Shown in pieces: positions 1-64,000 of a stretch of 64,000 bases of DNA (position 1 is its first letter; each line of letters opens with the position of its first letter). The stretch is from Sulfurimonas sp. GTDB taxonomy: Bacteria; Campylobacterota; Campylobacteria; Campylobacterales; Sulfurimonadaceae. The stretch covers positions 1 through 64,000 of the forward strand of contig JALUWV010000035.1 of NCBI GenBank assembly GCA_027019335.1. The letters are read 5' to 3'. The translations under genes and the position numbers were made by a program. The notes below the pieces were generated by a model. The model was not told where the DNA came from. It did not search any database and saw only the letters and a program-made list of their open reading frames with translations.

Positions 1-176
1 TCCATCATACATACTCTAAAATAGTTCAATGAGCTTTTTAACTGTAAATTTTTAATATTTTTTACGGATATTCCGTTCTAATACCTAGTTTAGTGTGTTG
101 AAAAACTGTTTCATCGGATTTACCTACGGAAAGTTTGCTTTTTCGCGTTTTTCATAGAAAAAAGCACTAAAAGTCC

Positions 177-1205
177 TTAAACTTTAGCTATCCATCCTCC
201 ACCTATAAGTTTATTACCATCATAAAAAACAGCAGCTTGCCCAATTGCCACACCAAAGACACTTTCTAAAAGCTCTACTTCTGCTGTATCTACATTAATA
301 ATAACTTTACATGGTACAGCTTTTGTTCTATATCTTAATTTAACTGTTGTCTCAAACTCTTTTTTATCAGTAAACATATTGAGATTATTTAAAGAAACAT
401 GATTACAGGCAAGTTCTTCTTTCTTTCCTACAACAATTTGATTCTCTTTAGCATTTATACTTAACACAAAATGCGGATCATGTGCGCCATGTACAGTAAA
501 TCCTTTACGCTTTCCGATGGTATAGTGCATATACCCTTTATGCTTACCTATAACATTACCTTCTCTATCTAAAACATCCCCTTCATTATCGACCTCTACA
601 TAATCTTTTAACAAATCTGTATATGTAGTCTCAACAAAACATATTTCACTTGATTCTGCTTGGGAAGCAAAAGATTCTAAGCCTTTGACTGAATGAGCCA
701 CTTCTTTTATATCACTTTTTTTTCTTTCACCTAATGGAAATTTCAATCTTGGTAAAATATTTTTATTGACATAAAATAAAAAGTAGCTTTGATCTTTTGT
801 ATCATCTTCTGCTTGGTAAAAATACTTTCCATCTGTTTTAATGTAGTGTCCCGTTGCTAAATATGCTGCACCTACACTATCTGCAAAGCGAATCATTTCA
901 CCAAACTTCATTGTTTTATTACACAAGGCACAAGGATTTGGTGTCTTTCCTTGTGCATATGTATCTATAAAAGGTTCAAACACTTCTTTTCTAAAATTAT
1001 CTTGTAAGTCAAGAATATGCAATTTTACACCCAACTTATCAGCAGCTTTTTGCGCTCGAGCTTGGTGAATTTCATGATAACCTGGCTTAGAGTGAAGTTT
1101 CATATATAAACCTTCTACCTCATAGCCCTCTTCTTGTAACAAAAGTGTTGATACTGTAGAATCAACACCCCCACTCATTCCTACTAATACTTTATTTTTT
1201 TGCAT
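177..1205 (-). CDS. mnmA: tRNA-specific 2-thiouridylase MnmA
   Basis: N-terminal GMSGGVDSTV PP-loop motif; NPCALCNK and SSEICFV catalytic Cys motifs. Confidence 0.95.
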   Translation of the reverse strand: MQKNKVLVGMSGGVDSTVSTLLLQEEGYEVEGLYMKLHSKPGYHEIHQARAQKAADKLGVKLHILDLQDNFRKEVFEPFIDTYAQGKTPNPCALCNKTMKFGEMIRFADSVGAAYLATGHYIKTDGKYFYQAEDDTKDQSYFLFYVNKNILPRLKFPLGERKKSDIKEVAHSVKGLESFASQAESSEICFVETTYTDLLKDYVEVDNEGDVLDREGNVIGKHKGYMHYTIGKRKGFTVHGAHDPHFVLSINAKENQIVVGKKEELACNHVSLNNLNMFTDKKEFETTVKLRYRTKAVPCKVIINVDTAEVELLESVFGVAIGQAAVFYDGNKLIGGGWIAKV

Positions 1206-1207
1206 AT

Positions 1208-1951
1208 CTATACCTTTAAACGGGACAATGATTTATAATAACTTGATTCTTTGAGTCCCGCATCTTCTAAAAGTTCAATTTGTGTTTTTAATGATTTTTC
1301 TATCTCTTGACTTACATACTCTAAATCATCTGTCAAATGAATTATTTTTAAATCTTCTTCATCTATCATACCATCACGAAGTAATCGATTTTCAATAAAC
1401 TCCAAGAGTGGTTTATAAAATTCTGTACCTATCACAAAGATTTTTACACCCGTTACCTTCCGTGTTTGCACCAATGTCAAAGATTCAAAGAGTTCATCTA
1501 ATGTACCAAATCCTCCAGGAAATATCACATATGCCATGGAGTATTTAACTAACATCACTTTTCGTGAGAAAAAGTAATCAAAACTCAACTCTTTAGTTGT
1601 ATAAGGATTTGCCACTTGCTCAAAAGGCAAATCTATGTTTAAACCAACAGACTCTACCTCTGGATTTGTTGTAGCACCACGATTGGCAGCTTCCATGATA
1701 CCTGGTCCACCACCAGACATAATGTTAAAACCTTTTTTTGCCAACATTGAAGCAAGGGTCTTTGTCTTTTGATAATATACATCATCTTGTGCCGTTCTTG
1801 CACTTCCAAAAATAGTTACTGTTGGACCGAGATCACCGAGTTCATCAAAACCTTTGACAAAATCAGCAATAATTTTAAAAACACTCCAAACATCAGCTGA
1901 TTTAATATCTTTAATATATTTTTTTGTTAATGTATTATCTTTTTTTTTCAT
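1208..1951 (-). CDS. TIGR00730/LOG family Rossmann-fold protein
   Basis: SGGGPGIMEAANRGA and FPGGFGTLDELFE motifs. Confidence 0.9.
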   Translation of the reverse strand: MKKKDNTLTKKYIKDIKSADVWSVFKIIADFVKGFDELGDLGPTVTIFGSARTAQDDVYYQKTKTLASMLAKKGFNIMSGGGPGIMEAANRGATTNPEVESVGLNIDLPFEQVANPYTTKELSFDYFFSRKVMLVKYSMAYVIFPGGFGTLDELFESLTLVQTRKVTGVKIFVIGTEFYKPLLEFIENRLLRDGMIDEEDLKIIHLTDDLEYVSQEIEKSLKTQIELLEDAGLKESSYYKSLSRLKV

Positions 1952-1952
1952 A

Positions 1953-2825
1953 TTAGCCCTTTAGCTGGGTAAGTCTCTCTTTTTTTGTTCCAATTGAAGT
2001 GATTTGTACACCAAAGTTTCCATCAACGATAACAACTTCTCCTTGTGCTATCACATGATTATCAACTAAAATTTCTAAAGGATCATTTGCAAGTTGATTG
2101 AGTTCTATCACTGAACCTATATCCATATTGAGTACATCTTTTAAAAGCATCTTTTTTTTCCCAATCCTTACCTTGACAGGAAGCTTTACATCCATAATAA
2201 GCGAAATATTTTTCATCTCTTCGCTAGATAAGCTCATTGAATCATTTGAACCAGAAGGTTCATCCACAGCTAAGCCATTTGATTCAGGTGCGAATGTTTC
2301 ATTTGTTTGTGCATTTGGAGATAAAGCTTTCTTTAAATTTTCATCTATGATAAACATCAGCATTGCAGAAACACTACCAAGAGTAAAATTATAAACATAC
2401 ATTGTATTATAATCTTCAAGACTCACTTCGGCACCATCTCCAACAAGTTCAATATCAGTGATACTAAAGGACAAAACAGGCAAATCTTTTTGTGCAGAGA
2501 GTGTATTGCCCATGGCACCAAAGATATTAGAGACTATCTCTTTGCCTGCATCCAAATCATCTTCACTTACATCTTCTCTATCACTTGCCTCTTCACCCAT
2601 CATCATATCAGATAATGCTGCAACAAGATTAGGGGGAAGTGCAACCATAGCCGTTGCATCGGTATCTCCAGAAACTGTTATTTTAGTCAAAACAATTGGA
2701 GGAATAATATTGGAAATAATACTTAATTCTTGTTCTTCTTTCAAATCCAACGTTGGAGCTTCCCCTACTAAGGCTTCTATCGTACCTGTGGTCTCTTGTT
2801 GGAATAATTCTATAAAAGTACTCAT
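1953..2825 (-). CDS. fliY: Flagellar motor switch protein FliY (CheC-like N-term, FliN C-term)
   Basis: C-terminal FliN-like domain (MDVKLPVKVRIGKKKMLLKDVLNMDIGSVIELNQ); adjacent to fliM. Confidence 0.9.
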   Translation of the reverse strand: MSTFIELFQQETTGTIEALVGEAPTLDLKEEQELSIISNIIPPIVLTKITVSGDTDATAMVALPPNLVAALSDMMMGEEASDREDVSEDDLDAGKEIVSNIFGAMGNTLSAQKDLPVLSFSITDIELVGDGAEVSLEDYNTMYVYNFTLGSVSAMLMFIIDENLKKALSPNAQTNETFAPESNGLAVDEPSGSNDSMSLSSEEMKNISLIMDVKLPVKVRIGKKKMLLKDVLNMDIGSVIELNQLANDPLEILVDNHVIAQGEVVIVDGNFGVQITSIGTKKERLTQLKG

Positions 2826-2828
2826 TTA

Positions 2829-3917
2829 CTACTCCTCATCTTGCATTTCATTATCATTTATTATATCCTGAACACCTGAGATTTTATCGTGTCTCTGTTT
2901 TTCAAAATTTTCTAAGGCACGTTTAACGGCATCTTTTTCTGTTTGTATAATCTCTGTAATCTGAATAGATTTTCTAAAACGACGCAAGCCAATTTCTCCT
3001 TTAAACCTATCTTTAGAATCAACACTTACTGTGACGATATCATTTGCTGCACTTGGAAGTCGTAAAACATCCCCCACTTGTAAGCTCAAAATATCTGCCA
3101 TTGTTAAATCAGTATTACCTAAACTTGCTTCCACACTCACTTGCGCCCCACCAAGAAGCACTTGCAATTCTGTATTTCTACTTTTTTTAGAACTCGTCTC
3201 ATTGAGCATCAAATCACGCGATGCTAGTTTTGGTAAAATAGGTTCAAGGGCTATAACAGGATAGCATATATTCATCATCCCAGAACTATGCCCAATAATA
3301 ATCTCCATGACAACCATCACAACAATCTCATTTTGAGCAACAATCTGCACAACATTTGGACTTGATTCTTTGGACTCTACGATAGGATAAACCTCCATAA
3401 CAGGTCCCCATGCCTCTTTTAAAGTACTCATCATCACACGAAGAATCGTTTCAAAAAGGCTCAACTCTATATCTGAAAATTCTCGTGAAGCATCAAAAGG
3501 TTCTCCTTTTCCCCCTAAAAGTCTATCAAGCATAGGAAATGCAATAGAAGGATTAATCTCTATGACCCCACTTCCTTCTAAGGGCTTTACAGAAAAAACA
3601 TTAAAGGATGTTGGATTTGGTAGAGACATTAAAAATTCGCCATAAGTCATCTGGTCAACAGAGTGCAGTTGGATTTCAACGATAGAACGCATAATAGCAG
3701 AAATTTGTGAAGCTAAACTTCTTGCCATTTTATCATGGACACCACGAAATGCACGAAGTTGCTCTTTTGAAACTCTATTTGGTCGTTTAAAATCATAAAG
3801 TGTGACTTGGCGCTGGGGGAGTAAAGTATCTTCACTCCCTTCAAGGACATCATCTCCCTCATCTTCAACAACATCTAAAAGAGCATCAATCTCTTCTTGT
3901 GAAAGTATATCTGCCAT
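2829..3917 (-). CDS. fliM: Flagellar motor switch protein FliM
   Basis: N-terminal MADILSQEEIDALL CheY-binding segment plus FliM core. Confidence 0.95.
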   Translation of the reverse strand: MADILSQEEIDALLDVVEDEGDDVLEGSEDTLLPQRQVTLYDFKRPNRVSKEQLRAFRGVHDKMARSLASQISAIMRSIVEIQLHSVDQMTYGEFLMSLPNPTSFNVFSVKPLEGSGVIEINPSIAFPMLDRLLGGKGEPFDASREFSDIELSLFETILRVMMSTLKEAWGPVMEVYPIVESKESSPNVVQIVAQNEIVVMVVMEIIIGHSSGMMNICYPVIALEPILPKLASRDLMLNETSSKKSRNTELQVLLGGAQVSVEASLGNTDLTMADILSLQVGDVLRLPSAANDIVTVSVDSKDRFKGEIGLRRFRKSIQITEIIQTEKDAVKRALENFEKQRHDKISGVQDIINDNEMQDEE

Positions 3918-3918
3918 A

Positions 3919-4605
3919 TTACGCTCCTATACTTTCTCTAATTTTAAGAATAACTGCTTTATGAATTTGAGATATTCTTGATTCTGTAATATTTAAAATC
4001 TCACTAATCTCTTTAAGTGTTAATTCTTCAAAATAATAGAGTTGAATAATCATCTGTTCACGTTCTTTATAAGAAGAGAGTACTTTTTTGATAACAGAAA
4101 CCAGTTGCTCTTTTTCGATGCTAGCAAGTGCCGCACCTTCATCACCTACTTGCAACTGTTCGCCTAAAGGCATAACAGTGTATATAGTAGAAGCAATCCG
4201 TGCATCATGCACTTTTTCAACACTCTCATCTAAAATTTCTGCCAATTCTTCATCGCTAGGTTCTTCTTCATGAGTGAGCATATATTCTTCAACAGTAAAG
4301 TTAATTGCTTTAACGAGTTTACGACTTGCACGAGAGAGTACATCTAAACTTCTCAAGTAATCAAGCATCGCCCCATACACTCGTTTTTTTGCATAGCCCC
4401 AAAAGGAATCATTTAAAGATTCATCATACCGACGTGCTAATTTTATAAGTTCTTCTGTTCCAATAGCTGAAAGGTCTAAAAAATCAACCGAACTAGGAAG
4501 CCGTTCTTTCAAACGGAATGCCATTGCTTTAACAGCTGGAAGATACTGCAATGCAAGCTCATCTTCCTTATGTTTTAAATCTTGTGCATAAGCATTTTTC
4601 ATCAT
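3919..4605 (-). CDS. fliA: RNA polymerase sigma factor FliA (sigma-28)
   Basis: Sigma-70 regions 2-4; located in the flagellar regulatory cluster. Confidence 0.92.
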   Translation of the reverse strand: MMKNAYAQDLKHKEDELALQYLPAVKAMAFRLKERLPSSVDFLDLSAIGTEELIKLARRYDESLNDSFWGYAKKRVYGAMLDYLRSLDVLSRASRKLVKAINFTVEEYMLTHEEEPSDEELAEILDESVEKVHDARIASTIYTVMPLGEQLQVGDEGAALASIEKEQLVSVIKKVLSSYKEREQMIIQLYYFEELTLKEISEILNITESRISQIHKAVILKIRESIGA

Positions 4606-4952
4606 GATGCTATACCCTGTGCTTCTTCAGAGTTCATCTTTGCAGCCATATCTGTTATCTTAATCGCTGAATCTATAAGTTTTTCTCGTTTATTAATCTC
4701 TTTTACAAACATATCCAACTCTTTTTCATGCTGTGCTTTTGGGAAGAAAGCTGATTTGACATTTAAAGTTTGATAATACATAGCTATAATAATATGTGAA
4801 AAAAGATAAAAGAAGGTCGTAATAAAAAATGTATATACAAGAAGTCCCTCAGCATCAAAAGATTTTAAGATGCCAAATACTATACCAACAAAAAATCCTT
4901 GTACTGTAAAAAAATATACAAAATTCTCGCCTAACATATAGCCTCCATACAC
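4602..4952 (-). CDS. Small membrane protein in flhG-fliA interval
   Basis: ORF overlapping fliA by ATGA; two hydrophobic segments; position resembles the small ORF between flhG and fliA in Helicobacter. Confidence 0.75.
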   Translation of the reverse strand: MYGGYMLGENFVYFFTVQGFFVGIVFGILKSFDAEGLLVYTFFITTFFYLFSHIIIAMYYQTLNVKSAFFPKAQHEKELDMFVKEINKREKLIDSAIKITDMAAKMNSEEAQGIAS

Positions 4953-4965
4953 ATAAAAAACACGT

Positions 4966-5850
4966 TTAAAAGTGTTCTATCAATCTTTTAAATAGCCCTG
5001 AGAGACCACTTTCACTTGAAGAGACTAGCATATTTCGTTCCAATTTAGACATTATAATTTTAACAATATTTTCTATATCTTTATAAACCTGTGAATTTGG
5101 ATAGAGTGCCGTAAAAAGAGCGCGCTGTTTCACCGAAGAAGAGACCTTCACATCTGCATTGATTTTTCCATATAATCGTAAATCTAATTTCGTCCCAATA
5201 TTTGCTTTGGCAACCTTTTTAATCTTATCAAATACGGCATTAGCTTCTTTATCACTCTTGACCTGATTCATAATCATTCCAATATCATCACGAAGTGTTG
5301 CAATGGTTTTAATCGTTGCATATGCATCTGTAATCGCTGCAGGATCGGGTACAGTAACGACAATGACATCATCTGCAGCATTGAGAAACATTTGAATATG
5401 CTCGCCAATCCCTGCCCCAGTATCAATAATCATCACATCAAGTTTATCTAAAACTTGTGCCTCCTGCATAAAACGTTCAAAAAGAGCTTTATCAGAATAC
5501 TTGAGTATTTCATCGCCACTCTCTCCAGGGATTAAAATCAAATTTCTTGTAATAGGGATTAATATCTCTGAAACAGTTGCTTCACCTTTGAGAACATGTA
5601 AAATATTTTTCTTTATTTTAACATTAAACATTACATCTAAATTTGCAAGCCCAATATCTGCATCGAAGATACCAACATTTAAGCCTTGTTGAGAGAGTGC
5701 ATAAGCAAGATTTGAACTAATTGTGCTTTTCCCAACACCACCTTTTCCACTTGTAATCGCAATAAAACGTGTTTTTTTAGACTTCTTTACTATCTCATCA
5801 CTCTTTGAGGCGACAAGTTCTTCTAGTTTTTGTGCTTGATTGCCTATCAT
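4966..5850 (-). CDS. flhG: FlhG/YlxH MinD-like ATPase
   Basis: SGKGGVGKSTISSNLAY deviant Walker A; adjacent to flhF. Confidence 0.92.
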   Translation of the reverse strand: MIGNQAQKLEELVASKSDEIVKKSKKTRFIAITSGKGGVGKSTISSNLAYALSQQGLNVGIFDADIGLANLDVMFNVKIKKNILHVLKGEATVSEILIPITRNLILIPGESGDEILKYSDKALFERFMQEAQVLDKLDVMIIDTGAGIGEHIQMFLNAADDVIVVTVPDPAAITDAYATIKTIATLRDDIGMIMNQVKSDKEANAVFDKIKKVAKANIGTKLDLRLYGKINADVKVSSSVKQRALFTALYPNSQVYKDIENIVKIIMSKLERNMLVSSSESGLSGLFKRLIEHF

Positions 5851-7115
5851 GCTTTACTCCTGTTAAACCCATGTAACACACACTCTATGAGAAAATCACT
5901 ACTTGCTACAACTAAATCTTCAGGAACTTCTTGTCCCACCGAAAAATAGCTAATAGGCTTTTTCGTTTCATAGGCAAGTGAAAATATATTTCCAAAACCC
6001 ATTGTCTCATCTAATTTTGTAAACATCAAAGTATCTATGCCCAAAGGAGCAAAGTTATCATAGGTAATTTTTAAATCCTCATATTTTATTGAACTTGGCA
6101 TCACGAGGATAACATCTACATGATACTGCGTTTGATTGTTATTTAAACACTCATAGATTTTTTCTATTTTTCCTTTATCATAAGGACTAGACCCCATCGT
6201 ATCTATCAAGATATAATCACAATACTTTAGTGATTCTAAGGCATTAGAAAATTCTGGAGGATCTACAACTGTTTCTATACCAAGTTTCATCATACGAGCA
6301 TACTGCATGAGTTGTTCTACTGCGCCTATTCTATATGTATCTAAAACAACAAGCCCTACTTTATACTTTTTATCAAGTAAAAAAGAGTAGCGTGCGGCAA
6401 GCTTAGCAATACTGGTTGTTTTACCAACACCTGTAGGACCCACAAGCATCATTACCTTTTTGGCTCCAAGTTTTGGTTGTACTTCCATACGTATGGGTAC
6501 CATCTTGCGAAGGATTGTCTGAAAGTAGCGTTTCACTGTTGCTGAATTTTCTTTCATTTTAAAAGGCATATGCTCTAGGGTAATACGCATCAAGCCATCT
6601 AAATGTTCTTTATTCATCCCACTTTGTGCGGCAAGTCTGTAAATCTCTGCAAATTCTGCTGGAATCTGTGCTTCAATGTCAGGAGATTTTTCATCCCAAA
6701 ACATATTTTGAATAATTTTCACTTTATCTGTAAGTTTGTTAATCTCGGTTTTAATCTCTTTTAACTCTTTTGGCTCATACACTGTTTGTGCTTGTGCTTT
6801 TCCCTCATAATTAAACTGAGGTTTTGTAACATCAGCAACCTGAGAAATTTGCTTTGCTGCATTTGAAATATCAAACAAGATATCTTCACTCTCTTGTCTG
6901 AGCGGTTTTTGTTTTGAAAGTGGCTTTTGATTTGTATAGGTTGCCGGAATTTTCTCTTCTTCTACACCTATCAGTATCTCATATAGAGCCTGTTTACCAA
7001 GTGCTTTTTTCTGCACTTCTCGCGTTTCAATGAGCATTCCCTCATCGCCAATCTCTAGTTTTGCTTTTTTAAGTGCTTCTGAAGGAGTGGCACCTGTAAA
7101 TGTCAGTATCTTCAT
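5847..7115 (-). CDS. flhF: Flagellar biosynthesis GTPase FlhF (start trimmed from 7163 to MKILTFTG)
   Basis: SRP-type GTPase motif GPTGVGKTTSIAKLAA; typical MKILTFTG N-terminus at 7115. Confidence 0.92.
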   Translation of the reverse strand: MKILTFTGATPSEALKKAKLEIGDEGMLIETREVQKKALGKQALYEILIGVEEEKIPATYTNQKPLSKQKPLRQESEDILFDISNAAKQISQVADVTKPQFNYEGKAQAQTVYEPKELKEIKTEINKLTDKVKIIQNMFWDEKSPDIEAQIPAEFAEIYRLAAQSGMNKEHLDGLMRITLEHMPFKMKENSATVKRYFQTILRKMVPIRMEVQPKLGAKKVMMLVGPTGVGKTTSIAKLAARYSFLLDKKYKVGLVVLDTYRIGAVEQLMQYARMMKLGIETVVDPPEFSNALESLKYCDYILIDTMGSSPYDKGKIEKIYECLNNNQTQYHVDVILVMPSSIKYEDLKITYDNFAPLGIDTLMFTKLDETMGFGNIFSLAYETKKPISYFSVGQEVPEDLVVASSDFLIECVLHGFNRSKA

Positions 7116-7600
7116 TGATGCAAACTTGCAAGAGGAATTACCACACTCTCTCTTTGAGACCAAGCAGGATGTGGGAGTGTTAATTTTTTTGTATTTATAA
7201 TTTTGTTATCAAAAAATATAATATCCAAATCTAATGTCCTTGGTGCATTCGGAAAACTTCTCGTTCTCCCAAATTTTTTTTCTAATCGCATCAAATACGC
7301 TAAAAAATCTTTTGCCTGCATATTTGTCTTTATAATCATAATTGAGTTAAAAAAATCATCTTGATTGGTATACCCAAACGGAGGATTTTTTAAAATCAAT
7401 GATGTTTGCAAAAGCACAACATGCTTCTCTTTTTGTAGATGAAAAAAAAGATGTTGAAATCTTCTTTTTACATCCCCTAAGTTTCCACCTATACCTACTG
7501 TAGCAGTATAACGTAAAGGAGACCCTTTTCTTCTCGTATAAGGAAATGAAAGCCCTCTAAATGATGTTAAAGTGTCATTGAGACTATGTTTTCTATACAT
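7112..7600 (-). CDS. folK: 2-amino-4-hydroxy-6-hydroxymethyldihydropteridine diphosphokinase
   Basis: GIGGNLGD and RTLDLDIIFFD motifs. Confidence 0.92.
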   Translation of the reverse strand: MYRKHSLNDTLTSFRGLSFPYTRRKGSPLRYTATVGIGGNLGDVKRRFQHLFFHLQKEKHVVLLQTSLILKNPPFGYTNQDDFFNSIMIIKTNMQAKDFLAYLMRLEKKFGRTRSFPNAPRTLDLDIIFFDNKIINTKKLTLPHPAWSQRESVVIPLASLHQ

Positions 7601-7616
7601 GAATTTTTAAAAAAAC

Positions 7617-8096
7617 CTATGCTTGTTCTTGTGCTTGTCTTTGTGCTTCTTGAGATGCTGCAATTTCATTAAAAATCTGAATCATTCCCATCATCGCTAA
7701 ATGGTATCCAAATGGACCAAAACCAACAACAGACGATGTACAAACAGGAGCAACCATATTCTCTTTACGGAAATCTTCACGTCTATGAATGTTACTGATA
7801 TGTACTTCAATAGTAGGCACATTCACAGCAGAAATAGCATCACGTATAGCGATAGATGTATGTGTATATGCAGCAGGATTTAAGATAATTCCATGTGCTT
7901 CACCATAACACTCTTGAATCTTATCAACAATTTCACCTTCGAGGTTACTTTGAAAGAATTCTATTTCGAGACCATTTTGTGTTGCGACTTCTTGCATTTG
8001 AGCATGAATTTGCTCTAGTTTCATTGGACCGTAAATATTTTGTTCACGAACACCTAGCATATTTAAATTTGGACCTTGAATTACGACTATCTTCAT
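7617..8096 (-). CDS. aroQ: Type II 3-dehydroquinate dehydratase
   Basis: [31 protein letters not shown] and [14 protein letters not shown] motifs. Confidence 0.95.
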
Positions 8097-8179
8097 TTTT
8101 ACCCTTTAATTTTCTTTTTAAGCAGTTATTTTAGCGAAATAAAGCATAATATAGTTTAAATTTACCAAAAAGATTCACT

Positions 8180-9400
8180 ATGCAGATTATTACCCCCCAT
8201 TTTATCTATTTAAAAGATAGAGTTAGTACAAATTTATCCATTGCGTTTGATACAAGCATACAAAAAATTGCTCCGATTGAAGAACTAAGAGAACTTTACC
8301 CTGAGGCAGAAGTCACAACACTCAGAGAAAATTCACTCCTTATGCCAGGACTTATCAATGCCCATGTGCATATAGAATTTTCTGCGAACAAAACACAGCT
8401 CAGTTATGGCGATTTTATAAACTGGCTTTACAGTGTCATAGAAAACCGTGAAGAACTCATAGGTGGTTGCGATACTTCCTGTATGCAAAATGCTTGTGAA
8501 AGTATGCTTGAGAATGGCATCACAAGTTTTGGTGCGATAAGTTCTCATGGAATGGACTTAGATGCCTGTGCCAATGCAAAACAAAATGTTGTTTACTTTA
8601 ATGAACTCATCGGTTCACAAGCAGTGATGGCAGACACACTTTTTCAAGATTTTTTATCGCGTTTAGATGCGAGTAAAAGCATCAAAAGAGAAGGATTTTA
8701 CCCTGCTGTTGCTATTCACTCACCCTATTCTGTTCACCCAATTCTCATCAAAAAAGCACTTGAAATTGTAAAAAATGAAAATCTCAAACTCACAGCTCAT
8801 TTTATGGAGAGTATTGCCGAGAGAAACTGGCTCGATGATAGTAGTGGTGACTTTACAAAATTTTTTAAAGAGCTACTCAAACAAGATAAAAATGTTTGTG
8901 ATGCAGAGGAATTTTTGGAGCATTTCAACACACAAGAAACACTCCTTACACATGTCACAAATGCAACAGATAAAGAGTTAGAAACTATCCAAAAGCACAA
9001 ACACACTGTCATTCACTGCCCCATTTCAAACCGTCTTTTAGGCAATCCAACACTCAACATCAAAGCCCTCAATGACAAAAATATAAAATGGATTGTTGCA
9101 ACCGATGGACTCAGTTCCAACTATAAACTCGACCTTTTTGAAGAGATGAAAATCTCTCTTTTTATGCATAGCAATGCCCCACTTTTAGAGTTTTCACAAG
9201 CCTTGATAGATGGTATTACGATACATGCAGCTGAAGCACTTGGACTCAATGCAGGCGAGCTAAAAGAAGGAAAAAATGCCGATATGATTGTGCTTGACTT
9301 AGATGCAGCACCAACAAAAGAATTAGCTATTCACCTCATCTTACAGCGATATAATATATCTAAAGTCTATATCAATGGCAAACTAGAAAAAGGGGTTTAA
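8180..9400 (+). CDS. Amidohydrolase, probable aminofutalosine deaminase family
   Basis: PGLINAHVH metal motif, HCPISNRLLGN, ATDGLSSN; family inferred from resemblance to epsilonproteobacterial homologues. Confidence 0.8.
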   Translation: MQIITPHFIYLKDRVSTNLSIAFDTSIQKIAPIEELRELYPEAEVTTLRENSLLMPGLINAHVHIEFSANKTQLSYGDFINWLYSVIENREELIGGCDTSCMQNACESMLENGITSFGAISSHGMDLDACANAKQNVVYFNELIGSQAVMADTLFQDFLSRLDASKSIKREGFYPAVAIHSPYSVHPILIKKALEIVKNENLKLTAHFMESIAERNWLDDSSGDFTKFFKELLKQDKNVCDAEEFLEHFNTQETLLTHVTNATDKELETIQKHKHTVIHCPISNRLLGNPTLNIKALNDKNIKWIVATDGLSSNYKLDLFEEMKISLFMHSNAPLLEFSQALIDGITIHAAEALGLNAGELKEGKNADMIVLDLDAAPTKELAIHLILQRYNISKVYINGKLEKGV

Positions 9401-10212
9401 CACACCTCTTTTTTTGCCATATATTGCAGTTCATCACAAGAGAATCCTGCCTCTTTTCTTGCTTGTATATTTACATTTTTAGCCCGTAAAAATCCTTGTG
9501 GATAATACTTTTGTATAATGTCAAAATATATTTCAGAAGAAACATTTTCTTTTTCACAAGCATAACGAAACCAGACATCTCCTTTTTTTACATGATCCAC
9601 TTCTTCAGCTAAAATGATTTCTAAATTGTAGATTATTTTTTCTATCATATCAGTCTTTGGCAAGCGCCTTAGTTTATCTAAAATCATCGGTGTGGCATCT
9701 AGTCCATTAGCTTCTAAGTAACGCGGTACAACTGCCATACGTTCAAGAAGTGTTTTGGTTCTTTGGCTTGCTTCAAAAAGAGCATTATGTACTGCGACAT
9801 CTCCATAGCCTGCATTTAACTCTTTTAAAAGCGATGTAAGCATTTGAAAATGGCGTATCTCATCTGCTGCCACCGCTAACCAATCAGCATAATATTGCCG
9901 TGGCAATCCCTGAAACCTATAAGCCCCATCAAGTGCTAAATCAATCGCAGAGTACTCTATGTGTGCTACGGCATGGATAAGATTGATTTGTCCTTCTCGT
10001 GTTGTGAGATTTCTACGTTTTGGTACATCTTGAGGTGAAATAATTGTGCAAATCTTTGCATACGAAGGTGTTTGAAATTCTGTCGGGGTATATTCACTCT
10101 CAAAAAATAGAGTACCTGCTTGAAACTCTTTATAAAAAGCTTCAAAGCTTTGGATTTTTTCTTCTGGGTTTTGTATTTGTAAAATTAATGCTAATTCTTT
10201 ATAATAATTCAT
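9397..10212 (-). CDS. DUF455 ferritin-like domain protein
   Basis: Ferritin-like diiron motifs EIRHF and EVDHV. Confidence 0.8.
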   Translation of the reverse strand: MNYYKELALILQIQNPEEKIQSFEAFYKEFQAGTLFFESEYTPTEFQTPSYAKICTIISPQDVPKRRNLTTREGQINLIHAVAHIEYSAIDLALDGAYRFQGLPRQYYADWLAVAADEIRHFQMLTSLLKELNAGYGDVAVHNALFEASQRTKTLLERMAVVPRYLEANGLDATPMILDKLRRLPKTDMIEKIIYNLEIILAEEVDHVKKGDVWFRYACEKENVSSEIYFDIIQKYYPQGFLRAKNVNIQARKEAGFSCDELQYMAKKEVC

Positions 10213-10252
10213 ACAAACATAATGCTATAATTGCGATAAAAAAGAGATAAAT

Positions 10253-10846
10253 ATGCAAATAAAACGCCAAGCTATGGGTGTGTATCAAACAAACTGTTAC
10301 ATAGTTACAGTCAATGGTAAAGATTTTATCATAGATCCAGGAGTCAATGCAACACCGTGGGTTAAAGCAAATGTGACAAACCCTGTTGCTATTTTAAATA
10401 CACATGGGCATTTTGATCATGTTTGGTCAAATGCAGAGTTACAACACGATTTAGGAATCAAACTCTATACTCCAAAAGATGACATCATGCTTTTAAGTTC
10501 AAGTTCATGGATGCCAGACTTACCGCCTTCTGTTCCTGATGTAGCGATAGAAGGTAATGAAGAGCTTGATTTTGATGGAGTAAAGGTAAAATTCCGTCAC
10601 TTTCCAGGGCATTGTCCAGGGTGTTCTACCATAGAGATAGAAGATGCTATGTTTAGTGGGGATTTTATATTTAAGCGAAGTATTGGTCGGTGTGATTTTC
10701 CTTACTCTTCGCCCAAAGATATGAAAAAGTCACTTCAAAAATTTAAACAACTTGATTTTGACAAAACCATCTACCCTGGTCACGGGGAGACAACAAGCAT
10801 ACAAGAAGAACAAAAAAATTCTGACTACTGGATAAACAGCTTATGA
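10253..10846 (+). CDS. MBL-fold metallo-hydrolase
   Basis: THGHFDH, FPGHCPG, SGDFIF and YPGHG motifs. Confidence 0.92.
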   Translation: MQIKRQAMGVYQTNCYIVTVNGKDFIIDPGVNATPWVKANVTNPVAILNTHGHFDHVWSNAELQHDLGIKLYTPKDDIMLLSSSSWMPDLPPSVPDVAIEGNEELDFDGVKVKFRHFPGHCPGCSTIEIEDAMFSGDFIFKRSIGRCDFPYSSPKDMKKSLQKFKQLDFDKTIYPGHGETTSIQEEQKNSDYWINSL

Positions 10847-11436
10847 GCCATTTTGATACAAGAGCCAAAAATTGGGACAAAGGAAACACACAAGTCGCTG
10901 GAGCAAAAGTAATTGCTGATGCCATTCAAGCCAAAATCACACTCAATGATACGATGGAAATTATAGATTTTGGAACAGGTACAGGACTTTTGGGTTTTAA
11001 CATAGCCACTTCTGTGAAGCAAGTACATGGAGTAGATACATCTAGAAAAATGCTTGAAAAGCTAAAAGAAAAAAATAGTGCCTCTTTACATATTATTCCC
11101 TACCATCAAGACATTTTAGAAGAACCACTTACAGAAAAATTTGATGGATTGGTCTCATCAATGACACTTCACCATATCGAAAATGTAAGACTTTTTTTTC
11201 AAACGGTGTATAAGACACTCACAGAAAATGGATTTGTGGCGATTGCTGATTTAGAGCAAGAAGATGGGACTTTTCACTCTGATAATACGGGTGTTTTCCA
11301 CTATGGTTTTGAAAAAGAAGCCCTTATAAAAGTAGTACAAGAGTGCGGCTTTAATCATGTATCTTTTGAAAATATCAATACCATCAAAAAAACACACCGT
11401 AATTTTGGAGTATTTTTACTTATAGCATACAAATAA
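10843..11436 (+). CDS. Class I SAM-dependent methyltransferase
   Basis: DFGTGTGLLGFNIA SAM-binding motif. Confidence 0.88.
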   Translation: MSHFDTRAKNWDKGNTQVAGAKVIADAIQAKITLNDTMEIIDFGTGTGLLGFNIATSVKQVHGVDTSRKMLEKLKEKNSASLHIIPYHQDILEEPLTEKFDGLVSSMTLHHIENVRLFFQTVYKTLTENGFVAIADLEQEDGTFHSDNTGVFHYGFEKEALIKVVQECGFNHVSFENINTIKKTHRNFGVFLLIAYK

Positions 11437-11437
11437 G

Positions 11438-11917
11438 CTACTGTTCAACCGCATCCATAAGGTGTAATTTTAAGATATGTTTTTCTGTAATAACAGTTTT
11501 AAATTCACCTTCAAATACTTTTATATCTAAGACCTGTCCAACCACATGAACATTACGTTTTCTCCCCTCTTTGTGCCGTACTTTTGCGGTCATTATGACT
11601 TCATCATGAAATTTTACAGGGGATAAAAACTGACAATCACTTGCAACTAAGACAACATTTCTCTCATTGACAGCAAGCATTGCAGCATAATCGGCAGAAG
11701 AAAAGATAAATCCACCATGAATAAGCCCAATATCATCTGCCACCATTTCAGGACTTGTAATAAGCTTCACTTCAACATAGCCCTCTTCCATCACTAAAAT
11801 TTCACCATTTAGGTCTTGATTAATGCGTTCATGAGTTCTTACAAGTACCTCTTTGTCGTCCTCTTCTCGATAATCTTCTAATTCTAAATCTTCGCTATTT
11901 TGTTCATCTGAAGTCAC
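11438..11917 (-). CDS. Hotdog-fold thioesterase-like protein
   Basis: [21 protein letters not shown] PaaI-like motif. Confidence 0.8.
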
Positions 11918-12807
11918 TTTTTATCCTTTGTTAGTCGCACATACACTCTTGCAGGGGCAGGATACCCTTCTACCGTTTTAGTGCTATCATTTGGATCAAG
12001 AAAGTCCTCTAAAGATTGTCCCTCTATCCACTCTGTTTTTCTCTGTTCATTTGCCTCTGTAACACTTGTTTGTAAAACTTCAAACTCTGAAAATCCTGCC
12101 CGTAAACACCAGTTTTTTAAGGCTTTTACTGTTGGTACATAGTAGATATTGGGTATTTTAGAGTAACTCGACTCTGGGCAGAGTGCCATCTCCCCTTCCC
12201 CTTCAATGTAGAAAGTATCTAAAATTACTTCACCTTTTTTATCAAGCCCTTTATAAAGTTGTTTTAACATTGCAACAGGGTCACTCCGATGATATAAAAC
12301 ACCTAAACAAAAGATAGTATCAAACTTCTCTTCGTAAAACTCAAGATGTTCCACACCTAGAAGTTCGTATTTTATCTCACTTTGCACAAACTTGTTTATA
12401 AAATCAAACTGTGTTTTATAAAGTGGTGAAGGGTCAAAACCAACCAATGCTTTAGGCTTATCTTCAAGCATTCTAAACATATAGTAGCCATTATTACATC
12501 CAATATCAGCAACTTTTTTATCTTTTAAATCAAAATAAGGTCGTAAGAGATTGTACTTCATATTGCTCTGCCACTCACTATCTATAAAGGTCTTTCCAAT
12601 TTGAAAAGGTCCTTTTCTCCATGGCATCAATAATTTTGCAGTTTTATAAATCGCTTCTTCATCAAACACAGCATCAATTTTAATGGTATTATCCAGTACA
12701 ATATCTGCTTTGCAGTTCTCAATCTTCTCTAATGATTCTCTTAAAGGAGCAATATTTTTCCAAGTCATCCATTTTTTACGCTCTATTCTTAGTGTTTCTA
12801 GGTTCAT
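11914..12807 (-). CDS. cmoB: tRNA uridine-34 carboxymethyltransferase CmoB
   Basis: [19 protein letters not shown] and GVLYHRSDP motifs. Confidence 0.92.
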
Positions 12808-12867
12808 TTTATTCTTTATCTATATAAATTTTACTATAATTGTATCAAAATACCTTTAGGATATTCA

Positions 12868-13758
12868 ATGCGATTAGAAAAAAAAGCTACTCTCGTCTCT
12901 ACAAGTGTTGCTGCTCTACTAGTACTGCTCAAAATGAGTGTAGGAATTTTCAGTGGAAGTATCGCTGTTCTTGCTTCGGCGATAGATAGTTTACTTGACT
13001 TAACCGTTTCACTCTTTAACTACTTTGCACTACATACTGCTGAAAAAAATCCTGATGAACAGTTTCATTTTGGTCGGAGTAAGATAGAACCACTTGCTGC
13101 GGTCATAGAGGGAAGTGTTATCTCTTTTTCTGCACTTTTCATCCTCTATGAAGCCCTCTCCAAAATAGTCCATCCAGCAAATTTACAACAGATGAGTATT
13201 AGTATTATAGTCATGCTTTTATCACTTGGTATTACTGCATTTTTAGTAGCTTTTTTAGACTATGTGGCACAAAAGACAGACAATATGGTCATCCGTGCAG
13301 ATGCCCTCCACTACAAAACAGACCTCTTTTCTAATGGTGCTGTTTTACTTGCACTTGGACTTATCCACTTTACAGGAGAACAACTTATAGACCCTATTTT
13401 AGGTGTTCTTATCGCATTTTATATGATTTATTCTGCGATTCCTATCATCAAAGAGGGAATTTTAATGTTACTTGATGCGGCACTCGCAAAAGAAGAAATA
13501 GAAAAAATTGAGCTGATTTTACAAGATGAACCCATTATAAAAAACTTTCATTATCTACAAACTCGAGAATCAGGAAGCCATATTTATATCTCTGTGCATG
13601 CTGTCTTTAACATCAGTATTTCGCTCTATGATGCACATCTTATTTCAGATAAAATTGAGTCCAAAATCAAAGCACTTTTTCCACAAAAGAGAGTCCATAT
13701 CCTCATTCATATGGACCCTTATGATGACTCAGAACTCAATGAAGAAGATTATGAATGA
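12868..13758 (+). CDS. Cation diffusion facilitator family transporter
   Basis: Multi-TM CDF protein with ASAIDSLLDLTVS and HYKTDLFSN metal-site motifs. Confidence 0.92.
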   Translation: MRLEKKATLVSTSVAALLVLLKMSVGIFSGSIAVLASAIDSLLDLTVSLFNYFALHTAEKNPDEQFHFGRSKIEPLAAVIEGSVISFSALFILYEALSKIVHPANLQQMSISIIVMLLSLGITAFLVAFLDYVAQKTDNMVIRADALHYKTDLFSNGAVLLALGLIHFTGEQLIDPILGVLIAFYMIYSAIPIIKEGILMLLDAALAKEEIEKIELILQDEPIIKNFHYLQTRESGSHIYISVHAVFNISISLYDAHLISDKIESKIKALFPQKRVHILIHMDPYDDSELNEEDYE

Positions 13759-14774
13759 TTGTTTCTTTTCTTCACCTTTTTTGCCTTAAACTCTTTGCTT
13801 GCAATATTTTCTAAAAATACCGTTGCATAAGAGCCTTTTGGCAAAGTAAATGCTATCTTCATGATGTCAAAGTTATTGTTATACTCTAGTTTTAAATCTT
13901 TAGGAAAGATAATTGCTGGTCGACGTAGTCCTTTATCATATAAAAAACCATCATCATATTTTGCCTCTATTTCACCTGCTTTTGCTCTTGCACGAAAAAC
14001 ATCACGACCACATAAAAGTCCTGTAGGATATACTTTTTTTGCTTCAAAATCTTTTTGGGGCATCTTCTTTGGAGTAAAGATTTTTCCCTCAGTTGTCATG
14101 TAAATATCTCCTTCTAGGAGCATATATCTAGCATTGTTCTCTTTACGACTTAAAAGTATACGTTCTGCCAACCAGTCATTAAAAAACACACTCTGATAAA
14201 TTGAAACTAAAAACTTTTTGAGTTTTGCATCTTCTATATGTAACTCCCCATCAATCATCGCTTTTGCTTGTTCTATAGAGTCTTCATCACGACCAAAACG
14301 CTGGTAACCAAAGTAGTTTGGCAAACCGAATTTTTCTGATTTTTTCGCAAGCTTTTGGATTTGTCCTGCTTGAATTTGATTGACTTCAAACAAGTTAATT
14401 GCAAAGCGATTCCCTTGTAAATCCCCCATTCTTATAGAATGCGTATGGCGTGTTTTATCTAAGATTTTTATCTGAGGATGGCGAAACCTTTTAAGTGTTT
14501 GTTCATACTTTGCTTCAATGCTTATGTATTGTGAAGTCGTTGCATGTTTATCTTTTAAGCCTGCATAGCCGATTTTTTCAGCATTAATGTTGAGATGTTT
14601 TGCAAATGCAGCTATCATATCCCATGTCGTCAATTCTATCTTTTGTACATGAAGTACCATAAAATTTCCATTCCCTTTCCACTTTAAACCTATCTCATCA
14701 ACCACAAAATCTTCTTGATTTTGTTCAAACTTAAAATGTATTGGCTCTTTTTCATCTAAATATATTCTTGGCAT
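13749..14774 (-). CDS. truD: tRNA pseudouridine(13) synthase TruD
   Basis: GYAGLKDKHATTSQ and NYFGYQRFGRD motifs. Confidence 0.95.
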   Translation of the reverse strand: MPRIYLDEKEPIHFKFEQNQEDFVVDEIGLKWKGNGNFMVLHVQKIELTTWDMIAAFAKHLNINAEKIGYAGLKDKHATTSQYISIEAKYEQTLKRFRHPQIKILDKTRHTHSIRMGDLQGNRFAINLFEVNQIQAGQIQKLAKKSEKFGLPNYFGYQRFGRDEDSIEQAKAMIDGELHIEDAKLKKFLVSIYQSVFFNDWLAERILLSRKENNARYMLLEGDIYMTTEGKIFTPKKMPQKDFEAKKVYPTGLLCGRDVFRARAKAGEIEAKYDDGFLYDKGLRRPAIIFPKDLKLEYNNNFDIMKIAFTLPKGSYATVFLENIASKEFKAKKVKKRNNHS

Positions 14775-14783
14775 TTTTCTTCT

Positions 14784-15635
14784 TTATAATTGTAAAAATT
14801 TTAATTTCTTCGTAGCTATTTTTATGTCTTTTTGTATAGCTTCTTTGAGTGCTGGGAGTGTAGCAAATTTTTGGTTATCTCTTATAAAAGATACAAAACT
14901 TATACTTGCACTTGCCTCACATACTATCTCAGTATCTAAGATATGTGTCTCCACAGCAAAACTTCCATCGGTTGAAGCACGATGCCCGATAAACGAAACA
15001 GAGGGGTGAAGATGTTCTTCATCATCAACTCTTGTAAGAGTAGCATACACTCCCTCTTTTGGGAGTAAAAAACCTTCTGTTTGTATGTTGACCGTGGCTA
15101 CCAGCTCTTTTGCACCAAGTCCTTGCCCGCGTACATACTTCCCTCGGATTGTATAGTTATGTCCTAAAAAGTTATTTGCACCTTCTATATTGCCTAGCTG
15201 TAATTTTGCACGTATCTTATGCGAGTGAATTGAATCATTTTTATGTTTCACCTCATCCACCACCACAACTTCTCCTCTAAACATCTCTTTTAAATCAGCA
15301 GAAGAGTAACATCTATCTTTTCCAAAATGAAAATCATATCCGACAACAATTTTTTCTAACTTTGGAAACTTTTCTTCTAAAAAGTGTAAAAAATCAGCAC
15401 CATTAAAATGGCGAATCTCTTCTAAATCAACAAATAAAAGAGAATGGTTTGTAAAGTTTTTTCGTTCTTTTTGCGGAGTGAGGTTTGCATATCCTGTTTC
15501 TATAACAACGATTGTACCTTCTGTCCCTAGATGTTGAAAAAGTGCCTGATGTCCTAAATGCATCCCATCAAAACCACCGATTGCTATTGCTGTTGTTGTA
15601 TTCATCTGCGAATCATAACACTTTTTAGTTTGCAT
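14784..15635 (-). CDS. ribF: Bifunctional riboflavin kinase/FAD synthetase
   Basis: GGFDGMHLGHQALF nucleotidyltransferase motif; GYDFHFGKDR. Confidence 0.9.
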   Translation of the reverse strand: MQTKKCYDSQMNTTTAIAIGGFDGMHLGHQALFQHLGTEGTIVVIETGYANLTPQKERKNFTNHSLLFVDLEEIRHFNGADFLHFLEEKFPKLEKIVVGYDFHFGKDRCYSSADLKEMFRGEVVVVDEVKHKNDSIHSHKIRAKLQLGNIEGANNFLGHNYTIRGKYVRGQGLGAKELVATVNIQTEGFLLPKEGVYATLTRVDDEEHLHPSVSFIGHRASTDGSFAVETHILDTEIVCEASASISFVSFIRDNQKFATLPALKEAIQKDIKIATKKLKFLQL

Positions 15636-15647
15636 ACGATTAAAACC

Positions 15648-18328
<2,681 letters not shown>

Positions 18329-18398
18329 CTATTAATTACTGCTAATTGTTACTTAGATGTGATATACTTCACTTTGATATAAAAAAAGGTAATACAAC

Positions 18399-20447
18399 AT
18401 GAAAAATCTCTCTATCAAAACACAAGTCCTTAGTATGATTTTAGGTGCCCTCTTACTTCTCGGTATCATTACATCTGTGAGTTCTGTTTACAAAAGTAAA
18501 AATGCCCTCCTTCAGGGGAATTTTGCGAAACTGACAACAGTAAGAGATTTTAAAAAATCGCAAATAGAAGAGTTTTTTCAAACCAATATTGCTACTTTAA
18601 AAGTTGTTTCGATGAGTAACAATGTGGAGTATTTAGTCGATGACCTTTACCGTCTTGAAGAGAAGATGGAACTGAATCCTTCAGGAAAATTCCCCATAAA
18701 AGACCCCCTTATTGACGAAACTATCGAACCTTATGACCATTTTTTTCAAACATTTATCAAAGAGTATAAATTTGAAGATATTTTACTTGTCAATGCACAA
18801 ACAGGACAAGTCCGTTATAGTGCAAAAAGAGGTAAAGATTATGGTGCCAATCTAAAAACTGGTTCCCTTCGCTCAACTTCTCTAGCAAAAGTGTATAACA
18901 AAGCTATGAAAAGTGCTAAAGCAAGCTATGTTGACATGGCACCTTATAGTGCCAATCACAATAAACCTGTCCTTTTCTTAGGGATTCCTGTAAAAATAGA
19001 AGGAGAAATAAACTCTATTTTAGTCCTTGAAATCGCAGGTTCTTCTATAAACCATGTGATGCAAAAAAGAATCGGGTATGGAAAAACACAAGAAGATTAT
19101 CTTGTAGGTTCAGACCATTTAATGCGAAGCGATAGTGTTTTAGACAAAGAAAAGCACTCTATTCTTTACTCATTTTCACACCCAGATACAGCTGCAATCC
19201 ATACCATTCCAGTCAATGCCGCACTGAGAAATGCCCCGAGTGCAACTGGTATATTTACTGAATACAACAAAGACAAAGTGCTTGCAGCCTATGCAACAAT
19301 CAAAATTGGGAATGACATTATATGGGCTATTGTTTCAGTCATTAATGAAGATGAAGTTTTAGTAACACCAAACAGTATTAGAAACTTTATTATTCTTGAG
19401 TTTATCATTATTTTTATCATTATTAGCCTCTTCTCTATTTATGTTCTCAATAATAATATGATTAGACCACTCAATAATTTCAAAAAAACCCTCTTAGAGA
19501 TTGGACAAACAAAAGATTTAACAAAATCTCTTGAGTGTGATGCTCCCGCAGAGATAGAAGATATGGCAAAAAGTTTCAATATACTTTTACATGATTTACA
19601 ACATCTCATTAACAGTGCAAAAACAACATCAACACACAATACAAATAAGGCAAATGGATTATCTTCAAATGCACATACAGTTGGTAAGAACATCGCTACA
19701 TCAGCAGATATTATTAAAGAAGCAAGTATATCTGCAAATAGAATAAATAGTGAAATCATGACGGCTATTCAAGAAGCACAAAGTAATAAAAAAGAGATTA
19801 TCAAAGCCAATAGTATGCTCAATGAAGCAAGAGATGAAATTATTACCCTTACAAACCAAGTGCAAAACTCCTCTGAGATTGAAGTGGAACTTGCGAACAA
19901 AATGGATGCACTCTCAAGTGAAGCAAGTAATGTCAAAAATGTTTTAGAGGTTATCGGAGATATTGCAGATCAAACAAATCTTCTTGCTCTTAACGCCGCG
20001 ATAGAGGCAGCACGAGCAGGAGAACATGGTCGAGGCTTTGCAGTTGTGGCAGATGAAGTCCGCCAACTTGCTGAACGTACACAAAAAAGTCTCAGTGAAA
20101 TCAATGCTACCATCAATGTTATTGTCCAATCTATCCAAGAAGCAAGTGAAAATATGAATACAAATTCTAAAGAGATACAAAATCTTGCACAAATTGCTAC
20201 AACAGTAGAAGAAAAAATCAACATTACGGTAACTATTGTAAACAATGGTACACAAGCAAGTGATAAAACAGTGCAAGACTTTGAAAATACGGGTAATGCC
20301 ATCGAAACTATAGCAAAAATCGTTACTCAGATAGACACACTTTCAGTTGAAAATGCTAAAAATGTAGCAAATATTGTCACAACTTCTCAAGAACTCTCAC
20401 AAGAGACACAAGAACTCAATACACAACTTGAAACATTTAGAACATAA
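18399..20447 (+). CDS. Methyl-accepting chemotaxis protein with periplasmic sensor domain
   Basis: Two TMs, HAMP, and [33 protein letters not shown] signalling hairpin. Confidence 0.95.
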
Positions 20448-20450
20448 GGG

Positions 20451-20726
20451 TTATTGAAACAAAATCGAAACTTCACTCATCGTTGCGATGAGTGCATCTT
20501 TTGTTTCATATTTGAGTACCTTACGATTCTTAACATCTTCACCGGGTGGAGTATAATCAAACACCAAAACATACTCTAGTAGTTTCACTTTATCCCCATA
20601 CAAATCAAACCATTCTAAACTCATCTCTGCAATTTCACCTTGCATATCTATCACGACTGCAGCATACAAGCGTGTGAGATTGTCTAAACTTATTTCACCA
20701 TCTTTTGAATTATAAATCATTTTCAT
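20451..20726 (-). CDS. Hypothetical protein
   Basis: ORF overlapping upstream gene in MFS operon. Confidence 0.65.
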   Translation of the reverse strand: MKMIYNSKDGEISLDNLTRLYAAVVIDMQGEIAEMSLEWFDLYGDKVKLLEYVLVFDYTPPGEDVKNRKVLKYETKDALIATMSEVSILFQ

Positions 20727-20961
20727 CCTTGTTTAAATTTTTTTTCATTGTGCCATTTTTCATTTTAAGATATGCAAAAAATCCAAATGTCACACCTATT
20801 ATTATAGAAAGCATTCCATAAAAGTCATCTCTCTCGTATGCCATAACAATCCAACAAGCATCTGCAAAAAGATAGACAATGACGGCTTCATAAATTTTAC
20901 CTTTATAAGTTAAAAAAGCACCCACATTTAAAAGCAAGCCTCCAAGCACAGCAAAACTCAT
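20710..20961 (-). CDS. Small multi-TM hypothetical membrane protein
   Basis: Hydrophobic ORF overlapping MFS gene by 4 nt. Confidence 0.7.
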   Translation of the reverse strand: MSFAVLGGLLLNVGAFLTYKGKIYEAVIVYLFADACWIVMAYERDDFYGMLSIIIGVTFGFFAYLKMKNGTMKKNLNKDENDL

Positions 20962-22163
20962 ACAATTTCCTCTAAATTACTCTTTTTTATAATCCATGCA
21001 AAGTAAAGACCACCGATGACAAAACCTCCTGCCATAAGAGCTGTAATACTTTCTAAAGAGATATTATGCGTTGCTAAAAAGCCAATCATAAAGGATGTAA
21101 AAGCAGCTGAACTTAAAAAAAGCATATCATTATATGCCACAATTCTACCATAATATTTTTCTTCTATATTTTTTTGTAAAAGAGTATATGTGTAAGACCA
21201 CAAGGTCGTTGTAAAGAGTCCAACAAGTAAACTTGCTCCCAAAGAAAAATAAAAGTCTGACAGAACAAAAGCCCAAATCAACACGGCGAGTGCTTGAGCA
21301 AAAAAGAGCAGTACTACGACTTTATTGTTTAAAAACTTTGATAATATCATCGGTCCAATTACCAAACCTATGGCACGCGAAGCATGTAATAGACCAAGAG
21401 CTAAAGAGGTTGCGAGTATACCTGCATAATATTTATCAACCATCAAAGCCACAAGTGCATCAAATGCAGTTAATCCTACAAAAGCATGGAGTAACATTAG
21501 TTGCCAAGAGAGCGTTTCTTTTTTTAGATAGACAAAAGTATCTTGTATCATCTCTAATATATTTTCATTTTTTTGGATTAACTCCACTTCTATTGTTACT
21601 TTATAGAGAAGGAAAAAAGCGACAAAAAACATCATACTATCAAAGATAAAGGCAAATTTTATTCCAAAAGCATACACAACGAAGCCACCTAAAGACATAC
21701 CTAAAGTATATGAAAATGACCAAATCACAGAGTGCATTTCATTTGCCTTTTGCAATTTTTTCATGGGTAAAATCTTTGGTAGCAGTGACATTTCAGTTGT
21801 AAAATAAAAAGAAGCTGCCGCCATTTTAATGAAAATCAAAAGATACAAAAGCATTAAATCTTCTACAGAATTTACAAAAATCAAAAAAAATGTTGCCAAT
21901 AACTCTATGAGTATAATCACTAACATTAATTTTTTGGGTTTCATACTATCTATGATAGGACCAGAAAAAGGAGCTTGCACAACACCTGCTAAAAAATGTA
22001 ACATCGCGACAAAAGAGATAATACCTGCAGAAACATTCATCTCTAAGAGCAGTGTATAAATAGCAATATTGCTAAACCATGCCCCAAAATAAGAGATAAA
22101 TTGAATGAGAGAAAGCCTTTGCAAAATTGGTTCTGATTTTAAAAGTTGTATATAATCATTCAT
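20958..22163 (-). CDS. MFS transporter
   Basis: About 12 hydrophobic segments; MFS_3-like pattern. Confidence 0.88.
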   Translation of the reverse strand: MNDYIQLLKSEPILQRLSLIQFISYFGAWFSNIAIYTLLLEMNVSAGIISFVAMLHFLAGVVQAPFSGPIIDSMKPKKLMLVIILIELLATFFLIFVNSVEDLMLLYLLIFIKMAAASFYFTTEMSLLPKILPMKKLQKANEMHSVIWSFSYTLGMSLGGFVVYAFGIKFAFIFDSMMFFVAFFLLYKVTIEVELIQKNENILEMIQDTFVYLKKETLSWQLMLLHAFVGLTAFDALVALMVDKYYAGILATSLALGLLHASRAIGLVIGPMILSKFLNNKVVVLLFFAQALAVLIWAFVLSDFYFSLGASLLVGLFTTTLWSYTYTLLQKNIEEKYYGRIVAYNDMLFLSSAAFTSFMIGFLATHNISLESITALMAGGFVIGGLYFAWIIKKSNLEEIV

Positions 22164-22199
22164 TGATGAAAGATTAGCATAAAAATGAGTTTATTTTAT

Positions 22200-22226
22200 T
22201 AAAGATATTTATTTTTTACCCGATAT
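22200..22226 (+). promoter_or_regulatory. Candidate sigma-28 (FliA) promoter upstream of flaG
   Basis: TAAA (22200-22203), 15-nt spacer, CCCGATAT (22219-22226), close to TAAA-N15-GCCGATAA; FliA is encoded in this window. Confidence 0.7.
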
Positions 22227-22261
22227 ATCTCTTAGAACTTTATATTTATAAGGAGCAAGTC

Positions 22262-22639
22262 ATGGATGGCATAGCAAATATTACAAGACAGCAACAATCA
22301 CAAATTTCTTCTAATGAAACAAGTGTAAAAATGGCAGAACAAGTACAAAACACAACTGCTCAGGATGTTCAAAAAGAGATAACACAAGAGTCAGAAAACA
22401 GTGAAACCAAGATTCAAACGGCCAAAGATGTTCAAGATTTAGTCAAAAAACTCAATACCGCTTTATCTCCTATGAGTACTGATGTAAAATTCGGTGTAGA
22501 TTCACAAGACATTTTTTATGTTGCTGTTGTCGATTCTAAATCAGATAGAATGATACGAAGATTTCCTGCAGAACAGGCACAAAGTCTTCTTCCAAAAATG
22601 CAAGAAGTGACTGGTGTTTTATTTGATCACAAGGGATAA
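22262..22639 (+). CDS. flaG: FlaG family flagellar protein
   Basis: C-terminal [49 protein letters not shown]. Confidence 0.88.
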
Positions 22640-22653
22640 ATAAACTTTATCCC
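22633..22653 (+). terminator. Hairpin at flaG stop, possible terminator
   Basis: Perfect 8-bp stem GGGATAAA / TTTATCCC with 5-nt loop; no following T-tract. Confidence 0.4.
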
Positions 22654-22710
22654 TCCCTTAAACACCCCGCATTCACTTCTCTACTAAGCAAATTCTCACA
22701 TTCTTTTGGA

Positions 22711-22716
22711 TATAAT
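22711..22716 (+). promoter_or_regulatory. -10 element TATAAT upstream of argG
   Basis: TATAAT 31 nt before argG ATG, flanked by TTTTGG/CCAAAA inverted repeat. Confidence 0.55.
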
Positions 22717-22746
22717 CCCAAAAATAATTTTAGAGTAGGTTTTTAT

Positions 22747-23964
22747 ATGAAAAAAGAAGTTAAAAAAGTAGTTTTAGCATACTCAGGTGGCTTAGATACA
22801 AGTGTTATCCTCAAGTGGTTGCAAGATGAATACAAATGCGAAGTTGTTACTTTTACAGCAGATTTAGGGCAAGGTGAAGAGCTTGAACCTGCTCGTAAAA
22901 AAGCTCTTGAATTTGGAATCAAACCTGAAAATATTTTCATTGATGATTTACGAGAAGAGTTTGTCAAGGATTTCGTTTTTCCAATGTTTCGTGCAAACAC
23001 AATCTATGAAGGTGAATACCTTTTAGGAACTTCTATCGCTCGACCTCTCATAGCAAAACGTCAAGCTGAAATCGCAAAACTTACGGGAGCTGATGGGGTT
23101 AGTCATGGAGCAACGGGAAAAGGGAATGACCAAGTGCGTTTTGAAATGGGTTATCTTGGACAGGACTCTACTCTTACTATTATCGCACCATGGAGAGAGT
23201 GGGACTTAAACTCAAGAGAAAAACTTTTAGCATATGCAGCAGAACATGGCATCCAGATTGAGAAAAAAGGCAAAAAATCACCTTATTCTATGGATGCGAA
23301 CCTTTTGCATATCTCTTATGAAGGCGGGATTTTAGAAGACCCTTCAGCAGAGCCGGAAGAGTCTATGTGGCTTTGGTCATCATCTCCTGAAAATGCTCCT
23401 GATAAAGCAGAATACATCACAATTGATTATAAAAATGGTGACCCTGTTGCACTCAATGGAGAAGAGTTAAGCCCAGCAACGATGCTTAAAACACTCAATG
23501 AACTTGGTGGCAAACATGGAATTGGACGTGTTGACATTGTCGAAAATCGTTTTGTTGGTATGAAAGCCCGTGGTTGTTATGAAACACCAGGTGGAACGAT
23601 TATGCTCAAAGCACACCGTGCTATCGAGTCTATCACACTTGACCGTGAAGCAGCACACCTTAAAGATGAAATGATGCCAAAGTATGCAAAACTTATCTAT
23701 AATGGTTTTTGGTGGTCTCCTGAAAGAGAAATGATGCAAGCTGCTATCAACCAAACACAAGAGTTTGTCAATGGTTCAGTTCGCCTAAAACTCTACAAAG
23801 GAAGTGTTATGGTTGTTGGACGTAGTTCTGATGTTTCACTTTTTAACCCAGAATATTCAACATTTGAAGAAGATGAAGTTTATAATCAAAAAGATGCCGA
23901 AGGCTTCATCAAACTCAATGCACTGCGTTTCATTATTGAAGGCAAAGCAAGAAATAAAAAATAA
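22747..23964 (+). CDS. argG: Argininosuccinate synthase
   Basis: [15 protein letters not shown] and [13 protein letters not shown] motifs. Confidence 0.97.
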
Positions 23965-23983
23965 AACAATACAAAGGAAAGAA

Positions 23984-24721
23984 ATGAGTATACAAAAAAT
24001 AGAAATGGATTCACCAGAGTTTATCGCAGAATTAGAAAAAACAATTAAGTTTACAGATAAAGTTATCAAACAATTTAATTGGGAATACAACCCTCAAGCT
24101 GAAGTAAATGAAGGTGTACAGATGGGTCTTGCTCGTAACAAGATGATGTATTCTAAAAGATTTTGTCCATGTTTCATGGTAGAAGAAGTTGACGGAAAAC
24201 CACAAAGTGTTGACAATAGAGTTTGCCCTTGTAAACCAGCGATTGAACAAGAGATTCCAGAGGGTGGTGTATGTCACTGTGGTATTTTCTGTACACCTGA
24301 ATTTGCTGCAAATAAACGTTTGGAACTTGGCATGGAAGAAGCTGTACAAACTCATTCACGTGGTTTAAGTAAACAAGAGTGTGAAATGCTTGTCAATCAA
24401 GATGAAATTGATCCAGATGAAATGATTGCACTTCTTGAAGCGCGTGAACTTGGTATGGTTGACTTTAAACTTGTTGATGTTAGAGAGCATATGGAATGGC
24501 AAATGGGTCATATCAAAGGGGCTGACAAACTTGTACCAACAAGTAGTTTCTATCAATCACTTGAAGAAGCAGGACTTGATAAAAATGAAAATATCATTGT
24601 TTATTGTCATGTAGGAAGCCGTTCAGCACATGTTGCAAGAATCCTTCCAGATATGGGTTATACAAAAGTTGGTAACTTAACACACGGTATCGTTTCATAC
24701 GGTGGCGAGAAAGAGAGATAA
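23984..24721 (+). CDS. Ferredoxin-thioredoxin reductase catalytic domain fused to rhodanese domain (start moved from 23804 to ATG 23984)
   Basis: CPC-X17-CPC-X13-CHC cluster followed by rhodanese with CHVGSRSA loop; the tracked start would overlap argG by 161 nt. Confidence 0.88.
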   Translation: MSIQKIEMDSPEFIAELEKTIKFTDKVIKQFNWEYNPQAEVNEGVQMGLARNKMMYSKRFCPCFMVEEVDGKPQSVDNRVCPCKPAIEQEIPEGGVCHCGIFCTPEFAANKRLELGMEEAVQTHSRGLSKQECEMLVNQDEIDPDEMIALLEARELGMVDFKLVDVREHMEWQMGHIKGADKLVPTSSFYQSLEEAGLDKNENIIVYCHVGSRSAHVARILPDMGYTKVGNLTHGIVSYGGEKER

Positions 24722-24722
24722 T

Positions 24723-25169
24723 ATGAAAGTTCTTTTAATTAAAGATGTGAAAAGTCTTGGAAAAAAAGGTGAAGTCAAAGAAGTTAAAGATGGCTATGGG
24801 AAAAATTTTCTCATAGGTAAAGGCTTTGCTCGTCATGCTACACCAGAGATTTTAGAACAACATGCAAAAGATGAACTTATTGTTGCACAAAACCTTGAAA
24901 AAGAGGTCAATGCACTCAAAGAGATTGCTAAAAAGCTTGATGCAAGTGAAATTGTCATCACAAAAAAACTTGGTCAAAACGGACACCTTTTTGGTGCTGT
25001 TACAAAAGATGAAGTAGCAACAGCACTCAAAGAACAACACAATATTGATATTGACAAAAAACACATCAATGAAAAATCATCTATTAAAACAGTAGGTGAA
25101 CATAATTTAGACTTTAAACTTGGTCATGGTCTACATGCAACACTCCATGTCGATGTTCAAGGCGAGTAA
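24723..25169 (+). CDS. rplI: 50S ribosomal protein L9
   Basis: MKVLLIKDVKSLGKKGEVKEVKDGYGKNFLI N-terminus. Confidence 0.96.
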   Translation: MKVLLIKDVKSLGKKGEVKEVKDGYGKNFLIGKGFARHATPEILEQHAKDELIVAQNLEKEVNALKEIAKKLDASEIVITKKLGQNGHLFGAVTKDEVATALKEQHNIDIDKKHINEKSSIKTVGEHNLDFKLGHGLHATLHVDVQGE

Positions 25170-25176
25170 GTAACTT

Positions 25177-25719
25177 ATGTTTGATGCTACTACCATACTT
25201 GCATACAAAGGAAAAGACAAGGCTGTCATCGGTGGTGACGGTCAGGTTACGTTTGGTAATTCTGTTTTAAAAGGAAATGCAACAAAAATTCGTACACTTC
25301 ACCATGGAAAAATATTAGCAGGATTTGCAGGAAGTACAGCAGATGCTTTTAATCTTTTTGATATGTTTGAAGAATTTTTAGAAAACAAAAAAGGCGACCT
25401 TTTAAAGTCGGTTGTTGAGTTTTCTAAAGCTTGGAGAAAAGACAAAGTACTACGCCGTTTAGAGGCTATGATGATAGTCTTGAACCAAGAGCATATTTTT
25501 ATTCTCACTGGGAATGGAGATGTTGTTGAACCTGAAGATGGAGAGATTGCTTCTATTGGAAGTGGTGGAAACTTTGCTATCTCCGCTGCACGTGCCTTAA
25601 AAAAACATGCTTCACTTGACCCAGAAGAACTTGTTAAAGAGTCTCTTCATATTGCAGGAGATTTATGTATCTACACCAACCACAATATAAAAACTCTCTG
25701 TTTAGAGGATAACAAATAA
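25177..25719 (+). CDS. hslV: ATP-dependent protease subunit HslV
   Basis: [24 protein letters not shown]; next to hslU. Confidence 0.95.
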
Positions 25720-27047
25720 TGAACTTAACACCCAAAGAAATTGTAGCTTACCTCGATGACTATGTCATTGGACAGAATGCGGCAAAGAAAACAATTGCTT
25801 TAGCCTTACGTACTCGTTATAGACGTATGCAACTTGATGCAACACTTCGTGATGAAATCATGCCTAAAAATATTTTGATGATAGGCTCAACAGGTGTTGG
25901 TAAAACAGAAATCTCTCGTCGTTTGGCAAAAATGATGAAAGTTCCTTTTATCAAAGTTGAAGCATCAAAATATACAGAAGTTGGTTTTGTGGGTCGGGAT
26001 GTCGAATCAATGGTTCGCGATTTAGTTGTAAACTCTATCAGCATCGTCAAAGCAGAACAAGAAGAGCTAAATCTTAGTAAAATTGACAACTATGTTTTAA
26101 ATAAGATTGTCGAAAAACTCTTACCTCCATTACCAGAATCTGCAAGTGAGAGTAAAAAAGATGATTATCAACGACTCCTTGAAGCAATGGAGAAACGTGT
26201 TGCATCTGGTGAAATGGACGATAAAATCATATCACTAGAGATAGAAAAACTCAATATTGAGTTTGATGATACAAATCTTCCTCCTGAAATGGCAAAGGTG
26301 CAAGAGAGTTTTTCTAAAGTTTTTGCACAAATCAACAAAGAAGATAACAAAAAAGAAGTCACAGTAAAAGATGCCAAGATTTTACTCCGTCAAGAAGCAA
26401 GTGCAAAACTTCTTGATATGCAAAGTGTCACAGCAGAAGCACTCCGCCGTGCAGAAGATGGAGGAATTATATTTCTTGATGAGATTGATAAAATTGCTTT
26501 AAGTGAGAAGTCACAAGGCAGAAATGACCCTTCAAAAGAGGGAGTTCAACGTGATTTACTCCCTATCGTAGAAGGGAGCAGTATCTCTACAAAATATGGC
26601 ACTATCAACACAGACCATATTCTTTTTATCGCTGCTGGTGCCTTTCATGTCAGCAAACCAAGTGATTTAATCCCTGAACTCCAAGGGCGTTTTCCACTCC
26701 GTGTTGAGCTTGAATCTTTAACAGAAGAAACACTCTATCAAATTCTCACGCAAACACAAAACTCTCTACTCAAACAATACACTGCACTTTTAAGTGTTGA
26801 GGGTGTTGAACTACACTTTGAAGATGAAGCTATTCGATCTATCGCTAAACTCTCTCACCGTGCGAATGAGCTTGCAGAAGATATTGGAGCACGACGTTTA
26901 CACACTGTCCTTGAACAAGTCCTCGAAGAGATTAGTTTTGATGCAGATGAACATAAAGATGAGAAAATCACTATAACTTCACAACTTGTACATGAAAAAC
27001 TCGATGATGTAGTTGAAGATGATGATTTATCTCGCTATATCTTATAA
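25719..27047 (+). CDS. hslU: ATP-dependent protease ATPase subunit HslU
   Basis: GSTGVGKTEISRRLA Walker A; GGIIFLDEIDKIA Walker B. Confidence 0.97.
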   Translation: MNLTPKEIVAYLDDYVIGQNAAKKTIALALRTRYRRMQLDATLRDEIMPKNILMIGSTGVGKTEISRRLAKMMKVPFIKVEASKYTEVGFVGRDVESMVRDLVVNSISIVKAEQEELNLSKIDNYVLNKIVEKLLPPLPESASESKKDDYQRLLEAMEKRVASGEMDDKIISLEIEKLNIEFDDTNLPPEMAKVQESFSKVFAQINKEDNKKEVTVKDAKILLRQEASAKLLDMQSVTAEALRRAEDGGIIFLDEIDKIALSEKSQGRNDPSKEGVQRDLLPIVEGSSISTKYGTINTDHILFIAAGAFHVSKPSDLIPELQGRFPLRVELESLTEETLYQILTQTQNSLLKQYTALLSVEGVELHFEDEAIRSIAKLSHRANELAEDIGARRLHTVLEQVLEEISFDADEHKDEKITITSQLVHEKLDDVVEDDDLSRYIL

Positions 27048-27068
27048 TCAAATAAAAAGGTATATACA

Positions 27069-27953
27069 ATGACAAGAGCTGGTTTCGTTTCTTTAATAGG
27101 TCGTCCAAATGCTGGGAAAAGTACACTCATGAACTCCCTTTTAGGTGAAAAAATAGCAATGGTAAGCCAAAAAGCAAATGCAACCAGACGCCGTTCAAAT
27201 GCAATAGTAATGCTTGAAGATACTCAGATTATCTTTATAGATACTCCAGGTTTGCATGAGAGAGAAAAAATACTCAACCAATTTATGCTTGATGAAGCTC
27301 TCAAAGCAATGGGAGACTGTGACCTTATCGTTTATTTGGCACCTGTCACAGATAGTGTTGAACATTATGAAAAGTTTTTACAACTCAATAAGAAGAGCAT
27401 TAAGCACATCATCGTCATTAGTAAAATAGACCAAGTAAAACAAGAGAAGCTTTTTAAAACGATAGCTTCTTACAACCAATATGCCCAGCATTTTGAAGCT
27501 CTTATTCCCGTTGCTATTCCAAAAAAAGTAGGTCATGAAGATTTACTTAAAGTCATAGCAAAAAACCTTCCTGAGTCTCCTTACCTTTTTGACCCAGAAG
27601 ATTTAACCAGTGAGCTTGTTCGTGATATTTATGCTGGTTTTATTCGTGAAGGTATTTTTGAAAATGTGAGTGATGAAGTCCCTTATGAGTCCGATGTTAT
27701 CATTGAAAGCATAGAAGAAGAAAAAAATGTTGATGTCATTCATGCTATGATTATCATTGAAAAAGAGTCACAAAAAGGTATTATCATTGGTAAAGGTGGA
27801 GAGTCTATCAAACGTATTGGTAAAGCTGCTCGTGAAAAGATAGAAAGACTGAGTACAAAAAAAGCCTATTTGAACTTGCAAGTCGTAGTCAAAAAGGGAT
27901 GGACAAAGGATGTTAACTTCTTAAAAGAGATAGGCTATGACAATGCGAAATAG
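27069..27953 (+). CDS. era: GTPase Era
   Basis: GRPNAGKSTLMNSLLGEK, DTPGLHE, KH domain GKGGESIKRIGKAAR. Confidence 0.97.
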   Translation: MTRAGFVSLIGRPNAGKSTLMNSLLGEKIAMVSQKANATRRRSNAIVMLEDTQIIFIDTPGLHEREKILNQFMLDEALKAMGDCDLIVYLAPVTDSVEHYEKFLQLNKKSIKHIIVISKIDQVKQEKLFKTIASYNQYAQHFEALIPVAIPKKVGHEDLLKVIAKNLPESPYLFDPEDLTSELVRDIYAGFIREGIFENVSDEVPYESDVIIESIEEEKNVDVIHAMIIIEKESQKGIIIGKGGESIKRIGKAAREKIERLSTKKAYLNLQVVVKKGWTKDVNFLKEIGYDNAK

Positions 27954-28914
27954 CCTCGCTACTCTTTTCCTCCTTATTTTTATACAAACCACCATATTTG
28001 CCAATGATATTCTCACAGATTATAGATTACATGGTGTTGTAAACATTGAACAGTCAATGGACAAAGCATTATCAAAACGAGATTATTGGTATAAATACCT
28101 TCAAAACAAAGACACAAGTTTTGGTTATTTAGAATCTTATAACAATATTTTAACCTGTAATAAAAGTGATGAAACACTCTGTGTATATAAGAAAAATGCA
28201 AAACAAATATATAAACTCAGCAAAAAATACAATGCCTTTACCGGAAAAAACAGTGGAGAAAAGCATAAAGAAGGTGATTTAAAAACACCTATAGGTATCT
28301 ATAAACTCACAAAAAAACTTTCTCATGTAGACCCATTTTACGGTCCATTTGCATTCGTCACTTCCTATCCAAATACTTTTGATAAGTACAAAAAAAGTGA
28401 GGGACATGGTATTTGGATTCATGGTTTACCACTTGATGAAGAGCGGGATAGCTTTACAAAAGGTTGTATTGCTATCAATAATGATAATATTCAAAATCTT
28501 GATAAGAGTATAGACATTAACAAAACTTTACTTATTATTGATGCAAAAAATGTGCAACAAAATATTTCTAAAAAAAAGCTCTCATTAATTTTAGCAAACC
28601 TTTATGCTTGGAGATATGCTTGGCTTTATAATAATGTTGATGATTATTTAGCATTTTATTCGAAAGATTTCAGACGTTTTGATGGTAAGAACTATAACTC
28701 TTTTGTCCATTATAAAAAAAGAATTTTCAGAAAAAAAGAAAAAAAGAAAATTATATTTAGCGATATCAATGTCGTTCCCTACCCTGGTACACCAAATTTA
28801 TTTAGAATATCTTTTAAAGAGTATTACAAATCTAGAAGTTTTGAATTTACTGGAGATAAAGTACTTATCGTAAAATTTACAAACAAACAATTTAAAATAC
28901 TCACAGAGAAATAA
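27937..28914 (+). CDS. csd6: L,D-transpeptidase/carboxypeptidase-type YkuD protein, Csd6/Pgp2-like
   Basis: YkuD motif IWIHG...SFTKGCIAI; C-terminal NTF2-like region; followed by Csd4-like gene. Confidence 0.78.
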   Translation: MTMRNSLATLFLLIFIQTTIFANDILTDYRLHGVVNIEQSMDKALSKRDYWYKYLQNKDTSFGYLESYNNILTCNKSDETLCVYKKNAKQIYKLSKKYNAFTGKNSGEKHKEGDLKTPIGIYKLTKKLSHVDPFYGPFAFVTSYPNTFDKYKKSEGHGIWIHGLPLDEERDSFTKGCIAINNDNIQNLDKSIDINKTLLIIDAKNVQQNISKKKLSLILANLYAWRYAWLYNNVDDYLAFYSKDFRRFDGKNYNSFVHYKKRIFRKKEKKKIIFSDINVVPYPGTPNLFRISFKEYYKSRSFEFTGDKVLIVKFTNKQFKILTEK

Positions 28915-30213
28915 ATGCCATTTTTTCCACTGAAAACCTTACTCATCATTACTATTCTTTTGTCTGCTTTACAAGCCAAGATACAGCTTATCAAAAAAGA
29001 AAACAATGACTCTAACTCTACACTCCTTGTGATAGCTGGTATTCACGGAAATGAGCCAGGGAGTTATTTTGCTGCTTCCATTTTAGCTAAACATTACACA
29101 ATCCTTTCAAAAAATGTATGGATTGTTCCTAATCTCAACGAAGCAAGTATTATGGCAAATAGACGTGGTATTCATGGCGATATGAATAGAAAATTTGCTG
29201 CTATGCGTCGATATGATAAAGATAGAAAGATTGTTACACAGATTAAGAAACTCATCACATTACCAAATATAGATGTTGTACTTAATCTTCATGATGGGCA
29301 TGGATTTTATAGAAAAAAAAGTGAAGGAAGAATTTACAATCCTGCTGCTTGGGGACAAACTTGTGTAATCGACCAATGCAGTCTCAAAGAGGAACAAGAA
29401 TTTGGAAATTTAAACAATATCGCGACAACAGTTAAAAATAACATCAATAGACAACTTCTCCAAAAACACCATAGTTTCAATGTCAAAAACACAAAAACAA
29501 AGTATTTTGACAAAGCGATGCAACTCTCTTTAACATACTATGCAATTCGCCATAACAAACCAGCATTTGCAATTGAGACAAGTAAAAATCTTTCATCTTT
29601 ATCCGAAAAAGTTTTTTACCAACTTCTTGCTATTGAAGAATTTATGAAAATTATGCATATCGACTTTATTCGTGATTTTAGCATGAATCCACAAAATCTT
29701 GAAAAAATGTTAAAAGATTATGGTTCTGTGCAGATAAATGACAATCTTTTTATTAATTTTCATGATATAAAAAAATATTTAAGCTACATTCCGCTAAAAT
29801 CTACAGGAAACAATTTTAAGTTCTCACATCTTTTAGGGAACTTTAAAAAAGTGCATGGAAGGTATGTTCTCTATGTTGGAAATAAAAAAATAACAACATT
29901 AAAACCACAATATTTTAAAATGGCGAAAAATTGTCCAGATTCATTTGATGTTATGGTAGATAAACATAAAATTTCTGTACCAAAAGCTTCATCTTTTGAT
30001 GTAAAGACCGATTTTAAGATACTCAGACAAAAAGGCATCCGTGTCAATATTATTGGGTACCATGCAAGAAATGTTAAAAATGAAAGCAATATCAATATAA
30101 AAAGAAAAGATTTAAACTCAAGATTTTCTATTGATAAAGGGAAAAAGGCATACAGAATAGAGTTTTATAAAAAAGACAAATTCTGTTCTTTGTCCATAAT
30201 TAATTTTAAATAG
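28915..30213 (+). CDS. csd4: M14-like murein peptide carboxypeptidase, Csd4/Pgp1-like
   Basis: VIAGIHGNEPGSYFAA zinc motif (HxxE), signal peptide, directly downstream of Csd6-like gene. Confidence 0.78.
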   Translation: MPFFPLKTLLIITILLSALQAKIQLIKKENNDSNSTLLVIAGIHGNEPGSYFAASILAKHYTILSKNVWIVPNLNEASIMANRRGIHGDMNRKFAAMRRYDKDRKIVTQIKKLITLPNIDVVLNLHDGHGFYRKKSEGRIYNPAAWGQTCVIDQCSLKEEQEFGNLNNIATTVKNNINRQLLQKHHSFNVKNTKTKYFDKAMQLSLTYYAIRHNKPAFAIETSKNLSSLSEKVFYQLLAIEEFMKIMHIDFIRDFSMNPQNLEKMLKDYGSVQINDNLFINFHDIKKYLSYIPLKSTGNNFKFSHLLGNFKKVHGRYVLYVGNKKITTLKPQYFKMAKNCPDSFDVMVDKHKISVPKASSFDVKTDFKILRQKGIRVNIIGYHARNVKNESNINIKRKDLNSRFSIDKGKKAYRIEFYKKDKFCSLSIINFK

Positions 30214-30225
30214 GATTCATATAGA

Positions 30226-31761
30226 ATGAACAAAAAAGAAAGTGGCTCTTTTTCCAGTGTTATTTCGATAAATCCCTATAAAAAAACCTATTTTAGTGGT
30301 GAATCCAATCTTATTAGTGAAATAAAATCACCACAATTTGCAAAAGAACAGTTTGCAATTTCATACTTAAATACAAATGAGTTTATCACAGCACAAATAG
30401 CTGTTAGTAAAAACATCTCCCAAGAAGATATTTTTGACACTATTACGATGCAAGCCTATGATGAACTCGGACTTGATGAAGCCGTTGAATATGCCATTCA
30501 ATATGTTGAAAACTTTAATCATTCAGATGAAGACAACCGATTATTTCATGTTTTTGTAGTTGAACCACTTGCCTTAGATACGACATTTACAAATGCCATA
30601 GATACAATCAAATATATCGATGTCATCATCCCTACTCCTCTTTTATTAAAATCCCTTTATACAAAAGATATTATTTTAAATGGGGGAGTACATTGTTTTA
30701 TCTACTTTCAAGAAAATGATGCATTTGTTACTTTATACTCCCAAAAAGAGTTTCTTTATACAAAATCACTTCCTTACTCTCTGCTTGAAATGCATGAAAG
30801 ATTCTGTGAGTTATATGGAGAAAAAATCAGCTATGAAAGCTTTCAAGATTTTTTTACACAACAAACCTTAAAAGAGACATCAAGCGATTATAAACTCTAC
30901 TTTATTAAATTATATAAAGAAATTTTTGCAAGTGTCAACGATATTCTCACTTATACAAAAAGAGCTTTTGATATAGAAAAATTTGAACATCTTTACATCG
31001 GTACACAGCTTGACACACTGATGAAGTTTGATGAAATGTTAGAAGCAGAACTCAGTGTACAAGCAAGTGATTTTGATTTTACTTACGGATTTGAACATAA
31101 GGATGTATATGTTGACCAACTGCATTACCTTATGCAACTCTATGTTCTCTCAGACCCCCAAGAACAATATATCTCCAATTTTTCCATTTATCATAGACCT
31201 CCAAAGTTTATAAAACGGGAAAGTGGCAAGTTCCTCACTCTAATTGCTGCCTCTTTACTCATAGCTTTTGCATACCCAGTTACGTACTGGTCTTTAACCT
31301 ATACTCAGATGTTACAGTACAGTTTATTACAAGAGAAATATAACGACCTTCATAAGAAAAAAGTTACAAGAGAGGTTATGATTAAAAATACACTTGCAGA
31401 TAAAGCAAAAGTAACAACCCTTCTTGACATTGAGCGAAAAGAGTATACACAGAAGAAAAATACTTTAAGTAAAATACATGATGTCAAAGTAAATTACCCA
31501 ATGAAAGCAAAACTTTTAGCGATGTTTACCAAAGACTTAAATAAATTTGGTGTCAATCTGCAAGATATTTCTTACACACAAGCGAATCATGCAAAAGAGT
31601 TTACGCTCTCTCTCAATGCCCTAAATGATAAAAAAATTACACAACTCATAGAATATCTTACAAAAATACATGATAAAAAATTCAAATTTTCTCTCAAAGA
31701 GATATCTTATGATGAAGATGAGCAAAGATACACAAGTGCGCTTAAGGTAAAAATATTATGA
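30226..31761 (+). CDS. PilM/PilN-type fusion (GspL/MshI-like) pilus or competence platform protein
   Basis: Large cytoplasmic domain, single TM (LTLIAASLLIAFAYPVTYWSL), then coiled coil and small periplasmic domain; first gene of secretin/ATPase operon. Confidence 0.65.
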   Translation: MNKKESGSFSSVISINPYKKTYFSGESNLISEIKSPQFAKEQFAISYLNTNEFITAQIAVSKNISQEDIFDTITMQAYDELGLDEAVEYAIQYVENFNHSDEDNRLFHVFVVEPLALDTTFTNAIDTIKYIDVIIPTPLLLKSLYTKDIILNGGVHCFIYFQENDAFVTLYSQKEFLYTKSLPYSLLEMHERFCELYGEKISYESFQDFFTQQTLKETSSDYKLYFIKLYKEIFASVNDILTYTKRAFDIEKFEHLYIGTQLDTLMKFDEMLEAELSVQASDFDFTYGFEHKDVYVDQLHYLMQLYVLSDPQEQYISNFSIYHRPPKFIKRESGKFLTLIAASLLIAFAYPVTYWSLTYTQMLQYSLLQEKYNDLHKKKVTREVMIKNTLADKAKVTTLLDIERKEYTQKKNTLSKIHDVKVNYPMKAKLLAMFTKDLNKFGVNLQDISYTQANHAKEFTLSLNALNDKKITQLIEYLTKIHDKKFKFSLKEISYDEDEQRYTSALKVKIL

Positions 31762-32390
31762 GAATAAATCTTGAAAATTATTTACACAAAATAGATACTT
31801 ATTTCAAAGAGAAGGGAAAAAAAGATACTTATATGCTCTATACACTAGTATCTTTTTCCATTATTGGATTCTCATATCTGCTTTTTTGGGATAGTTCTTT
31901 TAATGCATTTCAAACTACCACTCAAAAAGTACAAACAATACGCGGTAAAATAAATATTGATAAGATATATATGCAACTTAATCCTCCAAGCAAAGTTGCA
32001 CAGCTCAAAAGAGATATCCAAATCATGAATGCAAATATTATTAAAATAAAAGATCATAATGCTTACATAAAGTCTAAAATCGAGACTATTTCTGCACTTG
32101 TTTATGATGAAAGAGCATGGGGAGAGTACTTGCACTCAATCTCGAAAAATGCAAAAAATAATCATATCCAAATTATTGATTTAAAAAATCAATATGCCCT
32201 CAACAACAACTCTTTTGGACATATTCTCAATATTAAAATTGATGCTATTGGAACCTACAAAAACACATTGAAGTTTATTAACTCTTTAGAACAAAGTGAC
32301 CTTGTTGTCGATATTCATGATCTTAACATTTCAGCTACGGACATCTTGAAAACTTCTTTAGATATCTCAGTTTGGGGGATTACATACTAA
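31758..32390 (+). CDS. PilO/MshJ-like inner membrane protein
   Basis: One N-terminal TM plus coiled coil and small C-term domain; operon position. Confidence 0.6.
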   Translation: MRINLENYLHKIDTYFKEKGKKDTYMLYTLVSFSIIGFSYLLFWDSSFNAFQTTTQKVQTIRGKINIDKIYMQLNPPSKVAQLKRDIQIMNANIIKIKDHNAYIKSKIETISALVYDERAWGEYLHSISKNAKNNHIQIIDLKNQYALNNNSFGHILNIKIDAIGTYKNTLKFINSLEQSDLVVDIHDLNISATDILKTSLDISVWGITY

Positions 32391-32824
32391 TGAAAACAGT
32401 ACTCATTTTTCTCTCTTTCTTCCTCTTTATTTCTCTCAATGCTACAGAACTGCAATGGGTTGATGCACAGATAAAAGCGATAAAACCTCCAAGAATTGGT
32501 CTCAAGTCCACAACTTTAGCAAAGATAAAAGATCCCTTTATCTTTACAAAATCTACAAAAGTTGCAAAAAAGAAGCCATTCAAGATAAAGAAAGTATATC
32601 ATGCAAAACATTACTCAAAAAGATACTCTCTTAAACGATTACATCTTTCTATGACGATGAATACATCTGCGAAGATTAACGGAAAATGGTATAAGGTTGG
32701 TGATGTACTCCATAGATATCTCATCACTGATATTCAATTATCGAGTGTCATACTCAAGTATCATAAAAGAAGTTATATACTTTCAACCCATAGTAAAAAA
32801 CACTCAAGTTTACATATAAAGTAG
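32390..32824 (+). CDS. PilP/MshK/CtsR-like small periplasmic protein (start trimmed from 32372)
   Basis: Signal peptide MKTVLIFLSFFLFISLNA; basic; immediately before secretin. Confidence 0.55.
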   Translation: MKTVLIFLSFFLFISLNATELQWVDAQIKAIKPPRIGLKSTTLAKIKDPFIFTKSTKVAKKKPFKIKKVYHAKHYSKRYSLKRLHLSMTMNTSAKINGKWYKVGDVLHRYLITDIQLSSVILKYHKRSYILSTHSKKHSSLHIK

Positions 32825-32833
32825 GATTAGAAT

Positions 32834-34351
32834 ATGCAATTTATTAAAAAATCATTTTACACAACAGCCTTATTAGTTTTTCTAGGTATCAATAGTTATG
32901 CTGATTGTTCCTATGAACTCTTTAGTATTAATTCTACAAAAAATACTAAAATCATAGATTTTATAGACCAACTCAGTGATAAATGTTCTTTTAGTATTAT
33001 TGTGACAGACCCACAAGCAGAAAAGTATTTAAATACAAAACTCAATAAGATAAACTTAAAAAACTTCACTATAGATGAAGTACTCAACCTTATTCTTACT
33101 GAACACAACTTATCTTATACACTTGAAAATAATATTTTAAAAATTTCCTATTTAACAACACAAATGTTTCAAATAGACTATATTCTTTCGCAACGTAAAA
33201 GTATAGGAAATACAAATGTAACCCTCTCTAGTACTCAACAATCAAAGAGTGGCACTACAAGTACGAATGCCGGTGGTTCTTCAGGTGGGTCAGGAGGTAC
33301 TTCTGAAGCAGGTATTAACATACAAAGTAGCGATAAAGTAGATTTTTGGACAGACTTAGATTTAGAGTTTCAAAATGTTTTAAATCGCCCTCAAGATATC
33401 TACAAAGCTGAAGCCCCTATTATCAATAAAAATGCAGGGATAGTCACTGTGACTGCTACCTCAAAACAGATGAAACGTTTTAAAAGCTACTTAAAAAAAC
33501 TTCAAGAAAAAGTAAAACTGCAAGTCCTCATTGATGTACAACTCCTTACCGTGACTATGAATAAAAGCAAAACAACAGGAGTTGATTGGAGTCAACTCTA
33601 TGCCTTACAAAATGTCAACATTAATCTACCAACTGCCACCATTGCTGCGGTTACCAAAAATAAAAACAGCTTAGGTGGTCTCGCTACAATTACAACAGCT
33701 GGAGGCAATGGAATATCTTTAACAGAAGTCATTAAATTTCTTAAAACACAAGGCGATGTCCGTTCTATTTCAAATCCTAAAATCCTCACACTCAACAATC
33801 AACCTGCCCTTATTACAGCAGGAACAGAGTACTTTTATAAAATCACAAGTAGTTCTACACTCGCAGGGGGAAACACAGGGACAACAACACAAAATGAGGA
33901 TGTACAATCCGTGTTTGCAGGAGTTCTCCTTACAATTACCCCTGAAATTTCAGACAACAACATGATTACATTAAAAATAAACCCTTCCCTCTCTGAAACA
34001 AGAACTGACATCTCTTCAGTAGACAACTCAAAAAGAATTATGCCACCCGATTTAGATAGAAGACAACTCTCTTCTGTCGTCACAGTAGAAGATGGAAAAC
34101 AAGTTATCCTTGGTGGTTTAATCAACACTAAAGTCACAACAAATTCCAATCATGTACCACTTTTAGGAGATATTCCTCTTTTAGGGTATGCTTTTAGATA
34201 TGAAAGTACCTCTAAATTAGTACAAGAACTTGTTATAGTAATTAAACCACATATTATTCATAAAGATAAAGAATCACTCTCTTTATCTGAACTCGGTTAC
34301 ACGAGCATTGATGATACTTCATTAGAACAAAACAAGAGTCTCAGTAAATAG
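32834..34351 (+). CDS. Secretin (MshL/CtsD/PilQ-like)
   Basis: Signal peptide, N0-like domain, Gly/Ser linker, secretin core ending VTVEDGKQVILGGLI...VPLLGDIPLLGYAFR...LVIVIKPHII. Confidence 0.92.
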   Translation: MQFIKKSFYTTALLVFLGINSYADCSYELFSINSTKNTKIIDFIDQLSDKCSFSIIVTDPQAEKYLNTKLNKINLKNFTIDEVLNLILTEHNLSYTLENNILKISYLTTQMFQIDYILSQRKSIGNTNVTLSSTQQSKSGTTSTNAGGSSGGSGGTSEAGINIQSSDKVDFWTDLDLEFQNVLNRPQDIYKAEAPIINKNAGIVTVTATSKQMKRFKSYLKKLQEKVKLQVLIDVQLLTVTMNKSKTTGVDWSQLYALQNVNINLPTATIAAVTKNKNSLGGLATITTAGGNGISLTEVIKFLKTQGDVRSISNPKILTLNNQPALITAGTEYFYKITSSSTLAGGNTGTTTQNEDVQSVFAGVLLTITPEISDNNMITLKINPSLSETRTDISSVDNSKRIMPPDLDRRQLSSVVTVEDGKQVILGGLINTKVTTNSNHVPLLGDIPLLGYAFRYESTSKLVQELVIVIKPHIIHKDKESLSLSELGYTSIDDTSLEQNKSLSK

Positions 34352-34353
34352 TT

Positions 34354-35178
34354 TTGATGGATTCTATGCAGACAACTATCTACAGCAGTTCAAAAAATGT
34401 TTTTTTAGATACTGTGAATGCTAATGACTATATACAACTCGATAGAGTCTCTACAATTTACCAATCATTAAAAGATTCTATCAATAAACCACTCAAGATG
34501 ATACTTTTATATGGAAAACCAGGAACAGGAAAAAGTATGTTTTTAAGTAAACTCCATAAAGACATATCTTCTTCTCAAGTAGTCTACCTTTATAGTACCC
34601 CAATACTTGATGAAAGTGAATTTTACAAGACATTAGCACAAGATATATTTGATACAAAATATCATGGTGAATTAAATTTTACCCAGTTTATGAAAATTGT
34701 CCAAGCCTCTAACCTCGCATCTATTCCTATCGTTTTACTCGATGAAGCACAACTCTATTCTGATATCCTTATGGAAAAGATACGACTCCTCTCAGACACA
34801 AGAACAGTTAAATTTGTCATTACTTTGCATAAGACTGAAAAAGAAGACCTCATTGCAAAAGAGCATTTTCAAACAAGAATTTGGGAGACCATTGAACTTG
34901 AAAATGCATCCATAGCGGAACTTAAAATCTATATCCAAAAGAAACTTATGAAAGCAAACTGCTTTGATACAGCAAGTATGTTTACAGATAAAAACATCAA
35001 ACTCATTCACAAATTTAGTGCAGGAAACTATCGAGATACTAACAAACTTCTTTATACCCTCTTTGAATTATATGCCATTTATGAGAAAAACCATCGTTTA
35101 TCCTCTTTTAAAATGGGAATTATTTCTAACAAACTTATAGAAATGGCAGCACTCCATACAGGTTTTATTCATGATTGA
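34354..35178 (+). CDS. AAA ATPase, MshM/ExeA-like (CtsP-like position)
   Basis: LLYGKPGTGKSMFLSKLH Walker A, IPIVLLDEAQLY Walker B; TTG 34354 or ATG 34357 start. Confidence 0.8.
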   Translation: MMDSMQTTIYSSSKNVFLDTVNANDYIQLDRVSTIYQSLKDSINKPLKMILLYGKPGTGKSMFLSKLHKDISSSQVVYLYSTPILDESEFYKTLAQDIFDTKYHGELNFTQFMKIVQASNLASIPIVLLDEAQLYSDILMEKIRLLSDTRTVKFVITLHKTEKEDLIAKEHFQTRIWETIELENASIAELKIYIQKKLMKANCFDTASMFTDKNIKLIHKFSAGNYRDTNKLLYTLFELYAIYEKNHRLSSFKMGIISNKLIEMAALHTGFIHD

Positions 35179-35875
35179 TATTGTAGAACTTGAAAAAAAT
35201 TGGTTACGCTATAAGATAAAGTCTTATCTTCCTCATTTTATAATTTTTATGAGTTTATCTATTATTACATTTTTAGGATTAATATTTTTTGATATATTTA
35301 GCTCAAATACAGCTGTGCAAAAAACTGCTCCTCTTAAAAAAGAGACTGTTAGCATTCCCATTTTACACACAGAAACGACACAGGAAACACAACTTAAACT
35401 CCAACCATCATTAAATTTTGTAAAAAAGATGCAGGATGAAAGATACACCTATCATAAAGAAGTCAAAAAGATATATCATCCTCAAGTTGCTCCAAAAAAA
35501 GCTCCTCAAATAGCAAAGGTCGCGCAACATAAAAGTATAAAAAAGACAAACATTCAGATAACTAGTAAGAATACAGCTCAAAATCTACAAAGTATTATAC
35601 ATCGATTTAAAGAGAGTAATGACCCTCGTTTGAGTCTCTTTCTTGCAAAAAAATATTATGAGCAAAAAAACTATCAACAATCATATAATTATGCACTTAT
35701 AACCAATAAAATCAATAGTAAAATTGATGAAAGTTGGATTGTATTTTGTAAATCTTTAGTCCATTTAGGCAAAAAGAAATTTGCTATAAAAGTTTTACAA
35801 GATTATATACAAGCAACCCAATCATCAACAGCTAACATTTTACTTTCAAATATTAAATCAGGAAAATTTAGATGA
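35171..35875 (+). CDS. MshN-like membrane-anchored TPR-type protein
   Basis: N-terminal TM, linker, helical repeat C-term; operon position. Confidence 0.55.
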   Translation: MIDIVELEKNWLRYKIKSYLPHFIIFMSLSIITFLGLIFFDIFSSNTAVQKTAPLKKETVSIPILHTETTQETQLKLQPSLNFVKKMQDERYTYHKEVKKIYHPQVAPKKAPQIAKVAQHKSIKKTNIQITSKNTAQNLQSIIHRFKESNDPRLSLFLAKKYYEQKNYQQSYNYALITNKINSKIDESWIVFCKSLVHLGKKKFAIKVLQDYIQATQSSTANILLSNIKSGKFR

Positions 35876-36420
35876 GACTTTTCATAGTATTACTTGTATC
35901 ACTGAGCTTGTATGCAGATGCAAAACAAGAGATGTTTCGTCTTTACCAAACAAAAGATTTTGCTGCAGTCTGCAACAAAGGATTACAAAATTTTTCTGCC
36001 AATAAAAATGATGAAGCCTTTTTATCTATGTATGCCTTCTCGTGTCTCTATTCGGATTATGTTGATAGACTTGCTGTCCCTATCACGATTATGAAACACT
36101 CTGAAGAAGCACGAGCAAATGCAGCCTATTTTTCAGTTATTTTGATGCAAAAAAAGCTCCTTTTTCATGCACTTTTAGACAATTATGACCTCTCTACACT
36201 CAAATTGCCAACAACTGATTATATACTTTCTAAAGTTTTCGACCTCTATTTAGAACTTGGAAAGCATACTCCTAAACCCTATTATATTTTTCAAGATAAA
36301 ACTGATAAGCATAAAAGTTATAAACTTTATATACAAAAAAGTCAAAATAAGAATAGTGATAAAGTAGTACTTGAAGAGTTTTATAACTCAAGAAGTATGC
36401 AACGTCATATCTACTGGTAG
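35872..36420 (+). CDS. Secreted hypothetical protein of pilus/competence operon
   Basis: Signal peptide MRLFIVLLVSLSLYADA; overlaps upstream gene by ATGA. Confidence 0.65.
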   Translation: MRLFIVLLVSLSLYADAKQEMFRLYQTKDFAAVCNKGLQNFSANKNDEAFLSMYAFSCLYSDYVDRLAVPITIMKHSEEARANAAYFSVILMQKKLLFHALLDNYDLSTLKLPTTDYILSKVFDLYLELGKHTPKPYYIFQDKTDKHKSYKLYIQKSQNKNSDKVVLEEFYNSRSMQRHIYW

Positions 36421-36430
36421 GAGAGTTATT

Positions 36431-38167
36431 ATGGATAGAATAACAACAGATTTACTTGAAAATGGTCTCATTATGAAAGGGCAAGTCGATAGATTATCTG
36501 CTAAAGGTATCCATGAGTCCTTAATACTCAGAGATATTACACTCTCAGGTTTTATGACTATGAATCGCTTAGTGCGTTTTATCGTACAGCAAGTACGAGA
36601 CGGTCTTTACAATTTATCTATCATTGACAATTATGATTACATCAGCGAAAAAACTGTTTTAGAAGAGTTAGCCTTAGAACTTCATTTACTCTCCGTTGAC
36701 CTTGATTCACTTGATATGGACTACTACCTTACAGAGCGAATGCCTCTTGCCCAACTCAAAAAGCACAATTTCATTCCTATATCACAAGATGATATGAGTG
36801 TGACCGTTGCGTTTCATGACCCTTTAGATATCCTTGCTCAAGAAGCAGCACAAAGGCTTTTTCCAAGAAAAATTGTTAAAATTGCACTTGCACCTAAAAA
36901 ACAGATTGCTGCTTATCTCTATAAAATAGAACTCAAAGATAGTGTGAAAGGATTGGTAAAAAAAGTAAAAGAGGAACTTAATTCTATCAGTTCTCTTGAA
37001 GACCAGCAACAAGCATCCTCTATCTTACTCTTGATTGATGTTATCTTAAAAACATGTATCAATGGACGAGCGAGTGATATTCATATAGAACCAACTGAAA
37101 AAAACTGTGTAGTTCGTGGACGCGTTGATGGAAAATTATCAGAGATGTTTATCTTTGAAAAAAGTATCTACCCGCCACTCTCCTCGCGTTTAAAACTCTT
37201 AGCAAATCTTGACATAGCAGAAAAACGCAAGCCACAGGATGGGCGCTTTTCCACTACAGTTGCAAGCTTGGAGTATGATTTTCGTATCTCAACACTGCCT
37301 ATCCTTTATGGAGAGTCGATTGTTATGCGTGTGCTTGACAAGCAAAAAGCTTTAGTAAAACTCGAAGATGCAGGAATGGATACAGCAAGTTATAACAAAC
37401 TCCTCAAAGGACTAAGTTCACCCTTTGGCATTATCTTAGTCACAGGGCCTACAGGTTCAGGGAAAACTACTACACTCTATGGTGCGCTCAACGAACTGCG
37501 AAATGTTGAAGATAAAGTCATTACTGTTGAAGACCCTGTTGAGTACAGAATGAATCTTATTCAACAAGTGCAAATAAATCCAAAAGTGGGACTCGGTTTT
37601 GCGGAGTCTTTACGTTCTATCCTCCGTCAAGATCCAGATAAGATTATGATTGGTGAAATTCGTGATAAAGAGACTTTAGAAATCGCAATTAAAGCAGCAC
37701 TTACAGGACATATGGTTATCTCAACACTCCACACAAATGACTCAATCAGTTCTATTCCTCGTATGGTAGATATGGGCATACAGCATTATCTCATTAGTGG
37801 TGCGCTTGTTGCCATTCAAGCACAACGCCTTGTTCGTAAAATCTGTACACATTGTAAGGCAGAAGAGAGCTTACCCTCTTCTGTTTTAGCAGATTTAAAA
37901 GATGTTATCCCTAAAAATGCAAAATTTTATAAAGGCAAAGGGTGTCGAGAGTGTGGAGATAGTGGCTACATGGGACGAGAGATGATTTGTGAAGTGCTGA
38001 ATATTTCCGATGATTTATCCTCCCTTATTGCTAAAGGCTCTTCCAAAGAAGTGTTATTAGAACAAGCAAAAAAAGAAGGTTTTGTTGATTTATATCATAA
38101 TGGCATACAAAAAGCCTTAGATGGTGTCACAACTATCGAAGAAATTTTAAAGGTAACAAAAGGATGA
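36431..38167 (+). CDS. GspE/PilB-family assembly ATPase (MshE/CtsE-like; start trimmed from 36371)
   Basis: GPTGSGKTTTLYGAL Walker A, DPDKIMIGEIRD, CTHC...CREC zinc motif. Confidence 0.93.
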   Translation: MDRITTDLLENGLIMKGQVDRLSAKGIHESLILRDITLSGFMTMNRLVRFIVQQVRDGLYNLSIIDNYDYISEKTVLEELALELHLLSVDLDSLDMDYYLTERMPLAQLKKHNFIPISQDDMSVTVAFHDPLDILAQEAAQRLFPRKIVKIALAPKKQIAAYLYKIELKDSVKGLVKKVKEELNSISSLEDQQQASSILLLIDVILKTCINGRASDIHIEPTEKNCVVRGRVDGKLSEMFIFEKSIYPPLSSRLKLLANLDIAEKRKPQDGRFSTTVASLEYDFRISTLPILYGESIVMRVLDKQKALVKLEDAGMDTASYNKLLKGLSSPFGIILVTGPTGSGKTTTLYGALNELRNVEDKVITVEDPVEYRMNLIQQVQINPKVGLGFAESLRSILRQDPDKIMIGEIRDKETLEIAIKAALTGHMVISTLHTNDSISSIPRMVDMGIQHYLISGALVAIQAQRLVRKICTHCKAEESLPSSVLADLKDVIPKNAKFYKGKGCRECGDSGYMGREMICEVLNISDDLSSLIAKGSSKEVLLEQAKKEGFVDLYHNGIQKALDGVTTIEEILKVTKG

Positions 38168-39408
38168 AGTACTTTGTAGCCACTATTTTAACAAAGGGAA
38201 AAAAAAGTGAATTAGGTTTTTACTCGGAAAACAAAAAAGATGCAAGAAGTTATGCAAAACTCAAATACTCTGGTATCATTATCAAAGTAGAAGAAACACA
38301 AGAGCCACTTGAGATTCAACTCAAACGTTTTAAAGAAACTCTTCTACAAAACTTCAAAAAGAAAAAAATTAAACAAGATGCACTTATCGCCTCCATAAGA
38401 CAACTTGCAGTCATGACAAATGCTGGTATTTCTATACATGATTCCATCACAGAGATTGCAGAGGCAACAACAGATGAAGCCTTAAAAACTGTTTTTGAAA
38501 AACTTGCAGATGATATTAATGCTGGGCGTTCTTTATCTGCTTCTATGCAAAATTTTCGTTATGAACTTGGTAATCTTACGATTGCTATGGTTGAACTTGG
38601 AGAAAAAACAGGGAATCTTGATGAATCTCTCTATGCACTTGCCGATATGCTCGAAGAGATTCGATCCAATATTATTAAATTTAAAAAAGCAATGGCATAC
38701 CCACGAAATGTAATGATAGCGATGGCAGTTGCATTTACTATTCTTATCTCTTTTGTTGTCCCAAAATTCAAAGATATGTTTGAACAACTCCATGTAGAAC
38801 TTCCCCTACCAACATTAATCCTACTCAAATTAGAGTATATTTTCAACAATTTTGGTCCCTATGTTATCCTCGGACTTTTTATCAGTTTTGTAACGATGCA
38901 ATACCTCATCAACAATTATCAAGATATCCGCTATAAATGGCATACACTTCTGCTCAAAACATATCTCATTAAAAACATCATCAAGTTTGCAACACTCAAC
39001 CGATTTACACTCGTTTTTTCTGAACTTATCCGTGCAGGTATCCCTATTGCCGATGCCCTTGATACTGCTATTGGGATGATTGAAAATCTCCCGCTCAAAC
39101 AAAAACTCCTCAATGTCAGAGGAACCGTTGAAAAAGGGGGTATGCTCAACACTGGTTTAAAAGAAACAAAACTTTTTGAAAACATGATTATACAAATGGT
39201 ACGAGCAGGTGAAGATAGTGGGACACTCGATACAATGATAAAAAAGGTAGCAGAGTACTATAAAATGCGTTTTGATGCCATCATAGATGGTTTAAGTGAA
39301 GCGATTGAGCCAATTATGCTTTTTTTGATTGCAGGCATGGTAATCTTACTCGCACTTGGTATTTTCTTACCTATGTGGAACTTAGGAAGTGCCGTCTCCG
39401 GCGGTTGA
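38164..39408 (+). CDS. GspF/PilC-family inner membrane protein (MshG/CtsF-like)
   Basis: Duplicated T2SSF domains (ELGEKTGNLDESL, RAGEDSGTLDTMI) and three TMs. Confidence 0.92.
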   Translation: MKYFVATILTKGKKSELGFYSENKKDARSYAKLKYSGIIIKVEETQEPLEIQLKRFKETLLQNFKKKKIKQDALIASIRQLAVMTNAGISIHDSITEIAEATTDEALKTVFEKLADDINAGRSLSASMQNFRYELGNLTIAMVELGEKTGNLDESLYALADMLEEIRSNIIKFKKAMAYPRNVMIAMAVAFTILISFVVPKFKDMFEQLHVELPLPTLILLKLEYIFNNFGPYVILGLFISFVTMQYLINNYQDIRYKWHTLLLKTYLIKNIIKFATLNRFTLVFSELIRAGIPIADALDTAIGMIENLPLKQKLLNVRGTVEKGGMLNTGLKETKLFENMIIQMVRAGEDSGTLDTMIKKVAEYYKMRFDAIIDGLSEAIEPIMLFLIAGMVILLALGIFLPMWNLGSAVSGG

Positions 39409-39413
39409 TTTTC

Positions 39414-40298
39414 CTAGTCACTCATATCTTTTAATTTTTCAATTACTTCTTTAGATAAACCTGTTGATAAAACTATAGTATTTAGCTCAATACTTGCTTT
39501 TAATAAATTTTTGGCAATATTTATTTTTTCTTTTTCAATTTCTTGCTCTATCCCTTGCTCTATCCCTTGCTCTATCCCTCTACTAAGGCCATCATTTGTA
39601 GCTTTTAACAATGCTAATTTTTGTATAGATATAAACTCTTTTCTTTTATGTTGTGTTTCAAGTTCATCTTTACTGAGATTAGCTTCATTTAAAATATCAA
39701 AAGAGTTCTGGATATTTTTATCTAAATCATTTGGTATATACTCTAAGCTTCCTGCATTTTTGATGAAGTATATCCATTCATCTGTAAGATTTGTTAACTC
39801 ATCTAACTCTTTTTTAAATTTTGGTAATTCTATAAAAATCATCTCTATATCATCACTATAATCAATAAACTCCTCTTTTTCTAAAAGTTTAAAGTTATTG
39901 ATAACTTTCGGACTCTCTTCAAACATTATAAAATCCACTATATTCAAAGCTATCACAGGATTAAGTAAATGATACTCTTCTGCTTTATTGAGTTGAATAG
40001 AGTAGTTTTTTGCTAAGTTATACAGTACTCTTTTTTCAAATCCAGCATGATTGAGGACTTGCATTTCTATGATAACTTTTGTGTCATCATCAAGAAGTGC
40101 TTTCACATCAACAAAACTATTTTTCATACCATCAAGAAGTGGTATGTTATAAGGGTCTATGATAGTTAAATCTTTAATTTTTGTCTTTTTATCTTTATAG
40201 ACAAGAGCATTTAAAAAGCTCATTAGGGTTTCTTTACTGTCTTCACTTCCAAATACTTTTTTAAAAGCATAATCTGTTTTTACATCTAAAAAGTTCAT
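39414..40298 (-). CDS. Rpn family recombination-promoting nuclease / PD-(D/E)XK transposase-like
   Basis: DVKTDYAFKKVFGSEDSKETLMSFLNALV and VIIEMQVLNHAGFEKRVLYNLAKNYS signatures. Confidence 0.9.
   Translation of the reverse strand: MNFLDVKTDYAFKKVFGSEDSKETLMSFLNALVYKDKKTKIKDLTIIDPYNIPLLDGMKNSFVDVKALLDDDTKVIIEMQVLNHAGFEKRVLYNLAKNYSIQLNKAEEYHLLNPVIALNIVDFIMFEESPKVINNFKLLEKEEFIDYSDDIEMIFIELPKFKKELDELTNLTDEWIYFIKNAGSLEYIPNDLDKNIQNSFDILNEANLSKDELETQHKRKEFISIQKLALLKATNDGLSRGIEQGIEQGIEQEIEKEKINIAKNLLKASIELNTIVLSTGLSKEVIEKLKDMSD
39542..39577. repeat. 12-bp tandem repeat x3 (cttgctctatcc) encoding GIEQ repeats
   Basis: Three perfect copies read directly; in-frame in the Rpn-family gene. Confidence 0.9.
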
Positions 40299-40354
40299 TT
40301 TTTATCCTGCTTTTTTTATTTTATTTATGATGTACATAGTATATATTATTTTAG

Positions 40355-40915
40355 CTATTGGAAGCTTAAAACAGATAAAAGACTTTGGATTCTCTCTTCT
40401 GTTGCTCGTAATGTATAAAGTACTTCCATCTCAAAAGTTTTGTGGACTATGTGTATCTCTAACTCTTTACAAGTGTACTCAACTAAACGCATATCACTAT
40501 AACTCACCACAATCTCTTTTTCTATCTCTTTAACATACTCTTGCAAATGACTTTTTTCTATCACAAGATTAACCGCATCACTATATGATCGAACCAAACC
40601 CCCTGTACCTAACTTTGTACCACCAGAATAACGCACTATCACTACAGCACTGTTAATGAGTTCTTGCCCTTGTAAAACCATAAGAGAAGGTTTCCCTGAT
40701 GTTCCCTTTGGCTCGCCATCATCACTCGAATGTTCTACGATTTGTTCATACGCATTAATGTAGCGAAAGGCAGTCACAAAATGTCTTGCTTTTGGATGGT
40801 TTTTTTGGAGGATTTGGAGTTGTTCTTGATACAGTGTATAAGGCATCAAGTGAGCAATAAACTTCGATTGCTTCACTTCATGGGTAAAAATTGAAATATC
40901 TTGAATATATTTCAT
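40355..40915 (-). CDS. YigZ/IMPACT family protein
   Basis: SKFIAHLMP, HSSDDGEPKGTSGKPSL and VVRYSGGTKLGTGGLVRSY motifs. Confidence 0.93.
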   Translation of the reverse strand: MKYIQDISIFTHEVKQSKFIAHLMPYTLYQEQLQILQKNHPKARHFVTAFRYINAYEQIVEHSSDDGEPKGTSGKPSLMVLQGQELINSAVVIVRYSGGTKLGTGGLVRSYSDAVNLVIEKSHLQEYVKEIEKEIVVSYSDMRLVEYTCKELEIHIVHKTFEMEVLYTLRATEERIQSLLSVLSFQ

Positions 40916-40922
40916 AAAAAAT

Positions 40923-41633
40923 TTATACTAAATTTGTATAAACTTTCTGTACATCTTCATCATCTTCAAGACGTTCTAAAATTTTATCTATATCAGTATG
41001 TTCTTCTTCACTAATCGTCAATGGTGTATTTGCCATACGCTCTAAATGTGCTTTTTTAATCTCTATGCCCATATCTTCAAGTGCTTTTGTAAGTGTTCCG
41101 AAGCTTGTATAGTCTCCAGTAATGATAGCGACCCCATCTTCTGCTTCTATCTCTTCAAGACCTGCATCAATGAGTTCAAGTTCTAACTCTTCTAAATCCA
41201 TCTCATTACTCATATCGAACTCTATCAAAGCTTTTCTATCAAACATAAATTCTAAAGAACCATTAGTAAGCAACTCTCCACCATGTTTTGTCAAGATATT
41301 TTTAACATTTGCAACAGTTCGCGTGTTATTATCTGTCATGCACTCAATAAAAATCAAAACACCATGCGGGGCTTTACCTTCAAAATTTACCTCAAGCATA
41401 CTTGCTGTATCTTTCGCAGCTGCACGTTTTATCGCCGCATCGATATTGTCTTTTGGCATATTTTCAGCTTTTGCATTTAAAATCGCTGTACGAAGTTTTG
41501 CATTTGAGTCTGGATCCATGCCACCTTCTTTCGCTGCCATAGTAATAATCTTACCAAGTTTAGGAAAAAGCTTTGACATCGCTCCCCATCTTTTTAATTT
41601 TGACGCTTTTCTATACTCAAATGCTCTACCCAT
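40923..41633 (-). CDS. YebC/PmpR family transcriptional regulator
   Basis: [31 protein letters not shown] and AIKRA motifs. Confidence 0.93.
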
Positions 41634-41691
41634 TTTATAAATCCTATCAATTATTTTTGAAATTATACTATAATACAGCTAAGGAAAATAA

Positions 41692-42147
41692 ATGAAGTTA
41701 GGCTTTAGAATAAAACATCACTTTTTTGGTGCTTTTCGAGAACTTTTTGTCCATCATCATGGTTCATTAGAGTTTCGTGCCAAGATTTTTGCACTTATTA
41801 TTGCTGCTTGTCCTACTCCAAAGGTAGATAATTATATTTTAGTCAAACAACTCGCAGAAAAAATTTATAAAAATGATACAAATAGAGCCAATCTACTCAT
41901 GTTATCAACCAAAGAGATTGTCCAAAAAGTCAAAGACAACAATGGACTCGATATTGACACTCTTGTAGAGAACATTCAAAAAGAGCTTAAAATCGTTCCA
42001 CGATATGCGAAAAAAATTGATACTGATTCCTTACAAGCATTTTTAGAAATCAGCTACGATGAAAATGTCGTTGCATACCAAAAAAATATTTTAGAGTTTT
42101 TGCAGACTTTAAAAAATGATACACTCAAAATATATAACAAAGGATAG
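41692..42147 (+). CDS. Hypothetical protein, alpha-helical
   Basis: ORF with TATAAT-like promoter upstream, directly before metY. Confidence 0.65.
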   Translation: MKLGFRIKHHFFGAFRELFVHHHGSLEFRAKIFALIIAACPTPKVDNYILVKQLAEKIYKNDTNRANLLMLSTKEIVQKVKDNNGLDIDTLVENIQKELKIVPRYAKKIDTDSLQAFLEISYDENVVAYQKNILEFLQTLKNDTLKIYNKG

Positions 42148-42149
42148 AT

Positions 42150-43415
42150 ATGGATTTACAAACAACTGCACTACATGCTGGTTATGACAAAGACTCACAA
42201 GGGACAATGGCCGTACCCATTTACCAAACAACAGCCTACGAATTTCGAGATGTTGAGCATGCTGCCAATCTTTTTGCACTCAAAGAGCTGGGTAATATCT
42301 ACACACGTTTAAATAACCCAACAACCGATGTTTTTGAAAAACGCTTTGCTGAGCTTGAGGGTGGTGAAGCTGCTTTAGCTGCTGCAAGTGGAATGAGTGC
42401 TATCTTTTATGCTATTGCCAACTCTGCTGAAGCAGGCGATAATATCATCTGTGCAAATCAACTTTATGGTGGAAGCCTCACACTCAATGCTCATACTTTT
42501 AAAAGATTTGGTATAGAGTCGCGTTTTTTTAATGTCCATAAACCCCAAGAGATAGAAGCACTCATAGATAGCAAAACAAAAGTAATCTTTTTTGAGTCTC
42601 TTACAAATCCAAGTATTGATGTAGCCGACATTGAAGCCATTACAGCGATTGCAAACAAACATGGTATTTTGACTGTTGTTGATAACACTGTCGCGACACC
42701 TGTTTTATGTCGCCCTTTTGAGTTTGGAGCTGATATAACAGTTCATAGTGCGAGTAAATATACCACGGGTCAAGGGCTTGCTATCGGAGGCATACTTGTG
42801 GAGAGAAAAGGTCTTTTAGAAAAAATCAAAGACAATCCCCGCTATCCACAATTTAATGAACCTGATGCCTCTTACCATGGTTTAGTCTATGTTGATGTCC
42901 CACTTCCTGTGTTTACCCTACGAGCAAGACTCTCTTTACTTCGTGATATTGGAGCAGTTGTTTCACCCTTTAACTCGTGGTTATTTATTCAAGGTATCGA
43001 AACACTTTCACTTCGTATGCGTGAACACTCTAAAAATGCCCTTGCACTTGCAGAGTTTTTAGAGTCACATCCAAAGGTAAAAAAAGTCAACTACCCAGGT
43101 TTAGCAAGTAATGCAAACTATGAAAATGCACAAAAGTATTTTCAAGATGGACTCTCAAGTGGACTTTTGAGTTTTGAGGTAAGTTCTTTAGAAGAAGCGA
43201 CCAAAATCGTCAATGCAACAGAGTTATATTCACTTGTTGTAAATATTGGTGATTCTAAGTCGATTATCACACACCCTGCTTCCACAACACACCAACAACT
43301 CAGTGATGAAGAGTTGAATGCTTGTGGTGTTCCTGCTGGACTTATCCGTATTTCAGCAGGTTTAGAGAGTGCAAAAGATTTGATTGCAGACATACAACAA
43401 GCATTAGAAGCATAA
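42150..43415 (+). CDS. metY: O-acetylhomoserine sulfhydrylase
   Basis: Cys/Met metabolism PLP signature HSASKYTTGQGLAIGG; next to metX. Confidence 0.93.
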   Translation: MDLQTTALHAGYDKDSQGTMAVPIYQTTAYEFRDVEHAANLFALKELGNIYTRLNNPTTDVFEKRFAELEGGEAALAAASGMSAIFYAIANSAEAGDNIICANQLYGGSLTLNAHTFKRFGIESRFFNVHKPQEIEALIDSKTKVIFFESLTNPSIDVADIEAITAIANKHGILTVVDNTVATPVLCRPFEFGADITVHSASKYTTGQGLAIGGILVERKGLLEKIKDNPRYPQFNEPDASYHGLVYVDVPLPVFTLRARLSLLRDIGAVVSPFNSWLFIQGIETLSLRMREHSKNALALAEFLESHPKVKKVNYPGLASNANYENAQKYFQDGLSSGLLSFEVSSLEEATKIVNATELYSLVVNIGDSKSIITHPASTTHQQLSDEELNACGVPAGLIRISAGLESAKDLIADIQQALEA

Positions 43416-43428
43416 AGAGAGAAAAAAT

Positions 43429-44535
43429 TTGCCCTTAAACCTGCAAACACATACTGAACATTTTACTAATCCACTCTATTTGGAGAGTGGTCGTATCTTA
43501 GAACCTTATGACATTACTTATGAAACCTACGGTCATCTCAATGATGACAAATCAAATGTCATTGTTGTCACACATGCCCTCACAGGCTCTCATCATGCTG
43601 CGGGAATCTATGAAGATGACTCGAAAGCGGGCTGGTGGGATGGACTCATTGGCTCAGCAAAAGTGATTGATACAGACAAATATTTTGTTATCTGTACCAA
43701 TGTCATCGGTAGTTGCTTTGGCTCAACAGGACCTATGTCACCACAGCACCCGCATCAAGAACCCTACCGTTATAAATTTCCTGTTGTGAGCATCAAAGAT
43801 ATGGTGAAGGCACAACGCATTCTTTTTGACCGTTTAGATATTCACCGTGTCGAAGCTATTATCGGTGGAAGTATGGGTGGAATGCAAGCCCTCCAATTTG
43901 CTATTCACTACCCCAATTTTGCTAAAAAAGTCATCGCCCTTGCAGCCACTCATGCCACACAAGCATGGGCAATAGCCTTTAACAAAGTTGCTCAAGAAGC
44001 TATCTTAAAAGACCCTGATTTCAAGCAAGGGTATTATGACCCTGAACTTATCAAAGAACAAGGTTTAGCAGGAATGGCTGTGGGACGTATGGCGGGGCAT
44101 ATTAGTTTTTTAAGTCATGAATCTATGCGAGAAAAATTTGGTCGAGAATACAAACGTACCGATGGACTCTATGAACTTTTTGGAAAATTCCAAGTGGAAT
44201 CTTACCTCGAGTATAACGGCTATAATTTTACAAAATGGTTTGACCCCCTTACCTATCTCTACATTACCAAAGCGATTAACATCTATGATTTAGCTCGAGG
44301 TTTTGACTCGTTAGAAGAAGCCTTGAAGAAGATTACAGCCGATTTACATCTGATTAGTTTCAAAAATGATATACTTTTTAAAAATTTTGAAATGCAAGAA
44401 ATTGCCACTGCTCTGAAAAATATTCAGAATAAAAAACATACTTATAGAGATATCGATAGCGATTATGGGCATGATGCCTTTCTCGTCGAACTCGACAAAT
44501 TCCAACACCACATTAAGGATATACTCAATGCCTAA
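43429..44535 (+). CDS. metX: Homoserine O-acetyltransferase (TTG start)
   Basis: HALTGSHHAAG, GGSMGGMQALQFA, YGHDAFL motifs. Confidence 0.93.
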   Translation: MPLNLQTHTEHFTNPLYLESGRILEPYDITYETYGHLNDDKSNVIVVTHALTGSHHAAGIYEDDSKAGWWDGLIGSAKVIDTDKYFVICTNVIGSCFGSTGPMSPQHPHQEPYRYKFPVVSIKDMVKAQRILFDRLDIHRVEAIIGGSMGGMQALQFAIHYPNFAKKVIALAATHATQAWAIAFNKVAQEAILKDPDFKQGYYDPELIKEQGLAGMAVGRMAGHISFLSHESMREKFGREYKRTDGLYELFGKFQVESYLEYNGYNFTKWFDPLTYLYITKAINIYDLARGFDSLEEALKKITADLHLISFKNDILFKNFEMQEIATALKNIQNKKHTYRDIDSDYGHDAFLVELDKFQHHIKDILNA

Positions 44536-44722
44536 AAAAGAAGAAGAAAATTTTGAAATAAAACTCGAGAGTGCAAAATCTGTCTTAGAAACACTCATGA
44601 AGCCTGACATTACCTTAGCAGATAGTGTTAAAGCCTATGAAAAGGGGATGCAAGAACTCTCAGATGCACAAGCTATCTTAGAAAATGCTGTCTTAAAAAT
44701 CAAAGAGATAAAAAATAGCTAG
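44528..44722 (+). CDS. xseB: Exodeoxyribonuclease VII small subunit (start trimmed from 44465)
   Basis: FEIKLESAKSVLETLMKPDITLADSVKAYEKGM. Confidence 0.85.
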   Translation: MPKKEEENFEIKLESAKSVLETLMKPDITLADSVKAYEKGMQELSDAQAILENAVLKIKEIKNS

Positions 44723-45517
44723 ATGAGAGCAGCTGTCCTCCAACTCAATGCACAAGGTTTAAGTTCTACCAAACTTTACAACTACATCAGAGTCGCTCAT
44801 AGGAAAGGAGTCAAAGTTTTACTCCTTGGTGAGTATGTTTTAAACCCTTTTTTTAAAGAGTTACAAAGTATGTCCATCAGTATGATAGACGAACAAGCAA
44901 AACGGCAAATAGAAGTTTTAAAAGAACTCTCAACGACCTATAAAATGACTATCGTAGTGCCACTTGTCATTGTAAAGAAAAAAGAGGTCTACAAAACAGT
45001 TGCCAAATTTGCCCCCTCTTCTACAGCGTATTATCATCAACAAGTCCTTATAAATTATGCCCATTGGAATGAAGAGAAGTTTTTTGCCAATGAGATTACA
45101 AAACTTCAAACACCCCTTGTTTTTAACATTGATAACTTTAAATTTGCAATCATGAGTGGTTTTGAACTCCATTTTGATGCACTTTTTACAAGCCTCTCTA
45201 CTAGAAATATTGATTGTATACTCCTTCCAAGTGTTGCAACATTTGACTCCTATGAACGATGGAAAGCACTCATACTGAGCCGTGCATTTACTCAAAACTG
45301 CTATATTTTAAGAGCAAATAGAATTGGTGAATACCAAGACAAAAACATTTCATGGCAATTTTATGGTGATTCTATCTTAGCATCACCAAATGGTGAACTC
45401 CTCCAGCACTTAGGTAATAGTGAAGAGTTAATGATTGTTGATATGAATCACACAGATGTCGTTCAAGCCAGACGTTCATGGGGATTTAAAGAAGCACTTA
45501 AAAAAAGGAACAACTAA
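44723..45517 (+). CDS. Nitrilase-superfamily (carbon-nitrogen hydrolase) protein, catalytic Cys and Lys apparently lost
   Basis: LLLGEYV glutamate retained; expected xCxD motif reads SGFELHF; expected YxK reads YHQQ. Confidence 0.78.
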   Translation: MRAAVLQLNAQGLSSTKLYNYIRVAHRKGVKVLLLGEYVLNPFFKELQSMSISMIDEQAKRQIEVLKELSTTYKMTIVVPLVIVKKKEVYKTVAKFAPSSTAYYHQQVLINYAHWNEEKFFANEITKLQTPLVFNIDNFKFAIMSGFELHFDALFTSLSTRNIDCILLPSVATFDSYERWKALILSRAFTQNCYILRANRIGEYQDKNISWQFYGDSILASPNGELLQHLGNSEELMIVDMNHTDVVQARRSWGFKEALKKRNN

Positions 45518-46188
45518 TGTTACAATATTTTCACAGACAAGTTCAACTATGGGGTGAAGAGGTGCAGACTTCTTTACAAGATAAAAAAATCGCTATTGTT
45601 GGTTCAGGCGGTTTGGGTTCTTCACTTGCATTTGCCCTTGGAGCAAGTGGGATTGGTGAAATTCATATGATAGATTTTGATGAAGTAAGTTTACATAATA
45701 TTCACCGTCAAATTGCTTTTAAAGTAGGGGATGAAGGTAAAAACAAAGCCAAAATTAACACCGAGCTTATGATGCAACGCTCCCCTTATGTCAAAGCAAT
45801 TCCTCACGAGTGTGATTTTACAGCATGGACAGCAAAAAATATAGAAGTTGACCTCATCATAGATGCTACAGATAACCTTCCAACACGAGGAGACATTAAT
45901 ACCTATGCAAAAAAAAGCAATACACCTTGGGTCTATGGGAGTGTCGAAGCTTTTCATGGTCAAGTGTGCTTTATAGACAACTCTTCATTTAATGATGCTT
46001 TTAAAATCATCCAAAAGACTCCTGCAGGCATCGCAGCCCCTATCGTCATGCACATTGCTTCACTTCAAGCAAACTTAGCCCTGCGTTTCTTAGCAGGACT
46101 CAGTGTGAAAAAAGATATGCTTTACTATCTTTTCTTTAATGAAGAGGGTGAATTAGTAACCCAAAAATTTGGATTACCTACTGCTTAG
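45517..46188 (+). CDS. ThiF/MoeB-type E1-like adenylyltransferase, short form without CxxC motifs
   Basis: GSGGLGSSLAFALGASGIG, NIHRQ and DATDNLPTR motifs. Confidence 0.88.
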   Translation: MLQYFHRQVQLWGEEVQTSLQDKKIAIVGSGGLGSSLAFALGASGIGEIHMIDFDEVSLHNIHRQIAFKVGDEGKNKAKINTELMMQRSPYVKAIPHECDFTAWTAKNIEVDLIIDATDNLPTRGDINTYAKKSNTPWVYGSVEAFHGQVCFIDNSSFNDAFKIIQKTPAGIAAPIVMHIASLQANLALRFLAGLSVKKDMLYYLFFNEEGELVTQKFGLPTA

Positions 46189-46765
46189 AGATATATTTTG
46201 CAAGTGCTTCAATCTTTGCATCATCAAGTTTTGAAGCCTGCCCTTTCATAATACCTTTCATAGAACCACCGTACGTTCCATTTTGATACCCGTGAAGTGC
46301 TGTCACGATTTTATCAGTCGCCCAACCTTTAATAATATGTGATTTTCCTAAAGCTTTTTTCTCAGCATGGGAACCATGACACCCTGCACAAGCAGTAAAA
46401 AGTTGTTTTCCATCAAGTGCTGGTTTTGCAGGTGTTGCACTTGTTTGTATATCTTTTGCAACTTTTTCAACTGCCTTTGCACTTTTTTGTACCACTTCAT
46501 GACTTGTTTGACTCACTTGTTTCACAACTTCTGTACTAACTTCTTTAACCTTGTCAATACTCTTTTGTGTCACTTTTTGTACCTGTTCTGAGACAACACT
46601 TGTTGCTTCTTTGGCTTTTTTAAGTACATCATCTGTACTTTTAGCTACAACAGTCGCTGTTTCGTGTGCCTGCTGGCTTATCTCTTTTTTAGCCGTTTGT
46701 GTTGTTGCATCATCATTACATCCAAGTAGAAAAAAGGCAAGTGCTGCCGATAAAATGATTTTCAT
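46178..46765 (-). CDS. Lipoprotein class I cytochrome c with long helical linker
   Basis: Lipobox LLGC, about 90-aa KVTQKSIDKVKEVSTEV-type helix, CAGCH haem motif. Confidence 0.85.
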   Translation of the reverse strand: MKIILSAALAFFLLGCNDDATTQTAKKEISQQAHETATVVAKSTDDVLKKAKEATSVVSEQVQKVTQKSIDKVKEVSTEVVKQVSQTSHEVVQKSAKAVEKVAKDIQTSATPAKPALDGKQLFTACAGCHGSHAEKKALGKSHIIKGWATDKIVTALHGYQNGTYGGSMKGIMKGQASKLDDAKIEALAKYISKQ

Positions 46766-46859
46766 GTTCTATCCTCAAGTTTATTTTGAAATATTATACA
46801 GTAATTATTTGTACTTTTGGCTTTCATCTTTAACAAGTATTTTTTCGATATAATTAGAT

Positions 46860-47999
46860 ATGAAATTTGAACCATATCCATTTGAAAAATTAAACCATTT
46901 ACTAGAAAATATTGTCCCTAATGCTGACCTGACTCCCTCTGTTTTAACCATAGGTGAACCACAGTTTGAAACACCTACTTTTATACAGAGTGCTTTAGCA
47001 AAAAATACTGATTTACTCAAAAAGTATCCAAAAACTGGTGGTGAAAGTACGCTTCGTCAAGCGATGCGTGGTTTTGTGCAAAGACGATTTCACACGACAC
47101 TTAGCGATGCACAAATCATCCCTACTTTTGGAACACGAGAAGTACTTTTTAACTTTCCTCAGTTTTTCCTTTTTGATGTGAAACATCCTGTGATGGCATA
47201 TACAAACCCTTTTTATCAGATTTATGAAGGGGCAGCACTTGCGACTCGTGCTAAAGTTATTCATCTTAACTTAAATAAAGCAAATAACTTTAAACCACTC
47301 ATCAACGAAAAAGAGCTTGCAAAATGCGACCTTGTGATTTTAAACTTTCCAAATAATCCAAGCACAGCAATACTTACATTAGAAGAACTTGGAGAGTGGG
47401 TTCGTCTTGCGCTTAAACATAACTTTGTCCTCTTAAATGATGAATGTTATAGTGAAATCTATACCAACACCCCACCCCCTTCACTTTTAGAAGCTTCAAG
47501 TGCTGTTGGAAATGTTGATTTTACCAATGTACTAGTAATAAACTCCATCTCTAAACGCTCCTCAGCACCAGGACTACGTTCTGGATTTATCGCAGGCGAT
47601 GCAAACATCCTCAAAGAGTACATGAAGTACCGTACTTATGTAGGCTGTGCAAGTCCTCTACCACTTCAGAGTGCAGCAGCCGAGGCTTGGAGTGAAGAGA
47701 CTCATGTCGCTCACTCGCGCGCAATTTATAAAAGAAACTTTGAAATAGCACAAGAGATTTTAGGAACAGCTATTCCAGCGGCTACTTTTTACCTTTGGAT
47801 AGAGGTAAAAGATGCCCTTGAATTTACAAAAAAACTCTATAAAGAGTACAATGTCAAAGTCCTTCCAGGGGAGTTTTTAGCTAGAGCAAATGCACAAGGA
47901 GAAAATCCTGGTATTGGATTTGTGCGCATTGCCTTAGTAGAAGATGAAGAAAAAACAAGAAGTGCATTAAAAAGAATCAAGGAGTGTTTACATGGCTAG
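46860..47999 (+). CDS. PLP-dependent aminotransferase, possibly succinyldiaminopimelate transaminase
   Basis: NFPNNPSTA, NDECYSEIY, SISKRSSAPGLRSGFIAGD. Confidence 0.85.
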   Translation: MKFEPYPFEKLNHLLENIVPNADLTPSVLTIGEPQFETPTFIQSALAKNTDLLKKYPKTGGESTLRQAMRGFVQRRFHTTLSDAQIIPTFGTREVLFNFPQFFLFDVKHPVMAYTNPFYQIYEGAALATRAKVIHLNLNKANNFKPLINEKELAKCDLVILNFPNNPSTAILTLEELGEWVRLALKHNFVLLNDECYSEIYTNTPPPSLLEASSAVGNVDFTNVLVINSISKRSSAPGLRSGFIAGDANILKEYMKYRTYVGCASPLPLQSAAAEAWSEETHVAHSRAIYKRNFEIAQEILGTAIPAATFYLWIEVKDALEFTKKLYKEYNVKVLPGEFLARANAQGENPGIGFVRIALVEDEEKTRSALKRIKECLHG

Positions 48000-48495
48000 A
48001 AGTAGTGAAGATTTAAAAGCAGAAGTTTTAAAAGCGCAGCAAACAAGTGATGTTGCAGCTTTATATGTTTTAGAAAAAGAGGCGCATGAACTCTTTGATG
48101 AAGAGACTCTCCATGGGTTTTATGCCAATATTTTAGACTTAGCCTTAGAAAAGCTTACAGACATACTTGAATCACACCGTAAAATGGATATGAATGAAGT
48201 GCAAGACTTTGCAACGACTCGAGCTTTATATGAGTATGCGATTGAGCATTATTCTGCTGGAGATGCAAAAGATGCAGCTGCTCTTTTTGAAGTGCTTACA
48301 GGGATTACAAATGATGATTCTTTTACCTCTGCACTCAAGTTTCACTGGATTGCAGCTGCTGAAAACCTAGCATTTGAAGATTTTTTAGACAAAATTGCAG
48401 ATATTGAAGCTACACAAAATGCAGGAACATTTTACATTAGTAAATTTACAAAAGAGGCACAAAAATTACTGAAAACTCCTCAAACAAAGAAGTAA
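47992..48495 (+). CDS. Hypothetical protein
   Basis: ORF between aminotransferase and murC, overlapping upstream gene by 8 nt. Confidence 0.7.
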   Translation: MARSSEDLKAEVLKAQQTSDVAALYVLEKEAHELFDEETLHGFYANILDLALEKLTDILESHRKMDMNEVQDFATTRALYEYAIEHYSAGDAKDAAALFEVLTGITNDDSFTSALKFHWIAAAENLAFEDFLDKIADIEATQNAGTFYISKFTKEAQKLLKTPQTKK

Positions 48496-48497
48496 AA

Positions 48498-49811
48498 ATG
48501 AAAATACATTTTATTGGGATTGGTGGTATCGGTATCTCAGGACTTGCACAGTATATGAGATACACGGGACATGAGGTCTCAGGTTCAGACATCAAAGATA
48601 CACTCATTACACAAAAACTCCGTTCTTTAGGCATAGAGGTCACAGTCCCTCATACAGCCGAGGCAATCACAAACCAAGATTTAGTAGTACATTCAGCTAT
48701 CATTAGCCCTAACAATCCAGAAGTCATTGCAGCCAAAGCAAAAGACATCGAAGTACTTGCACGTCGAGAAGCACTCCTAAAGATTCTTGATGATAAAAAA
48801 GTTTACTCTGTCGCTGGCGCACATGGTAAAAGTACCACAACAGCCATACTGAGTGCTATCATGGATGGTTCCGCTATCATCGGTGCCGAATCAAAAGAAT
48901 TTGCTTCCAATGTTCGTTATGACAGTACTAGTGATGTCATGCTTTTTGAAGCGGATGAGAGTGATGGAAGCTTTATCAACTCAAATCCATATTGTGCTAT
49001 CGTCATCAATGCAGAGCCTGAGCATATGGAGTATTATGATTATAATTATGACCTTTTTTATGACTCTTACAAAACTTTTATAAATACAGCCTCTTTTCGT
49101 GTTTTAAATGCAGAAGACCCTTTTTTGGCAACACTTGTCGAAAGTGTCGAGGCACACTGGCTCTATCCGAGCAAAGATATTTCTAAGATTAGCTATACCC
49201 TCATTGACAATGAACCACATACTATGTTTACCCTCAAAGATTTTGGTGAATTTGCCGTTTGGGGATTTGGAAAGCATATAGCACTCGATGCTTCTTTAGC
49301 TATCTTAGCAGCGAATGAATCTATGGATATAGAAGTGATTCGGACAAAGCTTCTCAATTTTAAAGGGATTAAAAAACGTTTTGACATTGTTGGTTTTGAG
49401 GATGACCGTGTTATCATCGATGATTATGGACACCATCCAACAGAGATTAAAGCCACTTTTGAGTCTGTCAAAGAGTATGCTTCTTTAAAAGGGTTTGACA
49501 AAATCACAGCCATTTGGCAACCGCATAAATACTCACGAACGATTGATAATTTGGAAGCATTTATCAACTGTTTTGATGGGGCAGATGAGCTTATCATCCT
49601 TCCTGTTTGGGCAGCAAGCGAGGCTAAACGTGAGATAGACTTTGAGGAAAGTTTCAAACAGTACAATCTAACCATGGCAGATAAGATAAAAAGAGCCAAC
49701 AACACCATTACCGTTATTAAAGACAACAAAGACTTAGAGGTCTTAAACAAAGGACTCATCATTGGTTTTGGTGCTGGAGATATAACCTATCAAATGCGAG
49801 GGATTGCTTAG
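48498..49811 (+). CDS. murC: UDP-N-acetylmuramate-L-alanine ligase
   Basis: GIGGIGISGLAQYM, GAHGKSTTTAIL, DDYGHHPTEI motifs. Confidence 0.95.
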   Translation: MKIHFIGIGGIGISGLAQYMRYTGHEVSGSDIKDTLITQKLRSLGIEVTVPHTAEAITNQDLVVHSAIISPNNPEVIAAKAKDIEVLARREALLKILDDKKVYSVAGAHGKSTTTAILSAIMDGSAIIGAESKEFASNVRYDSTSDVMLFEADESDGSFINSNPYCAIVINAEPEHMEYYDYNYDLFYDSYKTFINTASFRVLNAEDPFLATLVESVEAHWLYPSKDISKISYTLIDNEPHTMFTLKDFGEFAVWGFGKHIALDASLAILAANESMDIEVIRTKLLNFKGIKKRFDIVGFEDDRVIIDDYGHHPTEIKATFESVKEYASLKGFDKITAIWQPHKYSRTIDNLEAFINCFDGADELIILPVWAASEAKREIDFEESFKQYNLTMADKIKRANNTITVIKDNKDLEVLNKGLIIGFGAGDITYQMRGIA

Positions 49812-50140
49812 TGACTTATATATTTGGATTCTTCCTTGTTATCGTTTTTTTCCTAGCACTACGTTACCTTACTGAGTTTAATTTTCGCCAACAAATGAGT
49901 ATTGCCCTTGTTGTTTTTTCTATTGTGGCTACTGCTGTGATGTATAACCAATACACAAAAAAAGAAAATCAACATATTCTTGATGTAGCACTCAAATACA
50001 AGCAAGGAAAAACACTCCATTGTGCAGGCAAAGAGGTCAATGCCACAAGCTATTCATTAAGTACAGGAACATATACTTTTATAGGACTTGAGGGAACAGA
50101 CAATGCACAAGAAATGATTAGTGCTTCTGAGTGTCAGTAA
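49811..50140 (+). CDS. Small membrane hypothetical protein (GTG start)
   Basis: Two N-terminal hydrophobic segments; overlaps murC stop by one base. Confidence 0.7.
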   Translation: MTYIFGFFLVIVFFLALRYLTEFNFRQQMSIALVVFSIVATAVMYNQYTKKENQHILDVALKYKQGKTLHCAGKEVNATSYSLSTGTYTFIGLEGTDNAQEMISASECQ

Positions 50141-52360
50141 ATGAAAAAAACAAAACCTTCTAAAATCGACCATCTGCTCACACAATTAGATTTAACAGAG
50201 CATATTGCCCAGTTTCAAAGCTTTTTCTCACGTGAGCATTCTTTATATATAGAGGGTGATCAAGAACTCCATTTTAAGTACATTAAAGTACTCGATGCCT
50301 TAGAGTTTAATGCCCCGCCCAAAGTAAGTGATTTTTTTACGATAAAAAACCATCTCAAAAAGCATGGTGTTTTAAACTTTGAACAAATCTTTGAGATTGT
50401 GAAAGTTGTGCGATACTTTCGCTACTTTAAACATCGCCAACTCGATGGACTCATTGGTGAATGGATGCAGAAAATCCAAACACCTGAGAAATTTGCAGAA
50501 GTAGAAAAGTACTTTACAAATGATGGAAAGTTTGAAGAAAATCTGGATGAAACTCTTTTTGGTCTCAGTGCGCGTATTCAAACGCATAAAAATGATATGA
50601 GTGGTGCATTAAAACGGATGATGTCAAGTGCAAAACTTGCAGGCTACCTTGTAGATACACAAGTCCATTTTATCAACAATGAAGAGTGTTTACTTGTACG
50701 TGGTGGCTTCAACCATGTTCTCAAAGGGGCTGTCATTGGACGGAGTACAGGTGGCTTTTTTTATGTAGCACCCGATAGTATTTTAAAAACCAAAGAAAAA
50801 ATCCGCTACATAGAACAAGAACGAGCAGCCATCTTTTACCAATACACAAAAGAGTTTTCCGCAACACTCTCAGAGTTACAAGCCTTCATAAACTTCATAG
50901 ACAAAGAGTTTACAAAGTTTGACAACTACCAAGCACGTGTATTTTTTGCCAAAAGTAAAAATCTCCAAATTATTAAGAGTAAAGCAGATTCTAAAATCAT
51001 ACTCCATGATTTTAAACACCCTGCTCTACACAATCCTAAGCCAATCTCAGTTGATTTTTCAAAAAATATTTTAATGATTACAGGAGTCAATGCAGGGGGA
51101 AAAACGATGCTTTTAAAAAGTATCTTAGCCGCTTCCTTTATGGCAAAGTACATCATTCCTATGCAATTAAATGAAAACAAGTCCCATGTAGGAAGTTTCA
51201 AGTCTGTCCTTGCCATCATAGATGACCCCCAAAATGTTAAAAATGACATCTCTACATTTGCAGGGCGTATGCAAGAATTTTCTAAGATATTTCAAGAAAA
51301 AAATGCCCTTGTGGGTGTGGATGAAATCGAACTTGGAACAGACTCGGATGAAGCAGCAGCCCTTTTTAAAGTTATCTTAGATGACCTTATCAAACGCAAG
51401 CAAAAAGTAGTCGTCACAACACACCACAAACGTCTCGCTGCACTCATGGCTGACCGTGATGATGTAAGCCTCATGGCAGCGATTTATGATGAAGAACAAA
51501 GAAAGCCAACCTATGAATTTATGCAAGGGATTATCGGGAAGAGTTATGCCTTTGAAACAGCCAGTCGTTATGGCATTAACAATGCCATTGTCAATGAAGC
51601 GAAAGCGGTCTATGGCGACAACTCAGAAAAACTCTCTTTACTCATAGAACGCGGTTCTCAACTTGAACGCGAACTCAAACAAAAGCATAAAAAAGTCGAT
51701 GAAGAGTTAGACAAACTCCATAAAAAAGAACTCCAACTCAAAGCCCTCCAAGAAGCTAACCAAAAAGAGCTAGAGGAGCAAAAATTTGCCCTCAAACGTA
51801 GCTATGATGTCGCCATCAGCGAAGCAAAAAATGCAGCCAAAGCGGGCGATACAAAAGCCATCCATAGAGCTATGAATAAGGCAAACAAAAAGCTTCCACC
51901 TCAAAAAGAAAAAACCCTCCAAGAAGATGTTAAATTTCAAGTGGGTGAAAGTGTCAAATACCACTCAAACAGAGGGGTAATCGTCTCTATGAAGGGTGAA
52001 AATGAAGCGATGATTGAGATGGATGGTATGAAAGTACGTGTCAAAACAAAACATCTTCGCCATACACAAAAAAAAGCTCCAAAACCACAAACAAACATTA
52101 AGCTCAATGTTGAAAAAAGAGCAGGTCTAAAGTGTGATTTACATGGTTTACGTGCGGATGAAGCCTGCGAAGTCTTAGACAAATTTTTAAATGATGCCCT
52201 TATCAATGGCTGGGATGAAGTGATTGTTTACCATGGCATAGGGACAGGAAAACTCTCTTATGCTGTGAAAAACTTTTTAAAAGCCCATCCACGAGTGCAG
52301 AAGTATGAAGATGCACCCCAACACCTCGGTGGTTTTGGTGCAAAGATAGTAACACTCTGA
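50141..52360 (+). CDS. mutS2: Endonuclease MutS2
   Basis: TGVNAGGKTMLLKS Walker A, VGVDEIELGTDSDEAAAL, C-term Smr domain DLHGLRADEA...YHGIGTGKL. Confidence 0.94.
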   Translation: MKKTKPSKIDHLLTQLDLTEHIAQFQSFFSREHSLYIEGDQELHFKYIKVLDALEFNAPPKVSDFFTIKNHLKKHGVLNFEQIFEIVKVVRYFRYFKHRQLDGLIGEWMQKIQTPEKFAEVEKYFTNDGKFEENLDETLFGLSARIQTHKNDMSGALKRMMSSAKLAGYLVDTQVHFINNEECLLVRGGFNHVLKGAVIGRSTGGFFYVAPDSILKTKEKIRYIEQERAAIFYQYTKEFSATLSELQAFINFIDKEFTKFDNYQARVFFAKSKNLQIIKSKADSKIILHDFKHPALHNPKPISVDFSKNILMITGVNAGGKTMLLKSILAASFMAKYIIPMQLNENKSHVGSFKSVLAIIDDPQNVKNDISTFAGRMQEFSKIFQEKNALVGVDEIELGTDSDEAAALFKVILDDLIKRKQKVVVTTHHKRLAALMADRDDVSLMAAIYDEEQRKPTYEFMQGIIGKSYAFETASRYGINNAIVNEAKAVYGDNSEKLSLLIERGSQLERELKQKHKKVDEELDKLHKKELQLKALQEANQKELEEQKFALKRSYDVAISEAKNAAKAGDTKAIHRAMNKANKKLPPQKEKTLQEDVKFQVGESVKYHSNRGVIVSMKGENEAMIEMDGMKVRVKTKHLRHTQKKAPKPQTNIKLNVEKRAGLKCDLHGLRADEACEVLDKFLNDALINGWDEVIVYHGIGTGKLSYAVKNFLKAHPRVQKYEDAPQHLGGFGAKIVTL

Positions 52361-53556
52361 TGCAAAAAAAAGTTGCGATTGTAGGTGCTGGGGCTTCAGG
52401 ACTTTTCTGTGCTATTGTTTGTGCAAAAGCAGGCATAGCAGTAGATATCTATGAGCAAAACACAAAACCTGCAAAGAAAATATTGGTCTCTGGAAATGGT
52501 CGCTGTAACATTTCTAACACACAACTCAGTAGTGCAGACTACTTTGGTGAAAATCCCAACTTTGTAAATTATGCCCTTGAGACATTTGGCTTTCAAGCAT
52601 TTGAAGCGTTTACAAAATCCATCGGTTTACTCCTCACAACCCTAGAAGATGGTCGAGCATATCCTTTAAGTAATGAAGCCAAGAGCGTTGCAACACTCTT
52701 AGAAAATTATGCAAAATCTTTAGACGTACACTTTCACTGTGACACACAAATCAAAGATATTCAAGCCCTTTTCTCCAAGTACCACTCTGTCGTTATCGCC
52801 ACAGGTTCTCGTGCTGCAGAACATTTAGGAGGGAACAGTGATGGTGAAATGTTTGCAAAAGTATATGGGCATAGTGTTGCACCTGCCTATCCGAGTCTCG
52901 TACAACTTGAACTCTCCTCAAAAATCGCCCATAAAATGAGTGGAACGAAAGTAAATGCCCAAGTGACACTTCTGATAAATGGACAAAAAGAACTACTCCA
53001 GCAAGGAGACCTTCTTTTTACAAACTATGGTGTTTCTGGATTTGCCATTTTAGACATCTCTCAGATGGCAAGCGAAGCACTCCTCAATTTTTCTGCAGTG
53101 AGCCTCCAACTCAACCTTTTACCTCATTGGAGTATGCAAAAACTTTCAAACCATCTCTTTCAAACAGCACAACACTTACCAGAGATGACACTTTTAGAGA
53201 TTCTAATAGGATTAGTACCACTCAAAATTGCACAAGGTATTTGCAGTGCATTAACACTGAGTCCCACCCTCAAAGCCACTCAAATCCATATGAAACTTGC
53301 CAAAAAAATAGCCAATCAACTCTTGCATTGGCGATTTGAAGTCGAACAAACACATGGTTTTCGTCATGCAGAAGTGAGTGGAGGTGGGATTCGTACTTCT
53401 GAAGTTGATGAAAAAACTATGATGTCTCGCAAATGTCAAAATTTATACTTTTGTGGTGAAGTGCTTGATATCGTCGGTAAACGCGGGGGCTATAACTTTG
53501 CTTTTGCTTGGGCAAGTGCTTTTGTAGCTGCTCAAAATATAAAAAACATGATGTAA
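52360..53556 (+). CDS. HI0933/YhiN family FAD-dependent oxidoreductase
   Basis: VAIVGAGASGLFCAIVCAKAG FAD motif; SGNGRCNISN; GGYNFAFAWASAF. Confidence 0.92.
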   Translation: MQKKVAIVGAGASGLFCAIVCAKAGIAVDIYEQNTKPAKKILVSGNGRCNISNTQLSSADYFGENPNFVNYALETFGFQAFEAFTKSIGLLLTTLEDGRAYPLSNEAKSVATLLENYAKSLDVHFHCDTQIKDIQALFSKYHSVVIATGSRAAEHLGGNSDGEMFAKVYGHSVAPAYPSLVQLELSSKIAHKMSGTKVNAQVTLLINGQKELLQQGDLLFTNYGVSGFAILDISQMASEALLNFSAVSLQLNLLPHWSMQKLSNHLFQTAQHLPEMTLLEILIGLVPLKIAQGICSALTLSPTLKATQIHMKLAKKIANQLLHWRFEVEQTHGFRHAEVSGGGIRTSEVDEKTMMSRKCQNLYFCGEVLDIVGKRGGYNFAFAWASAFVAAQNIKNMM

Positions 53557-53584
53557 TTCAAAAGAAATAGTGCTATAATACTTT

Positions 53585-55576
53585 ATGTTTAAAAATATTT
53601 TTCTGCTTTTACTCCTAGCACTTTCATTACAAGCAAAAGAGGTCTCTCTTCTTCTGCCGTGGAAAAATCAGTTTCAATTTGCTGGTTACTTTATGGCACA
53701 GAAAAAAGGCTTTTATAAAGAGGTAGGACTCGATGTAAAGATAAAAGAGTTTGATGCTAAAAGAAACAATGTCCTAGATGTCTCCACTCAAAAAGCAGAG
53801 TTTGGAATCCGCCATAGTACACTCATCTTAGATAAGCTCACACAGGCAAAAAATATCAAGCTTTTAGCTGCCATATACCAATCTTCTCCACTTGTTTTAA
53901 TCTCGCAAAAATCAATGCACTCTCTTTCTGATATCATGGGAAAAAAAGTCATCATGAGTTTTGAGGACAATGCAAATGCAGCTATCAATGCAATGATTCT
54001 TTCTGCTGGTATCCCTAAAAACTCATTTACCCCTGCCCCACTCTCCTTTACACTTGATAATTTTATCAACAAGTCTATAGATTTTCGCACGGTCTTTCGT
54101 TCTAATGAACTCTACACACTCAAGAAAAAATGTATTGCGTATAATCTCTATGACCCTAAAGAGCATGGCTATGATTTTTACAGTGATATTCTTTTCACTT
54201 CTCAAGAGTTTATACAAAAAGACCCAAAAACAGTACAAAACTTTGTCAATGCTTCTCTTCATGGCTGGAGATATGCTTTTAAGCATATTGACGAAAGTGT
54301 CGATGTCATTTTAAAGTATTACAATACACAGCACAAGACAAAAGAAGCACTTCTTTATGAAGCCAAAGTACTCAAAAAAATTGCCCTTGTAAAAGATACA
54401 CCGCTTGGTAACATTAACCCCATTAGACTCGAAGAAATTGCCAATACTTATAGACTTCTAGGCTTAATAAAGACAAAAGAAAAGCTCGATTTTGATGATT
54501 TTGTTTATAAAGTACCAAAAATAATGTCACTAGAAGCATTTGAAAAAAGTCTTCTTGCTTTATATGCCAAATACAATTCATTTATACACCTCTTTCTTCT
54601 TTTTACCTTTTTATTTGTATTTTCAGCATTTTATATTCACTATAAACTCAAAAAATCATTCAATCAAAAAACAGAAGAACTCAAAAAAACATACGACACA
54701 CTCCAACAAAATACAGCCATTCTTGCGACCGATACAAAGGGAACAATTACCTATATCTCAGATGCTTTTTGTAAACTCTCAGGCTATACAAAAGAAGAAC
54801 TTCTGGGTCAAAATCCCCGAATCTTAAAAAATAAAGATGATACATTTCCACTCTCCTTTTACAAAAAACTTTGGAAGACCATCACAAATGACAAAACATG
54901 GAAGGGGGAGTTACATAACCTTAGAAAAGACGGCAATAATCTTTGGCTTGAAAGTGTCATTACTCCTTTATATGATAAAGATGAAAAAATTATTGGCTTT
55001 GAGAGTATTAGCCATGATGTGAGCATCAAAAAAGTACTCGCAGAGTTCAATAAAAAGCTCAAAATGGAAGTCGAAGAAAAAACACAAGCACTCCAAAAAC
55101 TTGCACATACTGATGCACTCACTGGTGCATACAATCGTATAAAAATCGACACCTTACTCATAAAAAACAAAGAATATTTTCAAGAACATTCTGAAAATTT
55201 TGCACTCATCATGATAGACATCGACTACTTTAAAAATGTCAATGATACACATGGACACCTCATAGGCGATGAAGTTCTCAAATCAGTAGTAACGATTACA
55301 CAAGAGAGTATCCGTTCTTCAGATATATTAGGAAGATGGGGTGGTGAAGAGTTTATGGTTATTTGCCCACATACAGACAAAGAAGCTGCCTATTTTGTAG
55401 CAGAAACTATCCGCAAACATATAGAATCATACTCATTTCAACGTGTAAAAAACCTCACAATCTCCGCAGGGGTCAGTGATATTGGTGAAAGTATTACTAT
55501 TCAAAAACTTATTGACAATGCTGATACTGCTCTATACCGTGCGAAAAAACATGGTCGAAACCGTGTAGAGAAATAA
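53585..55576 (+). CDS. NMT1/THI5-like periplasmic sensor - TM - PAS - GGDEF diguanylate cyclase
   Basis: LPWKNQFQFAGYFMAQKKGFYKEVGLDV sensor; TM near 54580-54640; PAS/PAC; RWGGEEF with upstream RSSD. Confidence 0.92.
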   Translation: MFKNIFLLLLLALSLQAKEVSLLLPWKNQFQFAGYFMAQKKGFYKEVGLDVKIKEFDAKRNNVLDVSTQKAEFGIRHSTLILDKLTQAKNIKLLAAIYQSSPLVLISQKSMHSLSDIMGKKVIMSFEDNANAAINAMILSAGIPKNSFTPAPLSFTLDNFINKSIDFRTVFRSNELYTLKKKCIAYNLYDPKEHGYDFYSDILFTSQEFIQKDPKTVQNFVNASLHGWRYAFKHIDESVDVILKYYNTQHKTKEALLYEAKVLKKIALVKDTPLGNINPIRLEEIANTYRLLGLIKTKEKLDFDDFVYKVPKIMSLEAFEKSLLALYAKYNSFIHLFLLFTFLFVFSAFYIHYKLKKSFNQKTEELKKTYDTLQQNTAILATDTKGTITYISDAFCKLSGYTKEELLGQNPRILKNKDDTFPLSFYKKLWKTITNDKTWKGELHNLRKDGNNLWLESVITPLYDKDEKIIGFESISHDVSIKKVLAEFNKKLKMEVEEKTQALQKLAHTDALTGAYNRIKIDTLLIKNKEYFQEHSENFALIMIDIDYFKNVNDTHGHLIGDEVLKSVVTITQESIRSSDILGRWGGEEFMVICPHTDKEAAYFVAETIRKHIESYSFQRVKNLTISAGVSDIGESITIQKLIDNADTALYRAKKHGRNRVEK

Positions 55577-55642
55577 GCACGATTCTTTTCATTCACTTTT
55601 AAAGTATAAAATAGCATTATATAAACTTTGGAGTACATATAC

Positions 55643-56431
55643 ATGGAGAGTAAAAACAGCACACTAGCATTAAGCATACAAGACCTTTTTCGGGGAAATA
55701 TGCTCAAGTATTCTATCCTCCCTTTTATCTTCAGTATGCTTATCCTTTATGTCATTTTCTTTGTGATTGCAGGCATAGGACTTGACCAACTCGGAACTAT
55801 GGATGTAGCATCGACACAGACAAGCATAGAAAATGGAGTACCACATACTGACAGTTTTACAGCGACCCTACAAGGAACAGCTATTATCAAATTTTTGATG
55901 AGTAGTGCTATTACTTCATGGATTGCCTCTTTTCTCGTTTATACTATTGGAAGTTTTTTAACACTCTATCTTTCTATATTTATTGCTTTAATTGTTATGG
56001 GATTTTTAACACCGCTTATACTAAGGGAACTCCATAAAAGACACTATCAAGATGTAGAGATGATTGGGTATTCTAACATTTTAGAAGGGCTTTTTTTAAC
56101 ACTCAAGTGGGCATTTACTATGCTACTGCTTTTTTTAGTGCTTGTCCCTATCTATTTTATACCACTTTTAAATGTTGTTGCATTTAATCTACCACTCTAC
56201 TACTTTTTTCACAAAATGATTACTTTTGATGTAGCATCAAACATCTGCACACGAGATGAAGCCATCAAGATAAAATTTTTCCATGCTAGTAAACTACGCC
56301 TCAAAACTTTACTGCTTTACCTCCTCTCACTCATCCCGTTTGTTATCTTTTTTGCTTCGGTATTTTATGTAATTTATTTGGGACATAGCTACTTTTTGGA
56401 AGTAAGAAAAATGAGATTAGAAGCAAGATAG
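55643..56431 (+). CDS. EI24 domain-containing membrane protein
   Basis: Multi-TM; internal start MESKNS preferred over 55628. Confidence 0.75.
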   Translation: MESKNSTLALSIQDLFRGNMLKYSILPFIFSMLILYVIFFVIAGIGLDQLGTMDVASTQTSIENGVPHTDSFTATLQGTAIIKFLMSSAITSWIASFLVYTIGSFLTLYLSIFIALIVMGFLTPLILRELHKRHYQDVEMIGYSNILEGLFLTLKWAFTMLLLFLVLVPIYFIPLLNVVAFNLPLYYFFHKMITFDVASNICTRDEAIKIKFFHASKLRLKTLLLYLLSLIPFVIFFASVFYVIYLGHSYFLEVRKMRLEAR

Positions 56432-56454
56432 CTTCTTTAATCTTACTTCTTTTT
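56399..56454. terminator. Bidirectional terminator-like hairpin at convergent gene ends
   Basis: GAAGTAAGA (56399-56407) pairs with TCTTACTTC (56441-56449), inner GAAGC-AAGATA-GCTTC; followed by T-run. Confidence 0.5.
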
Positions 56455-56646
56455 CACAGGGACTATTTCCATCATACCCATCCCACACTTTCCTTCACCA
56501 CATTTCATTATAATCTTATGTACAGGTGCTTTTTTAGCAACTTGAGGTTCTTGTTTATCCTCTGATTTTTGCATTACAACAACAGCTAAACCTACGATTA
56601 TAAGTAAGATTGTTGTTCCTATTCCTATCTTTTGTGCTTTATTCAT
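56443..56646 (-). CDS. 67-aa membrane-anchored Cys/Met-rich peptide with CGEGKCGMGMM motif (HvfA-like core?)
   Basis: Starts directly after the helicase stop with purine-rich RBS; single N-terminal TM; KCGEGKCGMGMM tail read from raw codons. Confidence 0.75.
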   Translation of the reverse strand: MNKAQKIGIGTTILLIIVGLAVVVMQKSEDKQEPQVAKKAPVHKIIMKCGEGKCGMGMMEIVPVKKK

Positions 56647-58728
56647 TTACTCTTCTTCCTTGTCCATGGCACTTAAAACCATTTTTCTATATGCTTCATC
56701 TTTTGGCACTAAACCAGATTCATACAAAAACTGTGAAGGCACAAAGTTTTGTTTTTTGATTTTATCATACTTTGCATAACTCAAGTACAATACATCCTTC
56801 GCTCGTGTCACTGCGACGTAAAAAAGGCGGCGTTCTTCATCTAAACTTCCCCCTCTTTGCATCAATTTTCTGTTTGGAAATCTTCCATCCATCAAATCAA
56901 TCACATACACTTCTTTATACTCTAAACCCTTTGAAGCATGCACACTCAGTAAGTTTACACCCTCCCCTTGTGTCAAATCTGAGGAGCCTAAAATCATAGC
57001 ATTTAAAAATCGTTCATGCTCATTATAGGGTTTTGCAAGTTCTTCAAGAAGAAGCATTTTTCTCCTGATTCGAGAGAGTGCTTCTGTTTTGTGTTTTTCA
57101 TCTACACTCCCATCTTTAAGTGTTGCTCTTTTTGTAGCTAAACTCTCTGCAATATATGCACAAAAAGTGGATGAAGCGATTTTGCGTACAATCGTTCTAG
57201 GTTGTTTAATCCCTTTTAAATCACGATACAAAAGATAAAAATTATGTAAAAAAGTTGCACTCTCTTTGGTAAGCTTTGGATGTTTCAACACAGGGTTTTT
57301 CATAAACTTCGCTTCAAATCCAAGCTTTACATACTTTCCAACCGCACCCAACTCTGCAAACTCGTCAAAAAGACCAAGTTGTGAGTTGAGCTTGCGTTTT
57401 TCAAAAGGATTTTTGATGCTTTCATCAGGGGCGTACAGTCCAAAAAACATACTACCATTACCAACATTTTTCAGCGCAATATACAACTCTTTTGCCATGG
57501 CACTCCCTATCCCACGAGCAAATTCAAAGATATGAATAAATGCCATCATGTCTGATTCATTCACAAGTAAAGTGTACAAATCTAACACCGCTTTGACTTC
57601 ACGGGCATCAAAAAAGCTTGTGCCACCCTTGCGTTTACAAGGAATGTCCAGCTCACGAAGCCCTACTTCTATCCCATCTGCTGAAGAGTTATTGCGAAAT
57701 ATCACAGCAATCTCTTCATGTGGTGTTTGCGTGTCACGAATCTTTGCAGCTATGGCATGGTACTGGTCAAAAAGCTCTTCATATGCGAGCAATTTTGGAG
57801 CTTGCGCAGCAAAATCACGTGTCACTTCTAACTGCTTAGGGTAAATGCGTTCATTATGTTCTATCACTCGTGTGGCAAGCGAAAGGATAGGACGAGAAGA
57901 GCGATAATTTTTGGTAAGAGTATGTACTTTTGCCTGTGGAAATTTTTGGGTATAGGTACCAATTATCCCAATATCTGCCCCATTAAAAGCATAAATACTC
58001 TGATCATAATCCCCTACACAAAACAGTGAAGGCGGTTGCATCGCATCTATCAATGTGCCTTGCAGTGCATTCGTATCTTGATACTCATCCACAAGTACCT
58101 CTTTATAACCTAAATTTTTACTCTTGCAAATTTCTCGAAAATTTAAAAGAAGGTCATTGAAGTTCACAAAACCATACTCTTTTTTTAAAGATTCAAACTC
58201 ATCAACAATATCTGCATAAATCAAGGCAAAGATAGCATGCTCATCATACTTTTCTTTTATCCAATCTTCAAAATTGTTGTCTAGTTCTGTATTTTGATAA
58301 AAAGAGTACAAATCATACAGATGGTTTCCACCGTACGGTGTTGTCTCTGCTTCTATACGCATAAAGTTACGTTTCTCATATACTGAACGGAAAAGTGTTT
58401 TGAGTTCGCGTTGCTGTTTCAAAACGACACGTTTGTCAAATTTCTTTAACCATCTATAACTCACGGCATGAAAGGTTCCTGCATCTATTTTGGCAGCAAC
58501 ATTTTTACCAAAAAATTCTGCAACACGCTCAACCATCTCGGCTGCAGCTTTGTTGGTAAACGTCAGTAAAAGTATCTCTTCAGGCTTCACCTCATTGTTT
58601 AAAAGATATGCTATTCTTCCCACTATCGTGGAAGTTTTACCTGTTCCAGCAGAAGCGATGATGAGATTTTGCGCACTCTTTGAAGTTGCCGCGGCATACT
58701 GTTCTGTGTTTAAACGAGATAATGCCAT
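56647..58728 (-). CDS. UvrD/Rep/PcrA-family ATP-dependent DNA helicase
   Basis: ASAGTGKTSTIVGRIAYL, VDEYQDTNALQ, YRSSRPIL, LLSVHASKGLEYKEVYVIDL, YVAVTRAK. Confidence 0.95.
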   Translation of the reverse strand: MALSRLNTEQYAAATSKSAQNLIIASAGTGKTSTIVGRIAYLLNNEVKPEEILLLTFTNKAAAEMVERVAEFFGKNVAAKIDAGTFHAVSYRWLKKFDKRVVLKQQRELKTLFRSVYEKRNFMRIEAETTPYGGNHLYDLYSFYQNTELDNNFEDWIKEKYDEHAIFALIYADIVDEFESLKKEYGFVNFNDLLLNFREICKSKNLGYKEVLVDEYQDTNALQGTLIDAMQPPSLFCVGDYDQSIYAFNGADIGIIGTYTQKFPQAKVHTLTKNYRSSRPILSLATRVIEHNERIYPKQLEVTRDFAAQAPKLLAYEELFDQYHAIAAKIRDTQTPHEEIAVIFRNNSSADGIEVGLRELDIPCKRKGGTSFFDAREVKAVLDLYTLLVNESDMMAFIHIFEFARGIGSAMAKELYIALKNVGNGSMFFGLYAPDESIKNPFEKRKLNSQLGLFDEFAELGAVGKYVKLGFEAKFMKNPVLKHPKLTKESATFLHNFYLLYRDLKGIKQPRTIVRKIASSTFCAYIAESLATKRATLKDGSVDEKHKTEALSRIRRKMLLLEELAKPYNEHERFLNAMILGSSDLTQGEGVNLLSVHASKGLEYKEVYVIDLMDGRFPNRKLMQRGGSLDEERRLFYVAVTRAKDVLYLSYAKYDKIKKQNFVPSQFLYESGLVPKDEAYRKMVLSAMDKEEE

Positions 58729-58840
58729 GCGGTCACTTCCTTTTATTTTTTGGGATAGAATTATACCTCTTTCTCATTAAATGGTGCTTCTTTTTTATGT
58801 TCTAGAAATTGTCATAATTAAAAATTTTGGTTATAATTAT

Positions 58841-58859
58841 GATAAGAATTATTTTTATC
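58841..58859. promoter_or_regulatory. Fur-box-like palindrome overlapping predicted promoter of GGDEF gene
   Basis: GATAAGAATTATTTTTATC; 14/19 match to E. coli Fur consensus by eye; TATAAT at 58832-58837. Confidence 0.4.
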
Positions 58860-58874
58860 ATCAGGATGTTTAAG

Positions 58875-59693
58875 ATGCCAAACAACCAAATACTCCGAAT
58901 CATTTCGAATGAAACCAAAGCCACTATCGAACAAATGGATATTGTCACACCTAGCATTTATGCTTCATTCTTTGAAAAGTTTGCATCAGAACATCACGAG
59001 TTCATTGAAAATGAAAAAGATTTAGCCGTTGATTTGATACAACATGAATGTAGTAACCTTACAGATATGCAAACAGAAGCAACTCAAAGTGCAAATACAC
59101 TCACAAACAACACAGATAAGGCCATTTCAGCCATAAAGAAGAAAGATGAAAAAGCATTAAATGAAGTTTTAGAAGAGACAAATAAACTCAAACTAGAGAT
59201 AGAAAAACTCAAAGAAGCGGTTTATAAAGATGAACTTACCCATGCAAATAACCGTAAATGGTTGCATGATACTTACTTAAATGAAGATAGTGAGACACTC
59301 AAAACCGATGGTATAATGGCATTGATTGACTTAAATTATTTTAAACAGGTAAATGACACTTATGGACATATTATAGGGGATAAAGTACTCATCTTTATAG
59401 CAAATCAGCTCAAAAGTACTCATGAACAGGTAGTGCGTTATGGAGGAGATGAGTTTTTAGTTATGTTTGAAGCACATAATTCTCTTCACCATGCTATAGA
59501 CAAACTTTCAAAAATAAGAGAAGCTATCATCAGTAAAAAACTCAAAGCACATGATGCAAAATTTACAGTCAGTTTTTCCTTTGGTGTTATCCCTTACAAA
59601 CAGGGAGATGCACTTGCAAAAACTATCGAACTTGCAGATAAAAATATGTATAATGATAAAATCATGATAAAGAAAAGAGTTACAGGCATCTAA
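58875..59693 (+). CDS. Soluble GGDEF diguanylate cyclase (start trimmed from 58827)
   Basis: DELTHANNRKWL, DLNYFKQVNDTYGHIIGD, RYGGDEFLV; helical N-terminal region. Confidence 0.9.
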   Translation: MPNNQILRIISNETKATIEQMDIVTPSIYASFFEKFASEHHEFIENEKDLAVDLIQHECSNLTDMQTEATQSANTLTNNTDKAISAIKKKDEKALNEVLEETNKLKLEIEKLKEAVYKDELTHANNRKWLHDTYLNEDSETLKTDGIMALIDLNYFKQVNDTYGHIIGDKVLIFIANQLKSTHEQVVRYGGDEFLVMFEAHNSLHHAIDKLSKIREAIISKKLKAHDAKFTVSFSFGVIPYKQGDALAKTIELADKNMYNDKIMIKKRVTGI

Positions 59694-59742
59694 TTAATAG
59701 AATATTAAGTATAATAACACATAGTTAAATATGGAGAATAAT

Positions 59743-60018
59743 ATGGTTACTTATGCAAAAGATGAAATGGTTGGCATTACAGAGCTTGGAAAATCTCTTG
59801 GAAGTTATCTTGACAAAGTCACTTCAGATATGTTTAGTAAGATTGCCATTATACGAAGGAATAAACCTGAAGCAGTCATTATTCCCATAGAAGAGTATGA
59901 ACTCCTTCAAAGTGCTTATGATAGACTAGAACAAAAAGAGATAGAGACTCTTTTAGCTAATATGAGTGAAGATGATAAACAAGTTTCTATAACAAAAACT
60001 TTGAGTATAGACATTTAG
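59743..60018 (+). CDS. Type II antitoxin, Phd/YefM-like (start moved from 59731)
   Basis: Phd-like N-term (VGITELGKSLGSYLDKV...IIRRNKPEAVIIPIEEYELL); GGAG RBS before ATG 59743. Confidence 0.8.
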   Translation: MVTYAKDEMVGITELGKSLGSYLDKVTSDMFSKIAIIRRNKPEAVIIPIEEYELLQSAYDRLEQKEIETLLANMSEDDKQVSITKTLSIDI

Positions 60019-60020
60019 TA

Positions 60021-60311
60021 ATGAAAAAAGATATTAAGCTTACATATCTAAAAAAAGCGACAAAATTTCTTGATAAAAACAAAACTGTTTTAACACAAAC
60101 ACAAGTTGATATACTCCTCATAAAATTTATCAAAAAAAAGATTTATGCCATTGATACAAATATTGATTATAAGCAGATGAGTGGAAACATCTCCAATATT
60201 TATAGAATCAGAAAAGCAAATGTTAGAATCATTTTAAAATTAGAAAATGATGAAATCATTATAGAAGCCATTGTCACAGATATTGGCTTTCGCGGGGATA
60301 TTTATAAATAA
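60021..60311 (+). CDS. RelE/ParE-like toxin
   Basis: NIYRIRKANVRIILKLENDEIIIEAIVTDIGFRGDIYK C-terminus; coupled to antitoxin. Confidence 0.78.
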   Translation: MKKDIKLTYLKKATKFLDKNKTVLTQTQVDILLIKFIKKKIYAIDTNIDYKQMSGNISNIYRIRKANVRIILKLENDEIIIEAIVTDIGFRGDIYK

Positions 60312-60323
60312 GCACTTTTTGGC

Positions 60324-60329
60324 TATAAT
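60324..60329 (+). promoter_or_regulatory. -10 element TATAAT upstream of valS
   Basis: TTGGCTATAATCGCG about 27 nt before valS ATG. Confidence 0.55.
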
Positions 60330-60355
60330 CGCGCAATTATATTTAAGGCGATACT

Positions 60356-62980
60356 ATGTCAGAGAACAGATACAATCCACAAGAAACAGAAAACAAATAC
60401 TACCAAATTTGGGAAAATCGTAAATACTTTGAAGTAGATGGCAACAAAGCCATTCAAGAAGAGGGAAAAAACTTCTCTATCATGATGCCCCCACCAAATG
60501 TCACAGGGCGCTTACATATAGGGCATGCACTTACCTTTACACTTCAAGACATTATCACTCGTTACAAACGTATGGATGGGTACAAAACACTCTGGCAACC
60601 TGGAACAGACCATGCAGGGATAGCGACGCAAAATGTTGTAGAAAAACAACTCCTTGCGGAAGGAACAACCAAAGAAGCTATCGGTCGTGAAGCCTTTTTA
60701 GAACGTGCTTGGAAATGGAAAGCAGAATCTGCAGGAATCATGACAGAACAACTCCGCCATATGGGAGTCTCTCCTGCTTGGGAAAGAGAGCGTTTTACCA
60801 TGGATGCAGGTCTGCAAAAGTCTGTAAAAGAAGCCTTTGTAAAACTTTACAATGATGGGCTTATCGTTCGTGGAAACTACATGGTAAACTGGTGTACTCA
60901 CGATGGCGCACTCTCAGACATTGAAGTAGAACATGAAGAAGAAAATGGCAAATTTTACCATATGCTCTATCATTTCGCCGATGGAAGTGGTAGCGTTGAA
61001 GTCGCAACAACAAGACCTGAAACCTACTTTGGCGATACGGCAATCATGGTACACCCTGAGGATGAACGCTACAAAGCGATTATAGGAAAAGAAGTACTTT
61101 TACCACTCTTAGATAAAAAAATCAAAATCATTGCAGATGATTATGTCGATATGGAGTTTGGAACAGGTGTCGTGAAAGTAACCCCAGCACATGACCAAAA
61201 TGACTACGAAGTAGGGAAACGCCATAACCTTGAGTTTATCACAGTTTTTGATGAAAAAGGAATCTTAAATGAATACGCTGGCGAATTTGCAGGACTTGAG
61301 CGTTTAGAAGCACGAGAGACTATCGTTGCTCGTCTACAAGAAGAGGGATTTGTTGTAAAGATTGAAGACCATAAACATCAAGTCGGACACTGCTACAGAT
61401 GTAAAAATATCGTTGAACCCTACATCTCAAAACAGTGGTTTGTTCGTAGTAAAGTAGCTGATGCTTCCATAGAAAAAACAAATGCAGGTGAAGCAGAGTT
61501 TTTCCCTCCTCACTGGATAAACTCTTATAACTCGTGGATGGGAGAACTCCGTGACTGGTGTATCTCACGTCAACTCTGGTGGGGACATCAAATACCTGTC
61601 TTTTACTGTGGCGATTGTGAGCATGAGTTTGCAAGCTTAGAAGATACCCCTTCAGCGTGTCCAAAATGTGCAAGCAAAAATCTCACTCAAGACCCTGATG
61701 TCCTTGACACTTGGTTTAGTTCAGCACTCTGGCCTTTTTCTACTTTAGGCTGGGGAAATGGTGATGTAGAAATGGACAAACTTTTCCAATCAGATGATAT
61801 GAAAGATTTTTATCCAAATACATTGCTCATTACTGGCTTTGATATTCTCTTCTTTTGGGTCGCACGTATGATGATGATGGGTGAAAACTTCATAGGAAAA
61901 CTTCCATTTAACCATATCTATCTCCATGCACTTGTTCGTGATGAACACGGACAAAAAATGTCAAAATCAAAAGGCAATGTCATTGACCCACTCGACATGA
62001 TAAACAAATATTCCGCTGATATCTTACGCTTCACCCTAGCTGTAAGTGCTGCACAAGGGCGTGACATCCGTATGAGTGAAGAGAAACTTGAACTCAACAG
62101 AAACTTCACCAACAAACTTTATAATGCAAGTAAATACTTGCAAATGAATGTAGATGTCTTCCCAGACCTTACAAGTTTTTGTGTGGAGAGTGACCTAGGA
62201 CGTTATATGATGTCGCGTTTAAACTATGCAACCAAAGAAGTCCGTGCCAATCTTGATGAGTATAAATTTAACGATGCAGCACTTGTGATGTACAAATTTC
62301 TTTGGAATGAGTTTTGTGACTGGGGGATTGAACTCAGTAAAGCAGACAAAAGTTCTATTGTCGAACTTGGGGCTATCTTTAAAGAGGCGATGAAACTCCT
62401 TCACCCTTTTATGCCATTTATTACAGAACATCTCTACCACGAACTCAGTGGTACCTCTTTAGAAAATGGCGAGTCTATCATGCTGATGAAGTACCCATCA
62501 AAAACAAAACAGCGCAAAGAAGAAGCGACATTTGAAATCATTATGGATGCTATTGTCTCGATTCGCCGTGCAAAAGTACTTGTCGATTTAGCTAACCAAA
62601 AAATCGAAAAAGCTTTTGTAAAACTCAACAATGTTGATGCTAAAACGCAAGCAATGATGTTACCATTTATCTCAAGACTCGCAAAAGTAGAAAATCTTGC
62701 CTTTACAGAGAGTAAGATTGAAAATGCAGTGAGTGATATATCTGATAAGTGTGAGACTTTTATCCCAACTGATAGTATAGATTTATCGTCTATCATCACT
62801 AAACTCACAAAACAAGATGAAAAACTGCAAAAAGAGATAGCGAAATTGAATGGAATGTTAAATAATGAGCGTTTTGTAGCCAATGCTCCTGAAGATGTTT
62901 TGGAAAAAAACCGTAACCTCCTTGCAGATGCAAAAGCAAAGCAAGTAAAAGTTATGGAGCAACTTGAATCGTTGCAATAA
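60356..62980 (+). CDS. valS: Valyl-tRNA synthetase
   Basis: PPPNVTGRLHIGHAL and KMSKSKGNVIDP motifs. Confidence 0.97.
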   Translation: MSENRYNPQETENKYYQIWENRKYFEVDGNKAIQEEGKNFSIMMPPPNVTGRLHIGHALTFTLQDIITRYKRMDGYKTLWQPGTDHAGIATQNVVEKQLLAEGTTKEAIGREAFLERAWKWKAESAGIMTEQLRHMGVSPAWERERFTMDAGLQKSVKEAFVKLYNDGLIVRGNYMVNWCTHDGALSDIEVEHEEENGKFYHMLYHFADGSGSVEVATTRPETYFGDTAIMVHPEDERYKAIIGKEVLLPLLDKKIKIIADDYVDMEFGTGVVKVTPAHDQNDYEVGKRHNLEFITVFDEKGILNEYAGEFAGLERLEARETIVARLQEEGFVVKIEDHKHQVGHCYRCKNIVEPYISKQWFVRSKVADASIEKTNAGEAEFFPPHWINSYNSWMGELRDWCISRQLWWGHQIPVFYCGDCEHEFASLEDTPSACPKCASKNLTQDPDVLDTWFSSALWPFSTLGWGNGDVEMDKLFQSDDMKDFYPNTLLITGFDILFFWVARMMMMGENFIGKLPFNHIYLHALVRDEHGQKMSKSKGNVIDPLDMINKYSADILRFTLAVSAAQGRDIRMSEEKLELNRNFTNKLYNASKYLQMNVDVFPDLTSFCVESDLGRYMMSRLNYATKEVRANLDEYKFNDAALVMYKFLWNEFCDWGIELSKADKSSIVELGAIFKEAMKLLHPFMPFITEHLYHELSGTSLENGESIMLMKYPSKTKQRKEEATFEIIMDAIVSIRRAKVLVDLANQKIEKAFVKLNNVDAKTQAMMLPFISRLAKVENLAFTESKIENAVSDISDKCETFIPTDSIDLSSIITKLTKQDEKLQKEIAKLNGMLNNERFVANAPEDVLEKNRNLLADAKAKQVKVMEQLESLQ

Positions 62981-62983
62981 AAT

Positions 62984-63118
62984 TTATATGTGTGTTGTTT
63001 TATAGATAAAAGCTTGGCAATTAATCTTTTTCATAAGTTTTTTTGCCTCTTTTTTTGTAATACCGTGTTGTGCGACTGCCTCTTTGATTGCTGATTCTGT
63101 TAAATATGTATGTTTCAT
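62984..63118 (-). CDS. 44-aa small protein MKHTYLTESAIKEAVAQHGITKKEAKKLMKKINCQAFIYKTTHI
   Basis: Complete ORF absent from the supplied track; AGGAG 10 nt upstream; near-consensus promoter upstream. Confidence 0.65.
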   Translation of the reverse strand: MKHTYLTESAIKEAVAQHGITKKEAKKLMKKINCQAFIYKTTHI

Positions 63119-63150
63119 AGTATAGTTTCTCCTAATAATTTAGATAAGAA

Positions 63151-63179
63151 ATTATACAACTTTTTTCGTAACATTTCAA
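63151..63179 (-). promoter_or_regulatory. Sigma-70 promoter driving the 44-aa ORF
   Basis: Minus strand TTGAAA-N17-TATAAT; -35 at 63174-63179, -10 at 63151-63156. Confidence 0.7.
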
Positions 63180-63202
63180 GAAAAAAATAAAGGTCTCCAA
63201 AA

Positions 63203-64000
63203 TTGTTTAATATAAAAAAATATGCATCACAAAATATAAAAAATGATGTTTTATCTGGTTTAGTTGTCGCCGTTGCACTTGTTCCTGAAGCAATCGCGTT
63301 TAGTTTTATAGCAGGTGTAAGCCCTATTGTCGGTCTTTACACTGCATTTATCTTAGGGCTTGTCACAGCTATCATCGGTGGAAAACCAGGGATGATTAGT
63401 GGAGCGACAGGAAGTGTAGCCGTTGTTATGATAGGGCTTGTCCTTGAAGCAAACACACTTTTAACATCCGCTGGACTTACGGGGGATGCACTCTACATCC
63501 ATATGCTCAATTATGTCTTACTGGCAACCATTTTAGCGGGAGCATTTCAAGTACTTGTGGGTGTGTTAAAACTTGGAAAATTCATCCGTCTAGTCCCACA
63601 ACCCGCTCTTTATGGTTTTGTCAATGGACTTGCTATTGTTATCGCTATGGCACAGTTCAAATTCTTTGATGGGCAAGGTTTTAGTATGTATTTTATCGTT
63701 GCTATAACGATGCTCATTATGTACTTTTTACCAAAATTTACAAAAACAATTCCCTCTGGTTTAGTGGCTATTGTACTCATTACATTGGGAGTTTATTTTA
63801 CCCATACCGATACACTCTTAGTGGGTTCTCTTGCCAATTTATCGGCATTTAAAGGGCAACTTCCTCATTTTATTTTGCCAGATACTCTTTTTAACATGGA
63901 TGCTATTATTATGGTTTTACCTTATGCTATCATCATGGCACTTGTTGGTCTCATAGAGTCTCTGCTCACACTTGCTGTTTTGGATGAGATGAGCAATGAG
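63203..64000 (+). CDS. SulP family inorganic anion transporter, 5' part (truncated by window end)
   Basis: TTG start candidate at 63203; translation LFNIKKYASQNIKNDVLSGLVVAVALVPEAIAFSFIAGVSPIVGLYTAFILGLVTAIIGGKPGMISGATGSVAVVM is SulP-like. Confidence 0.88.
   Translation, partial: MFNIKKYASQNIKNDVLSGLVVAVALVPEAIAFSFIAGVSPIVGLYTAFILGLVTAIIGGKPGMISGATGSVAVVMIGLVLEANTLLTSAGLTGDALYIHMLNYVLLATILAGAFQVLVGVLKLGKFIRLVPQPALYGFVNGLAIVIAMAQFKFFDGQGFSMYFIVAITMLIMYFLPKFTKTIPSGLVAIVLITLGVYFTHTDTLLVGSLANLSAFKGQLPHFILPDTLFNMDAIIMVLPYAIIMALVGLIESLLTLAVLDEMSNE

Follow-up and report, generated by a model that had tools for sequence, protein, structure and literature searches.

Peptides bearing EGKCG repeats are regarded as substrates of MNIO (DUF692) enzymes, and a 67-aa gene of a draft Sulfurimonas genome (1.84 Mb in 116 contigs, 84% complete) raises the question of what such a motif does where no enzyme of this kind accompanies it. 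The gene lies in a window of 64,000 nucleotides, the whole stretch of DNA analysed here (Table 1), and its position and sequence are as the first-pass annotation gave them. That annotation described an orphan membrane-anchored peptide, translationally coupled to a UvrD-type helicase, in which the segment KCGEGKCGMGMM (codons at 56470-56505, minus strand) contains the core of HvfA-type copper-responsive RiPP precursors. It offered three options: an unmodified copper-binding tail, a peptide modified in trans, or an undescribed membrane-tethered relative.

Table 1. Features of the 67-aa gene, its surroundings and the related post-helicase loci.
Feature	Position	Strand	Remarks
67-aa single-pass membrane protein with KCGEGKCG tail	56443..56646	(-)	stop codon 56443-56445; orthologues, dN/dS
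Predicted transmembrane anchor, residues 7-25	56572..56628	(-)	mean hydropathy 2.7 over 19 residues
KCGEGKCG core, residues 48-55, two Cys five residues apart	56482..56505	(-)	NF050137 match at residues 48-55
MGMM, Met-rich continuation of the tail	56470..56481	(-)	Met58 invariant in 4 orthologues
UvrD/Rep-type SF1 helicase	56647..58728	(-)	Pfam PF00580/PF13361; TAA directly abuts peptide ATG
Terminator-like hairpin, matched on both strands, between the peptide gene and the convergent EI24 gene	56419..56436	(.)	3 found in region vs 2.0 expected by chance
Convergent EI24/CysZ-like membrane protein	55628..56431	(+)	PF07264 1.5e-21; neighbour kept in G039 and G083
TM-HMA-KCGAGKCG post-helicase loci	L164, L170, L171, L178, L180, L209		six other Sulfurimonas genomes

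The open reading frame is not a chance one, because it has orthologues in three other Sulfurimonas genomes (G006, G039 and G083; 65-73 aa, E 1e-6 to 1e-11, 44-46% identity), its nonsynonymous divergence stays below the synonymous one (dN 0.20-0.43 against dS 0.93-1.75, or about 0.9-1.8, in the pairs where both are estimable; dN/dS <1), and the columns MKCGxGKCGxxM are invariant among the four sequences. The tail segment singled out by the first-pass annotation is conserved. Differences in the eight tail codons are mostly synonymous, the exception at residue level being an E-to-I replacement in G083, and the tail is under purifying selection. The single anchor proposed ahead of the tail is likewise borne out by prediction, residues 7-25 being hydrophobic and the segment common to all four proteins. 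It is preceded by two lysines and no acidic residue, from which a topology with the N-terminus inside and the C-terminus outside is predicted. The only Pfam match, to DUF1634, is below threshold and was taken as a match to the transmembrane helix; an HMA domain (PF00403) was absent from the peptide in the same search.

The peptide does start on the base after the helicase stop codon, with no spacer. The same junction recurs in G039, where the EI24 gene again lies convergent behind the peptide. In G083 the gene order is the same, but a 514-aa gene (L084:10290-11834 (+)) that looks like an insertion stands between helicase and peptide; this locus was joined from contigs C340 and C102 by a 127-bp overlap inside the peptide gene. 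Another stretch of that locus (L084:3-296) begins similarly to the 514-aa gene (YVDKT/FIDKTKF). The G006 orthologue lies elsewhere in the genome, away from the helicase. Of the supposed translational coupling the TAA/ATG junction is therefore real and shared with G039, but the association with the helicase is probably one of position. No copper gene adjoins the peptide at the window locus.

KCGEGKCG appears to be the two-repeat EGKCG core of oxazolins and captophorins, in which modified Cys become 5-thiooxazole / oxazolone-thioamide. Against the HvfA-family domain model of NCBIfam (NF050137, cut-off 19.5 bits) the window peptide scores 18.9 bits, two orthologues pass with 23.6 and 21.6 bits, and the third reaches 16.2 bits, in agreement with the proposed HvfA-type core; the peptide is not among the matches of the HvfA equivalog NF050188. 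In vitro, FonBC requires two EGKCG repeats and tolerates most residues at the Glu position (PMC13097082). Two further features of HvfA-type systems are an N-terminal export or anchor signal, which the conserved hydrophobic segment provides, and a DoxX gene in the cluster; the ORF list of the window holds none beside the peptide, and DoxX adjoins HvfA-like genes elsewhere in the same genome (L081, L082).

Compared with the oxazolin/captophorin precursors HvfA, FonA and NgoA (Buf_EGKCG; NF050137), the peptide is alike in its pair of EGKCG 5-mers, Cys spacing, envelope targeting and copper theme. However, it has one repeat pair only, a transmembrane anchor that looks uncleaved and a single domain match just under the cut-off, its locus is without MNIO, PME1 and DoxX, and neither MNIO nor PME1 was found in its genome. 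The lipidated oxazolin NedA of Neisseria dentiae is also a membrane-attached EGKCG protein with a proposed role in copper sequestration, but it is a lipoprotein whose modifying enzyme is its own MNIO, NedB, together with NedC (PMC12636315), whereas the peptide has a transmembrane anchor and no enzyme. Buf_EGKCG-EF-hand proteins share a transmembrane helix followed by a short EGKCG segment and then continue into two EF-hands (PMC12452194), while the peptide ends with its tail. Because MNIO and PME1 were searched for and not found, we do not class the peptide as a captophorin precursor, nor do we assign it RiPP status.

The reported lack of a DUF692 or HvfC-like gene in the window extends to the whole genome: neither MNIO (PF05114) nor PME1/DUF2063 (PF09836) was found in this 84%-complete assembly. 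Nor was either found in the orthologue carriers G006 (99% complete), G039 (96%) and G083 (90%), and MNIO modification of the peptide cysteines is not supported. Across the genus, PF05114 occurs in 5 of 135 genomes (4 of the 79 of high quality), none of them an orthologue carrier, and PF09836 in 4 of 135. The KCGxGKCG pattern was detected at the DNA level in 95 of the 135 genomes (61/79 high-quality; reversed-pattern control 0). Since all five MNIO-bearing genomes carry it, 57 of the 79 high-quality genomes have the motif without MNIO. A published survey found EGKCG precursors without MNIO to be rare (67/2583 genomes; PMC12452194 Table 3), although it used its own HMM and its counts are not strictly comparable with ours. 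Among the papers searched, none combines Sulfurimonas, copper and DUF692, and none contains KCGAGKCG. An unmodified copper-binding tail and an undescribed membrane-tethered relative remain from the three original options, and modification in trans by an MNIO is disfavoured.

The peptide is not an orphan in one sense, as its own genome holds genes for at least three further KCGxGKCG proteins. Among 90 distinct bearers of the motif, mostly from Sulfurimonas, the N-terminus is hydrophobic in 87, including 17 with a lipobox, and the other three look truncated or mis-started; the distance from the last KCGxGKCG to the C-terminus has a median of 4 residues and an upper quartile of 31. In Sulfurimonas they include lipoproteins, HvfA-like repeat peptides, HMA proteins, a MerT-HMA fusion, a NosL protein and c-type cytochromes. 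Such tails were seen, for instance, on the MerT-HMA protein at L073:5212-5943 (-), the NosL protein at L044:1488-2009 (-) and a c-type cytochrome at L023:985-1545 (+). Outside the phylum, a Crocinitomix (Bacteroidota) lipoprotein (L003:4619-5119 (+)) contains several KCGEGKCG units.

Comparison of 20 motif regions from other genomes with 20 control regions of the same set (~19-kb) returned CusA, CopA ATPase or CopA multicopper oxidase in 11/20 versus 2/20 (Fisher p=0.006; some CusA matches at E 1e-10 could be to other RND pumps), DoxX in 15/20 versus 0/20 (p=8e-7) and GMC oxidoreductase in 13/20 versus 0/20 (p=1e-5), all three p-values being approximate because regions from related genomes overlap and are not independent. 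In the genome of the window itself, a CusCBA-type operon is followed by a sensor gene and then directly by the gene of a KCG lipoprotein (C12, L080). Two other contigs of this genome (C86 and C107) encode HvfA-like KCG peptides near DoxX and metallo-beta-lactamase-fold genes. C86 also carries a homologue (L081:2236-2559) of the MNIO-adjacent precursor of G100, G101, G102 and G041, which stands without MNIO and PME1; its product has lost almost all cysteines, with a Met-rich body in their place and two Cys only, at a lipobox-like site and in the terminal KCGSH. This single case fits a history in which the enzyme was lost and unmodified ligands took over. HvfA-like genes at L070, L071, L072, L074, L079, L088 and L224-L239 are strongly linked to DoxX and GMC oxidoreductase, the latter often together with a Tat-signal gluconate-dehydrogenase-type subunit.

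Of the themes raised by the first-pass annotation, copper is the best supported, by association with Cus/Cop genes and by the fusions to metal proteins. We consider it fairly probable that the peptide exposes an inner-membrane-tethered periplasmic tail which binds Cu(I) or a similar soft metal and works without MNIO, as a local sink or hand-over site.

A first alternative is that a non-MNIO enzyme modifies the tail. One candidate is the GMC oxidoreductase together with its gluconate-dehydrogenase-type subunit, which has a Tat signal; another is the metallo-beta-lactamase-fold protein. The retention of DoxX and GMC oxidoreductase beside HvfA-like KCGxGKCG genes in MNIO-free genomes would agree with this, as would the KCGAGKCG sequence of these genomes, which is identical to that of MNIO-adjacent precursors in other Campylobacterota. 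However, the candidate genes also flank the locus in an MNIO-containing Sulfurimonas (L088) and hence need not replace MNIO, none of them lies near the window gene, and GMC and gluconate-dehydrogenase-type enzymes are sugar or alcohol oxidases. YcaO, another conceivable modifier, was not found in the genome; radical SAM proteins gave 14 matches there, which is uninformative on modification. We regard this alternative as unlikely, with the counterpoint that the persistence of DoxX, a core gene of MNIO clusters, beside HvfA-like paralogues could mean that some modification persists.

The peptide might instead be an ordinary captophorin (oxazolin) precursor; its MNIO and PME1 genes would then either fall in the part of the genome that the assembly lacks, or act in trans. 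Its two 5-mer repeats correspond to the shortest FonBC substrate modified in vitro (PMC13097082), and an MNIO gene could be missing from an assembly that is 84% complete, but not readily from that of G006. PF05114 was found neither in G006, G039 and G083 nor in 130 of the 135 genus genomes overall, and PME1 is likewise rare. In a phylum sample of 397 genomes, MNIO scored above the cut-off in 25, all outside Sulfurimonas within that sample, and in all 12 genomes that carry the motif as well as MNIO, the two genes directly adjoin each other; nothing alike adjoins the peptide. An ordinary precursor thus seems improbable.

The position behind the helicase raises the question of another origin. In nine of 90 genomes examined, a KCG protein is encoded directly downstream of the helicase. 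Three of these are TM-only proteins, all in the peptide's own clade (99/91 support, one non-carrier included), and six are TM-HMA-KCGAGKCG proteins in another Sulfurimonas clade (G001, G025, G030, G033, G049 and G119). The latter resemble the peptide in genomic slot, N-terminal transmembrane segment and type of tail, but hold an HMA domain between anchor and tail where the peptide has none. Common descent of both slot proteins with loss of HMA would be attractive, because two independent arrivals of rare genes at one site would be surprising, but the tree requires five changes. The peptide could be viewed as a decaying, functionless remnant of a TM-HMA-KCG protein, and in a global alignment the missing block does fall over the HMA domain. 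Yet every pair that could be estimated has dN/dS below 1, nearly all differences in the tail codons are synonymous, the G006 orthologue survives elsewhere in its genome, and profile comparison of the two families detects similarity in the tail only, which leaves descent by domain loss unproven. We give the remnant explanation little credence.

Sulfurimonas are sulfur oxidisers, and a Gly-flanked Cys near the C-terminus superficially recalls the GGCGG end of SoxY, but the idea that the tail is a swinging arm carrying sulfur rather than metal is highly doubtful, as the proteins that accompany it or are fused to it belong to copper and mercury systems (HMA, MerT, NosL, Cus, Cop) and not to Sox.

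Returning to the metal-binding tail, we propose that the peptide is a small inner-membrane protein with a cytoplasmic N-terminus and a tail that would face the periplasm. The two Cys of KCGxGKCG, as thiolates, together with the following Met residues may bind Cu(I) or a similar soft metal without MNIO modification. Held at the inner membrane near Cus/Cop export, the metal would find in the peptide what is likely a local copper sink or a hand-over site for the envelope copper-export machinery. The peptide would then belong to a large group of Sulfurimonas envelope proteins sharing KCGxGKCG.

On a wider scale, we see about as much reason to accept as to doubt that in Sulfurimonas the captophorin core KCGxGKCG has become independent of MNIO and now serves as a general, detachable metal-binding tail on envelope proteins, from transmembrane peptides and lipoproteins to HMA, MerT and NosL proteins and cytochromes; either thiol chemistry alone would suffice, or an undescribed non-MNIO enzyme would act. 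The main point of interest is that the motif has been retained and has multiplied in a genus of which 5 of 135 genomes carry MNIO. Nature has thereby set up in Sulfurimonas a clean test of two possibilities: copper handling may do without the thiooxazole, or there may be a second enzyme that modifies the tail.
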